Source: a virus. From it: 40,932 nt of DNA. A model generated the notes under the pieces. The model was not told where the DNA came from. It did not search any database and saw only the letters and a list, made by a program, of their open reading frames with translations. Positions within the stretch are counted from its first letter, which is position 1; the number at the start of each line of letters is the position of its first letter. Below, piece by piece: positions 1 to 40,932 of the stretch. Where the stretch lies: positions 1-40,932 of IMG/VR virus record IMGVR_UViG_3300020180_000045, one strand, 5' to 3'. Both the position numbers and the translations under genes were made by a program.

Positions 1-83
1 TTTTTTAAAAAAGTGTCTAAAAAAGTGTGCAATGGTTAGGAATTCAGGGGCAAATACATACGCAGGTTGATTTAGCGCTCAAT
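1..83. repeat. Non-coding left edge with short direct repeats
   Basis: No gene is seen here. The decamer AAAAAAGTGT occurs at 7-16 and 19-28, a 12-bp period. A related stretch, TAAAGTGT, occurs near 40840 at the other end of the window. If the genome is circular, this stretch and 40811-40932 form one non-coding region of about 200 bp between the large terminase and the late promoter at 84. Confidence 0.5.
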
Positions 84-118
84 GTCCTTTAGCCGCTCAC
101 TTTCTGCCAGCATTTTTA
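84..118 (+). promoter_or_regulatory. Late promoter-like element, copy 1
   Basis: GTCCTTT lies at 84-90, followed by a spacer of exactly 20 nt and the octamer CATTTTTA at 111-118. This is one of eight copies with the same geometry in the window. The octamer resembles the Bacteroidetes -7 element TAnnTTTG; GTCCTTT would take the -33 position. The GTG start of the first head-cluster gene is only 4 nt downstream, so the transcript would be leaderless or nearly so. Confidence 0.65.
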
Positions 119-122
119 GGCC

Positions 123-458
123 GTGATTGACAAAATAACCATGACCGAAGCAATGTCGCGAATGCGAACATTTGACGATCAAGGCAAGGTCAAAGCTTTT
201 GATCTTGAGTTTGTTACCGCAGACCGGAAAAGAACAACCGGAGGTGAACTGAAGCGGTTGATAAATGCCAAGCTCATGTTTACTGCGCGTGATGTTGGGG
301 CAGCAAAAGGCCCGCAAACAAAGGCCATAGAAGCAACAAAACGCCCTCCAAACCATCAGCAGCACGACACGATTAATGTGCTGACTCCCGAAGGATCCAT
401 CACAAAAGTGCACGTACGGCTTATAACTTCATTTAACAACCAAACGATAATCTGGTGA
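123..458 (+). CDS. Small phage protein upstream of portal
   Basis: This 111-residue basic protein has no recognised domain and no signal peptide or membrane segment. It opens the cluster leading to the portal gene and follows the terminase genes if the genome is circular, so a role in packaging or head assembly is an inference from position. The GTG at 123 is 4 nt after the late promoter-like element. An internal ATG at 141 is an alternative start and would leave a short leader. The C-terminal half has a proline and histidine linker (about residues 78-85) followed by a beta-like segment ending in TIIW. The stop overlaps the next start. Confidence 0.6.
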   Translation: MIDKITMTEAMSRMRTFDDQGKVKAFDLEFVTADRKRTTGGELKRLINAKLMFTARDVGAAKGPQTKAIEATKRPPNHQQHDTINVLTPEGSITKVHVRLITSFNNQTIIW

Positions 459-655
459 GCAAATCCAAAAACCCAAGCCCATTGCTTGAGGCCATTAAAG
501 CCTTAATTCCAATGGCCGTGCAAGAGCTGGTCGAAGCCATTCCACGTTGGATTCAGCGCCGCAAAGAGCGTCGCGAGGCGAAGGAGGCACAGGAAGAAGA
601 GAGTTTTGAGTATCCAACAACAAGCACAGGGCAAGGCAAGCCGGACAAGCAATGA
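455..655 (+). CDS. Small amphipathic phage protein
   Basis: This 66-residue protein starts with a GTG that overlaps the previous stop and ends overlapping the portal start, so it is translationally coupled on both sides. Residues 8-35 form an amphipathic helix rich in Leu, Ile, Ala and Trp. A strongly charged Arg/Lys/Glu stretch follows, then a polar tail. No family is recognised. Its place directly before the portal suggests a small head or packaging accessory. Confidence 0.55.
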   Translation: MSKSKNPSPLLEAIKALIPMAVQELVEAIPRWIQRRKERREAKEAQEEESFEYPTTSTGQGKPDKQ

Positions 656-1950
656 GCACCTACTTTTATGACGGTGGACAATTGCTGATTGAAAATCTTT
701 TAAAAGATGGCGAGCCCGTACTGCCAGTTGTCAAGGCACCTAAGGAGCATTCTCCTTATAATTTTGCGCAGTGGGGCACTGGCAGCAACGACCGGCCGGA
801 TAAAGTCAAGACGGATCTGGAAGCCAACCCAGTGCTTGGCAGCGCGCTCAAGCTGCGCAAGGCTGTGCATTACGGCAAGGGGCTGGCGGTGTATCGCGAA
901 GACATCAACGAGCAGGGCAAGGCCAGCAAAGTCCTGGTTAAAGACCTGCAGGTTATCCAGCTGCTGCGCAACAGCGATTACCGGCGAACCCAACCCGGGT
1001 TTATTAGTGACCACGAGGTATTTGGAAACATATTTCCGGTTATGGTGCTTGGCACTAACGGCAAAATTGCTCAGGTACGCCGCGTTCAAGCCTTCCAGTC
1101 ACGCTGGAGCAAAATGGGCGAAGATGGTTACATTGAAAAATTGATGATTAGCGCAGACTGGATTCGCCGTGTGGCGGAAAACAAGCCAGTAGAAATTCTA
1201 GCGCTGGATCATTTGTACCCGATGCTTGACCTGCAAGACCGCGTTAAAAAGGACAAAAAAAACTTTTTGTACGCGCTGCCAACGCGCATTATGGAGCAAG
1301 GGCAGGTCTATTATGACATTCCCGCATGGGATGGGCTGCGCGAGGGCTGGCTTAAAATGGCCTATCAAATACCGCGGCTTAAGCAAGCCATCCTGAAAAA
1401 CCAGATGAGGATCCGCTACCACGTGCAGATCCCGTACAACTACTACCAGAAGCGGTTTAAAGATTGGGACACCCACGATCAGGCAACGCGAGAAGAAAGC
1501 ATGAAGACCGTTCAGACAGATCTTAACAAATGGCTGACCGGTTACGAGAATGCTGGCAAAACATTTATCAGCCATTTTGAATACGACATGGCGTTGGGCA
1601 AGGAGTTTCCAGGGATTAAGATCACCCCGTTACAAGATTCTTTTAAAGAGGGCGAAGGGCTGATGGATGCCAGCGCGGCGAACACAGAAATACTGTGGGC
1701 GTTGCAGGTTGATCCCATTTTAATTGGCGTACTGCCTGGCACCAGCCAGCAAGGAAGTGGAAGCTCCAAGCGGGAAGCCTTCCAGATACTGCAGCACAGC
1801 ATGACACTTGACCGGGAAGCAACGCTTTACCCGTGGCGCTTTGCCATGGAGTTTAATGGCATGGATCCTGAGCTGGAGATTGGCTACCGTGATGTAGACC
1901 TCAGCGAAACGCTCAACGAAAACCCGACCGGCAAAAAAGAGGTACTATGA
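652..1950 (+). CDS. Phage portal protein
   Basis: This 432-residue protein reads as a portal, the dodecameric ring at the capsid vertex through which DNA enters and to which the tail attaches. Supporting features are the length, the position between terminase and head-completion genes, the Trp/Tyr-rich central region, and a C-terminal stretch (about residues 345-400). That stretch runs from the ILWALQVDP segment through a Gly/Ser-rich loop to a helical EAFQILQ segment, as in portals of Bacteroidetes phages. The ATG at 652 overlaps the preceding stop, and the end overlaps the next gene by 4 bp (ATGA). Confidence 0.8.
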   Translation: MSTYFYDGGQLLIENLLKDGEPVLPVVKAPKEHSPYNFAQWGTGSNDRPDKVKTDLEANPVLGSALKLRKAVHYGKGLAVYREDINEQGKASKVLVKDLQVIQLLRNSDYRRTQPGFISDHEVFGNIFPVMVLGTNGKIAQVRRVQAFQSRWSKMGEDGYIEKLMISADWIRRVAENKPVEILALDHLYPMLDLQDRVKKDKKNFLYALPTRIMEQGQVYYDIPAWDGLREGWLKMAYQIPRLKQAILKNQMRIRYHVQIPYNYYQKRFKDWDTHDQATREESMKTVQTDLNKWLTGYENAGKTFISHFEYDMALGKEFPGIKITPLQDSFKEGEGLMDASAANTEILWALQVDPILIGVLPGTSQQGSGSSKREAFQILQHSMTLDREATLYPWRFAMEFNGMDPELEIGYRDVDLSETLNENPTGKKEVL

Positions 1951-2993
1951 GCAAGCTGCTTTTCAAAACCATACAGCCGGTAGATGGTCAAGATTTCAAC
2001 CGCGGCGTAGCCAGCTATCTTGCCGTTAGCGGAAACACTAATCTGGACACGCTGCGCCCGTATTTACGCATGGCTCAGCAGAGCATGCTAATCAGCGTAC
2101 TGGGAGAAACGCAGTTGAACAGCCTTGCCGATGCCTACGACGCAAATCCAAGCACGTTGACCGCTGCGCAGCTGAAGCTGTTGTTGTTGGCACAAGCGGT
2201 GGTGGCAAATCTGGGTTATGTGGATTACCTGCCTATTGGTAACGTTCACGTGGGCGAAGGGGGCATTACGGTAAGCAACAACACAACACACGCCCCGGCC
2301 AGCCAGTGGCGCGTAAAAGATTTGCGCGACAGTCTGCAGCAAGCCGGCTACCAGGCACTGGAAGATTTAGTGCTCTTGTTGTGGAGCGCAGCTTCTGACT
2401 ATGCAAGTTGGAATGCTGATGCCGCAGCCAAACTTCGGTACCGCGAGCACCTTGTAAACCATACTGAAGAATTTAGTAAGTGGTGGAACGTGGGCAGCGG
2501 GTACGACCTGCTGCAGCGATTGCGGCCAAGCCTGCGCAAGGTGGAGAACCTTCATCTCAAGCAAAGTCTAGGCGACGCTTTTTACACGGAGTTAATCACC
2601 GCATGGCGCGCCAAAACGTCCACAAGCGATCAGATCGCGCTGATTGAAGGCTACCTACAACCCGCCTTGGTAAACCTGGCCATTGCCGACGGGCTGCCCA
2701 AAGTGAGCGCAGAGCTGACGGCACGCGGCCTGCTGGAATACAGAGTGGCAGCAGCTGGCGACAATGTAGAGTTGCGGGGCCCTGCTGGAGCAACTCTTGA
2801 AGGGCTACAGGCTCATCTAGCCCGTCAGGATGGATTGGCGTGGATGAACCGCGCCATCATTTACCTGAACGCTAACGCGACCATGTACCCTACATGGGCT
2901 ACTGGTAATCTGTACGTAGACCCAGCAGTTTTGATAGCAGAAGACGATTACACAAACCGGCTGGACCAGACCGGAGGAACATTTATGTTATGA
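1947..2993 (+). CDS. Neck or head-completion type protein (DUF6712-like)
   Basis: This 348-residue protein sits directly after the portal with an ATGA overlap. The N-terminal region (about residues 30-75) contains the pattern of an N-terminal 'TLRPYLRMAQQ' helix, a 'LISVLG' strand and a Leu/Ala-rich helix. I associate this pattern with the DUF6712-type proteins of Bacteroidetes phages, which lie in the same position. The body is mostly alpha-helical; the last 60 residues are richer in Asn, Tyr and Thr. A structural role at the head-tail junction is inferred from position. The family name is from memory and unchecked. Confidence 0.55.
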   Translation: MSKLLFKTIQPVDGQDFNRGVASYLAVSGNTNLDTLRPYLRMAQQSMLISVLGETQLNSLADAYDANPSTLTAAQLKLLLLAQAVVANLGYVDYLPIGNVHVGEGGITVSNNTTHAPASQWRVKDLRDSLQQAGYQALEDLVLLLWSAASDYASWNADAAAKLRYREHLVNHTEEFSKWWNVGSGYDLLQRLRPSLRKVENLHLKQSLGDAFYTELITAWRAKTSTSDQIALIEGYLQPALVNLAIADGLPKVSAELTARGLLEYRVAAAGDNVELRGPAGATLEGLQAHLARQDGLAWMNRAIIYLNANATMYPTWATGNLYVDPAVLIAEDDYTNRLDQTGGTFML

Positions 2994-3628
2994 CCCATCA
3001 CAAAAAATTATTCAATCAAGTATTTCATGAATTTGGCATTGAAGCCGGAGAGCCGCAGGCCTACTTTCTTGCGCAAATTGATCATGAAAGCGCTGGGCTG
3101 CGGCGGCTTACCGAAAACCTGAATTACTCGGTGGCAGGGCTTTTGTCCACGTTCAGTCGCGAGCGCATTAGCGAGGCCGAGGCGCGCCAATTTGGGCGCA
3201 TAAAAGGTGTACAACTGGCCTACCGCAGCATGATTGCTAACCGCGTTTACGGCGGTGCTTGGGGCAAGCGCAATTTGGGGAACACCCATGCCGAAGATGG
3301 CTGGAACTACCGAGGCCGAGGGGCTATTCAGTGCACTGGCCGCGCCAACTACACCGCCTACACCGAGGCCCTTAAAAACACGCCGCATTATTTTGACTAT
3401 GTAGGCGAACCTGACCGCATGGCCACGGTGGCTGACAGCCTGCGCTTTGCCGGCTGGTTCTGGACCACGCGCAAAATCAGCAACTTGATCAGCAATGACA
3501 TGGACGCTACCATTAAAGAAATTGCTGGGGCAACCCGGCGCATCAACGGCGGTAACATTGGGCTGTACCATCGCAAGCTGTTGACGCTGGAATACTTAAA
3601 GCCTGAGCATGAATTTTGGGCAGCGTAA
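2990..3628 (+). CDS. Endolysin, glycoside hydrolase family 19
   Basis: This 212-residue protein is a GH19 (chitinase-class lysozyme fold) endolysin that should cleave peptidoglycan glycan strands during lysis. Motifs include DHESAGL (candidate catalytic Glu33), TENLNYS (Glu42), the GRGAIQCTGRANY substrate-binding stretch, and a C-terminal RRINGG..GLYHR segment typical of phage GH19 enzymes. No signal peptide is seen, so it would need a holin or other release route. It overlaps the previous gene by 4 bp and ends this operon at a strong terminator. The lysis gene lies among head genes rather than in a separate lysis cassette. Confidence 0.88.
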   Translation: MTHHKKLFNQVFHEFGIEAGEPQAYFLAQIDHESAGLRRLTENLNYSVAGLLSTFSRERISEAEARQFGRIKGVQLAYRSMIANRVYGGAWGKRNLGNTHAEDGWNYRGRGAIQCTGRANYTAYTEALKNTPHYFDYVGEPDRMATVADSLRFAGWFWTTRKISNLISNDMDATIKEIAGATRRINGGNIGLYHRKLLTLEYLKPEHEFWAA

Positions 3629-3647
3629 TACAGGCCCTTCGACCAAT

Positions 3648-3682
3648 AAAAAAAGCCGCCCTGGATAAGAGCGGCTTTTTTT
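3648..3682. terminator. Bidirectional terminator between convergent genes
   Basis: A perfect 12-bp stem has one arm at 3648-3659 (A7 then GCCGC) and the other at 3671-3682 (GCGGC then T7), with an 11-nt loop. A runs and T runs flank the GC core, so it can work on both strands. It lies between the endolysin and the minus-strand gene, which converge here. Confidence 0.9.
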
Positions 3683-3696
3683 CTTGGCAATTGAAG

Positions 3697-4116
3697 CTAC
3701 GGGCGACTGACCCACTTGACGAAGTTGAGCACTCGCGTCACCTGCGTGCCGGAACTTACGACCCTCAATCGTACCCGGGTCGCCGGAAAATTAACTTTTG
3801 TAAACAGCGTATCGCTGGTTCCGCTAAAGGCGTAACTGTCAGCGATGTGCCAGAGCGTTCCCGTAACGTCATTGCTGTATTCAAGGTAGGCCGTGCCGCC
3901 AGTTGTACCGGTTACGTTTACAAACTCCACCTGCCAACTTAAATCGCCCGCTTTGTAGGCAATGCGCGGTACCAGGAACAGCTCGGTCTCGGCGTTGGTG
4001 TTGGTGTCTACGGTTAAGGCCTGCACCTCAAAATCGCGGAACTCGCGCTGTGCCTGAGCAGGCACTGTGGCCAGCAAGGCCAAAAGGGTCAGGAAGAATG
4101 CGAAAAGAGTTTTCAT
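3697..4116 (-). CDS. Exported protein of unknown function, late promoter
   Basis: This 139-residue protein has a clear Sec signal peptide: MKT, a Leu/Phe/Ala-rich core, and a cleavage site after VPAQA near residue 22. The mature part of about 117 residues is predicted beta-rich (alternating Val/Thr/Phe, SDTLFTKVNFPATRVRLRV). No family is recognised. It is a single-gene minus-strand unit ending at the shared terminator. It carries the same promoter element as the structural genes, so it is probably made late. A periplasmic or surface role during infection or release is inference. Confidence 0.7.
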   Translation of the reverse strand: MKTLFAFFLTLLALLATVPAQAQREFRDFEVQALTVDTNTNAETELFLVPRIAYKAGDLSWQVEFVNVTGTTGGTAYLEYSNDVTGTLWHIADSYAFSGTSDTLFTKVNFPATRVRLRVVSSGTQVTRVLNFVKWVSRP

Positions 4117-4160
4117 GAAATGACTTTTTGGGTCTGCTTACCAGCGTTGAATGATGAACA

Positions 4161-4195
4161 CAAGGTTAAACACACCAAGAAATGTGGCAAAGGAC
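4161..4195 (-). promoter_or_regulatory. Late promoter-like element, copy 2 (minus strand)
   Basis: On the minus strand, GTCCTTT at 4195-4189 is followed by exactly 20 nt and then TAACCTTG at 4168-4161. It points at the minus-strand exported-protein gene, leaving 44 nt between octamer and ATG. That the element turns over with the only minus-strand late gene is strong support for promoter function. Confidence 0.75.
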
Positions 4196-4213
4196 ATTTT
4201 AATTACCACGGTA

Positions 4214-4258
4214 TGCTGCCATTTACTGCTGTTTTTTTTTACATTTTGCTGTAAATAT
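4214..4258. promoter_or_regulatory. TGCTG-repeat region, possible operator
   Basis: TGCTG occurs at 4214 and 4227, and TTGCTGTA begins near 4246, in an AT-rich background with a nine-T run. Similar TGCTGTA elements occur at 19774 and 25702-25730 in front of other non-late genes. They may be operators of an early-gene regulator. This is a pattern observation only. Confidence 0.3.
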
Positions 4259-4340
4259 TTGCACTTGTGAACAAATTGGCAGTATTATTGCTCTGCATGA
4301 CACGCATGACCCTTGAACCCGTGAGTAAATGAGGCACGTA

Positions 4341-4367
4341 CCCCCCGGAGCATGAAGCTCCGGGGGG
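4341..4367 (+). other. Perfect 11-bp GC hairpin in leader of lipoprotein gene
   Basis: CCCCCCGGAGC at 4341-4351, loop ATGAA, and GCTCCGGGGGG at 4357-4367 form a perfect hairpin 23 nt before the ATG at 4391. There is no following T run, so it is a poor intrinsic terminator. It could be an mRNA stability or processing stem. Confidence 0.6.
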
Positions 4368-4390
4368 CATAACGGGTCAACCCTTTAACT

Positions 4391-4732
4391 ATGCATAAGC
4401 TCATCATCATCCTTCTTTTTGCGGTTTCTTGCACCACGGTGCCTTCCGCTGACCAAGCTCCCTGCCGGAGCTACTACAGCTTCGGCATTTTGCCCAGCCG
4501 CAGCATCATGGAACAGACGGGCAGGCAGGTGGCTCCGGCCTGGGTCAGCCAGGTCAACCAGGACGGCACGTTATTGCTGGAATGCTTTCCGGGCCCAGGG
4601 CGCTGCCCTCGTGTCTGCCGCGATGATATTCCGGCATTCACCATCAACCCCTTTACTACGGAGCAGGTGGATCACAGCACGCTGATGCCTGGTGACACCA
4701 TTTGGTTTTCTTATTACGAAAATTGGTTTTAA
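4391..4732 (+). CDS. Putative lipoprotein
   Basis: This 113-residue protein starts with a short lipoprotein signal: MHK, a hydrophobic LIIILLF core, and Cys14 in AVSC as the candidate lipidated residue. The mature part has four more Cys (including PGRCPRVC) that could form disulphides. No family is recognised. A phage lipoprotein may act in superinfection exclusion at the cell surface, but nothing here proves that. The stop shares bases with the next start (TAATG), so the two are coupled. It has no late promoter-like element. Confidence 0.6.
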   Translation: MHKLIIILLFAVSCTTVPSADQAPCRSYYSFGILPSRSIMEQTGRQVAPAWVSQVNQDGTLLLECFPGPGRCPRVCRDDIPAFTINPFTTEQVDHSTLMPGDTIWFSYYENWF

Positions 4733-5184
4733 TGAAACAGATGTCTAGCCAACAACAGTATGAGATCATGGTGAGCATTCACGCCGCGTTGGCAAAAGTT
4801 TTGGCAGAACCCTTTCATGAAGTCTTCAAAAAGCTGCGTAATCGCAAGGAATCAAGCATGGTCAGGCGCCGCGCTTTTTATCGCCTCTGCGACCTAATGG
4901 GCGTCCAGAAAATTACCATGGGACGGTACTTGGGGCAGGATCACAGCACCGTCATTTACAACCTTAAGAACTACGATGGTTACGTAGCCACGGATCGAGA
5001 ACATGCCTTTGCTTTAAAAGGGCTGGTTTCAAAAAGCAGCGCACATCTTAAAATTGATGCAGTGCCCGTGCCTCAGCTGCCGATACTGCGGCATGCTAAC
5101 AGGGGCCTGTGCCTACTACCCCGGCCTAGCAGCTTTTTTATTTACCCAGGATTCTTTACACACGATGACCTTAAAACACGTTGA
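4732..5184 (+). CDS. DnaA domain IV-like DNA-binding protein
   Basis: This 150-residue protein contains a helix-turn-helix region resembling DnaA domain IV at about residues 45-85. An Arg-rich start (RRRAFYRLCDLMG) is followed by the signature LGQDHSTVIYNLKNY, equivalent to the GRDHTTV box-contacting helix of DnaA. It lacks the AAA+ domain of DnaA. It probably binds double-stranded DNA and may help choose a phage origin or recruit host replication. ATG 4732 is preferred because it overlaps the upstream stop; a longer start at 4702 would lie inside the lipoprotein gene. The last 40 residues overlap the next gene and look non-globular. Confidence 0.65.
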   Translation: MKQMSSQQQYEIMVSIHAALAKVLAEPFHEVFKKLRNRKESSMVRRRAFYRLCDLMGVQKITMGRYLGQDHSTVIYNLKNYDGYVATDREHAFALKGLVSKSSAHLKIDAVPVPQLPILRHANRGLCLLPRPSSFFIYPGFFTHDDLKTR

Positions 5185-5983
5185 CCTGACGCTGCCCACC
5201 GAGTGGGAGCAGGTAACCCGCTGGCAGGCAATCCGCCTAGGCCGCTACTTCTGGAAATTCCCACTTAGAGGGTATCATTTGGCTAAGCTCCTGGTGGAGC
5301 TTGCGGGTCTGACCAATTCCGCCAACTGGCGCAAAGCTCAACTCATTCAGAAATACGGCACTGCAGAAACAGTGGTACTCTTGGTTGAAGAGGTTAGACA
5401 CCTGCGCTGGGTGGTAGAGGAGCTATGTTTTGAGAAGCCCAAACTCCGCTACATTAATTTAGGCCCTGGCTTTAAGAAGCTGGTCGGCCCAAGCAACGGA
5501 CTGCGCAGCATGACGTACCAGCAATTCTTTGACTACGCAGATCTGCTGTGCAACGAATACATTCTGAACCGAAACCCAAAAGTTCTTGGAGCCTTACTGA
5601 GCTGTTTGTACATGCCACAAGGCACCCGCTTCATTGACGACAAAGCCGCTGAGGCCCGCAGCGCAGTGATCATGCGCGCCGTTTCACAAGGTGAACAGCA
5701 TGCTGCCTTAAACGACTTTTTGGCCATGCGGCGTTGGCTGTTTACGCACACCGATTTTGCGGTTTTGGCTGACTTTGATCAGAACGCGGACCAGGATACG
5801 CCTAAGAGCCCGGTGCGCTTCAGCGATGCGGTTTTTGCCCTTGCTAAAGAAGACGTGACGCAAATGAGCCAGGTACGCAACACACCGCTGTGGGACATCC
5901 TGGAGGGGCTGAGCAGTGCTCACCGAAAGGCGCTGTTGGCCAAGGCGAACCAGGTATTTAAACCCAGCGGCCATGCCCATTAA
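5165..5983 (+). CDS. Unknown phage protein
   Basis: This 272-residue, mainly helical soluble protein begins with a Trp-rich segment (TEWEQVTRWQAIRLGRYFW). A central 'YQQFFDYADLLCNEYI' stretch and a C-terminal helical domain follow. No catalytic motif or membrane segment is seen and no family is recognised. ATG 5165 is chosen because the upstream in-frame extension (from 5054) lies inside the DnaA-like gene and is Cys-rich. The extension contains CPCLSCRYC, so a zinc-finger N-terminus cannot be fully excluded. It ends 11 bp inside the HNH gene. Function unknown. Confidence 0.6.
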   Translation: MTLKHVDLTLPTEWEQVTRWQAIRLGRYFWKFPLRGYHLAKLLVELAGLTNSANWRKAQLIQKYGTAETVVLLVEEVRHLRWVVEELCFEKPKLRYINLGPGFKKLVGPSNGLRSMTYQQFFDYADLLCNEYILNRNPKVLGALLSCLYMPQGTRFIDDKAAEARSAVIMRAVSQGEQHAALNDFLAMRRWLFTHTDFAVLADFDQNADQDTPKSPVRFSDAVFALAKEDVTQMSQVRNTPLWDILEGLSSAHRKALLAKANQVFKPSGHAH

Positions 5984-6275
5984 TTACAAAGAGTACCATC
6001 CGCGGTGGCACCTGATCAGCCGTATGATCCGCTTTCGCCGCGCCGGCAATTGCTGCGAGCTGTGCTGGGCCAAAAACTACCAACCCCATCCGGTTACCCG
6101 CAGCAAGGTAGTATTGACCGTGGCCCACATGGATCACGACAAAAGCAATAACGCAGATGGCAACCTAAAAGCGCTGTGCCAGCGTTGCCATCTGCGGCAT
6201 GACCTTCCTCACCACATCAATAACAGAAAGTACGGAAGGAATTGGAAACGAGTTCAGTTAACGCTAGACCTATGA
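5973..6275 (+). CDS. HNH-type endonuclease
   Basis: This 100-residue protein has a compact HNH (beta-beta-alpha metal) fold. It shows a CCELC zinc pair (about residues 26-30), VAHMDHDKSNNADGNLKALC with the HMDHD active-site region, and a closing CQRCHLRHD. HNH proteins nick or cut DNA and in phages are often homing or packaging-associated nucleases. ATG 5973 overlaps the previous gene by 11 bp. The stop overlaps the next ATG (ATGA). Being away from the terminase, a packaging role is less likely than homing or DNA processing. Confidence 0.82.
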   Translation: MPINYKEYHPRWHLISRMIRFRRAGNCCELCWAKNYQPHPVTRSKVVLTVAHMDHDKSNNADGNLKALCQRCHLRHDLPHHINNRKYGRNWKRVQLTLDL

Positions 6276-6478
6276 AACTTACAAAAGACGAAGCGCGCAT
6301 TCTATCTGTGGCACTGGAGATTGGAAAGTTTGAATTTCGTGTTTTACCATCCGGGGCCTTTGATAAGTTAACGGATTTGGAGAAAAGATTAAACAATTTT
6401 GGAAAAGACAAAAGGCGAACTGGTAGGACTAGTCACGACGATTTGGAGGATTGTTTGAAACGATTTGCAAAAGCGTAA
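6272..6478 (+). CDS. Small phage protein
   Basis: This 68-residue charged, helical protein (MKLTKDEARIL at its start) is coupled to the HNH gene by an ATGA overlap. The middle contains LTDLEKRLNNF, a coiled-coil-like helix, and the C-terminus is basic. No family is recognised. The stop falls in a GTAAC sequence just before the AT-rich accessory block, superficially like the TAAC cores further right. No partner arm was found, so I do not call a recombination site here. Confidence 0.55.
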   Translation: MKLTKDEARILSVALEIGKFEFRVLPSGAFDKLTDLEKRLNNFGKDKRRTGRTSHDDLEDCLKRFAKA

Positions 6479-6495
6479 CTGTAAGTTTTATTATT

Positions 6496-8238
6496 ATGAA
6501 CATTCAACCAAACCTACTAATTGTAGACCTTTTTTGTGGCGCAGGGGGCACCACCATTGGCTTTGATTCGGCTGTAATCAATGGCAGAAAAGTTGCTAAG
6601 ATTATTGCCGCCGTTAACCACGATCCAAAAGCGATAGAAAGCCATTGGAAGAACCATCCGAATGTTCATCATTTTGAAGAAGATATAAGGACACTCGACC
6701 TTAGTGATTTAAAGCACATAGTGGCGATGCAGACAAATCTTTATCCACGTGCAAAAGTGATTTTGTGGGCTTCTCTGGAGTGTACTAATTTCAGCAAAGC
6801 CAAGGGTGGTAAACCCCGTGATGCAGATAGCAGGACACTTGCCAACCACCTTCACAGATATGTTCAAGCCCTAAATCCTGACTACATACAGATTGAAAAT
6901 GTTGTAGAGTTTATGTCATGGGGCCCGCTAGATACAAACGGTAAACCAGTAAGCCGAAAGAATGGGCGCGATTGGATGCGATGGCGCAAGGCAATGTGCG
7001 ACCACGGATACACGGACGAATGGTGTCAGTTGAATAGTGCTGACTTTGGAGCGAGAACCAGTAGAAATCGCCTATTCGGATGTTTTGCTCGATTAGGCCT
7101 TCCAATGACCTGGCCTGAGCCAACTCATCAAAAGAACCCAACCAAGGGAATGTTTTATGAACTGAAGAAGTGGGAGCCTTGCAGGCCTTGTCTGGATTTG
7201 GAAGACAAGGGGACGAGCATTTTTACTCCAGGCAAAATCAAGAGTGAGAAAACTTTTGAAAGAATATTGGCTGGATTGATCAAGTACGTTGCCTGTATGG
7301 GACAGCGGGAATTTATTTCCAAATACTTCTCTGGCAAGCCGGAGGGTAAGAACATTTCTATTGATTCCCCTGCGGGCACAATACGCACAGTAGATGGGCA
7401 AGCTTTGGTACAGACCGAGTTTTTTGTTAAACCAAATAGCACTGCGGTCAATGGCGACTGCACGCATTCAGCGGCCAGTGTTGATTTGCCCTGCCCAACT
7501 ATTCCAACCCAGAGGCAGCCAAGCATCGTGCAGGCAGAGTTTATTGCCAGTTACTATTCCAGTGGACACAATTGCACAAGTTTAAACGAGTGTGCGCCAA
7601 CCGTTATGACTGGCGATCGTCATTCATTAATAAGCCCTGAGTGGATTGATAGGCAATTCAGCAGCGGAACAAAGAATAGTTCGGTCAATGTACCAATTGG
7701 GGCTTTACTTCCTGTCCCCAAAGCCAATCTTGTGCAGCTTGAATTTATCATGGACACACAATTTGGAAACATCGGTAGCTCTACTAACGATCCATTGCCA
7801 ACCATTACAGCCAACAGAAAGTGGCACTACCTGATGAATCCCCAGTACCTAAATTTAGAAGGAAGCATTGACAAGCCTTGCTTTACCCTCATTGCCAGAA
7901 TGGACAAAATGCCTCCATACCTAATTGAAGTTGAAAGTGGTCAGTTTGCAATTCAGGTCTATGCGCAAGACTCTGAGAACGTCAGAAAAATTAAGTGGTT
8001 CATGGCGCTTTACGGCATTGTGGACATTAAAATGAGGATGCTTCGGGTCTTAGAGCTAAAGAAAATTCAAGGCTTTCCAGAAAATTATTACTTAGCAGGA
8101 AACCAAAGCGATCAGAAAAAGTTTATCGGCAACTCGGTTCACCCAATTATTCCAAAGAGAATGGCCGAAGTGCTTTCCAGCAAACTAGTTGAGAAAAAAA
8201 ATAATGATAAAATACGCTCTAAAAACGCTCTTGTTTGA
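6496..8238 (+). CDS. DNA (cytosine-5-)-methyltransferase
   Basis: This 580-residue C5 methyltransferase transfers a methyl group from S-adenosylmethionine to cytosine, probably protecting phage DNA from host restriction. Motif I is VDLFCGAGG (residues 10-18). The catalytic Cys96 is in SLECTNFS rather than the usual PCQ context. ENV is at 134-136, the RTSRNR motif VIII at 187-192, and motif X (FIGNSVHP) near 544-551. Residues 272-478 between motifs VIII and X contain about six degenerate 35-residue repeats. ATG 6496 is preferred over an upstream in-frame start because the AT-rich leader ends there. GC content is well below that of the structural genes, suggesting acquisition. Confidence 0.88.
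   Translation: MNIQPNLLIVDLFCGAGGTTIGFDSAVINGRKVAKIIAAVNHDPKAIESHWKNHPNVHHFEEDIRTLDLSDLKHIVAMQTNLYPRAKVILWASLECTNFSKAKGGKPRDADSRTLANHLHRYVQALNPDYIQIENVVEFMSWGPLDTNGKPVSRKNGRDWMRWRKAMCDHGYTDEWCQLNSADFGARTSRNRLFGCFARLGLPMTWPEPTHQKNPTKGMFYELKKWEPCRPCLDLEDKGTSIFTPGKIKSEKTFERILAGLIKYVACMGQREFISKYFSGKPEGKNISIDSPAGTIRTVDGQALVQTEFFVKPNSTAVNGDCTHSAASVDLPCPTIPTQRQPSIVQAEFIASYYSSGHNCTSLNECAPTVMTGDRHSLISPEWIDRQFSSGTKNSSVNVPIGALLPVPKANLVQLEFIMDTQFGNIGSSTNDPLPTITANRKWHYLMNPQYLNLEGSIDKPCFTLIARMDKMPPYLIEVESGQFAIQVYAQDSENVRKIKWFMALYGIVDIKMRMLRVLELKKIQGFPENYYLAGNQSDQKKFIGNSVHPIIPKRMAEVLSSKLVEKKNNDKIRSKNALV
7309..7930 (+). repeat. Degenerate 35-residue repeats in methyltransferase target-recognition region
   Basis: About six in-frame copies follow a common plan: an aromatic or Gly/Ser start (YFSG, YYSSG, QFSSG), a Ser/Asp/Pro/Thr core (DSPAGTI, DLPCPTI, ECAPTV, DPLPTI, DKPCFTL), and an end of the type LVQ.EF. 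They are too diverged at DNA level for a simple tandem duplication. They replace the usual compact target recognition domain. Confidence 0.6.
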
Positions 8239-8380
8239 GTTACTGTTCTGCTTGTCGCAGATGATTTACACAGTAACCATGTCCACGTTTGCATATTGGG
8301 TTGCAATTGTTTTTTCTGCAATTTCATTTTGCTATTTTGGAATGTTCATGGTTTCGGTCATGCGTTGTCGCAGCGATTGA
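8204..8380 (+). CDS. Small two-helix membrane protein
   Basis: This 58-residue protein has two hydrophobic helices (about residues 8-27 and 31-52) and a basic end. It starts inside the 3' end of the methyltransferase gene (35 bp overlap). No family is recognised. It is AT-rich like its neighbours. It could be a toxin-like or membrane accessory peptide; no partner gene is evident. Confidence 0.45.
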   Translation: MIKYALKTLLFELLFCLSQMIYTVTMSTFAYWVAIVFSAISFCYFGMFMVSVMRCRSD

Positions 8381-8405
8381 ATGAGCGAAGGGTTTGTTTG
8401 TAATA

Positions 8406-8542
8406 GCCGATAACGGACGATTATTGCCGCAGTTGCGGAATTAACAGCACAAATGTTTCACTTTAAAACAAAATTATATGAAAAGCACAAATGTTCAACC
8501 AACCACTAAGCCCGCAATTGTCCGCAATAATGTGTTAGCGGC
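8406..8542 (+). repeat. attC-like imperfect inverted repeat 1
   Basis: Left arm 8406-8438 and right arm 8512-8542 pair almost throughout. GCCG[A]TAAC pairs with GTTA[G]CGGC, followed by an ATTATTG/CAATAAT stem and an inner GCGG/CCGC end, with two small bulges. The total length of 137 bp is within the range of known attC sites. The right arm lies inside the coding sequence that starts at 8478. Confidence 0.6.
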
Positions 8543-8822
8543 TGATTTCATCTCGGAAAAATTTTCTAAACAAGTGGATTTAATGTTTGAAAAACTGGGA
8601 ACTGAAATATTTGATAAAAGACTCGTAATTAAATACACCAAAGTTTATTACGTAAAAATGGATTTAGAAAGTGGAATAGAATTATGGGCTATTACAAAGG
8701 ATAGATTGGATTACTTCCATTCTTTTTTATGGGCATACATTGCAATAATTAACCCGGCAGACGAAAAGTCTGTCAAACTTTTTAAAATTGTAGATGAGGC
8801 ACTTTGTAAAATTTGCAGCTAA
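8478..8822 (+). CDS. Cassette 1: unknown small protein
   Basis: This 114-residue protein has an N-terminal leader (residues 1-21) encoded inside attC-like site 1. The stop TAA (8820-8822) is part of the GCTAAC core of site 2. The body is mixed alpha/beta with aromatic-rich KVYYVKMDLESGIELWAITKDRLDYFHSFLW and a helical C-terminus. There is no catalytic motif or recognised family. Codon use is AT-rich compared with phage structural genes. The AAATTATATG leader lacks a Shine-Dalgarno sequence, as usual for Bacteroidetes. Phage defence or counter-defence is a reasonable guess for a cassette gene but not shown. Confidence 0.6.
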   Translation: MKSTNVQPTTKPAIVRNNVLAADFISEKFSKQVDLMFEKLGTEIFDKRLVIKYTKVYYVKMDLESGIELWAITKDRLDYFHSFLWAYIAIINPADEKSVKLFKIVDEALCKICS

Positions 8823-8933
8823 CAGAAGGGCGGGATTAACAACTAAAAATTTAATTATGAGAACAGAACTTAATAATAACGAAAAACTTTCAACGGAGCA
8901 GGAAACCCCGCCTATTGCAAATGTGCCGTTAGC
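8818..8933 (+). repeat. attC-like imperfect inverted repeat 2
   Basis: Left arm 8818-8837 starts with GCTAAC. Right arm 8904-8933 ends with GTTAGC. The inner stem pairs GGGCGGGATT with AACCCCGCC plus adjoining bases. The right arm is about 10 nt longer than the left, so this is the weakest of the five in symmetry. Length 116 bp. Confidence 0.5.
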
Positions 8934-9465
8934 AGAAGGTTTTATTATCGCAAAAGCTTACGAAATTGACTTAGATAAACTTGATGAAGGGTATTTATCT
9001 GATACAATTAGCTGCCACGCTAAAAATGCAAACAAGGCAAAATCAAAGCTTTTAAAAATAGTAAGATACGATAATTGGAAATTGAAATATTCAGGTCAAG
9101 AATTAACATACTTAAATATTCCTATAAAACGCAGAAAATCATATGATAAAGTAGGTTTTGAAGGAAAAGATGTTTTGTATTTTCAAATTGAAAGTATCAA
9201 AGATGAACGAAACAGAATTTCTAAACTTAATGAAATTCAAAACAATCCAAACATAAGATTTTGCTATATAATTAAAGGTAGTTATTATAGACCAAATCAT
9301 TGCGGATATACTTCATTAAGATTTGAAGCAGGGATATACCCCAAAGATGAAGCTGTATCACACGCAAAATCTGTTCGTGAAATCCGTCTTGAATGGATAG
9401 ATACGGAAGAACACAATAAAATGATAAACGAAAAGATTGCAGAACTTCAAGGGCGGTTGCTCTAA
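8857..9465 (+). CDS. Cassette 2: unknown protein
   Basis: This 202-residue protein starts at ATG 8857 inside attC-like site 2, so about 25 residues of leader (ending at PIANVPLA) belong to the site. The body is Lys-rich. A conserved-looking C-terminal block (about residues 145-190) reads GSYYRPNHCGYTSLRFEAGIYP followed by KDEAVSHAK, which I recognise as a pattern of uncharacterised Bacteroidetes proteins but cannot name. No nuclease or transmembrane signature is seen. A longer in-frame start at 8794 would lie in the previous cassette gene and is rejected. The stop is 7 nt before the next core. Confidence 0.6.
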   Translation: MRTELNNNEKLSTEQETPPIANVPLAEGFIIAKAYEIDLDKLDEGYLSDTISCHAKNANKAKSKLLKIVRYDNWKLKYSGQELTYLNIPIKRRKSYDKVGFEGKDVLYFQIESIKDERNRISKLNEIQNNPNIRFCYIIKGSYYRPNHCGYTSLRFEAGIYPKDEAVSHAKSVREIRLEWIDTEEHNKMINEKIAELQGRLL

Positions 9466-9472
9466 ACTTTCT

Positions 9473-9601
9473 GCTAACGGGTTGCGGCTACCAGAAGGTC
9501 GGGATTTTAACCACAAAATTAATATGAAAAACAAAATTATGAATACAGAAAAAACTTCATTAGAACCACAAAGCCCCGCCTTTTTGGTAGGTGCTGTTAG
9601 C
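9473..9601 (+). repeat. attC-like imperfect inverted repeat 3
   Basis: Left arm 9473-9508 and right arm 9571-9601. Outer GCTAAC/GTTAGC is followed by an unpaired spacer (about 9 nt left, GTGCT right). A stem CTACC/GGTAG continues through AAGG and CGGG/CCCG. The right spacer GTGCT is identical in site 5. Length 129 bp. The geometry of core, unpaired central spacer and bulged stem is the most attC-like of the set. Confidence 0.65.
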
Positions 9602-9787
9602 GGTAATTTTATAACTGTAGTTGCTTTAAAACGGCTTATTAAAAAGTGGAGTGACGATGCTAAAAAAATCGAGCCGCTGACAAATAAAAAAGAAACAAAA
9701 CATCAAAGGCAGGTCGCTAACCACTTTTTAATCATGCTATCGAAATGTATAGAGGATGTTGAATTGGAATTGAAAAATTACCGCTAA
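9524..9787 (+). CDS. Cassette 3: unknown small protein
   Basis: This 87-residue protein (82 if ATG 9539 is used) has its start and leader inside site 3. The leader ends in LVGAVSG, where the GTTAGC core is read as Val-Ser. The remainder is a basic helical protein with a Lys/Arg-rich middle and a C-terminal amphipathic helix. The stop (9785-9787) is part of the GCTAAC of site 4. There is no recognised family. AT-rich codon use. Confidence 0.55.
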   Translation: MKNKIMNTEKTSLEPQSPAFLVGAVSGNFITVVALKRLIKKWSDDAKKIEPLTNKKETKHQRQVANHFLIMLSKCIEDVELELKNYR

Positions 9788-9877
9788 CGTTTAGGCTAAG
9801 ATTAGTAGCCTAAGTAATGAACCAATCAATTAACAACAAAGCTCTATTAGGCTATTAATTTTAGCCTTTGTTATAGG
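9783..9877 (+). repeat. attC-like imperfect inverted repeat 4
   Basis: Left arm 9783-9814 and right arm 9844-9877. The outer pair is TAAC/GTTA. The long inner stem pairs AGGCTAAGATTAGTAGCCTA with its near complement in the right arm. Each arm is itself a small hairpin (AGGCTA/TAGCCT). At 95 bp it is the shortest site and the only one that lies wholly outside the following gene. Confidence 0.65.
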
Positions 9878-9895
9878 GCGTTTATTATAATAATT

Positions 9896-10144
9896 ATGTC
9901 ACAAGTACAACAAGAAGCGAAAAAAGAAGCCACTAAAATAATGAAAAAACACTTACATTATATTAGCGGTATACCCGAAGGGCTAATTTTAATTTTTCAT
10001 AAAGGAGATAGTCATGTTGAAACTGCAAGAAAATGTTCAATTGAAACGGTAAAAGAATTGTTACGGGAACATAGTTGCGAAACGCTACTGGATGAAAGGT
10101 GGGCGTTTTGGTCTCAAGTTGAGATAGAGCTTAATGCCCTATAA
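9896..10144 (+). CDS. Cassette 4: unknown small protein
   Basis: This 82-residue protein starts 18 nt after attC-like site 4 and is the only array gene without an attC-encoded leader. The N-terminus is Lys/Glu-rich and helical; the centre has GIPEGLILIFHKGD, and a Trp-containing helix closes the protein. The stop (10142-10144) lies in the TATAAC core of site 5. No family is recognised. Confidence 0.55.
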   Translation: MSQVQQEAKKEATKIMKKHLHYISGIPEGLILIFHKGDSHVETARKCSIETVKELLREHSCETLLDERWAFWSQVEIELNAL

Positions 10145-10265
10145 CGTTTTGGAGCTAAACGAGGTGGCGTATTCCACTAAACTTAATTAGAAAAAGAAAT
10201 TATGAGTGAAGAAAAAAGATTATCAGAAAATGAAAATACGCCATCTTGTTTAGGTGCTGTTAGTG
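10139..10265 (+). repeat. attC-like imperfect inverted repeat 5
   Basis: Left arm 10139-10174 and right arm 10235-10265. The TAAC/GTTA core is followed by an unpaired spacer (left about 9 nt, right GTGCT). A stem then pairs CTAAACGAGGTGGCGTATT with its partner at 17 of 19 positions. Length 127 bp. The right arm is coding for the next gene. Confidence 0.7.
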
Positions 10266-10468
10266 GCAGTACTTTTCAGAAGCAAGAAGCTTTTAGAAGG
10301 ATGCAGGAAGGACAAAAAGTTACACACAAATCAATGATGCCAAATGAATATTTGCACATCCAAGAGGGTAGTAAAGTACTAACAGAAGATGCCTTTGATT
10401 TCACGACAAGTTTTTGGTTTAGAAATATAGCATATTATGAATATGGTTGGTCGCAGTATTGCCACTAA
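10202..10468 (+). CDS. Cassette 5: Tad2/DUF2829-like small protein (tentative)
   Basis: This 88-residue protein has a leader (residues 1-21, ending CLGAVSG) inside attC-like site 5. The body has the layout of small DUF2829-like proteins: an EAFRRMQEGQKVTHK helix and strand, a NEYLHIQEGSKVLTED hairpin, FWFRN, and a terminal GWSQY. Some DUF2829 members (Tad2) are phage anti-Thoeris proteins that sequester the cyclic nucleotide signal. The match is by pattern from memory and only moderate. The stop (10466-10468) is in the ACTAAC core at the array's right edge. Confidence 0.45.
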   Translation: MSEEKRLSENENTPSCLGAVSGSTFQKQEAFRRMQEGQKVTHKSMMPNEYLHIQEGSKVLTEDAFDFTTSFWFRNIAYYEYGWSQYCH

Positions 10469-10613
10469 CACCCGGATAAAGGAACCTTTGTTGCGCTTTA
10501 ACATGTTAAAGCGCAAGTCCAAAGAAAACCACTTTGCAATTTTAGGAAAGGATCAAGCACAAACCGCTGCCGGCATAGTAGAGATTGCCAGGCAATTTTT
10601 TCTCAAACCTTAA
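10443..10613 (+). CDS. Possible small gene or 3' remnant at array edge
   Basis: An open frame of 56 residues runs from ATG 10443 (or 36 residues from ATG 10503). It crosses the right boundary of the cassette array. The part after 10480 reads as plausible coding sequence (RKSKENHFAILGKDQAQTAA, then a hydrophobic helix). It may be the 3' end of a phage gene interrupted by the array, or a small independent gene from 10503. No family is recognised. Confidence 0.3.
   Translation: MVGRSIATNTRIKEPLLRFNMLKRKSKENHFAILGKDQAQTAAGIVEIARQFFLKP
10463..10482 (+). repeat. Sixth TAAC core at right edge of array
   Basis: ACTAAC at 10464-10469 ends cassette 5. No long right arm pairs with it. A short AAAGG/CCTTT stem at 10478-10489 leads to GTTGC, which could be a minimal or degraded site. 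This marks the right limit of the AT-rich cassette region. Confidence 0.35.
10491..10516. repeat. Perfect 26-bp palindrome
   Basis: The sequence from 10491 to 10516 equals its own reverse complement. It starts TTGCGCTTTAAC, is centred on ACATGT, and ends GTTAAAGCGCAA. It lies just past the cassette array. It could be a dimeric protein site or an mRNA hairpin, or a core pair (TTTAAC/GTTAAA) left after loss of an attC-like stem. Confidence 0.7.
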
Positions 10614-10630
10614 GTAGGGTTAAATTAATT

Positions 10631-10665
10631 GTCCTTTTGGTCTGCCCCTTCTGGCAGCACCTTTG
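10631..10665 (+). promoter_or_regulatory. Late promoter-like element, copy 3
   Basis: GTCCTTT at 10631-10637, exactly 20 nt, then CACCTTTG at 10658-10665. The spacer contains the dyad CTGCC/GGCAG. The ATG at 10670 is 4 nt downstream. It drives the tail gene cluster 10670-14705. Confidence 0.75.
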
Positions 10666-10669
10666 CCAC

Positions 10670-11158
10670 ATGCTGCACGACGAACAGGAGCTGTACGACT
10701 ACTTTCAGGGCCTAGCCCAGGCAGACGCAGACTTGCAAGGCCGCTTTATAGGCTTGGCTCCGGAGCACATAGACGACTATGTGCGCGGGGCAGCTGCTAT
10801 GGCTGGCTGGCGGCTGGCGCTTGACTATCCTGAAGGCCGGCTGGAGGGCGGCCCGGAGAACACGCGTGACGTTCTCATGATTGCGCTTGAAGTAGTTAAC
10901 CACGACACTCGCGCAAGCAACGAAGCCACCAAGTTGCAGCTTTACAAAAAAGCCAAACAAATCGGCCTGGGTCTGCTCAGGCAAATGCTGGCTGACGGGC
11001 TTGGCCTCAACGTAGTTAGCTGCGGCACTGAAGCACCCTTTCAGCTTAGCAGCCTTAACGGCGTGCGTTACTTTAAACTTAAAGGAGTGGGCCAGAACCT
11101 TTACGGATACCGGTTCGAAATCGGTTTGAGCTCTTGGATCAACAGCTTGCCTACATAA
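10670..11158 (+). CDS. Putative tail or head-tail joining protein
   Basis: This 162-residue protein starts a three-gene tail cluster with overlapping starts and stops. The N-terminal half is acidic and helical; the C-terminal half (from about residue 115) is beta-rich with LNGVRYFKLKGVGQNLYGYRFEIGL. That pattern suits a small tail-assembly or baseplate protein. ATG 10670 is chosen over an upstream in-frame GTG because it follows the late promoter-like element and gives a clean acidic N-terminus. No family is recognised; the role is inferred from the operon. Confidence 0.55.
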   Translation: MLHDEQELYDYFQGLAQADADLQGRFIGLAPEHIDDYVRGAAAMAGWRLALDYPEGRLEGGPENTRDVLMIALEVVNHDTRASNEATKLQLYKKAKQIGLGLLRQMLADGLGLNVVSCGTEAPFQLSSLNGVRYFKLKGVGQNLYGYRFEIGLSSWINSLPT

Positions 11159-12783
11159 TGGCCATCACCGTAACCCTATCACCACCCGCCTTGGCGTACA
11201 CCCGCAACCCCGTTGCGGTTAATGCCACCAGTAATAGCCTGGTCACCACACCAGAGGCGCGACCTTACCTTGACTTGGCGCTTACCACTACCAGTCCTCT
11301 GAATGGCGAATCGTTAACCTGGCAGATTACTGATCCGGAGACGGGCGAAGTGCAGTTGGTGCTGCTGTTTTCGGCAACCACGCCTGACGCCACCGGCAGC
11401 CAATTTCCCACAAACCCCGGCGACCCGGTTGACGATTGGGCTGCCGTAGTGCGCAGTTACCTGCAGACTAACCCCTTTCTTAACACGTATTACACGGTAA
11501 CCCTCCAGGCTGGAGCCACGGCCACTAGTGCCACGCTGCGCATTCAGGCACGCACGGCTGATGTTGGCTTGCAATTTCTCGTCATCATTGACGGGCTTAC
11601 TGGCGTCACCGCGGCGGCCACTAACACCACTACGGCCAAGGTTTACCGCGCTGCATTTAAACTGTGGATGTTCCTTTTTTTAGAGAACCCCTATGAAAGC
11701 GCCATTTGGAACCGCGTGCCCATTGACGCCTACCGCGATCAGGACGACGTTTTCCGCTTTGACTTGGGCCCCTACCTTGATGCCTACTGCGGGCAGATTG
11801 GCGGCATGCCCGCACACAACTTGGCAGCCCCTAGTTTCTTCATTAGCCAGGGTGTGCTGCAGTATTACCTGCAGTATGCGGAGCAGTACCAAGATGTCAG
11901 CGATGAAGCGCCGGAATTTAAGGTTCAGAGCCTCAGTTACACCCGTTTTCGTGCCTTGGCCGGTGGCCTTAACCCGTTAGAATACCCGGCCAACACAAAC
12001 TTCATCGCGCAACTGCCTACCACCAAGCGGCTGCTGAGCTGGTGGCCGGACGGCAAGTTGCTCAGTGTAGATCAGCCAGAATTTATTAGTTGGCTAAATG
12101 CCACTGGCGCTAACCGCAACATAGGGTTGCGGGTTATCATCACCTACACAGACACTACCACAGACACCATTAACCCCATTCTGGCTGACACCAATCACAC
12201 TGTTAAAGCGGGCGAAGTGGTGCACGTCCCGGTCGGCTACACTGCCCTGGCTTTGGCCGCCGTTGATGTGGCCAAAACCGTCTGTGAGTGGACCGTCACC
12301 CTCATTGATGACACCAGCCCAACGCCGCTTACTTACAGCATTACGCGGCGCTACGTGCTGGACAGCTACCCCCGCAAGCAGAGCCGTTACCTTCTTTGGC
12401 TCAACAGTCTGGGTGGGCTGGACACCCTGCGCTGTACCGGTGTGCAGTCTACAACGCGGCGCACGGCCAAAGAAAGCTTAGAGCGCTACCTGGCTCCGGA
12501 CTACGCTGCGCTTGATGGCCAGGCAGATGCGCTGCTCAGTGCTGACCAATACGAAGCCAAGCTCCAGAGCGGCTACATGACGGCGCGTGAGCGTATGGCG
12601 GCACAAGACATCTTTGCTGCCCGCCACGCGTTTCTGGTGCAGAATGACCGCATGGAACGCATTGTGGTCAGTGCCAGCAGCGTGCTTGTGCAGCAAGACA
12701 ATGACGACTTGGCCGCTATGGTTATTGACTACCGGCCTACTTTTGCCGCAGGGCCTACAACCCCTGCTCAATTGACCCCATGA
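11158..12783 (+). CDS. Large tail protein (distal tail or baseplate type)
   Basis: This 541-residue protein starts at ATG 11158, sharing bases with the previous stop (TAATG). The N-terminal 200 residues are rich in Thr/Ala/Ser/Val with repeated beta patterns, like Ig-like tail domains. The middle and C-terminal parts contain aromatic-rich segments (YDxYCGQIGG-type, LLSWWPDGK, SRYLLWLNSLGGLDT). This combination is typical of tail-tip proteins in Bacteroidetes phages. There is no enzymatic motif. The next gene overlaps by 4 bp, and the two probably work together in the distal tail. Confidence 0.6.
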   Translation: MAITVTLSPPALAYTRNPVAVNATSNSLVTTPEARPYLDLALTTTSPLNGESLTWQITDPETGEVQLVLLFSATTPDATGSQFPTNPGDPVDDWAAVVRSYLQTNPFLNTYYTVTLQAGATATSATLRIQARTADVGLQFLVIIDGLTGVTAAATNTTTAKVYRAAFKLWMFLFLENPYESAIWNRVPIDAYRDQDDVFRFDLGPYLDAYCGQIGGMPAHNLAAPSFFISQGVLQYYLQYAEQYQDVSDEAPEFKVQSLSYTRFRALAGGLNPLEYPANTNFIAQLPTTKRLLSWWPDGKLLSVDQPEFISWLNATGANRNIGLRVIITYTDTTTDTINPILADTNHTVKAGEVVHVPVGYTALALAAVDVAKTVCEWTVTLIDDTSPTPLTYSITRRYVLDSYPRKQSRYLLWLNSLGGLDTLRCTGVQSTTRRTAKESLERYLAPDYAALDGQADALLSADQYEAKLQSGYMTARERMAAQDIFAARHAFLVQNDRMERIVVSASSVLVQQDNDDLAAMVIDYRPTFAAGPTTPAQLTP

Positions 12784-14705
12784 TAGCAATTCGGCTGAGC
12801 AACGGCAGCTTTTTAGATCTGGGCGAATACAGCATGAGCATGAGCGCCTTGAGCCCGTTATTCCAGACAGAGGTAGTACCCAAGCTCATCAACTACCCAT
12901 TTAATATTCCCAACAATGGCCACAACAAAACCATGTTGGGCTTTCCCGGGCAACTGGACAGCGCTGCTAGCCAGCAGCCGCAAAACGTAGACGTGCTCTT
13001 GGCTGATCAGCTCTGGTTCTATGCTGTGCTTCGGGTCAGCGAGATCAGCGCCGGCAGCATTAAGATCAGCGTAGAAGAGCGGTCGGGCGGGCTGCCTGTA
13101 GAATTTGGCGATACCAGAATTCGCGAGCAGATAACCGGAACCTACGCACTAAGCAGCCAGGTCAAGGAGGTGGAGATTGACTACAGCAGCATTCTGTTCT
13201 GGGACCCCACCACCCAGGAAGTACGTGCCTGGGTGCAGGGCAAATACTTTAGCGCCAGCGCCAGCGGCACGCTCAGCTTCAACGTCATTGTGTTGGCTGG
13301 CCTTATCAATGCTGATGCAGACGTGACCTGCACTGCGGCCAGCAGTGGTGGCAGCATCATGACGCTGACGGCCCCCCAACCCGGCCGCGCTGGCGACTTT
13401 GACACCACCTTTACGCCAGAGGGCTGCGAAGTAGCCGTCATCGGCAGCCTCTCTGGCAGCGGCGAGCGCGCCGTATACAATGAACCATGGTTGGCCCCAC
13501 ATACGGCTGACATTCTCACCAGCCTGCAAGACCTGGCCGACAACCCGTATCCCGATCGTGCGTTGGTATTTTTTCCTCACCACAACCCAGGCCTTTTTGG
13601 TGAAAAGAACTTGGCTTTTGCCGGCGTAGTTAACCGATATGACGAAGAAAACGAAGTTTTTAAGGCCAACTTTATTGACCTGGTCACGGCGGTAACCAAT
13701 GAGCACGCCCTTGTGCCGATGGTCTACTTGTGGCATGTGCTCCAGCAGCTGTTTGCCTTGAACAACCTCAAACTTAGTGGCGACGTCTTTGAAGACACTG
13801 AGCTGCAGAGCCTTGTTTTCTACAACCAGCGTGCGCTTGACTGGGATGAACTTGTGCGTGGCACGGCCGAAGTGCTTAACGACAACATCAATGTTTATGA
13901 CAGCCAGGTCACCTATGCGCAGCACATTCCGGACATCACGGTCCGAGACTTGCTTATTGGCCTGCGCGTCAACTTTAACGTTGGCCTGTTTTTCAGCACC
14001 ATCACCCGCGAGCTGGAGCTAGTTAGTGCGCGCGCTGTGCTAGGCAGCGCAACAGTACGCGACTTAGGCCCATACCTGGCGCAATTCCCGGAGCTAACTA
14101 TTGACTATCCGGAAGGCGTTACCTATCAGGGCACGCCAGATGCCAATGACAAATTTGAACAAGCGCTTGCTGTTACCGAAAAGCTAATCGGCAATGGGCT
14201 TGATAAAGTCATTAGCCCGTTCGGTACGTTGAGCATGGCCGCAGTAACCCTTCCCCCGGTTGCCCCCACCAGTTGGGTACCCTTTATGCCCACAGCGCTG
14301 CATTTGGGCAGCAGCGAAGAATACGAGCTAGGTAGCAATCCGTTTACTGCGCGGTTGCTCTTTTACCGCGGCAAAGGCGTCATAGACATTGACAGCAACC
14401 CATGGCCACTTGGGCAGGCCGACGCCACTGACGGCTACGCTACCGATACAGGCAGCTACAGCCTGCACTGGGATGACGGCAAAGGCCTCTACGCCATCTG
14501 GTGGGCAGACTGGTACCGCATGTTGCAGCAGGGCCGAAGCGCAACTGTGCTCTTGCTCATACCGGCCGCAGAGCTGCGAGACGTCAACGGTTGGTTTAAG
14601 ACTAAATGGCGCATCGGGGCAACCCACGTGCTCATTGAGCAACTAAGCGGCAAACTTAGCCGCGGCGGCATTAGCCTGATTCAGGCTACACTGCGCAAAC
14701 TTTAA
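12780..14705 (+). CDS. Large tail protein (tail hub type)
   Basis: This 641-residue, beta-rich protein begins directly with a structured region (IAIRLSNGSFLDLGEYSMSM) and has no signal peptide. The PLFQTEVVPKLINYPFNIPNN region near the N-terminus and the long mixed domain after residue 280 suggest a tail hub or distal tail protein. Assignment is by size, composition and neighbours, not by a specific motif. The ATGA overlap with the preceding gene indicates co-translation. It ends the late cluster and is followed by a weak hairpin and the early control region. Confidence 0.55.
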   Translation: MIAIRLSNGSFLDLGEYSMSMSALSPLFQTEVVPKLINYPFNIPNNGHNKTMLGFPGQLDSAASQQPQNVDVLLADQLWFYAVLRVSEISAGSIKISVEERSGGLPVEFGDTRIREQITGTYALSSQVKEVEIDYSSILFWDPTTQEVRAWVQGKYFSASASGTLSFNVIVLAGLINADADVTCTAASSGGSIMTLTAPQPGRAGDFDTTFTPEGCEVAVIGSLSGSGERAVYNEPWLAPHTADILTSLQDLADNPYPDRALVFFPHHNPGLFGEKNLAFAGVVNRYDEENEVFKANFIDLVTAVTNEHALVPMVYLWHVLQQLFALNNLKLSGDVFEDTELQSLVFYNQRALDWDELVRGTAEVLNDNINVYDSQVTYAQHIPDITVRDLLIGLRVNFNVGLFFSTITRELELVSARAVLGSATVRDLGPYLAQFPELTIDYPEGVTYQGTPDANDKFEQALAVTEKLIGNGLDKVISPFGTLSMAAVTLPPVAPTSWVPFMPTALHLGSSEEYELGSNPFTARLLFYRGKGVIDIDSNPWPLGQADATDGYATDTGSYSLHWDDGKGLYAIWWADWYRMLQQGRSATVLLLIPAAELRDVNGWFKTKWRIGATHVLIEQLSGKLSRGGISLIQATLRKL

Positions 14706-14736
14706 GCTCTATAAAAACAGGGCTTCTGTTTGTCTT
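14704..14736 (+). terminator. Weak terminator after tail cluster
   Basis: AAGCTCT (14704-14710) pairs with AGGGCTT (14719-14725) with one G-U pair and an 8-nt loop, followed by a T-rich stretch. It overlaps the stop codon of the tail gene. Weak, but in the right place to separate late from early transcription. Confidence 0.4.
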
Positions 14737-14766
14737 AACCATTTGTAATAAAAAAATGTTTGCGTG

Positions 14767-14814
14767 TTGGTGTAAAAAGTTGCACCGTTAACTTTTGGTG
14801 TATAAATTTACACC
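14767..14814 (+). promoter_or_regulatory. Early promoter with two palindromic operators
   Basis: GGTGTA-N6-TGCACC at 14769-14786 and GGTGTA-N6-TACACC at 14797-14814 are two matching dyads with centres 28 bp apart. A Bacteroidetes-type promoter overlaps them: TTG at 14767-14769, 19 nt, then TAACTTTTG at 14789-14797. A repressor bound at the dyads would block it. The HTH protein at 15779, in the same operon, is the natural candidate. Confidence 0.6.
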
Positions 14815-14841
14815 ATTGTTAACCACTAACAACAACGCGCC

Positions 14842-15102
14842 ATGAACCAGTCAAGCATCGAATCCGTAAAGACCACGATTGTCTTATACATTGGCGACAA
14901 GTACCAAGACAAGTACCGCGCCTTAGCCACCGAGGTGGTGAGCAGCGTTAAGGTGAACCTGGAAGGCACCTTCGCCGGCGATGTCGCCAAAACGGTTCTG
15001 AGTGGTCGCAGCCGCAAATGCAGCGAGAAGCAGGCTTGGGTCATTGCCAGAGCCTACGTTGAAAGCTGCCCAAAGAATGGGCGGTCAGCGCTTTGTGATT
15101 GA
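14842..15102 (+). CDS. Small early protein
   Basis: This 86-residue soluble protein is the first gene after the operator-controlled promoter. The C-terminal half (VLSGRSRKCSEKQAWVIARAY) resembles a short helix-turn-helix-like or nucleic-acid binding helix pair, but no family is recognised. The operon position suggests expression immediately after infection or in a repressed state. ATG 14842 follows a CAACAACG leader. Confidence 0.5.
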   Translation: MNQSSIESVKTTIVLYIGDKYQDKYRALATEVVSSVKVNLEGTFAGDVAKTVLSGRSRKCSEKQAWVIARAYVESCPKNGRSALCD

Positions 15103-15124
15103 TTATTAAACCTTACCAAACAAA

Positions 15125-15382
15125 ATGACAAATACTAAAGTAGAAAAGGCAGCCGCATCGGCCGTCTGGGCAGAAGTAAGGGCTGAGGCAGTAGCGGCAG
15201 TAAGGGCTGCAGCAGAAGCTGCATATTACGCAGCAGCGGCAGCGACAAGGGCTATGGCAGCAACTCAAACAGAAGCGGCGGCCGCCTGGGCAGAAGCAGG
15301 GGCCGCCGCAGCAGAGTCAGCAATGTCCGCAGCAGCGGCTGCGAAGGCTGCAAAAGCGGCAGCAAGGGCCGCGGCTAGATAA
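15125..15382 (+). CDS. Ala-rich helical protein 1
   Basis: Roughly half of this 85-residue protein is alanine, with regularly spaced Glu, Arg, Lys and Trp. It should form a long, mostly amphipathic alpha-helix. There is no signal peptide or family. The next gene has the same style, and each is followed by the same hairpin unit, so the two probably arose by duplication. Ala-rich repeats of this kind occur in some uncharacterised immunity-like proteins; this is only a resemblance. GC-rich Ala codons could also make such an open frame by chance, but a clean start, stop and a paralogue argue for a gene. Confidence 0.55.
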   Translation: MTNTKVEKAAASAVWAEVRAEAVAAVRAAAEAAYYAAAAATRAMAATQTEAAAAWAEAGAAAAESAMSAAAAAKAAKAAARAAAR

Positions 15383-15388
15383 CCAATT

Positions 15389-15419
15389 CCAACCCCGCTT
15401 GCACATCGCAAGCGGGCAC
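15389..15419 (+). repeat. Duplicated hairpin unit, copy A
   Basis: CCCGCTTGC, loop ACATC, GCAAGCGGG (15394-15416) forms a perfect 9-bp stem in a 31-bp unit. The unit is identical to that at 15729-15759. CAA/CCA-rich, probably unstructured sequence flanks it up to the next ATG. There is no T run, so it is unlikely to be an intrinsic terminator. Confidence 0.8.
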
Positions 15420-15438
15420 AAACCAACCAAACCAACAA

Positions 15439-15723
15439 ATGGACAACAATTGCAACAAGGAAGAAGCACCTGCGGTAATAGCCGCAGAAGCCGCAAGAGA
15501 TGCGCTGAAGGAGGCGCAGGATGCTTGGATGTCAGGATGGGGATCGGCAGCATGGGTAGCAGCTGCAAATTCTGCTTTTTCATGGGCCGCAGCGGGAGCT
15601 GCATGGTCTGCTGCGGCAGTGGGTGAATTTAAAGCCGCAGAAGAGTGGGCCGCTTTGGCTCAAACAGCTGAGACGGAAGCTGCGACAGCAGCGGAATCCG
15701 CAGCACGGGCCACAGTAAGATAA
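15439..15723 (+). CDS. Ala- and Trp-rich helical protein 2
   Basis: This 94-residue protein is rich in Ala with Trp at semi-regular intervals (AWMSGWGSAAWVAAANSAFSW), and Glu/Arg on the other helix faces. It follows the Ala-rich protein 1 with an identical intergenic hairpin before and after. The Trp content could allow membrane association or helix packing. No family is recognised. Confidence 0.55.
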   Translation: MDNNCNKEEAPAVIAAEAARDALKEAQDAWMSGWGSAAWVAAANSAFSWAAAGAAWSAAAVGEFKAAEEWAALAQTAETEAATAAESAARATVR

Positions 15724-15728
15724 ACCAA

Positions 15729-15759
15729 CCAACCCCGCTTGCACATCGCAAGCGGGCAC
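15729..15759 (+). repeat. Duplicated hairpin unit, copy B
   Basis: Second copy of the 31-bp unit, with the 9-bp stem at 15734-15742 and 15748-15756. It stands between Ala-rich protein 2 and the HTH regulator gene, again in a C/A-rich linker. Confidence 0.8.
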
Positions 15760-15778
15760 CAACCCCAACCCCAAAACC

Positions 15779-16606
15779 ATGAACCTTCAAGAGCATTTAC
15801 AGCAAGCTTTAGTAACCTTGGTCAAGGACCGAGGTTACACCCACGCAGAAGTAGCAGAAAAAACGGCCATTCACAAAAGCAACGTAACCCGCTACCTAAA
15901 CGGCAGCCTGACACTGACCGCCGAACGTGCCGAGCGCATGCTGCTGGCTTTGGGTGGGCAAGTTGCTTTGCCAAAAATTTTGGTTAAAAAAGCCGGGTTA
16001 TTGGTCATTGACATTCAAGACATTGATAAATATTTAGGTTATCAAACTTGGCACTACTTTGACCCAAATGCCGAGGTAACGGCCCTTGATGTGCTACAGA
16101 TTCAAAGTATGCCTGCTGACACGCGGATTAATTTAGTGGCGGCACATGGCGCATTGCCTGAGGAAGTGCTTACGCAGGTGGCTTTCTTTGCCTTAAAGTT
16201 TACGCCAATGCCCGACGGGCGGCAGGTCAAGGCCTTGTACTCCGATCCTCGCATGGATCAAGCATTAACCGCAATGATGGCTGCCGAAAGCTTTGAAGAA
16301 GCCGAGTATGCTCGAATTCTGGCCAATACGCTAGTCTTAGATGCTCGCGATGGGGCAGAAGGGCAACCGGTTTACAGCTACCGCCATCAATACCATAGCT
16401 TGGCCATTGCGCTTAGCAATGCTTGCGGCAACGCTCTGCACCGTGAGCTTGCAACCGCGTGTGCTTATGCTGTCGCGGCTGCGGTAGATGTTCCCTGGCA
16501 CATCCGCACACCATTTGGTTACGAGGAACCATTTGGCACAAGCCAAGCCTGGCAAGCCATCATTGACAACTTCATAAAAATTCTCCGTGAGAATTCCCAA
16601 GATTAA
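15779..16606 (+). CDS. XRE-type HTH regulator with large C-terminal domain
   Basis: This 275-residue protein has an N-terminal helix-turn-helix of the Cro/C1 (XRE) type at about residues 10-60 (RGYTHAEVAEKTAIHKSNVTRYLNG then AERMLLALGG). The C-terminal 200 residues are of unknown type, with helical, Ala-rich segments. The size resembles fused repressor-sensor proteins. It probably binds the GGTGTA dyads upstream of its own operon. There is no Ser-Lys protease signature, so a LexA-like self-cleavage switch is not indicated. The downstream helicase gene starts inside its end. Confidence 0.65.
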   Translation: MNLQEHLQQALVTLVKDRGYTHAEVAEKTAIHKSNVTRYLNGSLTLTAERAERMLLALGGQVALPKILVKKAGLLVIDIQDIDKYLGYQTWHYFDPNAEVTALDVLQIQSMPADTRINLVAAHGALPEEVLTQVAFFALKFTPMPDGRQVKALYSDPRMDQALTAMMAAESFEEAEYARILANTLVLDARDGAEGQPVYSYRHQYHSLAIALSNACGNALHRELATACAYAVAAAVDVPWHIRTPFGYEEPFGTSQAWQAIIDNFIKILRENSQD

Positions 16607-18155
16607 ATTTACCTTTCACCACTTCGTGCGAGAAACGGCAGCAGCCATCTGCGTTAGCAAGGGTGGCAAAGAAATCTGGCTGCCAAAATCAATCTGCGCT
16701 GACTTGGTCAAGGGCAGCAAGGCCAACGGTGGGCACGTTAACATCGCGCCCTTTAAGTGGCAGGAGTTAACTGGGCGCGTGCCACAGCCGCTAGACACAT
16801 TGGAACTAATGCGTTCAGAACAAATGAGCCTGCGCTACACGACCAAGCCTTGCCCATTGCTGGAGCTGCCAGGCAAAAGCCCTTACACCGCTCAACGCAT
16901 CGGCATAGAAGCTGCACTAAAGCAGCGCTACTGGGCCTTTTTCTGCGAAATGCAGACTGGCAAAACCATTATGTCAGCTACGGTGGCCTACAGCCGTTAC
17001 AAAGCGGAGAACATTGATCGCTGCATCATCATTGCGCCTCTGCGCACCCGCAAAGTCTGGCAGGCCGAATTGCCTGCTGAGTTGCCTTGGCGGTTTGTGC
17101 CCATCGAGCACTTCAGCCACGAACGCCTGCGCTACCAGATTAAGCTTGAGGCTAACGAGCAGACCATGATCATTGTGGATGAAAGCCACAGCATTAAAAA
17201 CCCAAACACTGAGCGCATTAAAGTCATCTTTGACCAAACCGACCCGGCAGGTTACCGGCTTATCCTTACTGGTACGCCAATTGGGCGTCATGCCGGTGAT
17301 CTGTTTTTTCAGTTTCGCTTTCTGCACCCAGAAATATTAGGTTACGATAGTTATCAAAAATTCAGCGACGCTCATTTGCTTTACGGCGGCCGTGAAGGCA
17401 AAAAGGTGGTGGCTTATACAAACATTGAGCTAGTCAGTCAGCGAGTGCTGTCTTTTGTATTTTGGCTTACCCGCGAAGACATGGACCGAGAACGGCCCAA
17501 AGAGCGCCGCATTGTTGACTACATTCCAAGCAACGCCGCAGCTTACGTTAGGCTGGTCAGTGCTTACAAAGAAGCCTATGAAATGCACCTGCATCGTCAG
17601 GTACTTAAATTTACAGTTAGGTTGCAGCAAGCAGCCAGCGGCTTTGTAATTGACGAAAAAGGCCAATCATTTGGCTACCGCGACAATGGCCGAATGGCTG
17701 CGTTGCTGGGAGTGATGGCAGAGAAGAACCTACCAACCATTATTTACTTTAGGTTTTTGGAAGAGGCCAGGAGCATAGGCCAAAAGTTGAATGCTCCGGT
17801 GCTGGATGGCAGCACGCCCGCCACGCTATTTAATCAAAATATTGATTCTTTTAATAACGGTAACATAGATGTGCTTATCGTCAACCAGCAATTGGCGCAA
17901 GGGTTTAACCTCAGAGCTGCACAACGTATTATTTATTATTCTACAAGCTTTGACCTTATTGCTCGTAAACAGAGCGAAGACCGCGCACAGGCTGGCTTGG
18001 GCACGTCTGTTGAGATCATTGATCTGGTGGCCATCGGCACCATTGACCAGCGCATTTTGGATGTGCTTGCCAAAAAGACAGACATTGCAACAGCCTTTAA
18101 ACAGGAAGTGAATGAGAAAAAGCGTGAACGAACTGCGCCAGTTGTTGGGCATTAA
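16587..18155 (+). CDS. SNF2-family DEAD/DEAH-box helicase
   Basis: This 522-residue superfamily 2 ATPase of SNF2 type translocates on double-stranded DNA. Walker A is MQTGKT (Lys126), Walker B is DESH (198-201), motif III is LTGTP (near 228). The C-terminal RecA domain has a motif VI region QSEDRAQAG in place of the usual Q..GR..R. The N-terminal 100 residues are a separate small domain. The GTG start at 16587 overlaps the regulator by 20 bp. It is followed directly by a DNA methyltransferase, so both may act on phage DNA modification, replication or recombination. Confidence 0.85.
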   Translation: MRIPKIKFTFHHFVRETAAAICVSKGGKEIWLPKSICADLVKGSKANGGHVNIAPFKWQELTGRVPQPLDTLELMRSEQMSLRYTTKPCPLLELPGKSPYTAQRIGIEAALKQRYWAFFCEMQTGKTIMSATVAYSRYKAENIDRCIIIAPLRTRKVWQAELPAELPWRFVPIEHFSHERLRYQIKLEANEQTMIIVDESHSIKNPNTERIKVIFDQTDPAGYRLILTGTPIGRHAGDLFFQFRFLHPEILGYDSYQKFSDAHLLYGGREGKKVVAYTNIELVSQRVLSFVFWLTREDMDRERPKERRIVDYIPSNAAAYVRLVSAYKEAYEMHLHRQVLKFTVRLQQAASGFVIDEKGQSFGYRDNGRMAALLGVMAEKNLPTIIYFRFLEEARSIGQKLNAPVLDGSTPATLFNQNIDSFNNGNIDVLIVNQQLAQGFNLRAAQRIIYYSTSFDLIARKQSEDRAQAGLGTSVEIIDLVAIGTIDQRILDVLAKKTDIATAFKQEVNEKKRERTAPVVGH

Positions 18156-19029
18156 TCCTACCAACATTTGGGATGCTACGCGTAAGCCTTGGCAGTTGAA
18201 TAACCAGCGATGGAAGCAGCTTATTCAGCAGGCAGGACTCTTGGCCGGAATTGAAAACCCGGAGTATGCCACAAGAGAAAACTGTTGGCAACAAAACGGA
18301 GGGCTGGCTGCCGTCATTACAGGTAAAGCAGTTAATGGAGGTGCTTCCGTGCTGGACAGCTACGTCATTGAACTGTTGCTTCATTTGTTTATGCCGCGTA
18401 TGGGCCAGTGTGTTTACAACCCATTTGGTGGTGGCGTTCAGACGGGTTTTGTTAGCGGTTTTTTTGGTTATGATTATGAAGCTTCTGAAATTAGGGTTAA
18501 CCAATGTGTGGCAAATAATGCCATCTGTGCAGCCTTTGATCTGTCTGCAAAGTGGCATGCTGTTGACAGCCAACATTACCACGGCCCAGGGGCAGATTTG
18601 GTATTTACCTGCCCGCCCTATTACGGCGTAGAAACCTATTTGGATGCTGACGGAAAGCCGCCACAAAATGAAGCCAATGCAGCATTAAGCTACCAGGAAT
18701 ACTGGGCAATTCTGGAAGCGGGTCTTACCCGGGCATGGCAATACCTGAAACCTAACCGCTTTTTTGTGGTCATGATTGGCGATGGCCGCAACCCTTCCGG
18801 CAGCTACTACGGCATAGAAGGGCATATGGAAGCTTGGATATTGAGCCGGGGTATGCATCTATACAATAAAATAATTTATTTAGAAGTGCCTTTTACGCGC
18901 GCCATGATGACCCCAAAAACATTGAGAACACGCAAACTACCTAAATGCAACCAAACTATTTTGGTGGCCTACAAAGGAAACCCCAACAACATTCCCCAGC
19001 TTTTTGAAGACCTGGCCCTGACCAGCTAA
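18112..19029 (+). CDS. DNA methyltransferase, beta class (N4-C or N6-A)
   Basis: This 305-residue amino-methyltransferase has the catalytic motif CPPYY (167-171), equivalent to (D/N/S)PPY. Motif I is in YNPFGGGVQTG (102-112), normally DPFxGSGTT. The order, catalytic motif after the SAM-binding one as written in this chain, should be checked; the N-terminal 80 residues are a possible target-recognition or dimerisation part. The gene overlaps the SNF2 gene by 44 bp and ends at a strong terminator. It may protect phage DNA from restriction or mark replicated DNA. The CPPY and NPFGGG variants are departures from the common consensus. Confidence 0.75.
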   Translation: MRKSVNELRQLLGINPTNIWDATRKPWQLNNQRWKQLIQQAGLLAGIENPEYATRENCWQQNGGLAAVITGKAVNGGASVLDSYVIELLLHLFMPRMGQCVYNPFGGGVQTGFVSGFFGYDYEASEIRVNQCVANNAICAAFDLSAKWHAVDSQHYHGPGADLVFTCPPYYGVETYLDADGKPPQNEANAALSYQEYWAILEAGLTRAWQYLKPNRFFVVMIGDGRNPSGSYYGIEGHMEAWILSRGMHLYNKIIYLEVPFTRAMMTPKTLRTRKLPKCNQTILVAYKGNPNNIPQLFEDLALTS

Positions 19030-19060
19030 AAGCGCCCCACCGTTGCGGGTGGGGCGCTTT
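19029..19060. terminator. Bidirectional terminator
   Basis: AAAGCGCCCCACC (19029-19041), loop GTTGC, GGGTGGGGCGCTTT (19047-19060) makes a 13-bp stem that begins in the methyltransferase stop codon. A and T flanks make it usable for the convergent minus-strand gene as well. Confidence 0.85.
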
Positions 19061-19090
19061 GTTCACTAGCCGCAAGCAAGCGGTCTGTTC

Positions 19091-19558
19091 TTAAATTGAG
19101 CTGGCAAAGAAGCCACTGTAGGGCATGTAGTCGCGCTGGCTTTTCAGCGTGATCAGCAGCCGCTCGTACAGGTCAATTTGGTCGGCTTCCATGCGCAGCA
19201 CTTCCAGCCCGCCCAGCTCTTCAATGCGGCTGGCAAACTTTTGGTTCTCGACAAAAAGCCCAATAACCAGCTCGCGCATTTCGTCCAGGTCTTCGCTGGT
19301 CCAGTTCATGACCTCCATCAGTGGAAGCTTTAACGTGCAAACTTCCGCGTCCTCATCCAGGTTTACCGGCATCCATACGGGCCGATCGGTGCGCATCACC
19401 GTTGGCAGGAATGCCGCACCATTGCTGAAGGGCGATTCCTCCTCATCGGATACCTTGGCCGCAAGCCTGGCAACAGCACCTTCTGCGCTTTGGGCATCGG
19501 CTGAATTGGTCTCCACGCTAAGCGCGGCAGACTTTGGGAGCTTTTGTAACTTCTTCAT
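19091..19558 (-). CDS. Unknown acidic protein (minus strand)
   Basis: This 155-residue protein has a basic N-terminus (MKKLQKLPKSA), a disordered Ala/Ser/Glu-rich stretch to about residue 45, then an acidic folded part (LDEDAEVCTLKLPLMEVMNWTSEDLDEMRELVIGLF). It ends with a long helix. No family is recognised. The minus-strand frame is preferred over a plus-strand open frame (19149-19655) because of its composition, the AT-rich leader at its start, and the convergent terminator at its end. Its leader is strongly structured (see attenuator entry). Confidence 0.6.
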   Translation of the reverse strand: MKKLQKLPKSAALSVETNSADAQSAEGAVARLAAKVSDEEESPFSNGAAFLPTVMRTDRPVWMPVNLDEDAEVCTLKLPLMEVMNWTSEDLDEMRELVIGLFVENQKFASRIEELGGLEVLRMEADQIDLYERLLITLKSQRDYMPYSGFFASSI

Positions 19559-19559
19559 T

Positions 19560-19715
19560 AAAAATAATTATAAAAGACTTCCAGGGCTGAAGAAGTCACG
19601 GGCGTTAGCCACAATTGATTACCGGGCCGCAAGCCCGGCTCCCTGGAAGCCGTAAGTTGAAATTGGTTATTGTGTGGCATGACGGTTCTACCCGTGGGTA
19701 ACTTCTTCAAGGCAA
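19560..19715 (-). promoter_or_regulatory. Structured leader, possible attenuator or riboswitch
   Basis: Read on the minus strand, CTTCCAGGG (19649-19641) can pair with CCCTGGAAG (19586-19578), enclosing a CCGGGC/GCCCGG hairpin (19622-19638). Alternatively GACTTC (19597-19592) pairs with GAAGTC (19581-19576) and is followed by TTTTAT, a terminator-like hairpin just before the ATG at 19558. The two structures share bases, so they exclude each other. A GAAGAAGT near 19700 could also pair with ACTTCTTC. No known riboswitch class is recognised. Confidence 0.45.
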
Positions 19716-19773
19716 AGATGCAGCCAAGTCAATGTGTCTAAATTGGTACAAAAACGGTATTTAATTGCTAATG

Positions 19774-19790
19774 TGCTGTATTTTACTGTA
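19774..19790. promoter_or_regulatory. TGCTGTA-type repeat, possible operator
   Basis: TGCTGTA at 19774-19780 is followed by TACTGTA at 19784-19790. The preceding GGTATTTAATTGC is nearly repeated in front of the replication module (GGTATTTTAATTGC near 25684). This suggests a shared control element for the divergent minus-strand gene and the small genes to the right. Confidence 0.35.
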
Positions 19791-19802
19791 ATTTGTAGCC
19801 TA

Positions 19803-19991
19803 ATGCGCACTTGCTTCTTATTAACCACGCTTCTGTTGCTCGTCACCATCGGGTTGCGTCGCCAATTCCATGCCGCCGTGGCTGCGTTCACGGTGTTACG
19901 GGATGTTAGTCAGCAAAGTGTCCTCAGTGGTGTTTCATGGTTAGGGTTAGTCATCCGTTTCCCGGCGACGCAGCGCCGGGTTTATTTTTAA
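19803..19991 (+). CDS. Possible small membrane protein or small RNA
   Basis: An open frame of 62 residues begins with a hydrophobic helix (MRTCFLLTTLLLLVTIGLRR). Its last codons lie in a strong terminator hairpin (19961-19990), which is unusual for a real gene end. Alternatively the stretch is a short non-coding transcript of about 190 nt that ends at the terminator. I cannot decide between the two. Confidence 0.3.
   Translation: MRTCFLLTTLLLLVTIGLRRQFHAAVAAFTVLRDVSQQSVLSGVSWLGLVIRFPATQRRVYF
19961..19990 (+). terminator. Intrinsic terminator
   Basis: CCCGGCG (19961-19967), loop ACGCAG, CGCCGGG (19974-19980), then TTTATTTTTA. A textbook rho-independent terminator only 7 nt before the next ATG (19997). 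The next gene therefore depends on readthrough or is expressed poorly from upstream. Confidence 0.8.
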
Positions 19992-19996
19992 TTCCT

Positions 19997-20143
19997 ATGC
20001 TTACCTCCATCGGCCTCATTATAGCTTGCCTGGTTGCAGTTGCCTGGATCATGGACGGAATTGTCCTTGACTTTGACAGCCGGTTTTACCACTGGCACAT
20101 CCGCTTCTGGAACCAGTGGCGCATAGAAGCCAAAAAGCTGTAG
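19997..20143 (+). CDS. Small single-pass membrane protein
   Basis: This 48-residue protein has one transmembrane helix (about residues 3-22, IGLIIACLVAVAWIM) and an aromatic, basic C-terminal tail (FYHWHIRFWNQW). Size and layout suit a small holin-like, spanin-like or membrane accessory peptide. Below the usual gene-calling cut-off. It sits upstream of a second small membrane protein with a tail-associated operon, so a lysis role is possible but unproven. Confidence 0.45.
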   Translation: MLTSIGLIIACLVAVAWIMDGIVLDFDSRFYHWHIRFWNQWRIEAKKL

Positions 20144-20209
20144 AAACTTTTAATACCGCGCGCACAATGCTACGCGGTTCTTCGCCTTCTTGTTCACTCC
20201 CTGTCTGGC

Positions 20210-20237
20210 AACGGCCACCGCTCACCCGGTGGTCGTT
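20210..20237 (+). other. 11-bp hairpin abutting late promoter copy 4
   Basis: AACGGCCACCG (20210-20220), loop CTCACC, and CGGTGGTCGTT (20227-20237) pair fully with one G-U. The next base begins GTCCTTT. It may terminate upstream transcription or form part of the promoter control region. Confidence 0.6.
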
Positions 20238-20272
20238 GTCCTTTACACCCGGCACTTGCGGCGGTAATCTTG
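20238..20272 (+). promoter_or_regulatory. Late promoter-like element, copy 4
   Basis: GTCCTTT at 20238-20244, exactly 20 nt, then TAATCTTG at 20265-20272. It is followed 13 nt later by the TTG start at 20286. It drives the tail operon that includes the tape measure gene. Confidence 0.75.
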
Positions 20273-20285
20273 TGCAAAACAGCGC

Positions 20286-20549
20286 TTGAAAACTATTCTC
20301 CTTTCTATGTTAGTTACCAGCGGCTTAATGGCTGCCATTGACGTGCCGGCAGAAGCCTGGCGCGTAAGCCCGTGGAACCCAATTGCCTACTCGGTACTCG
20401 TGCTAGTCTTGGGCTACATCGCCATTAAACGCGATCGCCGCGCCGACGAGCAGGACAAAGAGATGCGTGAGCTCAACGAGCGCCACCGGCAGCAGACCGA
20501 AAAATTCATTAAAGACTTTCTGGAACCTCGCCAGGAAGATGAACGCTAA
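20286..20549 (+). CDS. Small membrane protein with coiled coil (holin- or spanin-like)
   Basis: This 87-residue protein has a short hydrophobic N-terminus, a transmembrane helix at about residues 32-48 (PIAYSVLVLVLGYIAI), and a long highly charged coiled-coil C-terminus (DRRADEQDKEMRELNERHRQ). This layout fits a holin or an inner-membrane spanin-like protein. The start is TTG 20286. The motif MKTILLSMLVTSGLMAA near the start may be a signal anchor. It follows the late promoter and precedes the glycosidase-like gene. Confidence 0.5.
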   Translation: MKTILLSMLVTSGLMAAIDVPAEAWRVSPWNPIAYSVLVLVLGYIAIKRDRRADEQDKEMRELNERHRQQTEKFIKDFLEPRQEDER

Positions 20550-20564
20550 ACCCCCTTTCGCCTT

Positions 20565-21872
20565 ATGAGAAGTAAAAGAAGTTTCTGGGGCTGGCTGTCG
20601 GCCAGCATTGTTGCAGCAGCCTTGGCCATTGGCATTGTCATTGGCGTGGTAAATCCGCCTAATCCTCCACCTGTGGTGGTAGTAGATCCGTTGGCCTACC
20701 GCATTGAAGCGCTGACAACCACCGCACCAATCGGGCAAATGGCACCGCTGGCGGGCCTGAGCGTGCGCGATCCACTTAACCGGGATCGCAACGGCAGAAC
20801 CGTTGACCAGGGGCCGCTGGCGCTTCGGTTTTTATCGTTGCCCATGGGCTTTTACCGGCACACTGCCGGCAGTTACAGTTATAAGGTAACTAGTGTATTT
20901 GATCCAACTATGCAGTACACGCTGAACACGGTGCTTCCTGCACTTCCGCAGGCTGTTCAACATGATTTTACCTGGCCGCCCAGCTTGCCGCCTGACCAGG
21001 TGCCTCTTTGGGTAACTGAAAGAACCGGTCGCATCTCCTTGGCCAATGAGCCGCCCATTCACATTGGCCCGCGCCACGAATTTGCTACCGTCAACGCCTA
21101 TGTAGACTGGGCCGTTTCTATCGTGGCCGCCAATCCTTCATTGGCTGACCACTTTTATGTGCAGTCTGGTAAGCCGGAGTTCCTGCAGGGCGAAGCGCCG
21201 GAAAGCATCAAGCTGCGGCATACCGAGGTCCAGACCGGCGTGGCGGCTGCCGTGCTGGCCGGGCGGCTGCCCGCCCGCATCATCACCACCCACAAGCTGT
21301 TGCCAGACTACGGCAACCAAGACTGGTACACCTTTTACGGCAACCTACTGAACAGCTACCGACAAGTGTACGGCGCTGATGTGCGGGTCTGCTTTCAAGA
21401 GTACAACTGGCGCGAGGAAGACACACTGAGCCAGGACGTGCTGCTAAGCGTCAGCCATTTTCTGCTGGTGCTGAGCCGCCTGCGCTACGAACAAGGGGCT
21501 GTAGTTGACGGTGCCGCCTACCACCAAGGCAGCTCAGTAAAGGGTAGCGCCGTCATTGGCCAGGATGCCTCGGGTGACTGGACCGCCAGCGCCCTGACTG
21601 TACTCTGGGAAAACCTTGCCGGCCACCTGGTTTATAGCAGCTACGTGCCCAGCATTGCCCACAACAGACCAACCGACGTGGCGCTTGAAGTCTTTAGGCG
21701 ACCTGATGGCACGCGCGTGGCCTTGTTCAGTAACCGCAGCGATAAAGACGAAGCCGTGCTGCTTCCTGGAGCACCCGCAATGGGCGTGTTGTTTGCCAAC
21801 CGTCAGGCATTAACCAACCAGCCATTTACCGGCGTACTGCCGGCGCAAAGCTGTGGCGTAATAAACCTGTAG
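20565..21872 (+). CDS. Membrane-anchored glycoside hydrolase-like protein
   Basis: This 435-residue protein has an N-terminal membrane anchor (residues 7-28, hydrophobic with Gly/Ala/Val/Ile) followed by a Pro-rich linker. The rest resembles a clan GH-A glycosidase: LANEP (Glu162) could be the acid/base Glu, and CFQEYNW (Glu279) the nucleophile, about 117 residues apart as expected for a TIM barrel. A C-terminal beta-sandwich (about 375-430, with VALEVFRRPDGTRVALFSNRSD) is also typical. It may degrade host surface glycan, perhaps on the virion. No specific GH family is assigned. An anchored form on a phage protein is unusual. Confidence 0.5.
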   Translation: MRSKRSFWGWLSASIVAAALAIGIVIGVVNPPNPPPVVVVDPLAYRIEALTTTAPIGQMAPLAGLSVRDPLNRDRNGRTVDQGPLALRFLSLPMGFYRHTAGSYSYKVTSVFDPTMQYTLNTVLPALPQAVQHDFTWPPSLPPDQVPLWVTERTGRISLANEPPIHIGPRHEFATVNAYVDWAVSIVAANPSLADHFYVQSGKPEFLQGEAPESIKLRHTEVQTGVAAAVLAGRLPARIITTHKLLPDYGNQDWYTFYGNLLNSYRQVYGADVRVCFQEYNWREEDTLSQDVLLSVSHFLLVLSRLRYEQGAVVDGAAYHQGSSVKGSAVIGQDASGDWTASALTVLWENLAGHLVYSSYVPSIAHNRPTDVALEVFRRPDGTRVALFSNRSDKDEAVLLPGAPAMGVLFANRQALTNQPFTGVLPAQSCGVINL

Positions 21873-21878
21873 CCTGCC

Positions 21879-22301
21879 ATGGCTGATGATCTTAAAATTG
21901 CCTTCATTGCTGACATGCTGCGCGAATATGGCGTTGATGTTGAAGAAGCCATTCGCGCAGAGATTGTACGCCTTGATGTTGTGGATACTAGCGAGCTGCT
22001 CAACAGCATCCGCTCAGAGGTGCTGGCCGCAACAGCTGGCGATCAGGGTGCAGTTAAAATCATTTTTGCCGAGCACGGGCGCTACGTAGACATGGGCGCA
22101 GGCCGCGGCCAGAAGGCCAACTCCACCGCAAGCCGCCGTGCCGGGCGTGTAGCCGGCAGCGGCCGTGTAGCTCGGAAAATTTACAGCCCGGTAGCCTACC
22201 GCGCGCTTAACACGCTCATCGGCCGCCTGAGCTTCGGCTTTACTGAAGAGGCAATTGCTGCCTTGAAAAAAGCAGAGGAGCATGTCAGTACGGGAGGATA
22301 G
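21879..22301 (+). CDS. Putative tail completion or head-tail joining protein
   Basis: This 140-residue protein has an acidic helical N-terminal half, then a GRYVDMGAGRGQ segment and a basic Arg-rich linker, and a helical C-terminus. The YVDMGAGRG motif is one I associate with small tail completion proteins of Bacteroidetes phages. Its place right before the tape measure gene, overlapping it by 20 bp, agrees. No enzymatic residues are seen. Confidence 0.55.
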   Translation: MADDLKIAFIADMLREYGVDVEEAIRAEIVRLDVVDTSELLNSIRSEVLAATAGDQGAVKIIFAEHGRYVDMGAGRGQKANSTASRRAGRVAGSGRVARKIYSPVAYRALNTLIGRLSFGFTEEAIAALKKAEEHVSTGG

Positions 22302-25038
22302 AGTAAACCTCATTGTCACTGTTAACGGCGACAAAGGGCGTAAGCAACTGGTAGAGCTGGAGAACGAAGCCTCCAAACTTCGCGCCTCTATGCGCGGGCT
22401 GAACAAAGAGAGCGAAGATTATGCCAAGCAGGCCAAGGCGCTGGAGGCCGTAGAGAAACAAATGGGTGACATCCGCAAGGAGATTGACATCACCAAGCTC
22501 ACGGTTAAAGAACTGAACGCTGAGACCCGTAAACTGCGGCAGATTCGCGACAACCTTGACCCGGCCAGCGAGGCCTTTAAGCGTGTCAATGCAGACATTG
22601 ACAAGCTTATTGGCCGCACCAAGGAGCTGACCAACAGCAGCCGAACCATGGGCACTTCGCTCACGGAAAGCAGCCAAGTTTTAAATGGCATTAAGTCCGC
22701 GCTGCCCGCTGTTGGCGTTGCCGCAGCAGCGGCCTTTGCTACCCAAAAGATTACCGCATTTGTTGGTGAAGCCCGGCAGTTGGCCTTTCAGGCGCAGGGC
22801 GTGGAGGCTGCCTTTGAGAAAATAAATACCAAGGTAACCCTTGAAGAGCTGCGCACATCCGTACGCGGAACCGCGTCTGATCTTCAGTTAATGACCCTGG
22901 CCGTGCAGGCTGATAACTTCAACATTCCGTTGGAGACCATGAGAGTAGGCCTGGAGTTTGCACAAAAGCAGGCCACGCGCACAGGCCTAAGCGTGGAGCA
23001 TCTGACGCAAAGCTTTGTTACTGGCTTGGGCCGGCAAAGCCCGCTGATCCTGGACAACCTGGGCATTAGCTTGGCTGAGCTCAACGCATCCATTGCTTCC
23101 GGGGCTGATTTTAACACGGCCGTAATGGAGGTAGTTAACCGCAAGTTGGAAGACATGGGCGACGTAGCTCTGGGTGCCAAGGGCCGCGCCGACCAACTCA
23201 ACGCCAGCTCCGACAACCTGGCAGTAACGCTGGGTAAAAACCTGAATGCCGCGCTGGACACCACCGTGGCATTGCTGGGCCAAGTGGCCGGCAACGTGAG
23301 CGAAGACGTAATGCCTGAGCTTAATGCCTTTCAGAAAAGCTTGGAAGACTTGCGCACCGCCGCCACAGATCTGGGCGATGCAGTAGGTGTGGACACGGAA
23401 AAGCTCAGCTTCTTTGATGCGGCCGTTGCCGTTGTAACCTTTAAACTAAAGCCGTTTACAGACGGGCTGCAGGGCCTCTTGATGGGGGCTACAACCGTGG
23501 CCAAATCAATTGGCAACCTTACCACTGCGGTTATTGATTTCTTTGACCGCAGCACAGAGGCTGAGAAGGGCTACAAAAAGCAGGCAAAAAAAGGGGCTGA
23601 TGATGCTGCTGACATTGAAAAACAACGAGCCCTAAACAGAGAGAAGTCTAACGAACAATTTGAAGAAACAAAGGATGCATTGGGCAAAATGTTTGACGAA
23701 GAGAGAAAGATTTTAGATCAAAAAAAGAAGTTAGAAGAAGAGGAATCGAAGCGCCAAAAAAAGTTACTGGCAGAACAAAAAGCCGCTGATCAGGAACGCC
23801 AGGCGCTTCTGGCACGTGGTATGCAGGGCAGCATTAAGTTAATTACCACAGAACTTAATGAGTTAAATGCAGTCTTGCGCGCCACTGATGTAGGCAGTGC
23901 ACTATACCTGGCAACCATAGATAAGATTATTGCAAAGTCGGATGAGCTTAATGCTGCTATGAACAAGCAAGGCAGCATATTCAAAGCTATTAATGCCGAA
24001 CGTTTTGATATATCAGAAGATTCACTAAAGCAGACTAAGTTTGTAACGGCTGAGGAGATCAAGGGCAACGCCAGTTTAATGGAGCAGATGGTGCTCCATG
24101 GCGAGCAGCGTGAAGCCTACGGATACACCATTGATCGAGTAAACAACGCGCTATCGTTGCTTCGTGAAAAGCTAGGTGGTGCCGTAATTGGGAGCGAGGA
24201 GTACCTGGCTATCTCAGCAAAAATTGCATTTTTTGAAGGGGTTCTGGCAGGTGCTGTTAGGGAACGTGCGCATGGTCTTAATGACTATCTAGCTGCAACC
24301 GAAGCCATGTTTAACAGCGTTGTTACCATTTTTGAAAAGACAGGACGCGAAGGGGAGCGCAATATAAAATTTCAGAAAGCGGCAGCAGCGGCCACCATTG
24401 CCTTCCAAAATGCGCAGGCTTTTGCCTCCGCCTTGGCGGGTGCTACGGCGGCAGCTTTGTCTACCGGGCCAGGAGCGCCCTTTGTTTTGGCCGGCTACAT
24501 CGCCACTATGTTTGGCATTGTTGCTGGAACAATTAAGCAAATTAGATCAACGCTTGGTGATGCCGAAGTGCCGCAGTATTACCAAGGTGGCTTTGACGAT
24601 GGCCGCGTATCGGTGCGTGGAGCTACAGACAAGCGGGTTTACCGGGCGGCCCGAGCCCAAACGATTGGTGGCTTTGTGGCGCAGCCTACGTTAACGCCAT
24701 CCGGATCGCTGGGCGGCGAGAAGGGCACCGAATACTGGATTCCAAACCACATGATGCGCAACCCGGCCGTGTACCGCGTGGCGCAGATGTTGGAAGACAT
24801 CCGCACCAGCCGGCAGTTTGCCGAAGGGGGCTTTGACCGGTTAGCCGAGGCTACACCCAGCACCCGTTCGCCCCAACCTGCCCAGGACCCAACGGCTGCT
24901 ATGCTGCTGCAGACCTTAATGGCGCTCGATGCCACGCTACAACGCGGCATACCTGCCTATTACGACAATGACCAGGTGCAAAAGATTCGAAAGGTAACCG
25001 GCGAATTGTCGCAGGCCGAACAGCGCGGGGTGCTTTGA
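22282..25038 (+). CDS. Tail tape measure protein
   Basis: This 918-residue protein determines tail length and is expelled with DNA. The N-terminal 130 residues form a long coiled coil (Glu/Lys/Leu-rich). A hydrophobic helical region follows (about 133-160, AVGVAAAAAFA), with another hydrophobic segment near 700-755 (Ala/Gly/Thr-rich, AFASALAGATAAALST). A further charged coiled coil lies at about 435-510. At 1.5 angstrom per residue the tail would be near 140 nm, suggesting a long tail. The start overlaps the preceding gene by 20 bp. Confidence 0.85.
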   Translation: MSVREDRVNLIVTVNGDKGRKQLVELENEASKLRASMRGLNKESEDYAKQAKALEAVEKQMGDIRKEIDITKLTVKELNAETRKLRQIRDNLDPASEAFKRVNADIDKLIGRTKELTNSSRTMGTSLTESSQVLNGIKSALPAVGVAAAAAFATQKITAFVGEARQLAFQAQGVEAAFEKINTKVTLEELRTSVRGTASDLQLMTLAVQADNFNIPLETMRVGLEFAQKQATRTGLSVEHLTQSFVTGLGRQSPLILDNLGISLAELNASIASGADFNTAVMEVVNRKLEDMGDVALGAKGRADQLNASSDNLAVTLGKNLNAALDTTVALLGQVAGNVSEDVMPELNAFQKSLEDLRTAATDLGDAVGVDTEKLSFFDAAVAVVTFKLKPFTDGLQGLLMGATTVAKSIGNLTTAVIDFFDRSTEAEKGYKKQAKKGADDAADIEKQRALNREKSNEQFEETKDALGKMFDEERKILDQKKKLEEEESKRQKKLLAEQKAADQERQALLARGMQGSIKLITTELNELNAVLRATDVGSALYLATIDKIIAKSDELNAAMNKQGSIFKAINAERFDISEDSLKQTKFVTAEEIKGNASLMEQMVLHGEQREAYGYTIDRVNNALSLLREKLGGAVIGSEEYLAISAKIAFFEGVLAGAVRERAHGLNDYLAATEAMFNSVVTIFEKTGREGERNIKFQKAAAAATIAFQNAQAFASALAGATAAALSTGPGAPFVLAGYIATMFGIVAGTIKQIRSTLGDAEVPQYYQGGFDDGRVSVRGATDKRVYRAARAQTIGGFVAQPTLTPSGSLGGEKGTEYWIPNHMMRNPAVYRVAQMLEDIRTSRQFAEGGFDRLAEATPSTRSPQPAQDPTAAMLLQTLMALDATLQRGIPAYYDNDQVQKIRKVTGELSQAEQRGVL

Positions 25039-25041
25039 CCT

Positions 25042-25076
25042 GTCCTTTCAACCGCTGGCTTGTGGCGGTAGGTTCG
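25042..25076 (+). promoter_or_regulatory. Late promoter-like element, copy 5
   Basis: GTCCTTT at 25042-25048, exactly 20 nt, then TAGGTTCG at 25069-25076. The spacer contains a CCGC/GCGG dyad. The ATG of the next gene (25100) is 23 nt downstream. Confidence 0.7.
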
Positions 25077-25099
25077 TGGCTCACCAACCTTTTATCGTC

Positions 25100-25432
25100 A
25101 TGTTAGGAATCGAAAAACTTAAACTGGCCATCGTGGCCCTTGTTGGCCTGGGAATGGCCTTTGACAAGAGCTTTGCTGACGGCAAATTCTCCTTCACAGA
25201 CACGCTGAATTTTGTCGGCCCTGCCCAGCAAATGCCTACAAGCCTGGAGGAATTGGAAAACATCAAAGCCGAGTTTGAAGACTTGGATGAAGAGGAAGGC
25301 GCGCAAGTGGCCGAGTTCGTTGCCGCACAGCTAGACCTGCGCAACGACAACGTGGAAGAGCTGATTGAGGATTCAATTGATCTGGGTGTAACGGTTTACG
25401 TATACGTAAACAAACACTTCTTAAAAAACTAA
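25100..25432 (+). CDS. Small late acidic protein
   Basis: This 110-residue protein has an N-terminal hydrophobic stretch (LKLAIVALVGLGMAF), then an acidic helical body (EELENIKAEFEDLDEEEGAQVAEFVAAQLDL). ATG 25100 is chosen; the in-frame GTG at 25076 would lie at the end of the promoter octamer, making a leader impossible. No family is recognised. It is expressed alone from a late promoter and followed by a terminator, so it is likely a virion or assembly protein needed in an amount of its own. Confidence 0.55.
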   Translation: MLGIEKLKLAIVALVGLGMAFDKSFADGKFSFTDTLNFVGPAQQMPTSLEELENIKAEFEDLDEEEGAQVAEFVAAQLDLRNDNVEELIEDSIDLGVTVYVYVNKHFLKN

Positions 25433-25495
25433 GCCCTTGGGCTGCTACCTTAGGGTGAACTGCGCCGGCCACCTGCAGAGGTTCCTGGCGAAAGG

Positions 25496-25532
25496 ACCGG
25501 TCCCGTGCGCAATGCCGGGGCCGGTTTGTTTT
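25496..25532. terminator. Intrinsic terminator
   Basis: ACCGGTCCCG (25496-25505) pairs with CGGGGCCGGT (25516-25525) with one G-U, followed by TTGTTTT. It ends the late gene at 25100. Confidence 0.75.
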
Positions 25533-25623
25533 AATACAGGCTATCGGTGAATTGCTGCATTTCTTCCTGCGATCGATCCCGGTGAACGTGTACATACTCG
25601 CTGATCACGGACCAATTTGTCTG
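25531..25623 (-). pseudogene. Possible C-terminal remnant of a tyrosine integrase
   Basis: On the minus strand an open frame of 30 codons reads QTNWSVISEYVHVHRDRSQE and continues to FTDSLY then stop. The ISEYVHV stretch resembles the catalytic-Tyr end of Bacteroidetes tyrosine recombinases, where the Tyr follows the GH-S-T region. The upstream frame is closed by two stops, so no intact integrase exists. It may mark an ancestral temperate phage or a piece of host gene at an old attachment site. The match is short and could be chance. Confidence 0.25.
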
Positions 25624-25683
25624 TCATCATTGTACTTAATTGGTTGATACAGCAAGATTCCGTAGTAATTTGTTTTGTTTGTT

Positions 25684-25730
25684 GGTATTTTAATTGCATT
25701 TTGCTGTAATTATGCTGTATTTCGCTGCAT
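25684..25730 (+). promoter_or_regulatory. TGCTGTA direct repeats upstream of replication module
   Basis: TGCTGTA at 25702-25708 and 25713-25719, and CGCTGCA at 25724-25730, are direct repeats with an 11-bp period, on one face of the helix. GGTATTTTAATTGC lies just upstream and is nearly repeated near 19757. The next ATG is 25737. This is a probable operator or activator site for the early replication operon; no strong TAnnTTTG is seen. Confidence 0.45.
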
Positions 25731-25736
25731 CAAACT

Positions 25737-26018
25737 ATGAACCAAAAAGTAAAACGCCGGCGCCTTGCCGGCAAAGTCCAAAACCTGGTGCTAAAAGAGA
25801 TGCTGCGCCAGGCGCAGTTAGAGGGTACAGATAGCTACCGGCCCAAGCTGCGGGCGCTTAGAAATGAGCTGCTTAATCGGTTGGGCATCCACAAAGTCAC
25901 CCTTGATCTCAAGCTGCATAACCGGCTTGAGTTTAAAGTCAGCGAATTAGTCGTAGCCGCTGACCTCTTGGAGGTTGGTGTTGAAACCCTTATTCATAAA
26001 CAAGAGTCAGTATTATGA
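25737..26018 (+). CDS. Small putative HTH DNA-binding protein
   Basis: This 93-residue basic protein opens the replication operon. The C-terminal half contains FKVSELVVAADLLEVGVETLI, which resembles the last helices of an XRE-type HTH domain. The N-terminus is Lys/Arg-rich. It may bind the TGCTGTA repeats just upstream. The start follows the repeats by a few bases. Family assignment is tentative. Confidence 0.5.
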   Translation: MNQKVKRRRLAGKVQNLVLKEMLRQAQLEGTDSYRPKLRALRNELLNRLGIHKVTLDLKLHNRLEFKVSELVVAADLLEVGVETLIHKQESVL

Positions 26019-26680
26019 CAAGTATCTATCCGCCAACAATTGCACACACATCGCTGGCAATGTCTAGCATGGTCTTTAAAATTTTGAAAGTCCGGGACGC
26101 GCTTCTTCGAAAAGGACTTAACCAAAAATCAGAAGCACGAATGCTTAGTCTGTATGATCAGATGCGAATTCTGATGATGCAAAAATCTGCCCGAAGCCTG
26201 GCAGAAATGTGCTTGCTGTTGCACAATAAACAGGACACCTTGCGGGAGCTAATTCCCGGTGGTAACAATAGTGCTGGCCGCAGCATGGAACAAGATCTTA
26301 ACCTAATGGTTGAATTTGCTTGTCGCGTCAACACGTTTTACAAAGGCGATCTAAACCAGGTCGCTTTTCCTTTTTTTCTTAGGCACACCAAGCATGAAAA
26401 GGTGGTTAAGCTGTGCTCACCAGGCTGCATGGTCGTAGTGGAACAGCATGTTACTGAGCAGCGCAACATACACCGGCAGCAGATTCTGCCGCTGAGCATG
26501 GATGATTACCACGAGCTGCTGCTGGATAGTACCTGGTTGCCCTGCGACCAAAATGATTTTCGAGCTTTGATCGTCAACAGCGCACAAGAGTTGCTCAGCA
26601 TGCTCGATGCTAGCGCGCGCGTCACGCCGCGCAGTACGCACGATGAAGACATTAGTATTCTGAGGCAGGCACTTTCCTGA
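26015..26680 (+). CDS. Unknown protein of replication module
   Basis: This 221-residue protein is coupled to the preceding gene (ATGA) and is helical in its first 110 residues. A mixed C-terminal part follows with conserved-looking LPLSMDDYHELLLDSTWLPC. No nuclease, polymerase or binding motif is seen. It is part of an overlapping gene series leading to the primase-helicase, so a replication-accessory role is likely but not shown. Confidence 0.5.
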   Translation: MTSIYPPTIAHTSLAMSSMVFKILKVRDALLRKGLNQKSEARMLSLYDQMRILMMQKSARSLAEMCLLLHNKQDTLRELIPGGNNSAGRSMEQDLNLMVEFACRVNTFYKGDLNQVAFPFFLRHTKHEKVVKLCSPGCMVVVEQHVTEQRNIHRQQILPLSMDDYHELLLDSTWLPCDQNDFRALIVNSAQELLSMLDASARVTPRSTHDEDISILRQALS

Positions 26681-26683
26681 TTT

Positions 26684-26866
26684 ATGCCTACCACTTTGGG
26701 TCGGCTCCCAATGGGAGCCCGGTTTCGCTTCCCCCAAAACGACGCCGAGTTAATCGTGCTTTTTCGGACGCATAACCGAATGGTGATTCAGGACGCTTAT
26801 ACCGGATTCACTGATACCATTTCTCTAAACGGGCCCATGGGCCATGTTTCCGTACACATATGTTAA
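26684..26866 (+). CDS. Small protein before primase-helicase
   Basis: This 60-residue, beta-rich small protein (GARFRFPQNDAELIVLFRTHNRMVIQDAYTG) overlaps the primase-helicase start by 7 bp. No family is recognised. Translational coupling suggests it is made together with the replicase. Confidence 0.5.
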   Translation: MPTTLGRLPMGARFRFPQNDAELIVLFRTHNRMVIQDAYTGFTDTISLNGPMGHVSVHIC

Positions 26867-29800
26867 TTACTGACCAACGACGTGACCAGATATTAGCCCT
26901 ATGGAAGCTAGAAGAGGTGGTCATGCAGTTTATTCCTGGGCTTAAGGCCAAGGGTAAGCGATTGATTGGCGACTGCCCGCGCTGCAATGCTAAGGGTAAG
27001 CTTGACTTGCACACCACCAAGCAAGTGCTGATGTGCTGGAGCCACATGCAGGAAGGCGATGGCATTGGTAGCCCTGTAAAATTTCTTATGGATTGGGAAG
27101 GCATGAGCTTTCCAGAGGCCATGGAATGGCTGGCAGTGAATAAGGGCGAAACACTTATCGGAGAAACTGCGCCTGCAAAGCGCAAAAAAAATGATCGACC
27201 AAAATCCAGCTTCCGCGATCGGCAACTTACCGCCAGTGGCATTACCCAACAAGCTCAGCGCGACTTGATGAATGCCGGCATTGACAAATGGCTGGAGATC
27301 GATCGATACGAAAAGGGCACCATCACGCCCTATTGGGACGTTGACCCGCACGGCGATGACATGATCCTGCATTACCTGGATCTTGCGGGAAACCCGATGA
27401 CTTACCCCGGCAAGAATGGCAAGCCCAAGCCGTTTATTCGCATCCGCTGGGAGAACCCGGAACTACATGCTGACATAAAAACAGGCAAGCCGCGAAAGTA
27501 TGTGCAGCCAGCCAAGAGCGGTGTTCACCTGTGGATACCGGCACTGGTGCGCAAGGATTACAGCGAAGGCGTTGTGCAGCCAACGCTGTACCTGGATGAA
27601 GGCGAAAAAAAAGCCGATAAGAAAAACATGCACGGCATGTTTACCGTGGGCCTTATGGGCATCAACAACATTGCTAGCCGCGATGGCGAGAACAGCTACC
27701 TGCCGGAGGAGCTGCAGCGCATCGTCAAGCGCAATCAGGTGCAGCGCGTGGTCATGACCTATGACAGCGATTGGCAAGAGCTAAGCAACAGCATTGACGA
27801 GCCGGTTGATAACCGACCTAAAAATTTCTTCGCCAGCGCGCGCCGCTTTAAGGAGCATTTCCGCGCGTTTCAGGCCCAAGGCATTGACTTGGAACTATTC
27901 CTGGCTTACCTGCGGCCGACGGCCGCTGGTGAGAAAGCGGTTGACGATTTTCTGGCTGGCACGCTCAAGGGTAGAGAACACCTGCTGGCCGAGGATTACG
28001 AGCGCGCCTTGCTTGATACCAATGGGCAAGGTGAATACGTGCGGCTCTACAAGATCACCGCCTGGTCAGACTTTCAACTACAAAAACTTTGGGGCCTGGA
28101 AAGCCCGGTCAGTTTCTTTGAATTGCACGGCGAGAGCCTGCGAAAGCGCACAGTTCGAACCTTCAGTTTTCGCGGCAAAAAATGGCGCTACAACCCAGAC
28201 AAAGAAGGCGTTGCAGCCTTTGAGTTGGAGAACCAGCTTATGCCAGAAGAGCAATATTGGAAGACAGTAACTAAGCGCCGGGGCGAAGAGGAGTGGGAAG
28301 AACTGAAGTTTGAGTATCAAAACATGCGCCGCTTCCTGCGCAACAGAGGGTTTTTTCGGGTGCGCGAATCTGGAGGAACCTTTCTTTATTACCATGAAGA
28401 CGACCGCGTCATGGATGAGGTGACGCCACACGACATTGGCGACTACGTTCTGAGCTACACTGAAGACCTCAGCCAAATGGAGGTGCTTAGCAGCCTGCTA
28501 TTGCCGGGTGCGGCCAGCTACTTGGGCAGCAGTTTTTTAAGTCGTATTTATACGCGTGAACTGCCGCGCATACGCAACGCCAACAAAAGCCAATACTTTT
28601 TCTTCCAGCGCAACTGGATGAAAGTAACGGACCAGGACATCACCACTGGCCCTTTGGAAACTTTTGAGGGAAGCCTGCACCGTAAGCAACTTTTGCCCTT
28701 TGACTTAAGCGAAGCGCCACTTAAGCGCTCGTTGTTGGAATTGGAGTACAGCAAAGAGCACGGGCAGTGGCTGAGCAGCTACACGGATGACCGGTTATAT
28801 GAAAGCGAGTTTTTTTCATACCTCTGGAACACCAGCAACCAGGATTGGAGCAACCAAAGCCCGACGTATAATGAAAACGGCCGCAGGAATTTGCGCGAAT
28901 TGGCTCCGGAAGAATCTGCCACCATTATGCAGCACTTTCTCAGCAAGTTAACAGCCATCGGATACCTGCTGCACCGCCACCAGAACCCGGAGTTTACCCG
29001 CATTGTGCTGCTGATGGACAGCGCGCTGAGCCAAGTGGGTGCCAGCAAAGGCAGAACAGGAAAGAGCATGTTCAGCAAAGCCGTGCGGCAGCTTGCTCCC
29101 TTCTTTGTCATTGACGGGCAAGAAAAAAACTTTGAGCAGGACCGCTTTATGCTGGAAGGCCTGACTGTTGACCACGGGGTCATCTACGTTGACGATGCCT
29201 ACCAAGGCATGCCGCTCACCTTCTGGTACGCAAAGCAGACGGAGGGTTACATGGTCAAGCGCAAGGGCACAACCCGCGTAGAAATCAGCCCGGAAGAGGG
29301 ACAAAAAACGCTCATCAGTACCAACCACAGCTTCACCGACATGTTTGACGACAGTAGCCGTGATCGGATGCTCATGCTTGGCTTCAGCAATTGGTACAGT
29401 GCTGACTACAAACCCAGCCGCGATTTTACCGGTATGCTTTTTACCAACGAGTGGCCCCATGAACAATGGGTCATGGCCCTTCAGCTCATGATCACCGGCG
29501 TTCACCTTTACCTTAAGCACGGGTTCATTGATGTACCCAATGAGAACCTGAAACTGCGCAGCCTGCGGCAGGAAATGGGCGAAGAATTTCTCAGCTGGTT
29601 TGATCTCTACGTTAGTGAGTACCTGGTCAGCGGCTCTGTGCATAATCCAGAGCTGGGTAGGATTGAAAAATATTTTGCTTATGATACTTTCCTGGACAAA
29701 CACCCAGGCCAACGGCGGTGGACCAACATCACAAAGTTTAAGGCTAAAATAATTGCCTACGCGCGGTATAAAGGGCTGCTGCTTAATCCACATAAAATGC

Positions 29801-29934
29801 CAGTGGTTGACGGCATTGGCGAAGATTACAAAAGCTCTGGCAAGGAATACTTCCTCTTTGTAGATCCGAACCGCACTGAAAATTTTTACTCAAATACGCA
29901 AACAACGCTTAAGTATGATGAACCCTTTTCTTAA
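26860..29934 (+). CDS. DNA primase-helicase (Toprim plus D5/SF3-like)
   Basis: This 1024-residue protein combines priming and unwinding. The N-terminal zinc site has Cys39/Cys42 and Cys59/His62, as in CHC2-type primases. The Toprim catalytic core follows, with Glu247 and Glu249 in LDEGEK and the DSD triad at 302-304. The C-terminal ATPase has Walker A GASKGRTGKS (727-736) and Walker B VDD (778-779), then a sensor STNHS. This layout is like D5/SF3-type phage and virus primase-helicases. No polymerase gene is recognised, so the host enzyme is presumably used. Confidence 0.85.
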   Translation: MLITDQRRDQILALWKLEEVVMQFIPGLKAKGKRLIGDCPRCNAKGKLDLHTTKQVLMCWSHMQEGDGIGSPVKFLMDWEGMSFPEAMEWLAVNKGETLIGETAPAKRKKNDRPKSSFRDRQLTASGITQQAQRDLMNAGIDKWLEIDRYEKGTITPYWDVDPHGDDMILHYLDLAGNPMTYPGKNGKPKPFIRIRWENPELHADIKTGKPRKYVQPAKSGVHLWIPALVRKDYSEGVVQPTLYLDEGEKKADKKNMHGMFTVGLMGINNIASRDGENSYLPEELQRIVKRNQVQRVVMTYDSDWQELSNSIDEPVDNRPKNFFASARRFKEHFRAFQAQGIDLELFLAYLRPTAAGEKAVDDFLAGTLKGREHLLAEDYERALLDTNGQGEYVRLYKITAWSDFQLQKLWGLESPVSFFELHGESLRKRTVRTFSFRGKKWRYNPDKEGVAAFELENQLMPEEQYWKTVTKRRGEEEWEELKFEYQNMRRFLRNRGFFRVRESGGTFLYYHEDDRVMDEVTPHDIGDYVLSYTEDLSQMEVLSSLLLPGAASYLGSSFLSRIYTRELPRIRNANKSQYFFFQRNWMKVTDQDITTGPLETFEGSLHRKQLLPFDLSEAPLKRSLLELEYSKEHGQWLSSYTDDRLYESEFFSYLWNTSNQDWSNQSPTYNENGRRNLRELAPEESATIMQHFLSKLTAIGYLLHRHQNPEFTRIVLLMDSALSQVGASKGRTGKSMFSKAVRQLAPFFVIDGQEKNFEQDRFMLEGLTVDHGVIYVDDAYQGMPLTFWYAKQTEGYMVKRKGTTRVEISPEEGQKTLISTNHSFTDMFDDSSRDRMLMLGFSNWYSADYKPSRDFTGMLFTNEWPHEQWVMALQLMITGVHLYLKHGFIDVPNENLKLRSLRQEMGEEFLSWFDLYVSEYLVSGSVHNPELGRIEKYFAYDTFLDKHPGQRRWTNITKFKAKIIAYARYKGLLLNPHKMPVVDGIGEDYKSSGKEYFLFVDPNRTENFYSNTQTTLKYDEPFS

Positions 29935-30205
29935 TACCGCCAGCCGGCCGATTGACAGCAGCCGATGGCACAGCCATCACTCCTTTGAGTCACCAGGCTT
30001 GGAAGTGATACAGGTTTTAGAAGGCAGCATACCAATTGCTACGCTGCGCGTTCAGGCCCAACACCATGCCGTGCACATTACACCGGAGAATGCAGACACC
30101 CATGATCTATTTCTGCTCGATTGTTACGCACGCGCTATTCTGGCCGAAAGCCAAATGACACAGGATTTGCCAATAAAAAAACTAAACATACATGTACAAC
30201 CCTGA
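29915..30205 (+). CDS. Small unknown protein
   Basis: This 96-residue protein overlaps the primase-helicase stop by 20 bp. It is His-rich (SRWHSHHSF and Q..HHAVHI) with a beta-rich middle and a helical end. No family is recognised. ATG 29918 is an alternative start. Confidence 0.5.
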   Translation: MMNPFLNTASRPIDSSRWHSHHSFESPGLEVIQVLEGSIPIATLRVQAQHHAVHITPENADTHDLFLLDCYARAILAESQMTQDLPIKKLNIHVQP

Positions 30206-30371
30206 ACGGCTACGCCTTTTGCAAGACTTTTTTTTGATGCTAAGCTTGATCTTTCTCTGCATGACTTTTGCTGCAATGCTTTTTCTGGTCGGCATAAATT
30301 TATCTGGTCGAGTTAATTCAGATCTAGAGCCAGCACCTGACATACCACCTCCTACCTGCTGCACCAGGTAA
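30192..30371 (+). CDS. Small single-pass membrane protein
   Basis: This 59-residue protein overlaps the end of the previous gene by 14 bp. Residues 11-37 form a hydrophobic membrane helix rich in Leu, Phe and Met. A short, Pro-rich C-terminal tail ends in PPPTCCTR. This could be a membrane anchor for the replisome or a small lysis-related peptide. Just below the usual length cut-off for gene calls. Confidence 0.5.
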   Translation: MYNPERLRLLQDFFLMLSLIFLCMTFAAMLFLVGINLSGRVNSDLEPAPDIPPPTCCTR

Positions 30372-30408
30372 TGATAACGCTACCCCCCAATTGGGGCATT
30401 CTACACAC

Positions 30409-30434
30409 AACCCGGCTATTGTCGGGTTTTTTGT
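30409..30434 (+). terminator. Terminator after replication operon
   Basis: AACCCG (30409-30414), loop of 8 nt, CGGGTT (30423-30428) then TTTTG and more T. A perfect palindrome CCCCAATTGGGG precedes it at 30385-30396. Confidence 0.75.
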
Positions 30435-30518
30435 TTTTTGTGACGGGGCAAACCAGAAATGTGTATAAGTGGTGTTTCTACTTTCTTTTTTGGATTCCTC
30501 TTGAAAGTGAAAAACTGT

Positions 30519-30772
30519 CGAACTTTCGAACTCAAAACCATTAACTGTTTGGTAATCAGTTAGTTCATGAGTTCAACTGAGTTCAAGTTGGGGTCAAAAT
30601 GAGTTCAACACAGTTCAAAATTGACGTTACTTATCAAGATATGTTTTCCAAAGTTCAACTGCCGAGTACCCTCGAACTCCACTTTGAACTGTTTTTAGCC
30701 CTGTTTGAACTCCACAAAAAAAACAAGTGCCTGATAATCAAAACATTAATTTTTAGAGTTCCAAAGTTCGAC
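30519..30772. repeat. Array of GTTCAA-type repeats, candidate replication origin
   Basis: About thirteen copies of AGTTCA or its complement TGAACT (with CGAACT variants) lie in 254 bp. Direct copies begin at 30562, 30570, 30580, 30602, 30612 and 30652. Most are separated by about 10, 20 or 40 bp, close to whole helical turns. Inverted copies start at 30519, 30527, 30672, 30685 and 30706. The array follows the replication operon directly. Such phased repeats are usual for origins and multi-site operators. An open frame at 30599-30847 through part of the array has no clear features. Confidence 0.55.
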
Positions 30773-30860
30773 GAAAACCATACTTTGAGCCCTACCGGCA
30801 CTTTTGGGGCTGTAAAATGTGGTATTTTTACTGCTAGACAGGGCTAAATTCGCCCACTCT

Positions 30861-31349
30861 GTGACTTTTAAGGTAGAATTTCCCATCAAGCCCCACCTCA
30901 AGCAATACTTGCGCTTTAAGCTGGGCAACATCGATCCGGTCAATCTTGATTTGGACAACATTTTTGCCACGTTAATATGGAGCCAGCTAGACAAGCCGGA
31001 GTACAACAACAGCGCGCAAGTGTATCCGCTTTACAAGGATCAGCTTTGCGTGGTTCTTAATAAGCGGCTCAGCAACCGCAGGCGTTTCGCCATGACCTTT
31101 TCTGGCTGCCAGTCCATCAACGCAGGCCTGGATGAACTGTTTAACCAGCACTTCTACCTGTATGTAGACACCAAAACGGAAGCTGGCTTTGAAAAGGAGA
31201 AAAGCATCTTTGACTTTATGAATAAGGTTGGCCTGGGCGAAGAGCACATTCCTTATGAAACGCTTAAGAAGCGACATGACCGCTATCGCAATGCGCTGGC
31301 CAAAGGCAAAGCCCATAAGTCCCACCAAAAGGGTGAACCGCTAAGCTGA
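30861..31349 (+). CDS. Unknown protein, possibly DNA-binding
   Basis: This 162-residue protein begins with TFKVEFPIKPHLKQYLRFKLG, then a mixed domain. A C-terminal helical region (EKEKSIFDFMNKVGLGEEHIPYETLKKRHDRYRN) suggests a DNA-binding or helix-turn-helix element. It lies directly beside the repeat array, so it is a candidate origin or operator binding protein. A longer start at GTG 30819 is possible. No late promoter is seen upstream. No family is recognised. Confidence 0.5.
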   Translation: MTFKVEFPIKPHLKQYLRFKLGNIDPVNLDLDNIFATLIWSQLDKPEYNNSAQVYPLYKDQLCVVLNKRLSNRRRFAMTFSGCQSINAGLDELFNQHFYLYVDTKTEAGFEKEKSIFDFMNKVGLGEEHIPYETLKKRHDRYRNALAKGKAHKSHQKGEPLS

Positions 31350-31456
31350 TTTTGCAGGCAGAAGGCAAGGCCCTTTCACCTGACGGCTTACGAAAGGACA
31401 AAACAAATGTTTACACCGTTGTCCGGGCTAAAAAGCTTTTGGCGGCTGCAGTGTCT

Positions 31457-31491
31457 GTCCTTTGGCCCGCCACCCAGTGGCGGCAACTTGC
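31457..31491 (+). promoter_or_regulatory. Late promoter-like element, copy 6
   Basis: GTCCTTT at 31457-31463, exactly 20 nt, then CAACTTGC at 31484-31491, the weakest octamer. The spacer contains CCGCCAC/GTGGCGG. The ATG at 31507 follows after 15 nt. Confidence 0.6.
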
Positions 31492-31506
31492 GCCTGCAAT
31501 CAGGCC

Positions 31507-32454
31507 ATGTTGTACACCCTCACGTTTCCGGCAAAACCTACCACGCTCAGCGGCTATTGCCGCATTGCGTATGCCGAGCTCAGTGAGCTTGACGGTTGGC
31601 CCAAGGTGGTGAAACAAATGCTGGACGACAGCATAAGCCTGATCAGTGGTCACACCTTCAGCACCATGCCGGTGCTGGAAAACACGCTTACGTTTTCCGA
31701 CCTCCCGGATGAAGGGCCAAACGGGACGCGGCACAAAACCATTTTAGGCGCCCGGCTGCCAGTAGCCATTGCTGCACGCGATCACCTGTTTCGGCAAATG
31801 CAGGAACTGCGCTGGATAGTTGTGGGCACGGACGGCAACGGCCAACAGCGCGTCATCGGAACCCCTGAATATCCGGCCAAATTCAGCTACACCCACGATA
31901 ACAGCACAGGCCGCAACGAGTACGTAATGCAATGGATGGCGTTTACGCCCTTTCCAGCGCTGTATGTGAATGGAGTAGAGGCGTTGCCGCCACCTTCCGG
32001 AGCCTGTGATCCTGCTACGGTAAACACCAACGCCGTGCTTTTCGACACTGTGCCCAGCGGTGGCACGCTAAACATTTCAATAACCAATTCGCTGGCGGTC
32101 CTAATAGGCACTGTTACGCCCGGCGTTGGTGTTAATGTTGGCAACATGACCATCGACTATCCAGATGGCACCACGGCGGCTGTGGTCGTGGTGCCCGGGG
32201 GTACTATTGTAACTGCACCAAGGTGGTCAATTCAACTTGCGGGAATCGTGGCAAGCCCTGTGACGGTGACGGCCCCGGCATGGGATTCGTCATTTGTATG
32301 CAGTGCCCAGACCCCCACGGGAGGAACCATAACGCAAATTACGGTTAACGGAGGTGCCCCCGTGGCCTCATTGGTCGGGGTGGCAATCCCCGCATCTGCG
32401 GTGCTGGTGTTAACCTTCACAGGCAGTCTTACTCAAATATTATTAGCCTTCTGA
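31507..32454 (+). CDS. Tail protein of unknown type
   Basis: This 315-residue protein has an N-terminal ordered half (TLTFPAKPTTLSGYCRIAYAEL and a conserved-looking YPAKFSYTHDNSTGRNEYVMQW). The C-terminal half is Gly/Thr/Val-rich and resembles stacked Ig-like strands. It starts a late operon of three surface-type genes and so probably belongs to the tail tip or fibre. ATG 31507 is used; an earlier in-frame start at 31462 would sit inside the promoter. Confidence 0.55.
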   Translation: MLYTLTFPAKPTTLSGYCRIAYAELSELDGWPKVVKQMLDDSISLISGHTFSTMPVLENTLTFSDLPDEGPNGTRHKTILGARLPVAIAARDHLFRQMQELRWIVVGTDGNGQQRVIGTPEYPAKFSYTHDNSTGRNEYVMQWMAFTPFPALYVNGVEALPPPSGACDPATVNTNAVLFDTVPSGGTLNISITNSLAVLIGTVTPGVGVNVGNMTIDYPDGTTAAVVVVPGGTIVTAPRWSIQLAGIVASPVTVTAPAWDSSFVCSAQTPTGGTITQITVNGGAPVASLVGVAIPASAVLVLTFTGSLTQILLAF

Positions 32455-33263
32455 TGGCAGTCAGGAACTACTATACAACAGTTGTGCAGGGCGCTACGTC
32501 GCCGGCCACGTTCCTGCCGAACATGCTTCATTGGTATAGATCGACCGTGGGGGTGACGCTTGACGGGGGGGGTGGAAGGGCTATCCGAGTCAATGACCAG
32601 ATCGGAACCATAGACTTAGTGGATGCCGTGGCGGGGTTCAACGTTGTGACTTCTGACCCTGCTGTGCCCAATGGCACCCGGTCACTTGCAAGTCCTTCTA
32701 CGGGGCCCATAAGCGTAGACAGGGCACTTGGAGACGCCGCAGCGGGATGGCTTACTACTCTGCCCTTCACGGTTCTCCACATAGGCAAACTAGCGTTCAC
32801 AAGTGGCGCTCCCTCTGAGTTAATCCAGCCTGCTGTTGGGGCGTTCGGGTCAGGCGTGACAATGTTCCGGCAGTCCAACGTACCGCTAAATGGGGCCAAC
32901 GCGAACGAATACCGAGCCGCAACATCAGGCAACCTGCTCTTAAATGGGGCTGGCTCGGATAGTATTAATTGGAACATAACGACTGGGGCAAACCTGCTAT
33001 CGGGTCAGACCACTCCGTACCAGATCATTGGCTTTCGGTCTACATCGGGAGCCAATGGTCTTCAGTTCTCACGCAACGGCACGGTACTGCGTCAGTCAAC
33101 GCCCGTCACACCACGGGTCTACACCGGGGCGCAGTTGCGCTTTGCGGCATCAATTCCAGCAATGACCTGGCTGGACGTAATGGTGATGAACGCCACGATG
33201 TCCGCAGCCGACTATACAAACCTTAAAAACTGGGTTAACGCCCAGTATGGATTCTCTTTCTAA
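32454..33263 (+). CDS. Tail-fibre-like protein with lectin-type beta-sandwich
   Basis: This 269-residue protein has a body of Gly-, Ser- and Asn-rich beta-strands. It ends in LDVMVMNATMSAADYTNLKNWVNAQYG, a pattern usual at the C-terminus of concanavalin-A/laminin-G-type domains (a strand then an ADY/A..L..W.N helix). Such domains recognise glycans, so receptor binding is a reasonable role. It starts one base after the previous gene. Confidence 0.6.
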   Translation: MAVRNYYTTVVQGATSPATFLPNMLHWYRSTVGVTLDGGGGRAIRVNDQIGTIDLVDAVAGFNVVTSDPAVPNGTRSLASPSTGPISVDRALGDAAAGWLTTLPFTVLHIGKLAFTSGAPSELIQPAVGAFGSGVTMFRQSNVPLNGANANEYRAATSGNLLLNGAGSDSINWNITTGANLLSGQTTPYQIIGFRSTSGANGLQFSRNGTVLRQSTPVTPRVYTGAQLRFAASIPAMTWLDVMVMNATMSAADYTNLKNWVNAQYGFSF

Positions 33264-33275
33264 AAACTTTAATAA

Positions 33276-34034
33276 ATGAAAACCCTGTTTATTGCCTTGC
33301 TTTTTCTGCCTTTTTTTGCCTCCGGGCAAATCACGATCTGCGATCAGGACACCGTGCCCATTGTGGACTTCGTTTTGCCAACGCTTAGACCAGTTATTCT
33401 TTGCCCGTTCGATACGGGGTTCGTGTTCTGGTGGGACATGACACTTCCAGGCGGTGGTGGCGATGCGGCATACTTCCATTCCATGACCTTTTTCACCGAT
33501 GGTGCCTATCACCTCGGGGTTGACGACAGCCACATCTTAACCCCCGCAAAGCCGTGGTGCTTTATCTGCGTCGAGGGAACCAATTACAACGCGGTTACTG
33601 CTGCGTGGGGTGTAGCGGATTCAAGCGGGGGCTTTACCCCTGTGGTGAACTGCGGACTGGTTCCAGAGCATAGCTACACTTATGGATGGCCCGACAAATT
33701 TGCATTTGATGCGCCCGCGCACATCGCAACTGGTGGAGGCTTCACGGTGGTGCTGTCCAACAGCCCAACTTACGGCGCACCTTACATTTACAAGACCCCG
33801 GGCTACCTTCCTACCCAGCCCAATCCATTCCCGATTTACAACACGTCCACCAGTGCGGCACCTTGGGTGCCCTACACCCGGCTACGGGTTCGCTACACGT
33901 TCCCTAATGGAACACAGTGTACCGAAGACTCTGAAATGCCGGGGCTGCGTACGGGTCCAATGGGCTTTGACGGAGAACCGAAGGAACGCAGGGGCTGGTA
34001 CATTGAGGACCGAAAGCTGCGATTTGGCCAATAA
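33276..34034 (+). CDS. Exported beta-rich protein
   Basis: This 252-residue protein has a Sec signal peptide (MKTLFIALLFLPFFASGQ, cleavage near residue 18). It is rich in Pro, Tyr, Trp and Cys, with strands such as VRYTFPNGTQC. It follows the fibre-like gene in a late operon. A phage-made exported protein in a late operon could coat the cell envelope or aid release; its presence in the virion is not suggested by the signal peptide. No family is recognised. Confidence 0.6.
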   Translation: MKTLFIALLFLPFFASGQITICDQDTVPIVDFVLPTLRPVILCPFDTGFVFWWDMTLPGGGGDAAYFHSMTFFTDGAYHLGVDDSHILTPAKPWCFICVEGTNYNAVTAAWGVADSSGGFTPVVNCGLVPEHSYTYGWPDKFAFDAPAHIATGGGFTVVLSNSPTYGAPYIYKTPGYLPTQPNPFPIYNTSTSAAPWVPYTRLRVRYTFPNGTQCTEDSEMPGLRTGPMGFDGEPKERRGWYIEDRKLRFGQ

Positions 34035-34036
34035 CC

Positions 34037-34144
34037 TTGGCACCTCACGCCTTCAACGGCCTGGCCGGTGTGGACCGGGCACAGATGGAAAAGGTAATTG
34101 AACTTGCTCTCTGGAAGCACCCATTTGGTTTGCCTGTAATTTAA
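34037..34144 (+). CDS. Possible 35-residue small gene
   Basis: An open frame starts at TTG 34037 (or ATG 34085) and ends at 34144, reading as coding sequence: APHAFNGLAGVDRAQMEKV then LWKHPFGLPVI. It lies in the gap before the protease promoter. No family is recognised. It may be a small late peptide or chance. Confidence 0.3.
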   Translation: MAPHAFNGLAGVDRAQMEKVIELALWKHPFGLPVI

Positions 34145-34167
34145 TTAACCACATAGTTTCTAACCCT

Positions 34168-34202
34168 GTCCTTTGACCTGCCCGGCCCCTGCAATAACCT
34201 TG
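34168..34202 (+). promoter_or_regulatory. Late promoter-like element, copy 7
   Basis: GTCCTTT at 34168-34174, exactly 20 nt, then TAACCTTG at 34195-34202. This octamer is identical to copy 2. The GTG start at 34208 is 5 nt downstream. It drives the capsid operon. Confidence 0.75.
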
Positions 34203-34207
34203 CCACC

Positions 34208-35419
34208 GTGAAGCGCACTTTGCCTGCATACCGACCCTTGGCCATCGCCGTAAACAGCGAAACCAAAACCGCCACCATCGAGGTGGACGGTATTATTGGT
34301 ATGCCTGAATGGTTCGAGCAAATGTGGGCAGAGGTAAGTAACGCAGACCTGACGCTGACCAAGGAGAAAATGCGTTCTGACCTCAAGGCTTTATCAACGC
34401 TGGATAAAGGCGTTGAACTGATACGCGTCATCATCAACTCCTATGGCGGTGACGTCAATCATGCCCTGTCCATGCATGACCTGCTGGTGCAGCACCCGGC
34501 AAAAGTAGAAACCATAGTCGGCGGCATGAGTGCGAGCGCGGCTACACTCATTGCCCAGGCAGCCAGCCCAGGCATGCGGAAAATTAGCGAGAACGCCTTC
34601 TACCTGGCGCACCGCGCCCGTGGATGTGCATCCGGAACCGTCACCGTTATACAAGCATACGCTAGTATGCTTGGCAAAATAGATGAGCGTATTGCCGCCA
34701 TCTATGCGCGCCACAGCGGCCGAAGCGCACAAGACCATCTTACCGAGATGAGCTTGGGCAACGAAGAAGGCGAATGGCTGACTGCCGAAGAAACAAAAGA
34801 CAAGGGCTACGCCGATCAGGTCATTGAAATGGTTGGCCTTCCAGCATCCGCAATGGCGCGTTATGGCGAAGAGCTCCTACGCCAGAGCGGCATCTACAAA
34901 CTTCCTCAAGGCTACCTGCCTGCCGAGCCGGCCAACAGCCGCTTGGAAGGCATGTTCAGTAAAATCATCAGCATGCTGACACCAACAGCATTGCCAGAGC
35001 CCAAACAAGCGACTATGCTCACTAAAAGCACCCATCCAGCCCTGCTTAATGCGTTGGGCTTTGAAACGTTGATTGTAGACGAGCAAGAAGGTGCTCACCT
35101 TCAGGCCTTTGCGCTCACCGCAATTGAAGCCAGGCTAGCTGCGTTACCGGTTGAACTGGCACCCGCACTAAATCTGGCCGTATTGCTTGAAGCGAGCCAA
35201 TTACTACCTGGCGCAACGCAGGAAGCCACCATCCAAGCGGTGGCGGACGAAATAACGCGGCTGCGGCAACTGCCTGGTGCCGTAATTCCGCGTACCCAGC
35301 ACGAGGAAGATCCGTTGACTCCAGAACCAGTTGCCCCTTGGGAAGACCCAAACCGAAGCTACAACCAGGCCATCAAAGGCTTGCGACCGGTACAAAGACG
35401 CCACCCAAAACCCGCCTAA
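34208..35419 (+). CDS. ClpP-like prohead protease with scaffold-like tail
   Basis: This 403-residue serine protease has ClpP fold motifs: INSYGGDVNHA near residues 76-86, GMSASAA with candidate nucleophile Ser110, LAHRA with His135, and a terminal EWLTAEETKDKGYAD region. It should cleave scaffold and capsid precursors. After about residue 250 there is an Ala/Leu/Glu-rich helical segment that may act as an attached scaffold, as in other phages. Start GTG 34208 is 5 nt after the late promoter octamer. The major capsid gene follows 45 bp later. Confidence 0.85.
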   Translation: MKRTLPAYRPLAIAVNSETKTATIEVDGIIGMPEWFEQMWAEVSNADLTLTKEKMRSDLKALSTLDKGVELIRVIINSYGGDVNHALSMHDLLVQHPAKVETIVGGMSASAATLIAQAASPGMRKISENAFYLAHRARGCASGTVTVIQAYASMLGKIDERIAAIYARHSGRSAQDHLTEMSLGNEEGEWLTAEETKDKGYADQVIEMVGLPASAMARYGEELLRQSGIYKLPQGYLPAEPANSRLEGMFSKIISMLTPTALPEPKQATMLTKSTHPALLNALGFETLIVDEQEGAHLQAFALTAIEARLAALPVELAPALNLAVLLEASQLLPGATQEATIQAVADEITRLRQLPGAVIPRTQHEEDPLTPEPVAPWEDPNRSYNQAIKGLRPVQRRHPKPA

Positions 35420-35464
35420 AAAGCTTAAAGGAGCCTACTCTAAAACCTCCAACAACCATTCAGC

Positions 35465-36418
35465 ATGGCCATTATCACCGAATTAACCGCCGACCTCAAA
35501 AACTACATCGACGTCAACCGCGACGCCATCAGCCATGAGATCCGCTACGGCGAGGAAGAGCAGTTTGTGCGCGAGTTTACCACCTTCGTCACCGAGGCGC
35601 AAGCAGGGGAGAAAGTAGGCTTGCCCACCTTTCGCCTTAGCGAAGTAAGCCAGCCGTTCCAGGTGGCCTACACGCCTAAAGGCACACCCACGTTTTCCGC
35701 CAATCTGGTGACCATGCGCCGGATAAAGATTGACCACAGCATCCTGCCCGACGAAATCGTCGGCAAATGGACTGCGCACCTGATGGAAGCCGGCTACGAT
35801 GAAACGCGTGCACGCACCGAGATGCCAATCACGCGCTACATTCTGGATGAAGCGGTAAAAGCCATCAGCGATGAGCGCGAAGATGATTACATCTACGCCG
35901 GTGTGTATGCGGCTCCTACCCCAGGAACACCCGGTGCTGCCAGCACCAGTTACGATGGCCTTCATCAAATCGTAAAAAATGCCATCATTGCTGGTGACTT
36001 GACGGCAGAGCCATTAGGAGCCTTTACGGCATCAGACATCTTTGAATATTTTGAAGAAATGTTTGACGCCGTGCCGAGCAAGTACAGGATGAAGCCGCTG
36101 AACATGTACGTGAGCCCGGAGAACTACCTGCTCTACGGACGCGATAAGCGCACCAATTTTGCGTGGCAACAGCGCATGGAAGACTTGCTGGGCATTGACT
36201 TTGGCAAGGTAACCATCAAACCCGTGCACGCCATGGCCGGCAGTAACCGGATAATCATCACGCTGCCAGGTAACCTGGCCCGCATGGTAGGCCGCGCCAC
36301 TCCTGGCCAAAACCTTGACGTGCAAGGCTACGAGCGCACCGTAAAGCTTCTGACCGACTGGCACGAAGCCGTTGGCGTGCGCGACTTCGAATTCATGTGG
36401 GTTAACGACCAACTCTAA
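35465..36418 (+). CDS. Major capsid protein
   Basis: This 317-residue protein directly follows the prohead protease. Length, position, the acidic N-terminal helix, and beta-rich middle fit the HK97 capsid fold (RMKPLNMYVSPENYLLYGRDKRTNF region and VKLLTDWHEAVGVRDFEFMWV C-terminal strand). It is likely the most abundant virion protein. ATG 35465 is preceded by AACAACCATTCAGC. Confidence 0.8.
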   Translation: MAIITELTADLKNYIDVNRDAISHEIRYGEEEQFVREFTTFVTEAQAGEKVGLPTFRLSEVSQPFQVAYTPKGTPTFSANLVTMRRIKIDHSILPDEIVGKWTAHLMEAGYDETRARTEMPITRYILDEAVKAISDEREDDYIYAGVYAAPTPGTPGAASTSYDGLHQIVKNAIIAGDLTAEPLGAFTASDIFEYFEEMFDAVPSKYRMKPLNMYVSPENYLLYGRDKRTNFAWQQRMEDLLGIDFGKVTIKPVHAMAGSNRIIITLPGNLARMVGRATPGQNLDVQGYERTVKLLTDWHEAVGVRDFEFMWVNDQL

Positions 36419-36422
36419 AGCA

Positions 36423-36878
36423 ATGAGCACCAATAAAAACGCCGGCGTTGCGCCAGCAACCAATACCGGGAAAGAAGGCTTTCAATCAGCAGAGAGTGGC
36501 ACTCATGCCAAGCTTGATGCTGCCATCGCTAAGCGCGATCCGGATAAAGTCAAGCTTGATGATGCCATCGCTGAGCGCGATGCCGCTAAAGTCAAGCTTG
36601 ATGATGCCATCGCTGAGCGCGATGCCGCCCAGGAGCTTATTGCCGAGCTAAAACAAGAGCTGTCAGCCGCTAACCGCGCTGCCGGCAATCTTGTTACGTT
36701 CAGCCTTGACGGCAAGGAGTATGAAATGCAATGCCGCAAAATGAAGATTCGCGAGAGCAAGCGCAATCCTGCTCTCTCCGCTTTCAAAGGCGAATACACC
36801 GCAGAAGAAGCGGCTCAAAACCCTGAATTGCTGCGCGCGCTGTTGGATAGCGGCAGCGGTCTCATCAAAGCCCTCTAA
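36423..36878 (+). CDS. Coiled-coil protein with 14-residue repeats
   Basis: This 151-residue protein has a polar N-terminus, then three copies of a 14-residue unit KLDDAIAERDAAKV that continue into a helix QELIAELKQELSAA. These are two heptads per unit, a typical trimer or dimer coiled coil. After residue 100 a beta-like part (GNLVTFSLDGKEYEMQ) and a helical end resemble a tail assembly or scaffold protein. It sits between the capsid and the tail tube protein. ATG 36423 is chosen; a longer frame starts inside the capsid gene. Confidence 0.6.
   Translation: MSTNKNAGVAPATNTGKEGFQSAESGTHAKLDAAIAKRDPDKVKLDDAIAERDAAKVKLDDAIAERDAAQELIAELKQELSAANRAAGNLVTFSLDGKEYEMQCRKMKIRESKRNPALSAFKGEYTAEEAAQNPELLRALLDSGSGLIKAL
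36510..36635 (+). repeat. 42-bp tandem repeat in coiled-coil gene
   Basis: Units begin AAGCTTGATG at 36510, 36552 and 36594, exactly 42 bp apart. The last two are nearly identical; the first differs at several positions. Such perfect in-frame repeats suggest recent slippage or recombination that could change the coiled-coil length. Confidence 0.85.
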
Positions 36879-36884
36879 GCAACC

Positions 36885-37451
36885 ATGGCACTAAAAGACG
36901 TTCTGCAGCCGGCCTTCATAAATCCGCTGCATGGCATTTGCCAAAAAGCCAAGCTGCTGCTTGCCGACGCTGCAGAGGTAGCTACGGTACCAGAGCTTAC
37001 CGCTCGTGGAGCGGCCTTTGTAGGTTCGGCTACCGATGCCGATTACACGACAATTACGACGGATTTCGTGTTTGTGACCCCCCTCAGCATGGGGTTCGCT
37101 GAAGTAGAGATCATGATCTACTCCGGTGCTCAAACCGGTGAGGTAGTTGGCGAAGAAGGCAGCCGGCAGTTTCTAAACAAACTGGTTTTTGCTGTTACCG
37201 GAGCCAGCAATGCACTCGAAGCCATGGCCGCCCGCATGCTTAACATTGGCGTTTATGCCGTGGTAGTAGAAGCCGATGGCAACAGCCGTGTTTACGGCAG
37301 CTCGTGCTATCCAGCACGAATTGAGGCCGTTACTGCCCAAAATCCCGGCAACCCGGCAGAGGGGTTCAAAGGCATGACCTTTACGCTCTACTACCACGAT
37401 GTAGTTGCCCGCGCACCCAAATTCACCGGCTCCGCGCCGCTCATTCCATAA
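36885..37451 (+). CDS. Putative tail tube protein
   Basis: This 188-residue, beta-rich protein has an Ala-rich middle (LEAMAARMLNIGV) and an ending TFTLYYHDVVARAPKF. The size, position after the capsid-related genes and beta-rich composition suit a major tail tube protein, whose rings stack to form the tail. The assignment is by context, without a specific motif. Confidence 0.5.
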   Translation: MALKDVLQPAFINPLHGICQKAKLLLADAAEVATVPELTARGAAFVGSATDADYTTITTDFVFVTPLSMGFAEVEIMIYSGAQTGEVVGEEGSRQFLNKLVFAVTGASNALEAMAARMLNIGVYAVVVEADGNSRVYGSSCYPARIEAVTAQNPGNPAEGFKGMTFTLYYHDVVARAPKFTGSAPLIP

Positions 37452-37459
37452 TTTTAGTT

Positions 37460-37717
37460 ATGCCTGGATCGAACGAAGTAAAATCGGCAAAAGAAGCTTT
37501 TGACACCAACGCCGAGCTCAACAAGGTGTTTAGCCTTGACCCCAAACACCCACTGCCTGGCGTGCGGTTTCTGCGTGCCGGCTTTGGCACGGTAGACATT
37601 CGCACGCTAAGCCCTGACCAGCTCATACGCTGGAAACAACAGGGCAAAGAGCTTCCCTACTTTATGGAGAAGGCACCAGAGGTCCCAACCAAATATACCC
37701 CGGCAACGAAGCCGTAA
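37460..37717 (+). CDS. Small late protein
   Basis: This 85-residue protein, rich in Pro, Lys and Arg, includes KHPLPGVRFLRAGFGTVDIRTLSPDQL. No family is recognised. It is the last gene of the capsid operon before a terminator, so an accessory virion role is likely. Confidence 0.5.
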   Translation: MPGSNEVKSAKEAFDTNAELNKVFSLDPKHPLPGVRFLRAGFGTVDIRTLSPDQLIRWKQQGKELPYFMEKAPEVPTKYTPATKP

Positions 37718-37741
37718 CGAACAAAAACCGACCACAAATGC

Positions 37742-37773
37742 GTCAAAAGCCCGGATAAAACCGGGCTTTTGAC
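37742..37773. terminator. Bidirectional terminator of capsid operon
   Basis: GTCAAAAGCCCGG (37742-37754), loop ATAAAA, and CCGGGCTTTTGAC (37761-37773) form a perfect 13-bp stem with A and T runs inside. Confidence 0.85.
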
Positions 37774-37799
37774 ATTGCGCATTTGCCTTAAAACCTCTT

Positions 37800-37834
37800 G
37801 TCCTTTAAGCGTTTAGCACTTATCAATAGCTTTG
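37800..37834 (+). promoter_or_regulatory. Late promoter-like element, copy 8
   Basis: GTCCTTT at 37800-37806, exactly 20 nt, then TAGCTTTG at 37827-37834, a full match to TAnnTTTG. The ATG at 37839 is 4 nt downstream. It drives the terminase operon. Confidence 0.8.
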
Positions 37835-37838
37835 GCCT

Positions 37839-38564
37839 ATGACCTGGTCCGAGCGCGTAATCCAGTACACCGACAAAGGCGGAACCCATGCCCAAGGCTT
37901 GGCGCTGTTGAAGGAAAATATTCCGAACAGCCCTTGGCTAAGAATTTTAGCCACGGAGGACCGGATTAATGCCGGCAAGCTTCACAAGCTGTTGCTGGCA
38001 GCACAACAGCAGCACGTAACCGAGCCCACCGCAGCGGTGACCAGTCAGCAAGAGGCAACGGCTTCTTCCTGGCGCAGCCGCGTTTCCTTGCGCTATACAC
38101 CTGAGCGCTTAGCGTTGGCCCTTCCACCGGAATTACAAACCCTCGATGCCGCTTGGCGAAGGCGCTACAAAGCCGCGGTCAGCGCCCATTACGAGCTTAC
38201 CCGATCACGCAGTGACAAGCGGCGCAAAGTCTTAGCCTTCGAGATTCTTAATCACTTTGACTACATACGTGAAGCCTGGGAACAGGTAGACTACTTCCGG
38301 GAGCATGGCGTGGTCAAACCCGCCGAAAAAGTAAACACGCGCCATTGGCGCAGCATGACGCTCAACCAGATCATGCGCCACCGCATGAACATAGCGCCCA
38401 ACGTGGTTAAAAACCGTGGCAAGCTTAAAGGCGCCACAAAGCCCGAAGAAATACGCGTTCTGACAGAACGCATAGCCGGCTACCAACAACAGATCCTAGA
38501 GATAGAAGAATACTTTAACCATGCCCAAACAATCCTACAAGCAGCAGGAAGCGCGCCTGCTTAA
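37839..38564 (+). CDS. Packaging operon protein, possibly DNA-binding
   Basis: This 241-residue, helical protein is strongly basic in the middle (SHYELTRSRSDKRRKVLAF-type stretch). It has a long C-terminal coiled-coil (EEIRVLTERIAGYQQQILEIEEYF). It is the first gene of the terminase operon and overlaps the next gene by 44 bp. It may be a small-terminase-like or DNA-recognition partner, but no family is recognised. Start is 4 nt after the late promoter octamer. Confidence 0.5.
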   Translation: MTWSERVIQYTDKGGTHAQGLALLKENIPNSPWLRILATEDRINAGKLHKLLLAAQQQHVTEPTAAVTSQQEATASSWRSRVSLRYTPERLALALPPELQTLDAAWRRRYKAAVSAHYELTRSRSDKRRKVLAFEILNHFDYIREAWEQVDYFREHGVVKPAEKVNTRHWRSMTLNQIMRHRMNIAPNVVKNRGKLKGATKPEEIRVLTERIAGYQQQILEIEEYFNHAQTILQAAGSAPA

Positions 38565-39192
38565 AGGCCAACCGCAGACAAGCATGGAGCGCTATGCTGC
38601 CTACCTGCTCAATCCGGATGAGGATCATCACAGCTTAACAGATGAGGAGCTGAAGCACCTCAATAAGCTGGACAAGGTAGACAACCTGATCCGCAGCTAC
38701 GGCCGCATGTTGGACGTCATCAGCTTTGTCTGCAAGCTTGACGGCGAAGACAAACCCATGAGCCGCTATCGTGCAGAACATCTCATCCGGGAAGCACAGG
38801 ACTTGTTCGGCAGCGTCAACACGATAAACAAGCCTTATTGGCGCACCGTGTTACTGGAGAAGGCTATGGAGGTGTTTAACCTGGCCATCAAAGCAAACGA
38901 CTTTAGCGCTGCCGGCAACGCGCTAATGCATGCGGCCAAATTCCTGCGCCTGGATCAAGCCGATGACACCGAAGTGGCAGAAACAACTGCTACTACTTAC
39001 GTCATGGTCATTAAGGCTGGCGACAAACAAACCAGCCTGGATCTGACCAACATCGGCTACCTCAGCGCTAAACACCGCAACGAGCTGGTGCAGGCCGCTC
39101 AGGAGCAGGCAATGGATATTGAATGGGAAGAAATAGAAAAAGGCACTTTGCCGCCTGCCGCCAGCAATGACCACCAAGCCCCTTCGCCTTAA
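38521..39192 (+). CDS. Putative small terminase subunit
   Basis: This 223-residue protein has a helical central region (YRAEHLIREAQDLFGSVNT and EKAMEVFNLAIKANDFSAAGNALMHAAKFL) and an acidic end. Its position directly before the large terminase, with a 26-bp overlap, fits a small terminase subunit that recognises the packaging site. No HTH is clearly seen. Confidence 0.6.
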   Translation: MPKQSYKQQEARLLKGQPQTSMERYAAYLLNPDEDHHSLTDEELKHLNKLDKVDNLIRSYGRMLDVISFVCKLDGEDKPMSRYRAEHLIREAQDLFGSVNTINKPYWRTVLLEKAMEVFNLAIKANDFSAAGNALMHAAKFLRLDQADDTEVAETTATTYVMVIKAGDKQTSLDLTNIGYLSAKHRNELVQAAQEQAMDIEWEEIEKGTLPPAASNDHQAPSP

Positions 39193-40810
39193 CCCGGCTC
39201 AGCTGCTCAGCATCATCCACCCGGTGCGCATGGGCGTTCATATCTGGGGAAGGGGCACCGGTAAGTCGTTCGGCCCTATGGGCTGGGAAAGCCAACTGGT
39301 GGCGCATCAAATGCCACGGGCCACCTTCAGCTTTGTTGGCCCAACCTACGTAGACCTGATGACCAACACGCTGCCTACCACCTTGGCGGCGTGGCGGGCG
39401 CTTGGCTACCGCGAATACGATCACCGCTACCCGCGTAAGGGCGGCAACTTTTGCATAGGTGTGCGGCCACCTGCGCACTGGCTTAAGCCCTACTTGCCGC
39501 CACTGCGCTATGAACACTTTATCAGTTGGGATACAGGAGCCGGGTTTCACCTGGTCAGCCAGGATCGCAAAGGCACCGATCGCGGGGGAAGTGTTGACGG
39601 GGTTTTTGCTGATGAAGGCCTGAAATTAAAGAAGGAGCAATTTGAGCAGGAAAGCCTAAGCACTATTCGTGGCAACCGCCACCACTTCGGCCATAACCCA
39701 CGGCATCAGCTCATACGCCTTTGCAGCTCAAAGCCGGTAAGCAGCAAAGGCCAATGGATGCTCGACTACGCAAAGTATTATGAAGAAGACGGGCATCAGT
39801 ACGGCCCCACTCAGCGGGTCATTGCAGACCTTCAGCTAGAGCTTATTGACACCAACAGCCTTCAGCACCGCCAAGATCTTTGGCAAGAGATTAAGAAGCT
39901 GCGAGAGCTGATTAACTATTATCCTAAAGGCAATGAATTACTGTACACGGAAGCCAATGGCTTCAGCAACCTGACCAACCTGGGCCTCAACTACTTTACT
40001 GATAAGCGGCTCAGCATGACCGAGAGCACCTTCTTGGTAGAGATCCTGAACAAGAGCTTAGCTGGCATTGAAGGAGGCTTTTACGGTAAGCTGGTCGAAC
40101 GCATTCACACCTACACCGACAGCTACAACTACACCTTCCTGGACAGCCAGGGCTATCAGCTAAGTGAACTTGACTGCAGGCGTGATGCTGACCTGCTGCC
40201 CAACCTACCGGTGCGCATAGGGGTAGACTGGGGAGCCAACATTAACTTCATGTGCATTGCCCAGGACCAAAGCAGTGGTCGTAAGCGTCTGTTGCGTTAC
40301 CTCAACAACCTGTACGTTAAGCACCCAAGAATCCTTGACGATGTCTTCCATGAGTTCGTGCGCTACTACCGCTTTCACCCCACTAAGCGGGTGTTCTTTC
40401 ACTTTGATCACACGGGTACCAACAGGCAACCCAACAGCACGATGACCTACTATGAACAGGCCACCAAAATTCTGGTTGAGGCGGGCTGGGTGGTAACGCA
40501 GTGCTTTAATACCCGCAACATCGATCCTGAATACCGCTACTACCTGTGGAACAAATGCCTGGAGGAACAGGACCCAGAGCTGCCAATGGTGCGGTTCAAC
40601 GCTAACAACTGCCGAGAGACCCTCACCAGCATGCAGCTTACTCCAGTCATACAGGGCAGCAAAGGTTATAAGAAGGATAAAAGCAGTGAGCGCAAGAAAG
40701 ACATACCCCAGGAGCTTGCCACTCATGGCGGTGACGCGGCCGATACCATCCTTGGCAGCCTGGCAACCCTTAAGCAGGAAGAAGCCTTCATCGACTTTAC
40801 GACCATGTAG
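39167..40810 (+). CDS. Terminase large subunit
   Basis: This 547-residue packaging motor has a Walker A GRGTGKS (28-34) and Walker B VFADE (Asp149, Glu150) in the ATPase domain. The C-terminal RuvC-like nuclease has VDWG (Asp354), HFDHTG (Asp414), and GGDAAD (Asp523/Asp526). It packages DNA into the prohead through the portal and cuts it at the end. It overlaps the preceding gene by 26 bp and is the last gene in the window. Confidence 0.9.
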   Translation: MTTKPLRLNPAQLLSIIHPVRMGVHIWGRGTGKSFGPMGWESQLVAHQMPRATFSFVGPTYVDLMTNTLPTTLAAWRALGYREYDHRYPRKGGNFCIGVRPPAHWLKPYLPPLRYEHFISWDTGAGFHLVSQDRKGTDRGGSVDGVFADEGLKLKKEQFEQESLSTIRGNRHHFGHNPRHQLIRLCSSKPVSSKGQWMLDYAKYYEEDGHQYGPTQRVIADLQLELIDTNSLQHRQDLWQEIKKLRELINYYPKGNELLYTEANGFSNLTNLGLNYFTDKRLSMTESTFLVEILNKSLAGIEGGFYGKLVERIHTYTDSYNYTFLDSQGYQLSELDCRRDADLLPNLPVRIGVDWGANINFMCIAQDQSSGRKRLLRYLNNLYVKHPRILDDVFHEFVRYYRFHPTKRVFFHFDHTGTNRQPNSTMTYYEQATKILVEAGWVVTQCFNTRNIDPEYRYYLWNKCLEEQDPELPMVRFNANNCRETLTSMQLTPVIQGSKGYKKDKSSERKKDIPQELATHGGDAADTILGSLATLKQEEAFIDFTTM

Positions 40811-40932
40811 GCACTTGCCTAAACATAATGGGAATGTCCTAAAGTGTAGCATTTACTGGACATTTGCCTTTTTCACATATGTAGCTTTTTCTGGACATGC
40901 AAGTGCGTTTCTTCTTTTCCGAGGGAGTTGGG
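40811..40932. repeat. Non-coding right edge with direct and inverted repeats
   Basis: GTAGCATTTACTGGACAT at 40846-40863 is repeated as GTAGCTTTTTCTGGACAT at 40881-40898, a 35-bp period with two differences. GCACTTGC (40811-40818) and GCAAGTGC (40899-40906) form an inverted repeat, as do AATGTCC (40833-40839) and GGACATT (40858-40864). No gene is present. Position next to the terminase makes this a candidate packaging or regulatory site. Confidence 0.5.

Follow-up and report, generated by a model that had tools for sequence, protein, structure and literature searches.

The window analysed here is the whole of IMG/VR virus record IMGVR_UViG_3300020180_000045 (40,932 nt). On its + strand lie five attC-like inverted-repeat sites with TAAC/GTTA ends, which separate five unrelated small genes on the same strand (Table 1); this description, first given in an earlier note, is borne out by a covariance model (R1) and by a simpler structural scan. 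In a Pfam scan, none of the cassette proteins matches a family above cut-off, and a PDB search with gene 5 gives no match. A sixth TAAC closes the array. The limits of the moving units in Table 1 are predictions based on the crossover points determined for related Flavobacterium phages.

Table 1 Features of the cassette array in the window.
Feature	Position	Strand	Evidence and remarks
attC-like site 1, TAAC ggacg ATTATTG... ...CAATAAT gt GTTA	8411..8537	+	R1 69.9 bits, E 5.3e-14; structural scan; ssDNA z -2.1
Start codon of gene 1, in the loop of site 1	ATG 8478	+	
Gene 1, 114 aa	8478..8822	+	ORF list; stop TAA is the TAA of the site 2 TAAC; no Pfam family above cut-off, no PHROG family
attC-like site 2, decayed	8820..8931	+	R1 37.8 bits; aligned to intact copy in phage contig L107
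Start codon of gene 2, in site 2	ATG 8857	+	Site encodes leader MRTELNNNEKLSTEQETPPIANV
Gene 2, 202 aa	8857..9465	+	phrog_35347 (no assigned function)
attC-like site 3, includes start of gene 3	9475..9599	+	R1 79.5 bits, E 3e-16
Gene 3, 87 aa from ATG 9524 or 82 aa from ATG 9539	9524..9787	+	Stop in site 4 TAAC
attC-like site 4, 89 nt, gene start outside	9785..9873	+	R1 38.0 bits, E 1.5e-6
Gene 4, 82 aa	9896..10144	+	Stop codon within site 5 TAAC
attC-like site 5, includes ATG 10202 of gene 5	10142..10262	+	R1 59.9 bits, E 1.2e-11; ssDNA z -4.9
Gene 5, 88 aa	10202..10468	+	phrog_3474 (no assigned function); stop codon within terminal TAAC
3' boundary of array, TAAC without matching hairpin, then ACCCGGAT...	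10466..10469	+	
Predicted moving units 1 to 5, TAA^C to TAA^C	8414-8822, 8823-9477, 9478-9787, 9788-10144, 10145-10468	+	

R1 is trained on 32 sites of other records, the window sites being left out. Over the 40.9 kb, a search with R1 recovers exactly the five window sites, all on the + strand (38-80 bits, E 1.7e-6 to 3e-16); the next-best match scores 16.5 bits (E 0.17). The R1 alignment contains 119 both-sided compensatory cells, compared with 44 +/- 5 in shuffles, and none of the slid registers comes near the covariation of the true register. The structural scan of viral and bacterial loci gives 401 matches, compared with 3 after shuffling of these loci. The sites have the inverted R boxes, L stem, and unpaired spacers of attC arrays, and their structure is kept while their sequence is not, consistent with the observation that stem sequences differ but geometry and core are retained. 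The spacer GTGCT ahead of GTTA is indeed the same in the third and fifth sites. The arms of site 4 are 21 nt long and 90% complementary. A search of the region against Rfam returns chance matches only and no attC match.

The assignment to attC needs qualification. All five sites are detected by R1, but one is decayed, the stems carry an extra base on the crossover arm, and the genes are flipped with respect to attC polarity. Four of the five sites are intact. In comparison with a near-identical site in L107, the site at 8820-8931 has lost ~14 nt of its 5' inner arm, and most of its L-stem positions are deleted in the R1 alignment. When folded as single-stranded DNA, + strand, four of the five sites beat shuffles (z -1.9 to -4.9), but the damaged site does not (z -0.3). 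The conserved extra stem base is present on the crossover arm only in 30/32 sites and on the other arm only in 0/32. In classical attC, the extrahelical bases are on the R''-L'' arm, opposite the crossover arm (PMC2727003); the sites described here have the extra base on the reverse arm.

The two ends of each window gene body match one another as inverted repeats at 9.6/12 positions on average, compared with 5.4/12 between different bodies, and the true pairing ranks first of 120. Such complementarity is predicted by a circular cassette with a single attC. Alternatively, the genes might be ordinary phage genes and the hairpins between them might act as RNA, either as intrinsic terminators or as leaders that control translation. 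Translation is likely to be affected to some degree, since the start region of the next gene lies within most of the hairpins, and the region holds four terminator-like matches where 1.8 are expected. However, the sites as a class have no T-run after them, the fixed TAAC/GTTA stem geometry and the complementarity between ends of the same gene are left unexplained, and the gain and loss of related units fall precisely at TAAC. Therefore, we consider an RNA-level origin highly improbable. The counter-reading offered in the earlier note, plain terminators between non-mobile genes, fails on the lack of T-runs and on the precise gain and loss of units in related phages.

Fourteen Flavobacterium phage isolates carry the same kind of sites and provide 22 distinct junctions of cassette gain or loss. 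At 21 of the 22, the stretch shared by the compared sequences contains TAAC, the 5' end of the site (chance product ~1e-32); the remaining junction, assigned by eye, is TAACGT. The shared stretch is 4-8 nt long in most cases, and all junctions are compatible with a cut between A and C of the R box (TAA^C). At array ends, the change point is constant though the sequences past TAAC are unrelated. The moving unit is a hairpin together with the gene downstream of it: the upstream hairpin is kept with the gene body while the downstream hairpin varies in 64 pairs, compared with 12 of the opposite kind. One cassette that is internal to the array of lillamy9-1 is the end cassette in lillamy9-7. The methyltransferases of the cassette region vary among these phages, and poor plating on one host has been linked to the absence of a methyltransferase by the authors of the Flavobacterium phage study (PMC7077304).

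These junctions also bear on the possibility that mosaic phages recombine, homologously or illegitimately, at short conserved hairpins and that no dedicated recombinase is involved. Sharing of sequence between the 5' site arms of different cassettes would allow this, and 30 of the 38 phage records with arrays lack a tyrosine recombinase. But the shared stretches are mostly as short as 4-8 nt and contain TAAC, the change point holds even where the sequence beyond the array end is unrelated, and in chromosomes the same sites have recombinase genes closely linked to them. Recombination of this kind is therefore an improbable source of the arrays.

Gain and loss are not seen in the window itself because no close relative of its phage is found: neither the 549-aa neighbour gene, used as bait in IMG/VR, nor window genes 1 and 5 retrieve any. 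Window gene 2 nevertheless offers a comparison. Its body has a homologue in phage contig L106 (65% aa) that is preceded by a different hairpin, and its hairpin and leader precede another gene in L107 and in a further contig, L108. This combination requires an exchange at the GTTA end, so recombination is not strictly one-sided. A seemingly clean leader swap at GTTA between the hemulen and mumin phages is a weaker case, as the loop is shared but both stem arms differ.

In integron cassettes, attC lies at the 3' end of the gene. The viral loci do not have this arrangement: at 65 loci, all scored genes lie downstream of the attC-type hairpin (236 inverted to 0), whereas Bacteroidota chromosomal loci follow the canonical gene-then-attC order (40 canonical to 1). 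The phage cassettes are therefore inverted. Their start codon usually lies inside attC, and the next R box usually supplies its TAA as their stop. A difference in crossover end between phage and host sites was also considered and dropped, since in chromosomal arrays it is the genes that are flipped and not the sites.

As the earlier note had stated, the window encodes no integron integrase. No other tyrosine recombinase is found in it either; TIGR02249 finds no match in the record, and the same search is positive in 14/14 control genomes. In chromosomes, the sites are linked to a XerA/IntI-like tyrosine recombinase without the IntI-specific insert. At 25 of 28 loci of this family, sites lie within ~9 kb; 76 of these 77 recombinase-near sites are downstream of the recombinase, and all have cassettes in its direction. 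The family skips TIGR02249 positions 183-237 and falls below the model cut-off. Its best sequence matches are XerA/XerC/XerD (PDB 4a8e, 5hxy; NCBIfam NF040815), from which it differs in adjoining cassette arrays and, in its best-scoring members, in an extra N-terminal region of ~70-100 residues. In four phage contigs, including a near-identical pair, a related recombinase stands beside the array 3' end. Ahead of some phage recombinases stands TAACTATTATATG or TAACTAATATATTACG, which resemble TAACTACAATATTACATG, the constant boundary of the Flavobacterium phages. The 3' boundary of the window array bears no likeness to this attI-like boundary.

The nature of the linked enzyme argues against two further explanations. 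The array could be a classical one, acquired from Proteobacteria for example and worked by an IntI with the IntI-specific domain. In accordance, IntI1 recombined 5/6 phage attC sites in the tests described in PMC9892861, a Polaribacter phage being among the sources. However, the sites are Bacteroidota-wide, the linked recombinase misses ~40 residues of the IntI model, and the stems have their extra base on the arm opposite to the classical one, so we regard a classical IntI as unlikely. HUH enzymes typically cut at a fixed tetranucleotide next to the foot of a hairpin, as would be the case at TAAC, and single-strand transposition of the IS200/IS605 or IS91 type could thus be invoked. But both ends carry inverted R boxes together with a second paired L box, the chromosomal gene linked to the sites is a tyrosine recombinase, and the window proteins scanned include no HUH transposase family. 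Such transposition is extremely improbable.

The Bacteroidota phage of the window thus very probably carries an integron-type cassette array that has no integrase of its own, each unit comprising an attC-type hairpin and one gene and being mobilised in trans. The hairpin would form on the single-stranded + strand, in vivo as in our predictions, and a tyrosine recombinase would exchange strands at TAA^C of the R box, so that units would be excised as circles and inserted singly. With attC placed upstream of the phage gene, usually supplying the start codon and first residues, and with the stop usually in the next R box, a unit would arrive as a gene translatable in the phage transcription direction. 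The earlier note had the recombinase supplied in trans by the host. Action in trans is probable, but the enzyme is most likely of the XerA/IntI-like family rather than a classical IntI, and may come from a co-infecting phage as well as from the host. Members of this family adjoin such sites both in chromosomes of Bacteroidota and in a small number of phages. The window array would still be mobile. Counted against this proposal are the damaged site 2, the unlike 3' boundary, the extra stem base on the crossover arm, and the exchange at the GTTA end.

With less assurance, we lean towards a broader reading, in which Bacteroidota have a widespread cassette system of their own together with a separate phage pool of inverted genes, attC serving as translation start and the R box as stop, and in which the window is a member of that pool. 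Standard integron detection requires the IntI-specific insert. In this reading, standard searches would miss the system owing to a recombinase without the IntI domain and to the mirror-image asymmetry of attC. The IntegronFinder 2.0 survey lists one complete integron in Bacteroidetes proper, in Salinibacter ruber, and earlier work had found only In0 (PMC9024848); in the same phylum, we find R1 sites in 136 of 296 sampled genomes (46%), compared with 2/149 in a control phylum. Sedentary chromosomal integrons of the Vibrio, Xanthomonas, and Treponema types share head-to-tail cassettes, folded sites with R and L boxes, crossover at the R box, and a recombinase at one array end. The present system differs from them in a recombinase without the IntI insert and with an N-terminal extension in its best-scoring members, in the extra base on the opposite arm, and in the inverted phage genes.

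If this is right, a phylum credited by surveys with almost no integrons would commonly shuffle genes in the integron manner, its phages would exchange small genes and DNA methyltransferases as cassettes, and one recombination site would serve two gene orientations, keeping host and phage cassette pools apart. The linked recombinase family is a directly testable candidate, and the Flavobacterium phage isolates with sequenced arrays are a natural experiment.

The earlier note had classified the array as a CALIN-type element in a phage. The kind is right, and the phage is of a tailed Bacteroidota type, but phage-borne CALINs, with some sites recombined by IntI1, had already been published (Qi et al. 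2023, PMC9892861). The arrays described there likewise have attC-bounded cassettes without an integrase and DNA methyltransferase cargo, and include the Bacteroidota phage Polaribacter P12002L. The passages of that report on phage CALINs mention neither systematic gene inversion nor a start codon within attC, and the names Flavobacterium and Bacteroidetes are absent from them; the TAAC junctions, the inverted phage genes, and the Bacteroidota-wide sites beside an insert-less recombinase go beyond those passages. P12002L has no R1 sites at E<=1; next to a methyltransferase, however, it carries one short site (38879-38936) whose geometry is the same.

Each of the five tandem genes at window positions 8411-10469 stands behind a hairpin, as held by the earlier note, which had described five TAAC/GTTA inverted repeats between five co-oriented genes. 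The hairpin consists, in order, of TAAC, a spacer, an L arm, a loop, an L arm, a short spacer, and GTTA. A structural scan calibrated on shuffled sequence yields 401 matches in related loci versus 3 in shuffles. In an alignment of 32 diverse sites drawn from other phages and bacterial contigs, with the structure given by hand for the pair counts, there are 119 compensatory cells versus 44 ± 5 after shuffling. The covariation score is 0.44 versus 0.13 for shuffled sequence, and slid registers all score far lower. The note had also proposed an attC covariance search and single-stranded DNA folding. R1, the covariance model of those 32 sites, trained without the window, recovers all five window sites and no other noteworthy match (its E-values are rough), and of the two strands, the + strand, on which recombination would take place, gives the better fold. 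Site 2 is damaged, having lost about 14 nt of the 5' arm relative to an almost identical site in viral locus L107. In L108, tiny hairpins of 48-49 nt with TAAC/GTTA ends (5238-5285 and 5766-5814) lie near the array end and are possibly minimal sites.

For every window gene, the bases after the upstream GTTA and before the downstream TAAC form inverted repeats. The ends of the same gene are complementary at 9.6/12 versus 5.4/12 for mismatched pairs, and the true pairing is the best among 120. Judged from sequence, such matching ends are the hallmark of a cassette in which the two R-box (TAAC/GTTA) halves would come together on circularization. The start codon lies within the hairpin in four of the five genes, and the stop codon is the TAA of the next TAAC in four of five. 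The gene 2 body recurs in L106 behind a different hairpin, and its hairpin and leader recur in L107 and L108 ahead of a different gene, indicating that pieces are reassorted at GTTA too.

A weak DNA match leads to cultured Flavobacterium phages (Lillamyvirus, Muminvirus, and Hattifnattvirus), whose arrays have 10-15 detected sites each. Comparison of 14 isolates gives 22 distinct gain/loss junctions. TAAC lies within the common junction stretch in 21 of them, and TAACGT is visible by eye in the remaining one. The chance estimate for 21 TAAC junctions under a random-stretch model, about 1e-32, is a guide value only, because related isolates can have common history and the junctions are not all independent. 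The unit gained or lost is a hairpin with its downstream gene. Over the full set of loci, pairs of similar gene bodies have the upstream hairpin in common and differ in the downstream hairpin, by 64 pairs to 12. One cassette differs in position between lillamy9-1 and lillamy9-7; in lillamy9-7 it stands at the invariant array end TTATAAC|TACAATATTACATG. In the methyltransferase cassette of hemulen6-1 and mumin6-1 (L003, L015), the gene and hairpin loop are near-identical and both stem arms differ, which suggests that stem arms turn over fast, in pairs.

A 20-nt site pattern occurs in 64 IMG/VR contigs, whereas bacterial and archaeal genomes totalling 257 Gb yield just 9 stretches with it. R1 at E <= 0.01 matches 136 of 296 Bacteroidota genomes (one sample of the phylum, with some genomes incomplete), many with ten or more matches and a top score of 106 bits. 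In a control from another phylum, 2 of 149 genomes match, at 38.5 bits or less.

All scorable viral genes are on the model strand, 3' of their site (236:0; 65 loci including the window). In contrast, chromosomal genes lie on the opposite strand with the site after the gene 3' end, as in canonical integrons (40:1; an earlier count of 23:9 took in four contigs fetched by a phage-type pattern). The phage crossover at the model 5' TAA^C corresponds to the canonical G^TT of attC in the chromosomal reading. The crossover was measured in phages only, and chromosomal sites are assigned the phage polarity on the ground that a single model, used in one orientation, fits the two kinds. On this basis, phage genes are inverted relative to attC. 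An otherwise canonical array in a Pedobacter chromosome contains phage-type inverted cassettes (L141 15832-16351; L087 4831-5350). In addition, a Chitinophagales-binned contig and Flavobacterium phages have a cassette in common (69.5% in the body, 0.89 in the hairpin). There may be some exchange between phage and host cassette pools, but the contig could itself be a prophage.

Chromosomal arrays adjoin a tyrosine recombinase family (L143, L147, and L151) whose members score just under or over the cut-off of the Xer recombinase model NF040815 and under that of the integron-integrase model; relative to the latter model, they lack about 40 residues. At E <= 1e-50, the family is present in 97 of the 296 genomes. 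R1 sites occur at 25 of 28 loci of the best-scoring members; 76 of these 77 sites lie downstream of the recombinase, and all cassettes run in its direction. At least two of the three site-less loci (L195, L206) have the recombinase at a contig end. Among lower-scoring relatives, 6 of 12 have sites in their loci; the limits of the family are thus blurred. In Bacteroidota chromosomes, canonical arrays directly 3' of a tyrosine recombinase lacking the IntI insert are seen at L183-L210 and G041:C21; conventional integron surveys record almost none for the phylum.

No tyrosine recombinase is found in 30 of 38 array-bearing viral records, or in the 40,932-bp window, bearing out the claim of an integrase-free phage array. 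A related, shorter recombinase adjoins the array 3' end in a small number of phage contigs, which are possible complete phage integrons.

Recombinases adjoining the 3' end of phage arrays
Feature	Locus	Position	Strand	Remark
Array-end recombinase	L030	176-1021	-	attI-like TAACTAnnATAT motif ahead of gene
Array-end recombinase	L051	10392-11237	-	
Array-end recombinase	L047	10089-10937	-	
Array-end recombinase	L078	3423-4298	-	attI-like TAACTAnnATAT motif ahead of gene

A published paper already describes CALINs (attC arrays without integrase) in phages and their IntI1 activity (PMC9892861). The reading of the window as a CALIN-type element holds as to a phage-borne cassette array without integrase, but fails on three textbook features: the extra stem base is on the other side than in classical attC, the array-linked recombinases lack the IntI domain, and gene orientation differs from canonical cassettes, the last in phages only. 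Therefore, we call the array integron-like, not a plain integron member. A published survey reports few Bacteroidetes integrons (PMC9024848), and the usual detection method needs the IntI domain (PMC9668308). In open-licence PMC main texts, no description of Bacteroidota arrays or of the gene inversion was found, so priority is unproven.

A recombinase provided by the host or a co-infecting phage would cut the folded + strand of attC at TAA^C and join it to another R box. The phage would gain a gene ready for translation, since the start and stop codons would move along with the hairpin. Selection for the direction of phage transcription would then give inverted phage cassettes, a pool separate from that of the host.

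The window is one complete IMG/VR virus record, and no close relatives of its phage were found. Its genes resemble portal, tape-measure, terminase, and helicase/primase genes, and two encode DNA methyltransferases. The closest known portal relatives are mostly from Bacteroidota phages (Polaribacter, Cellulophaga, and Flavobacterium), with two Microcystis phages and two faecal phages also near. At 15125-15723, the window has a tandem pair of small predicted proteins extremely rich in alanine.
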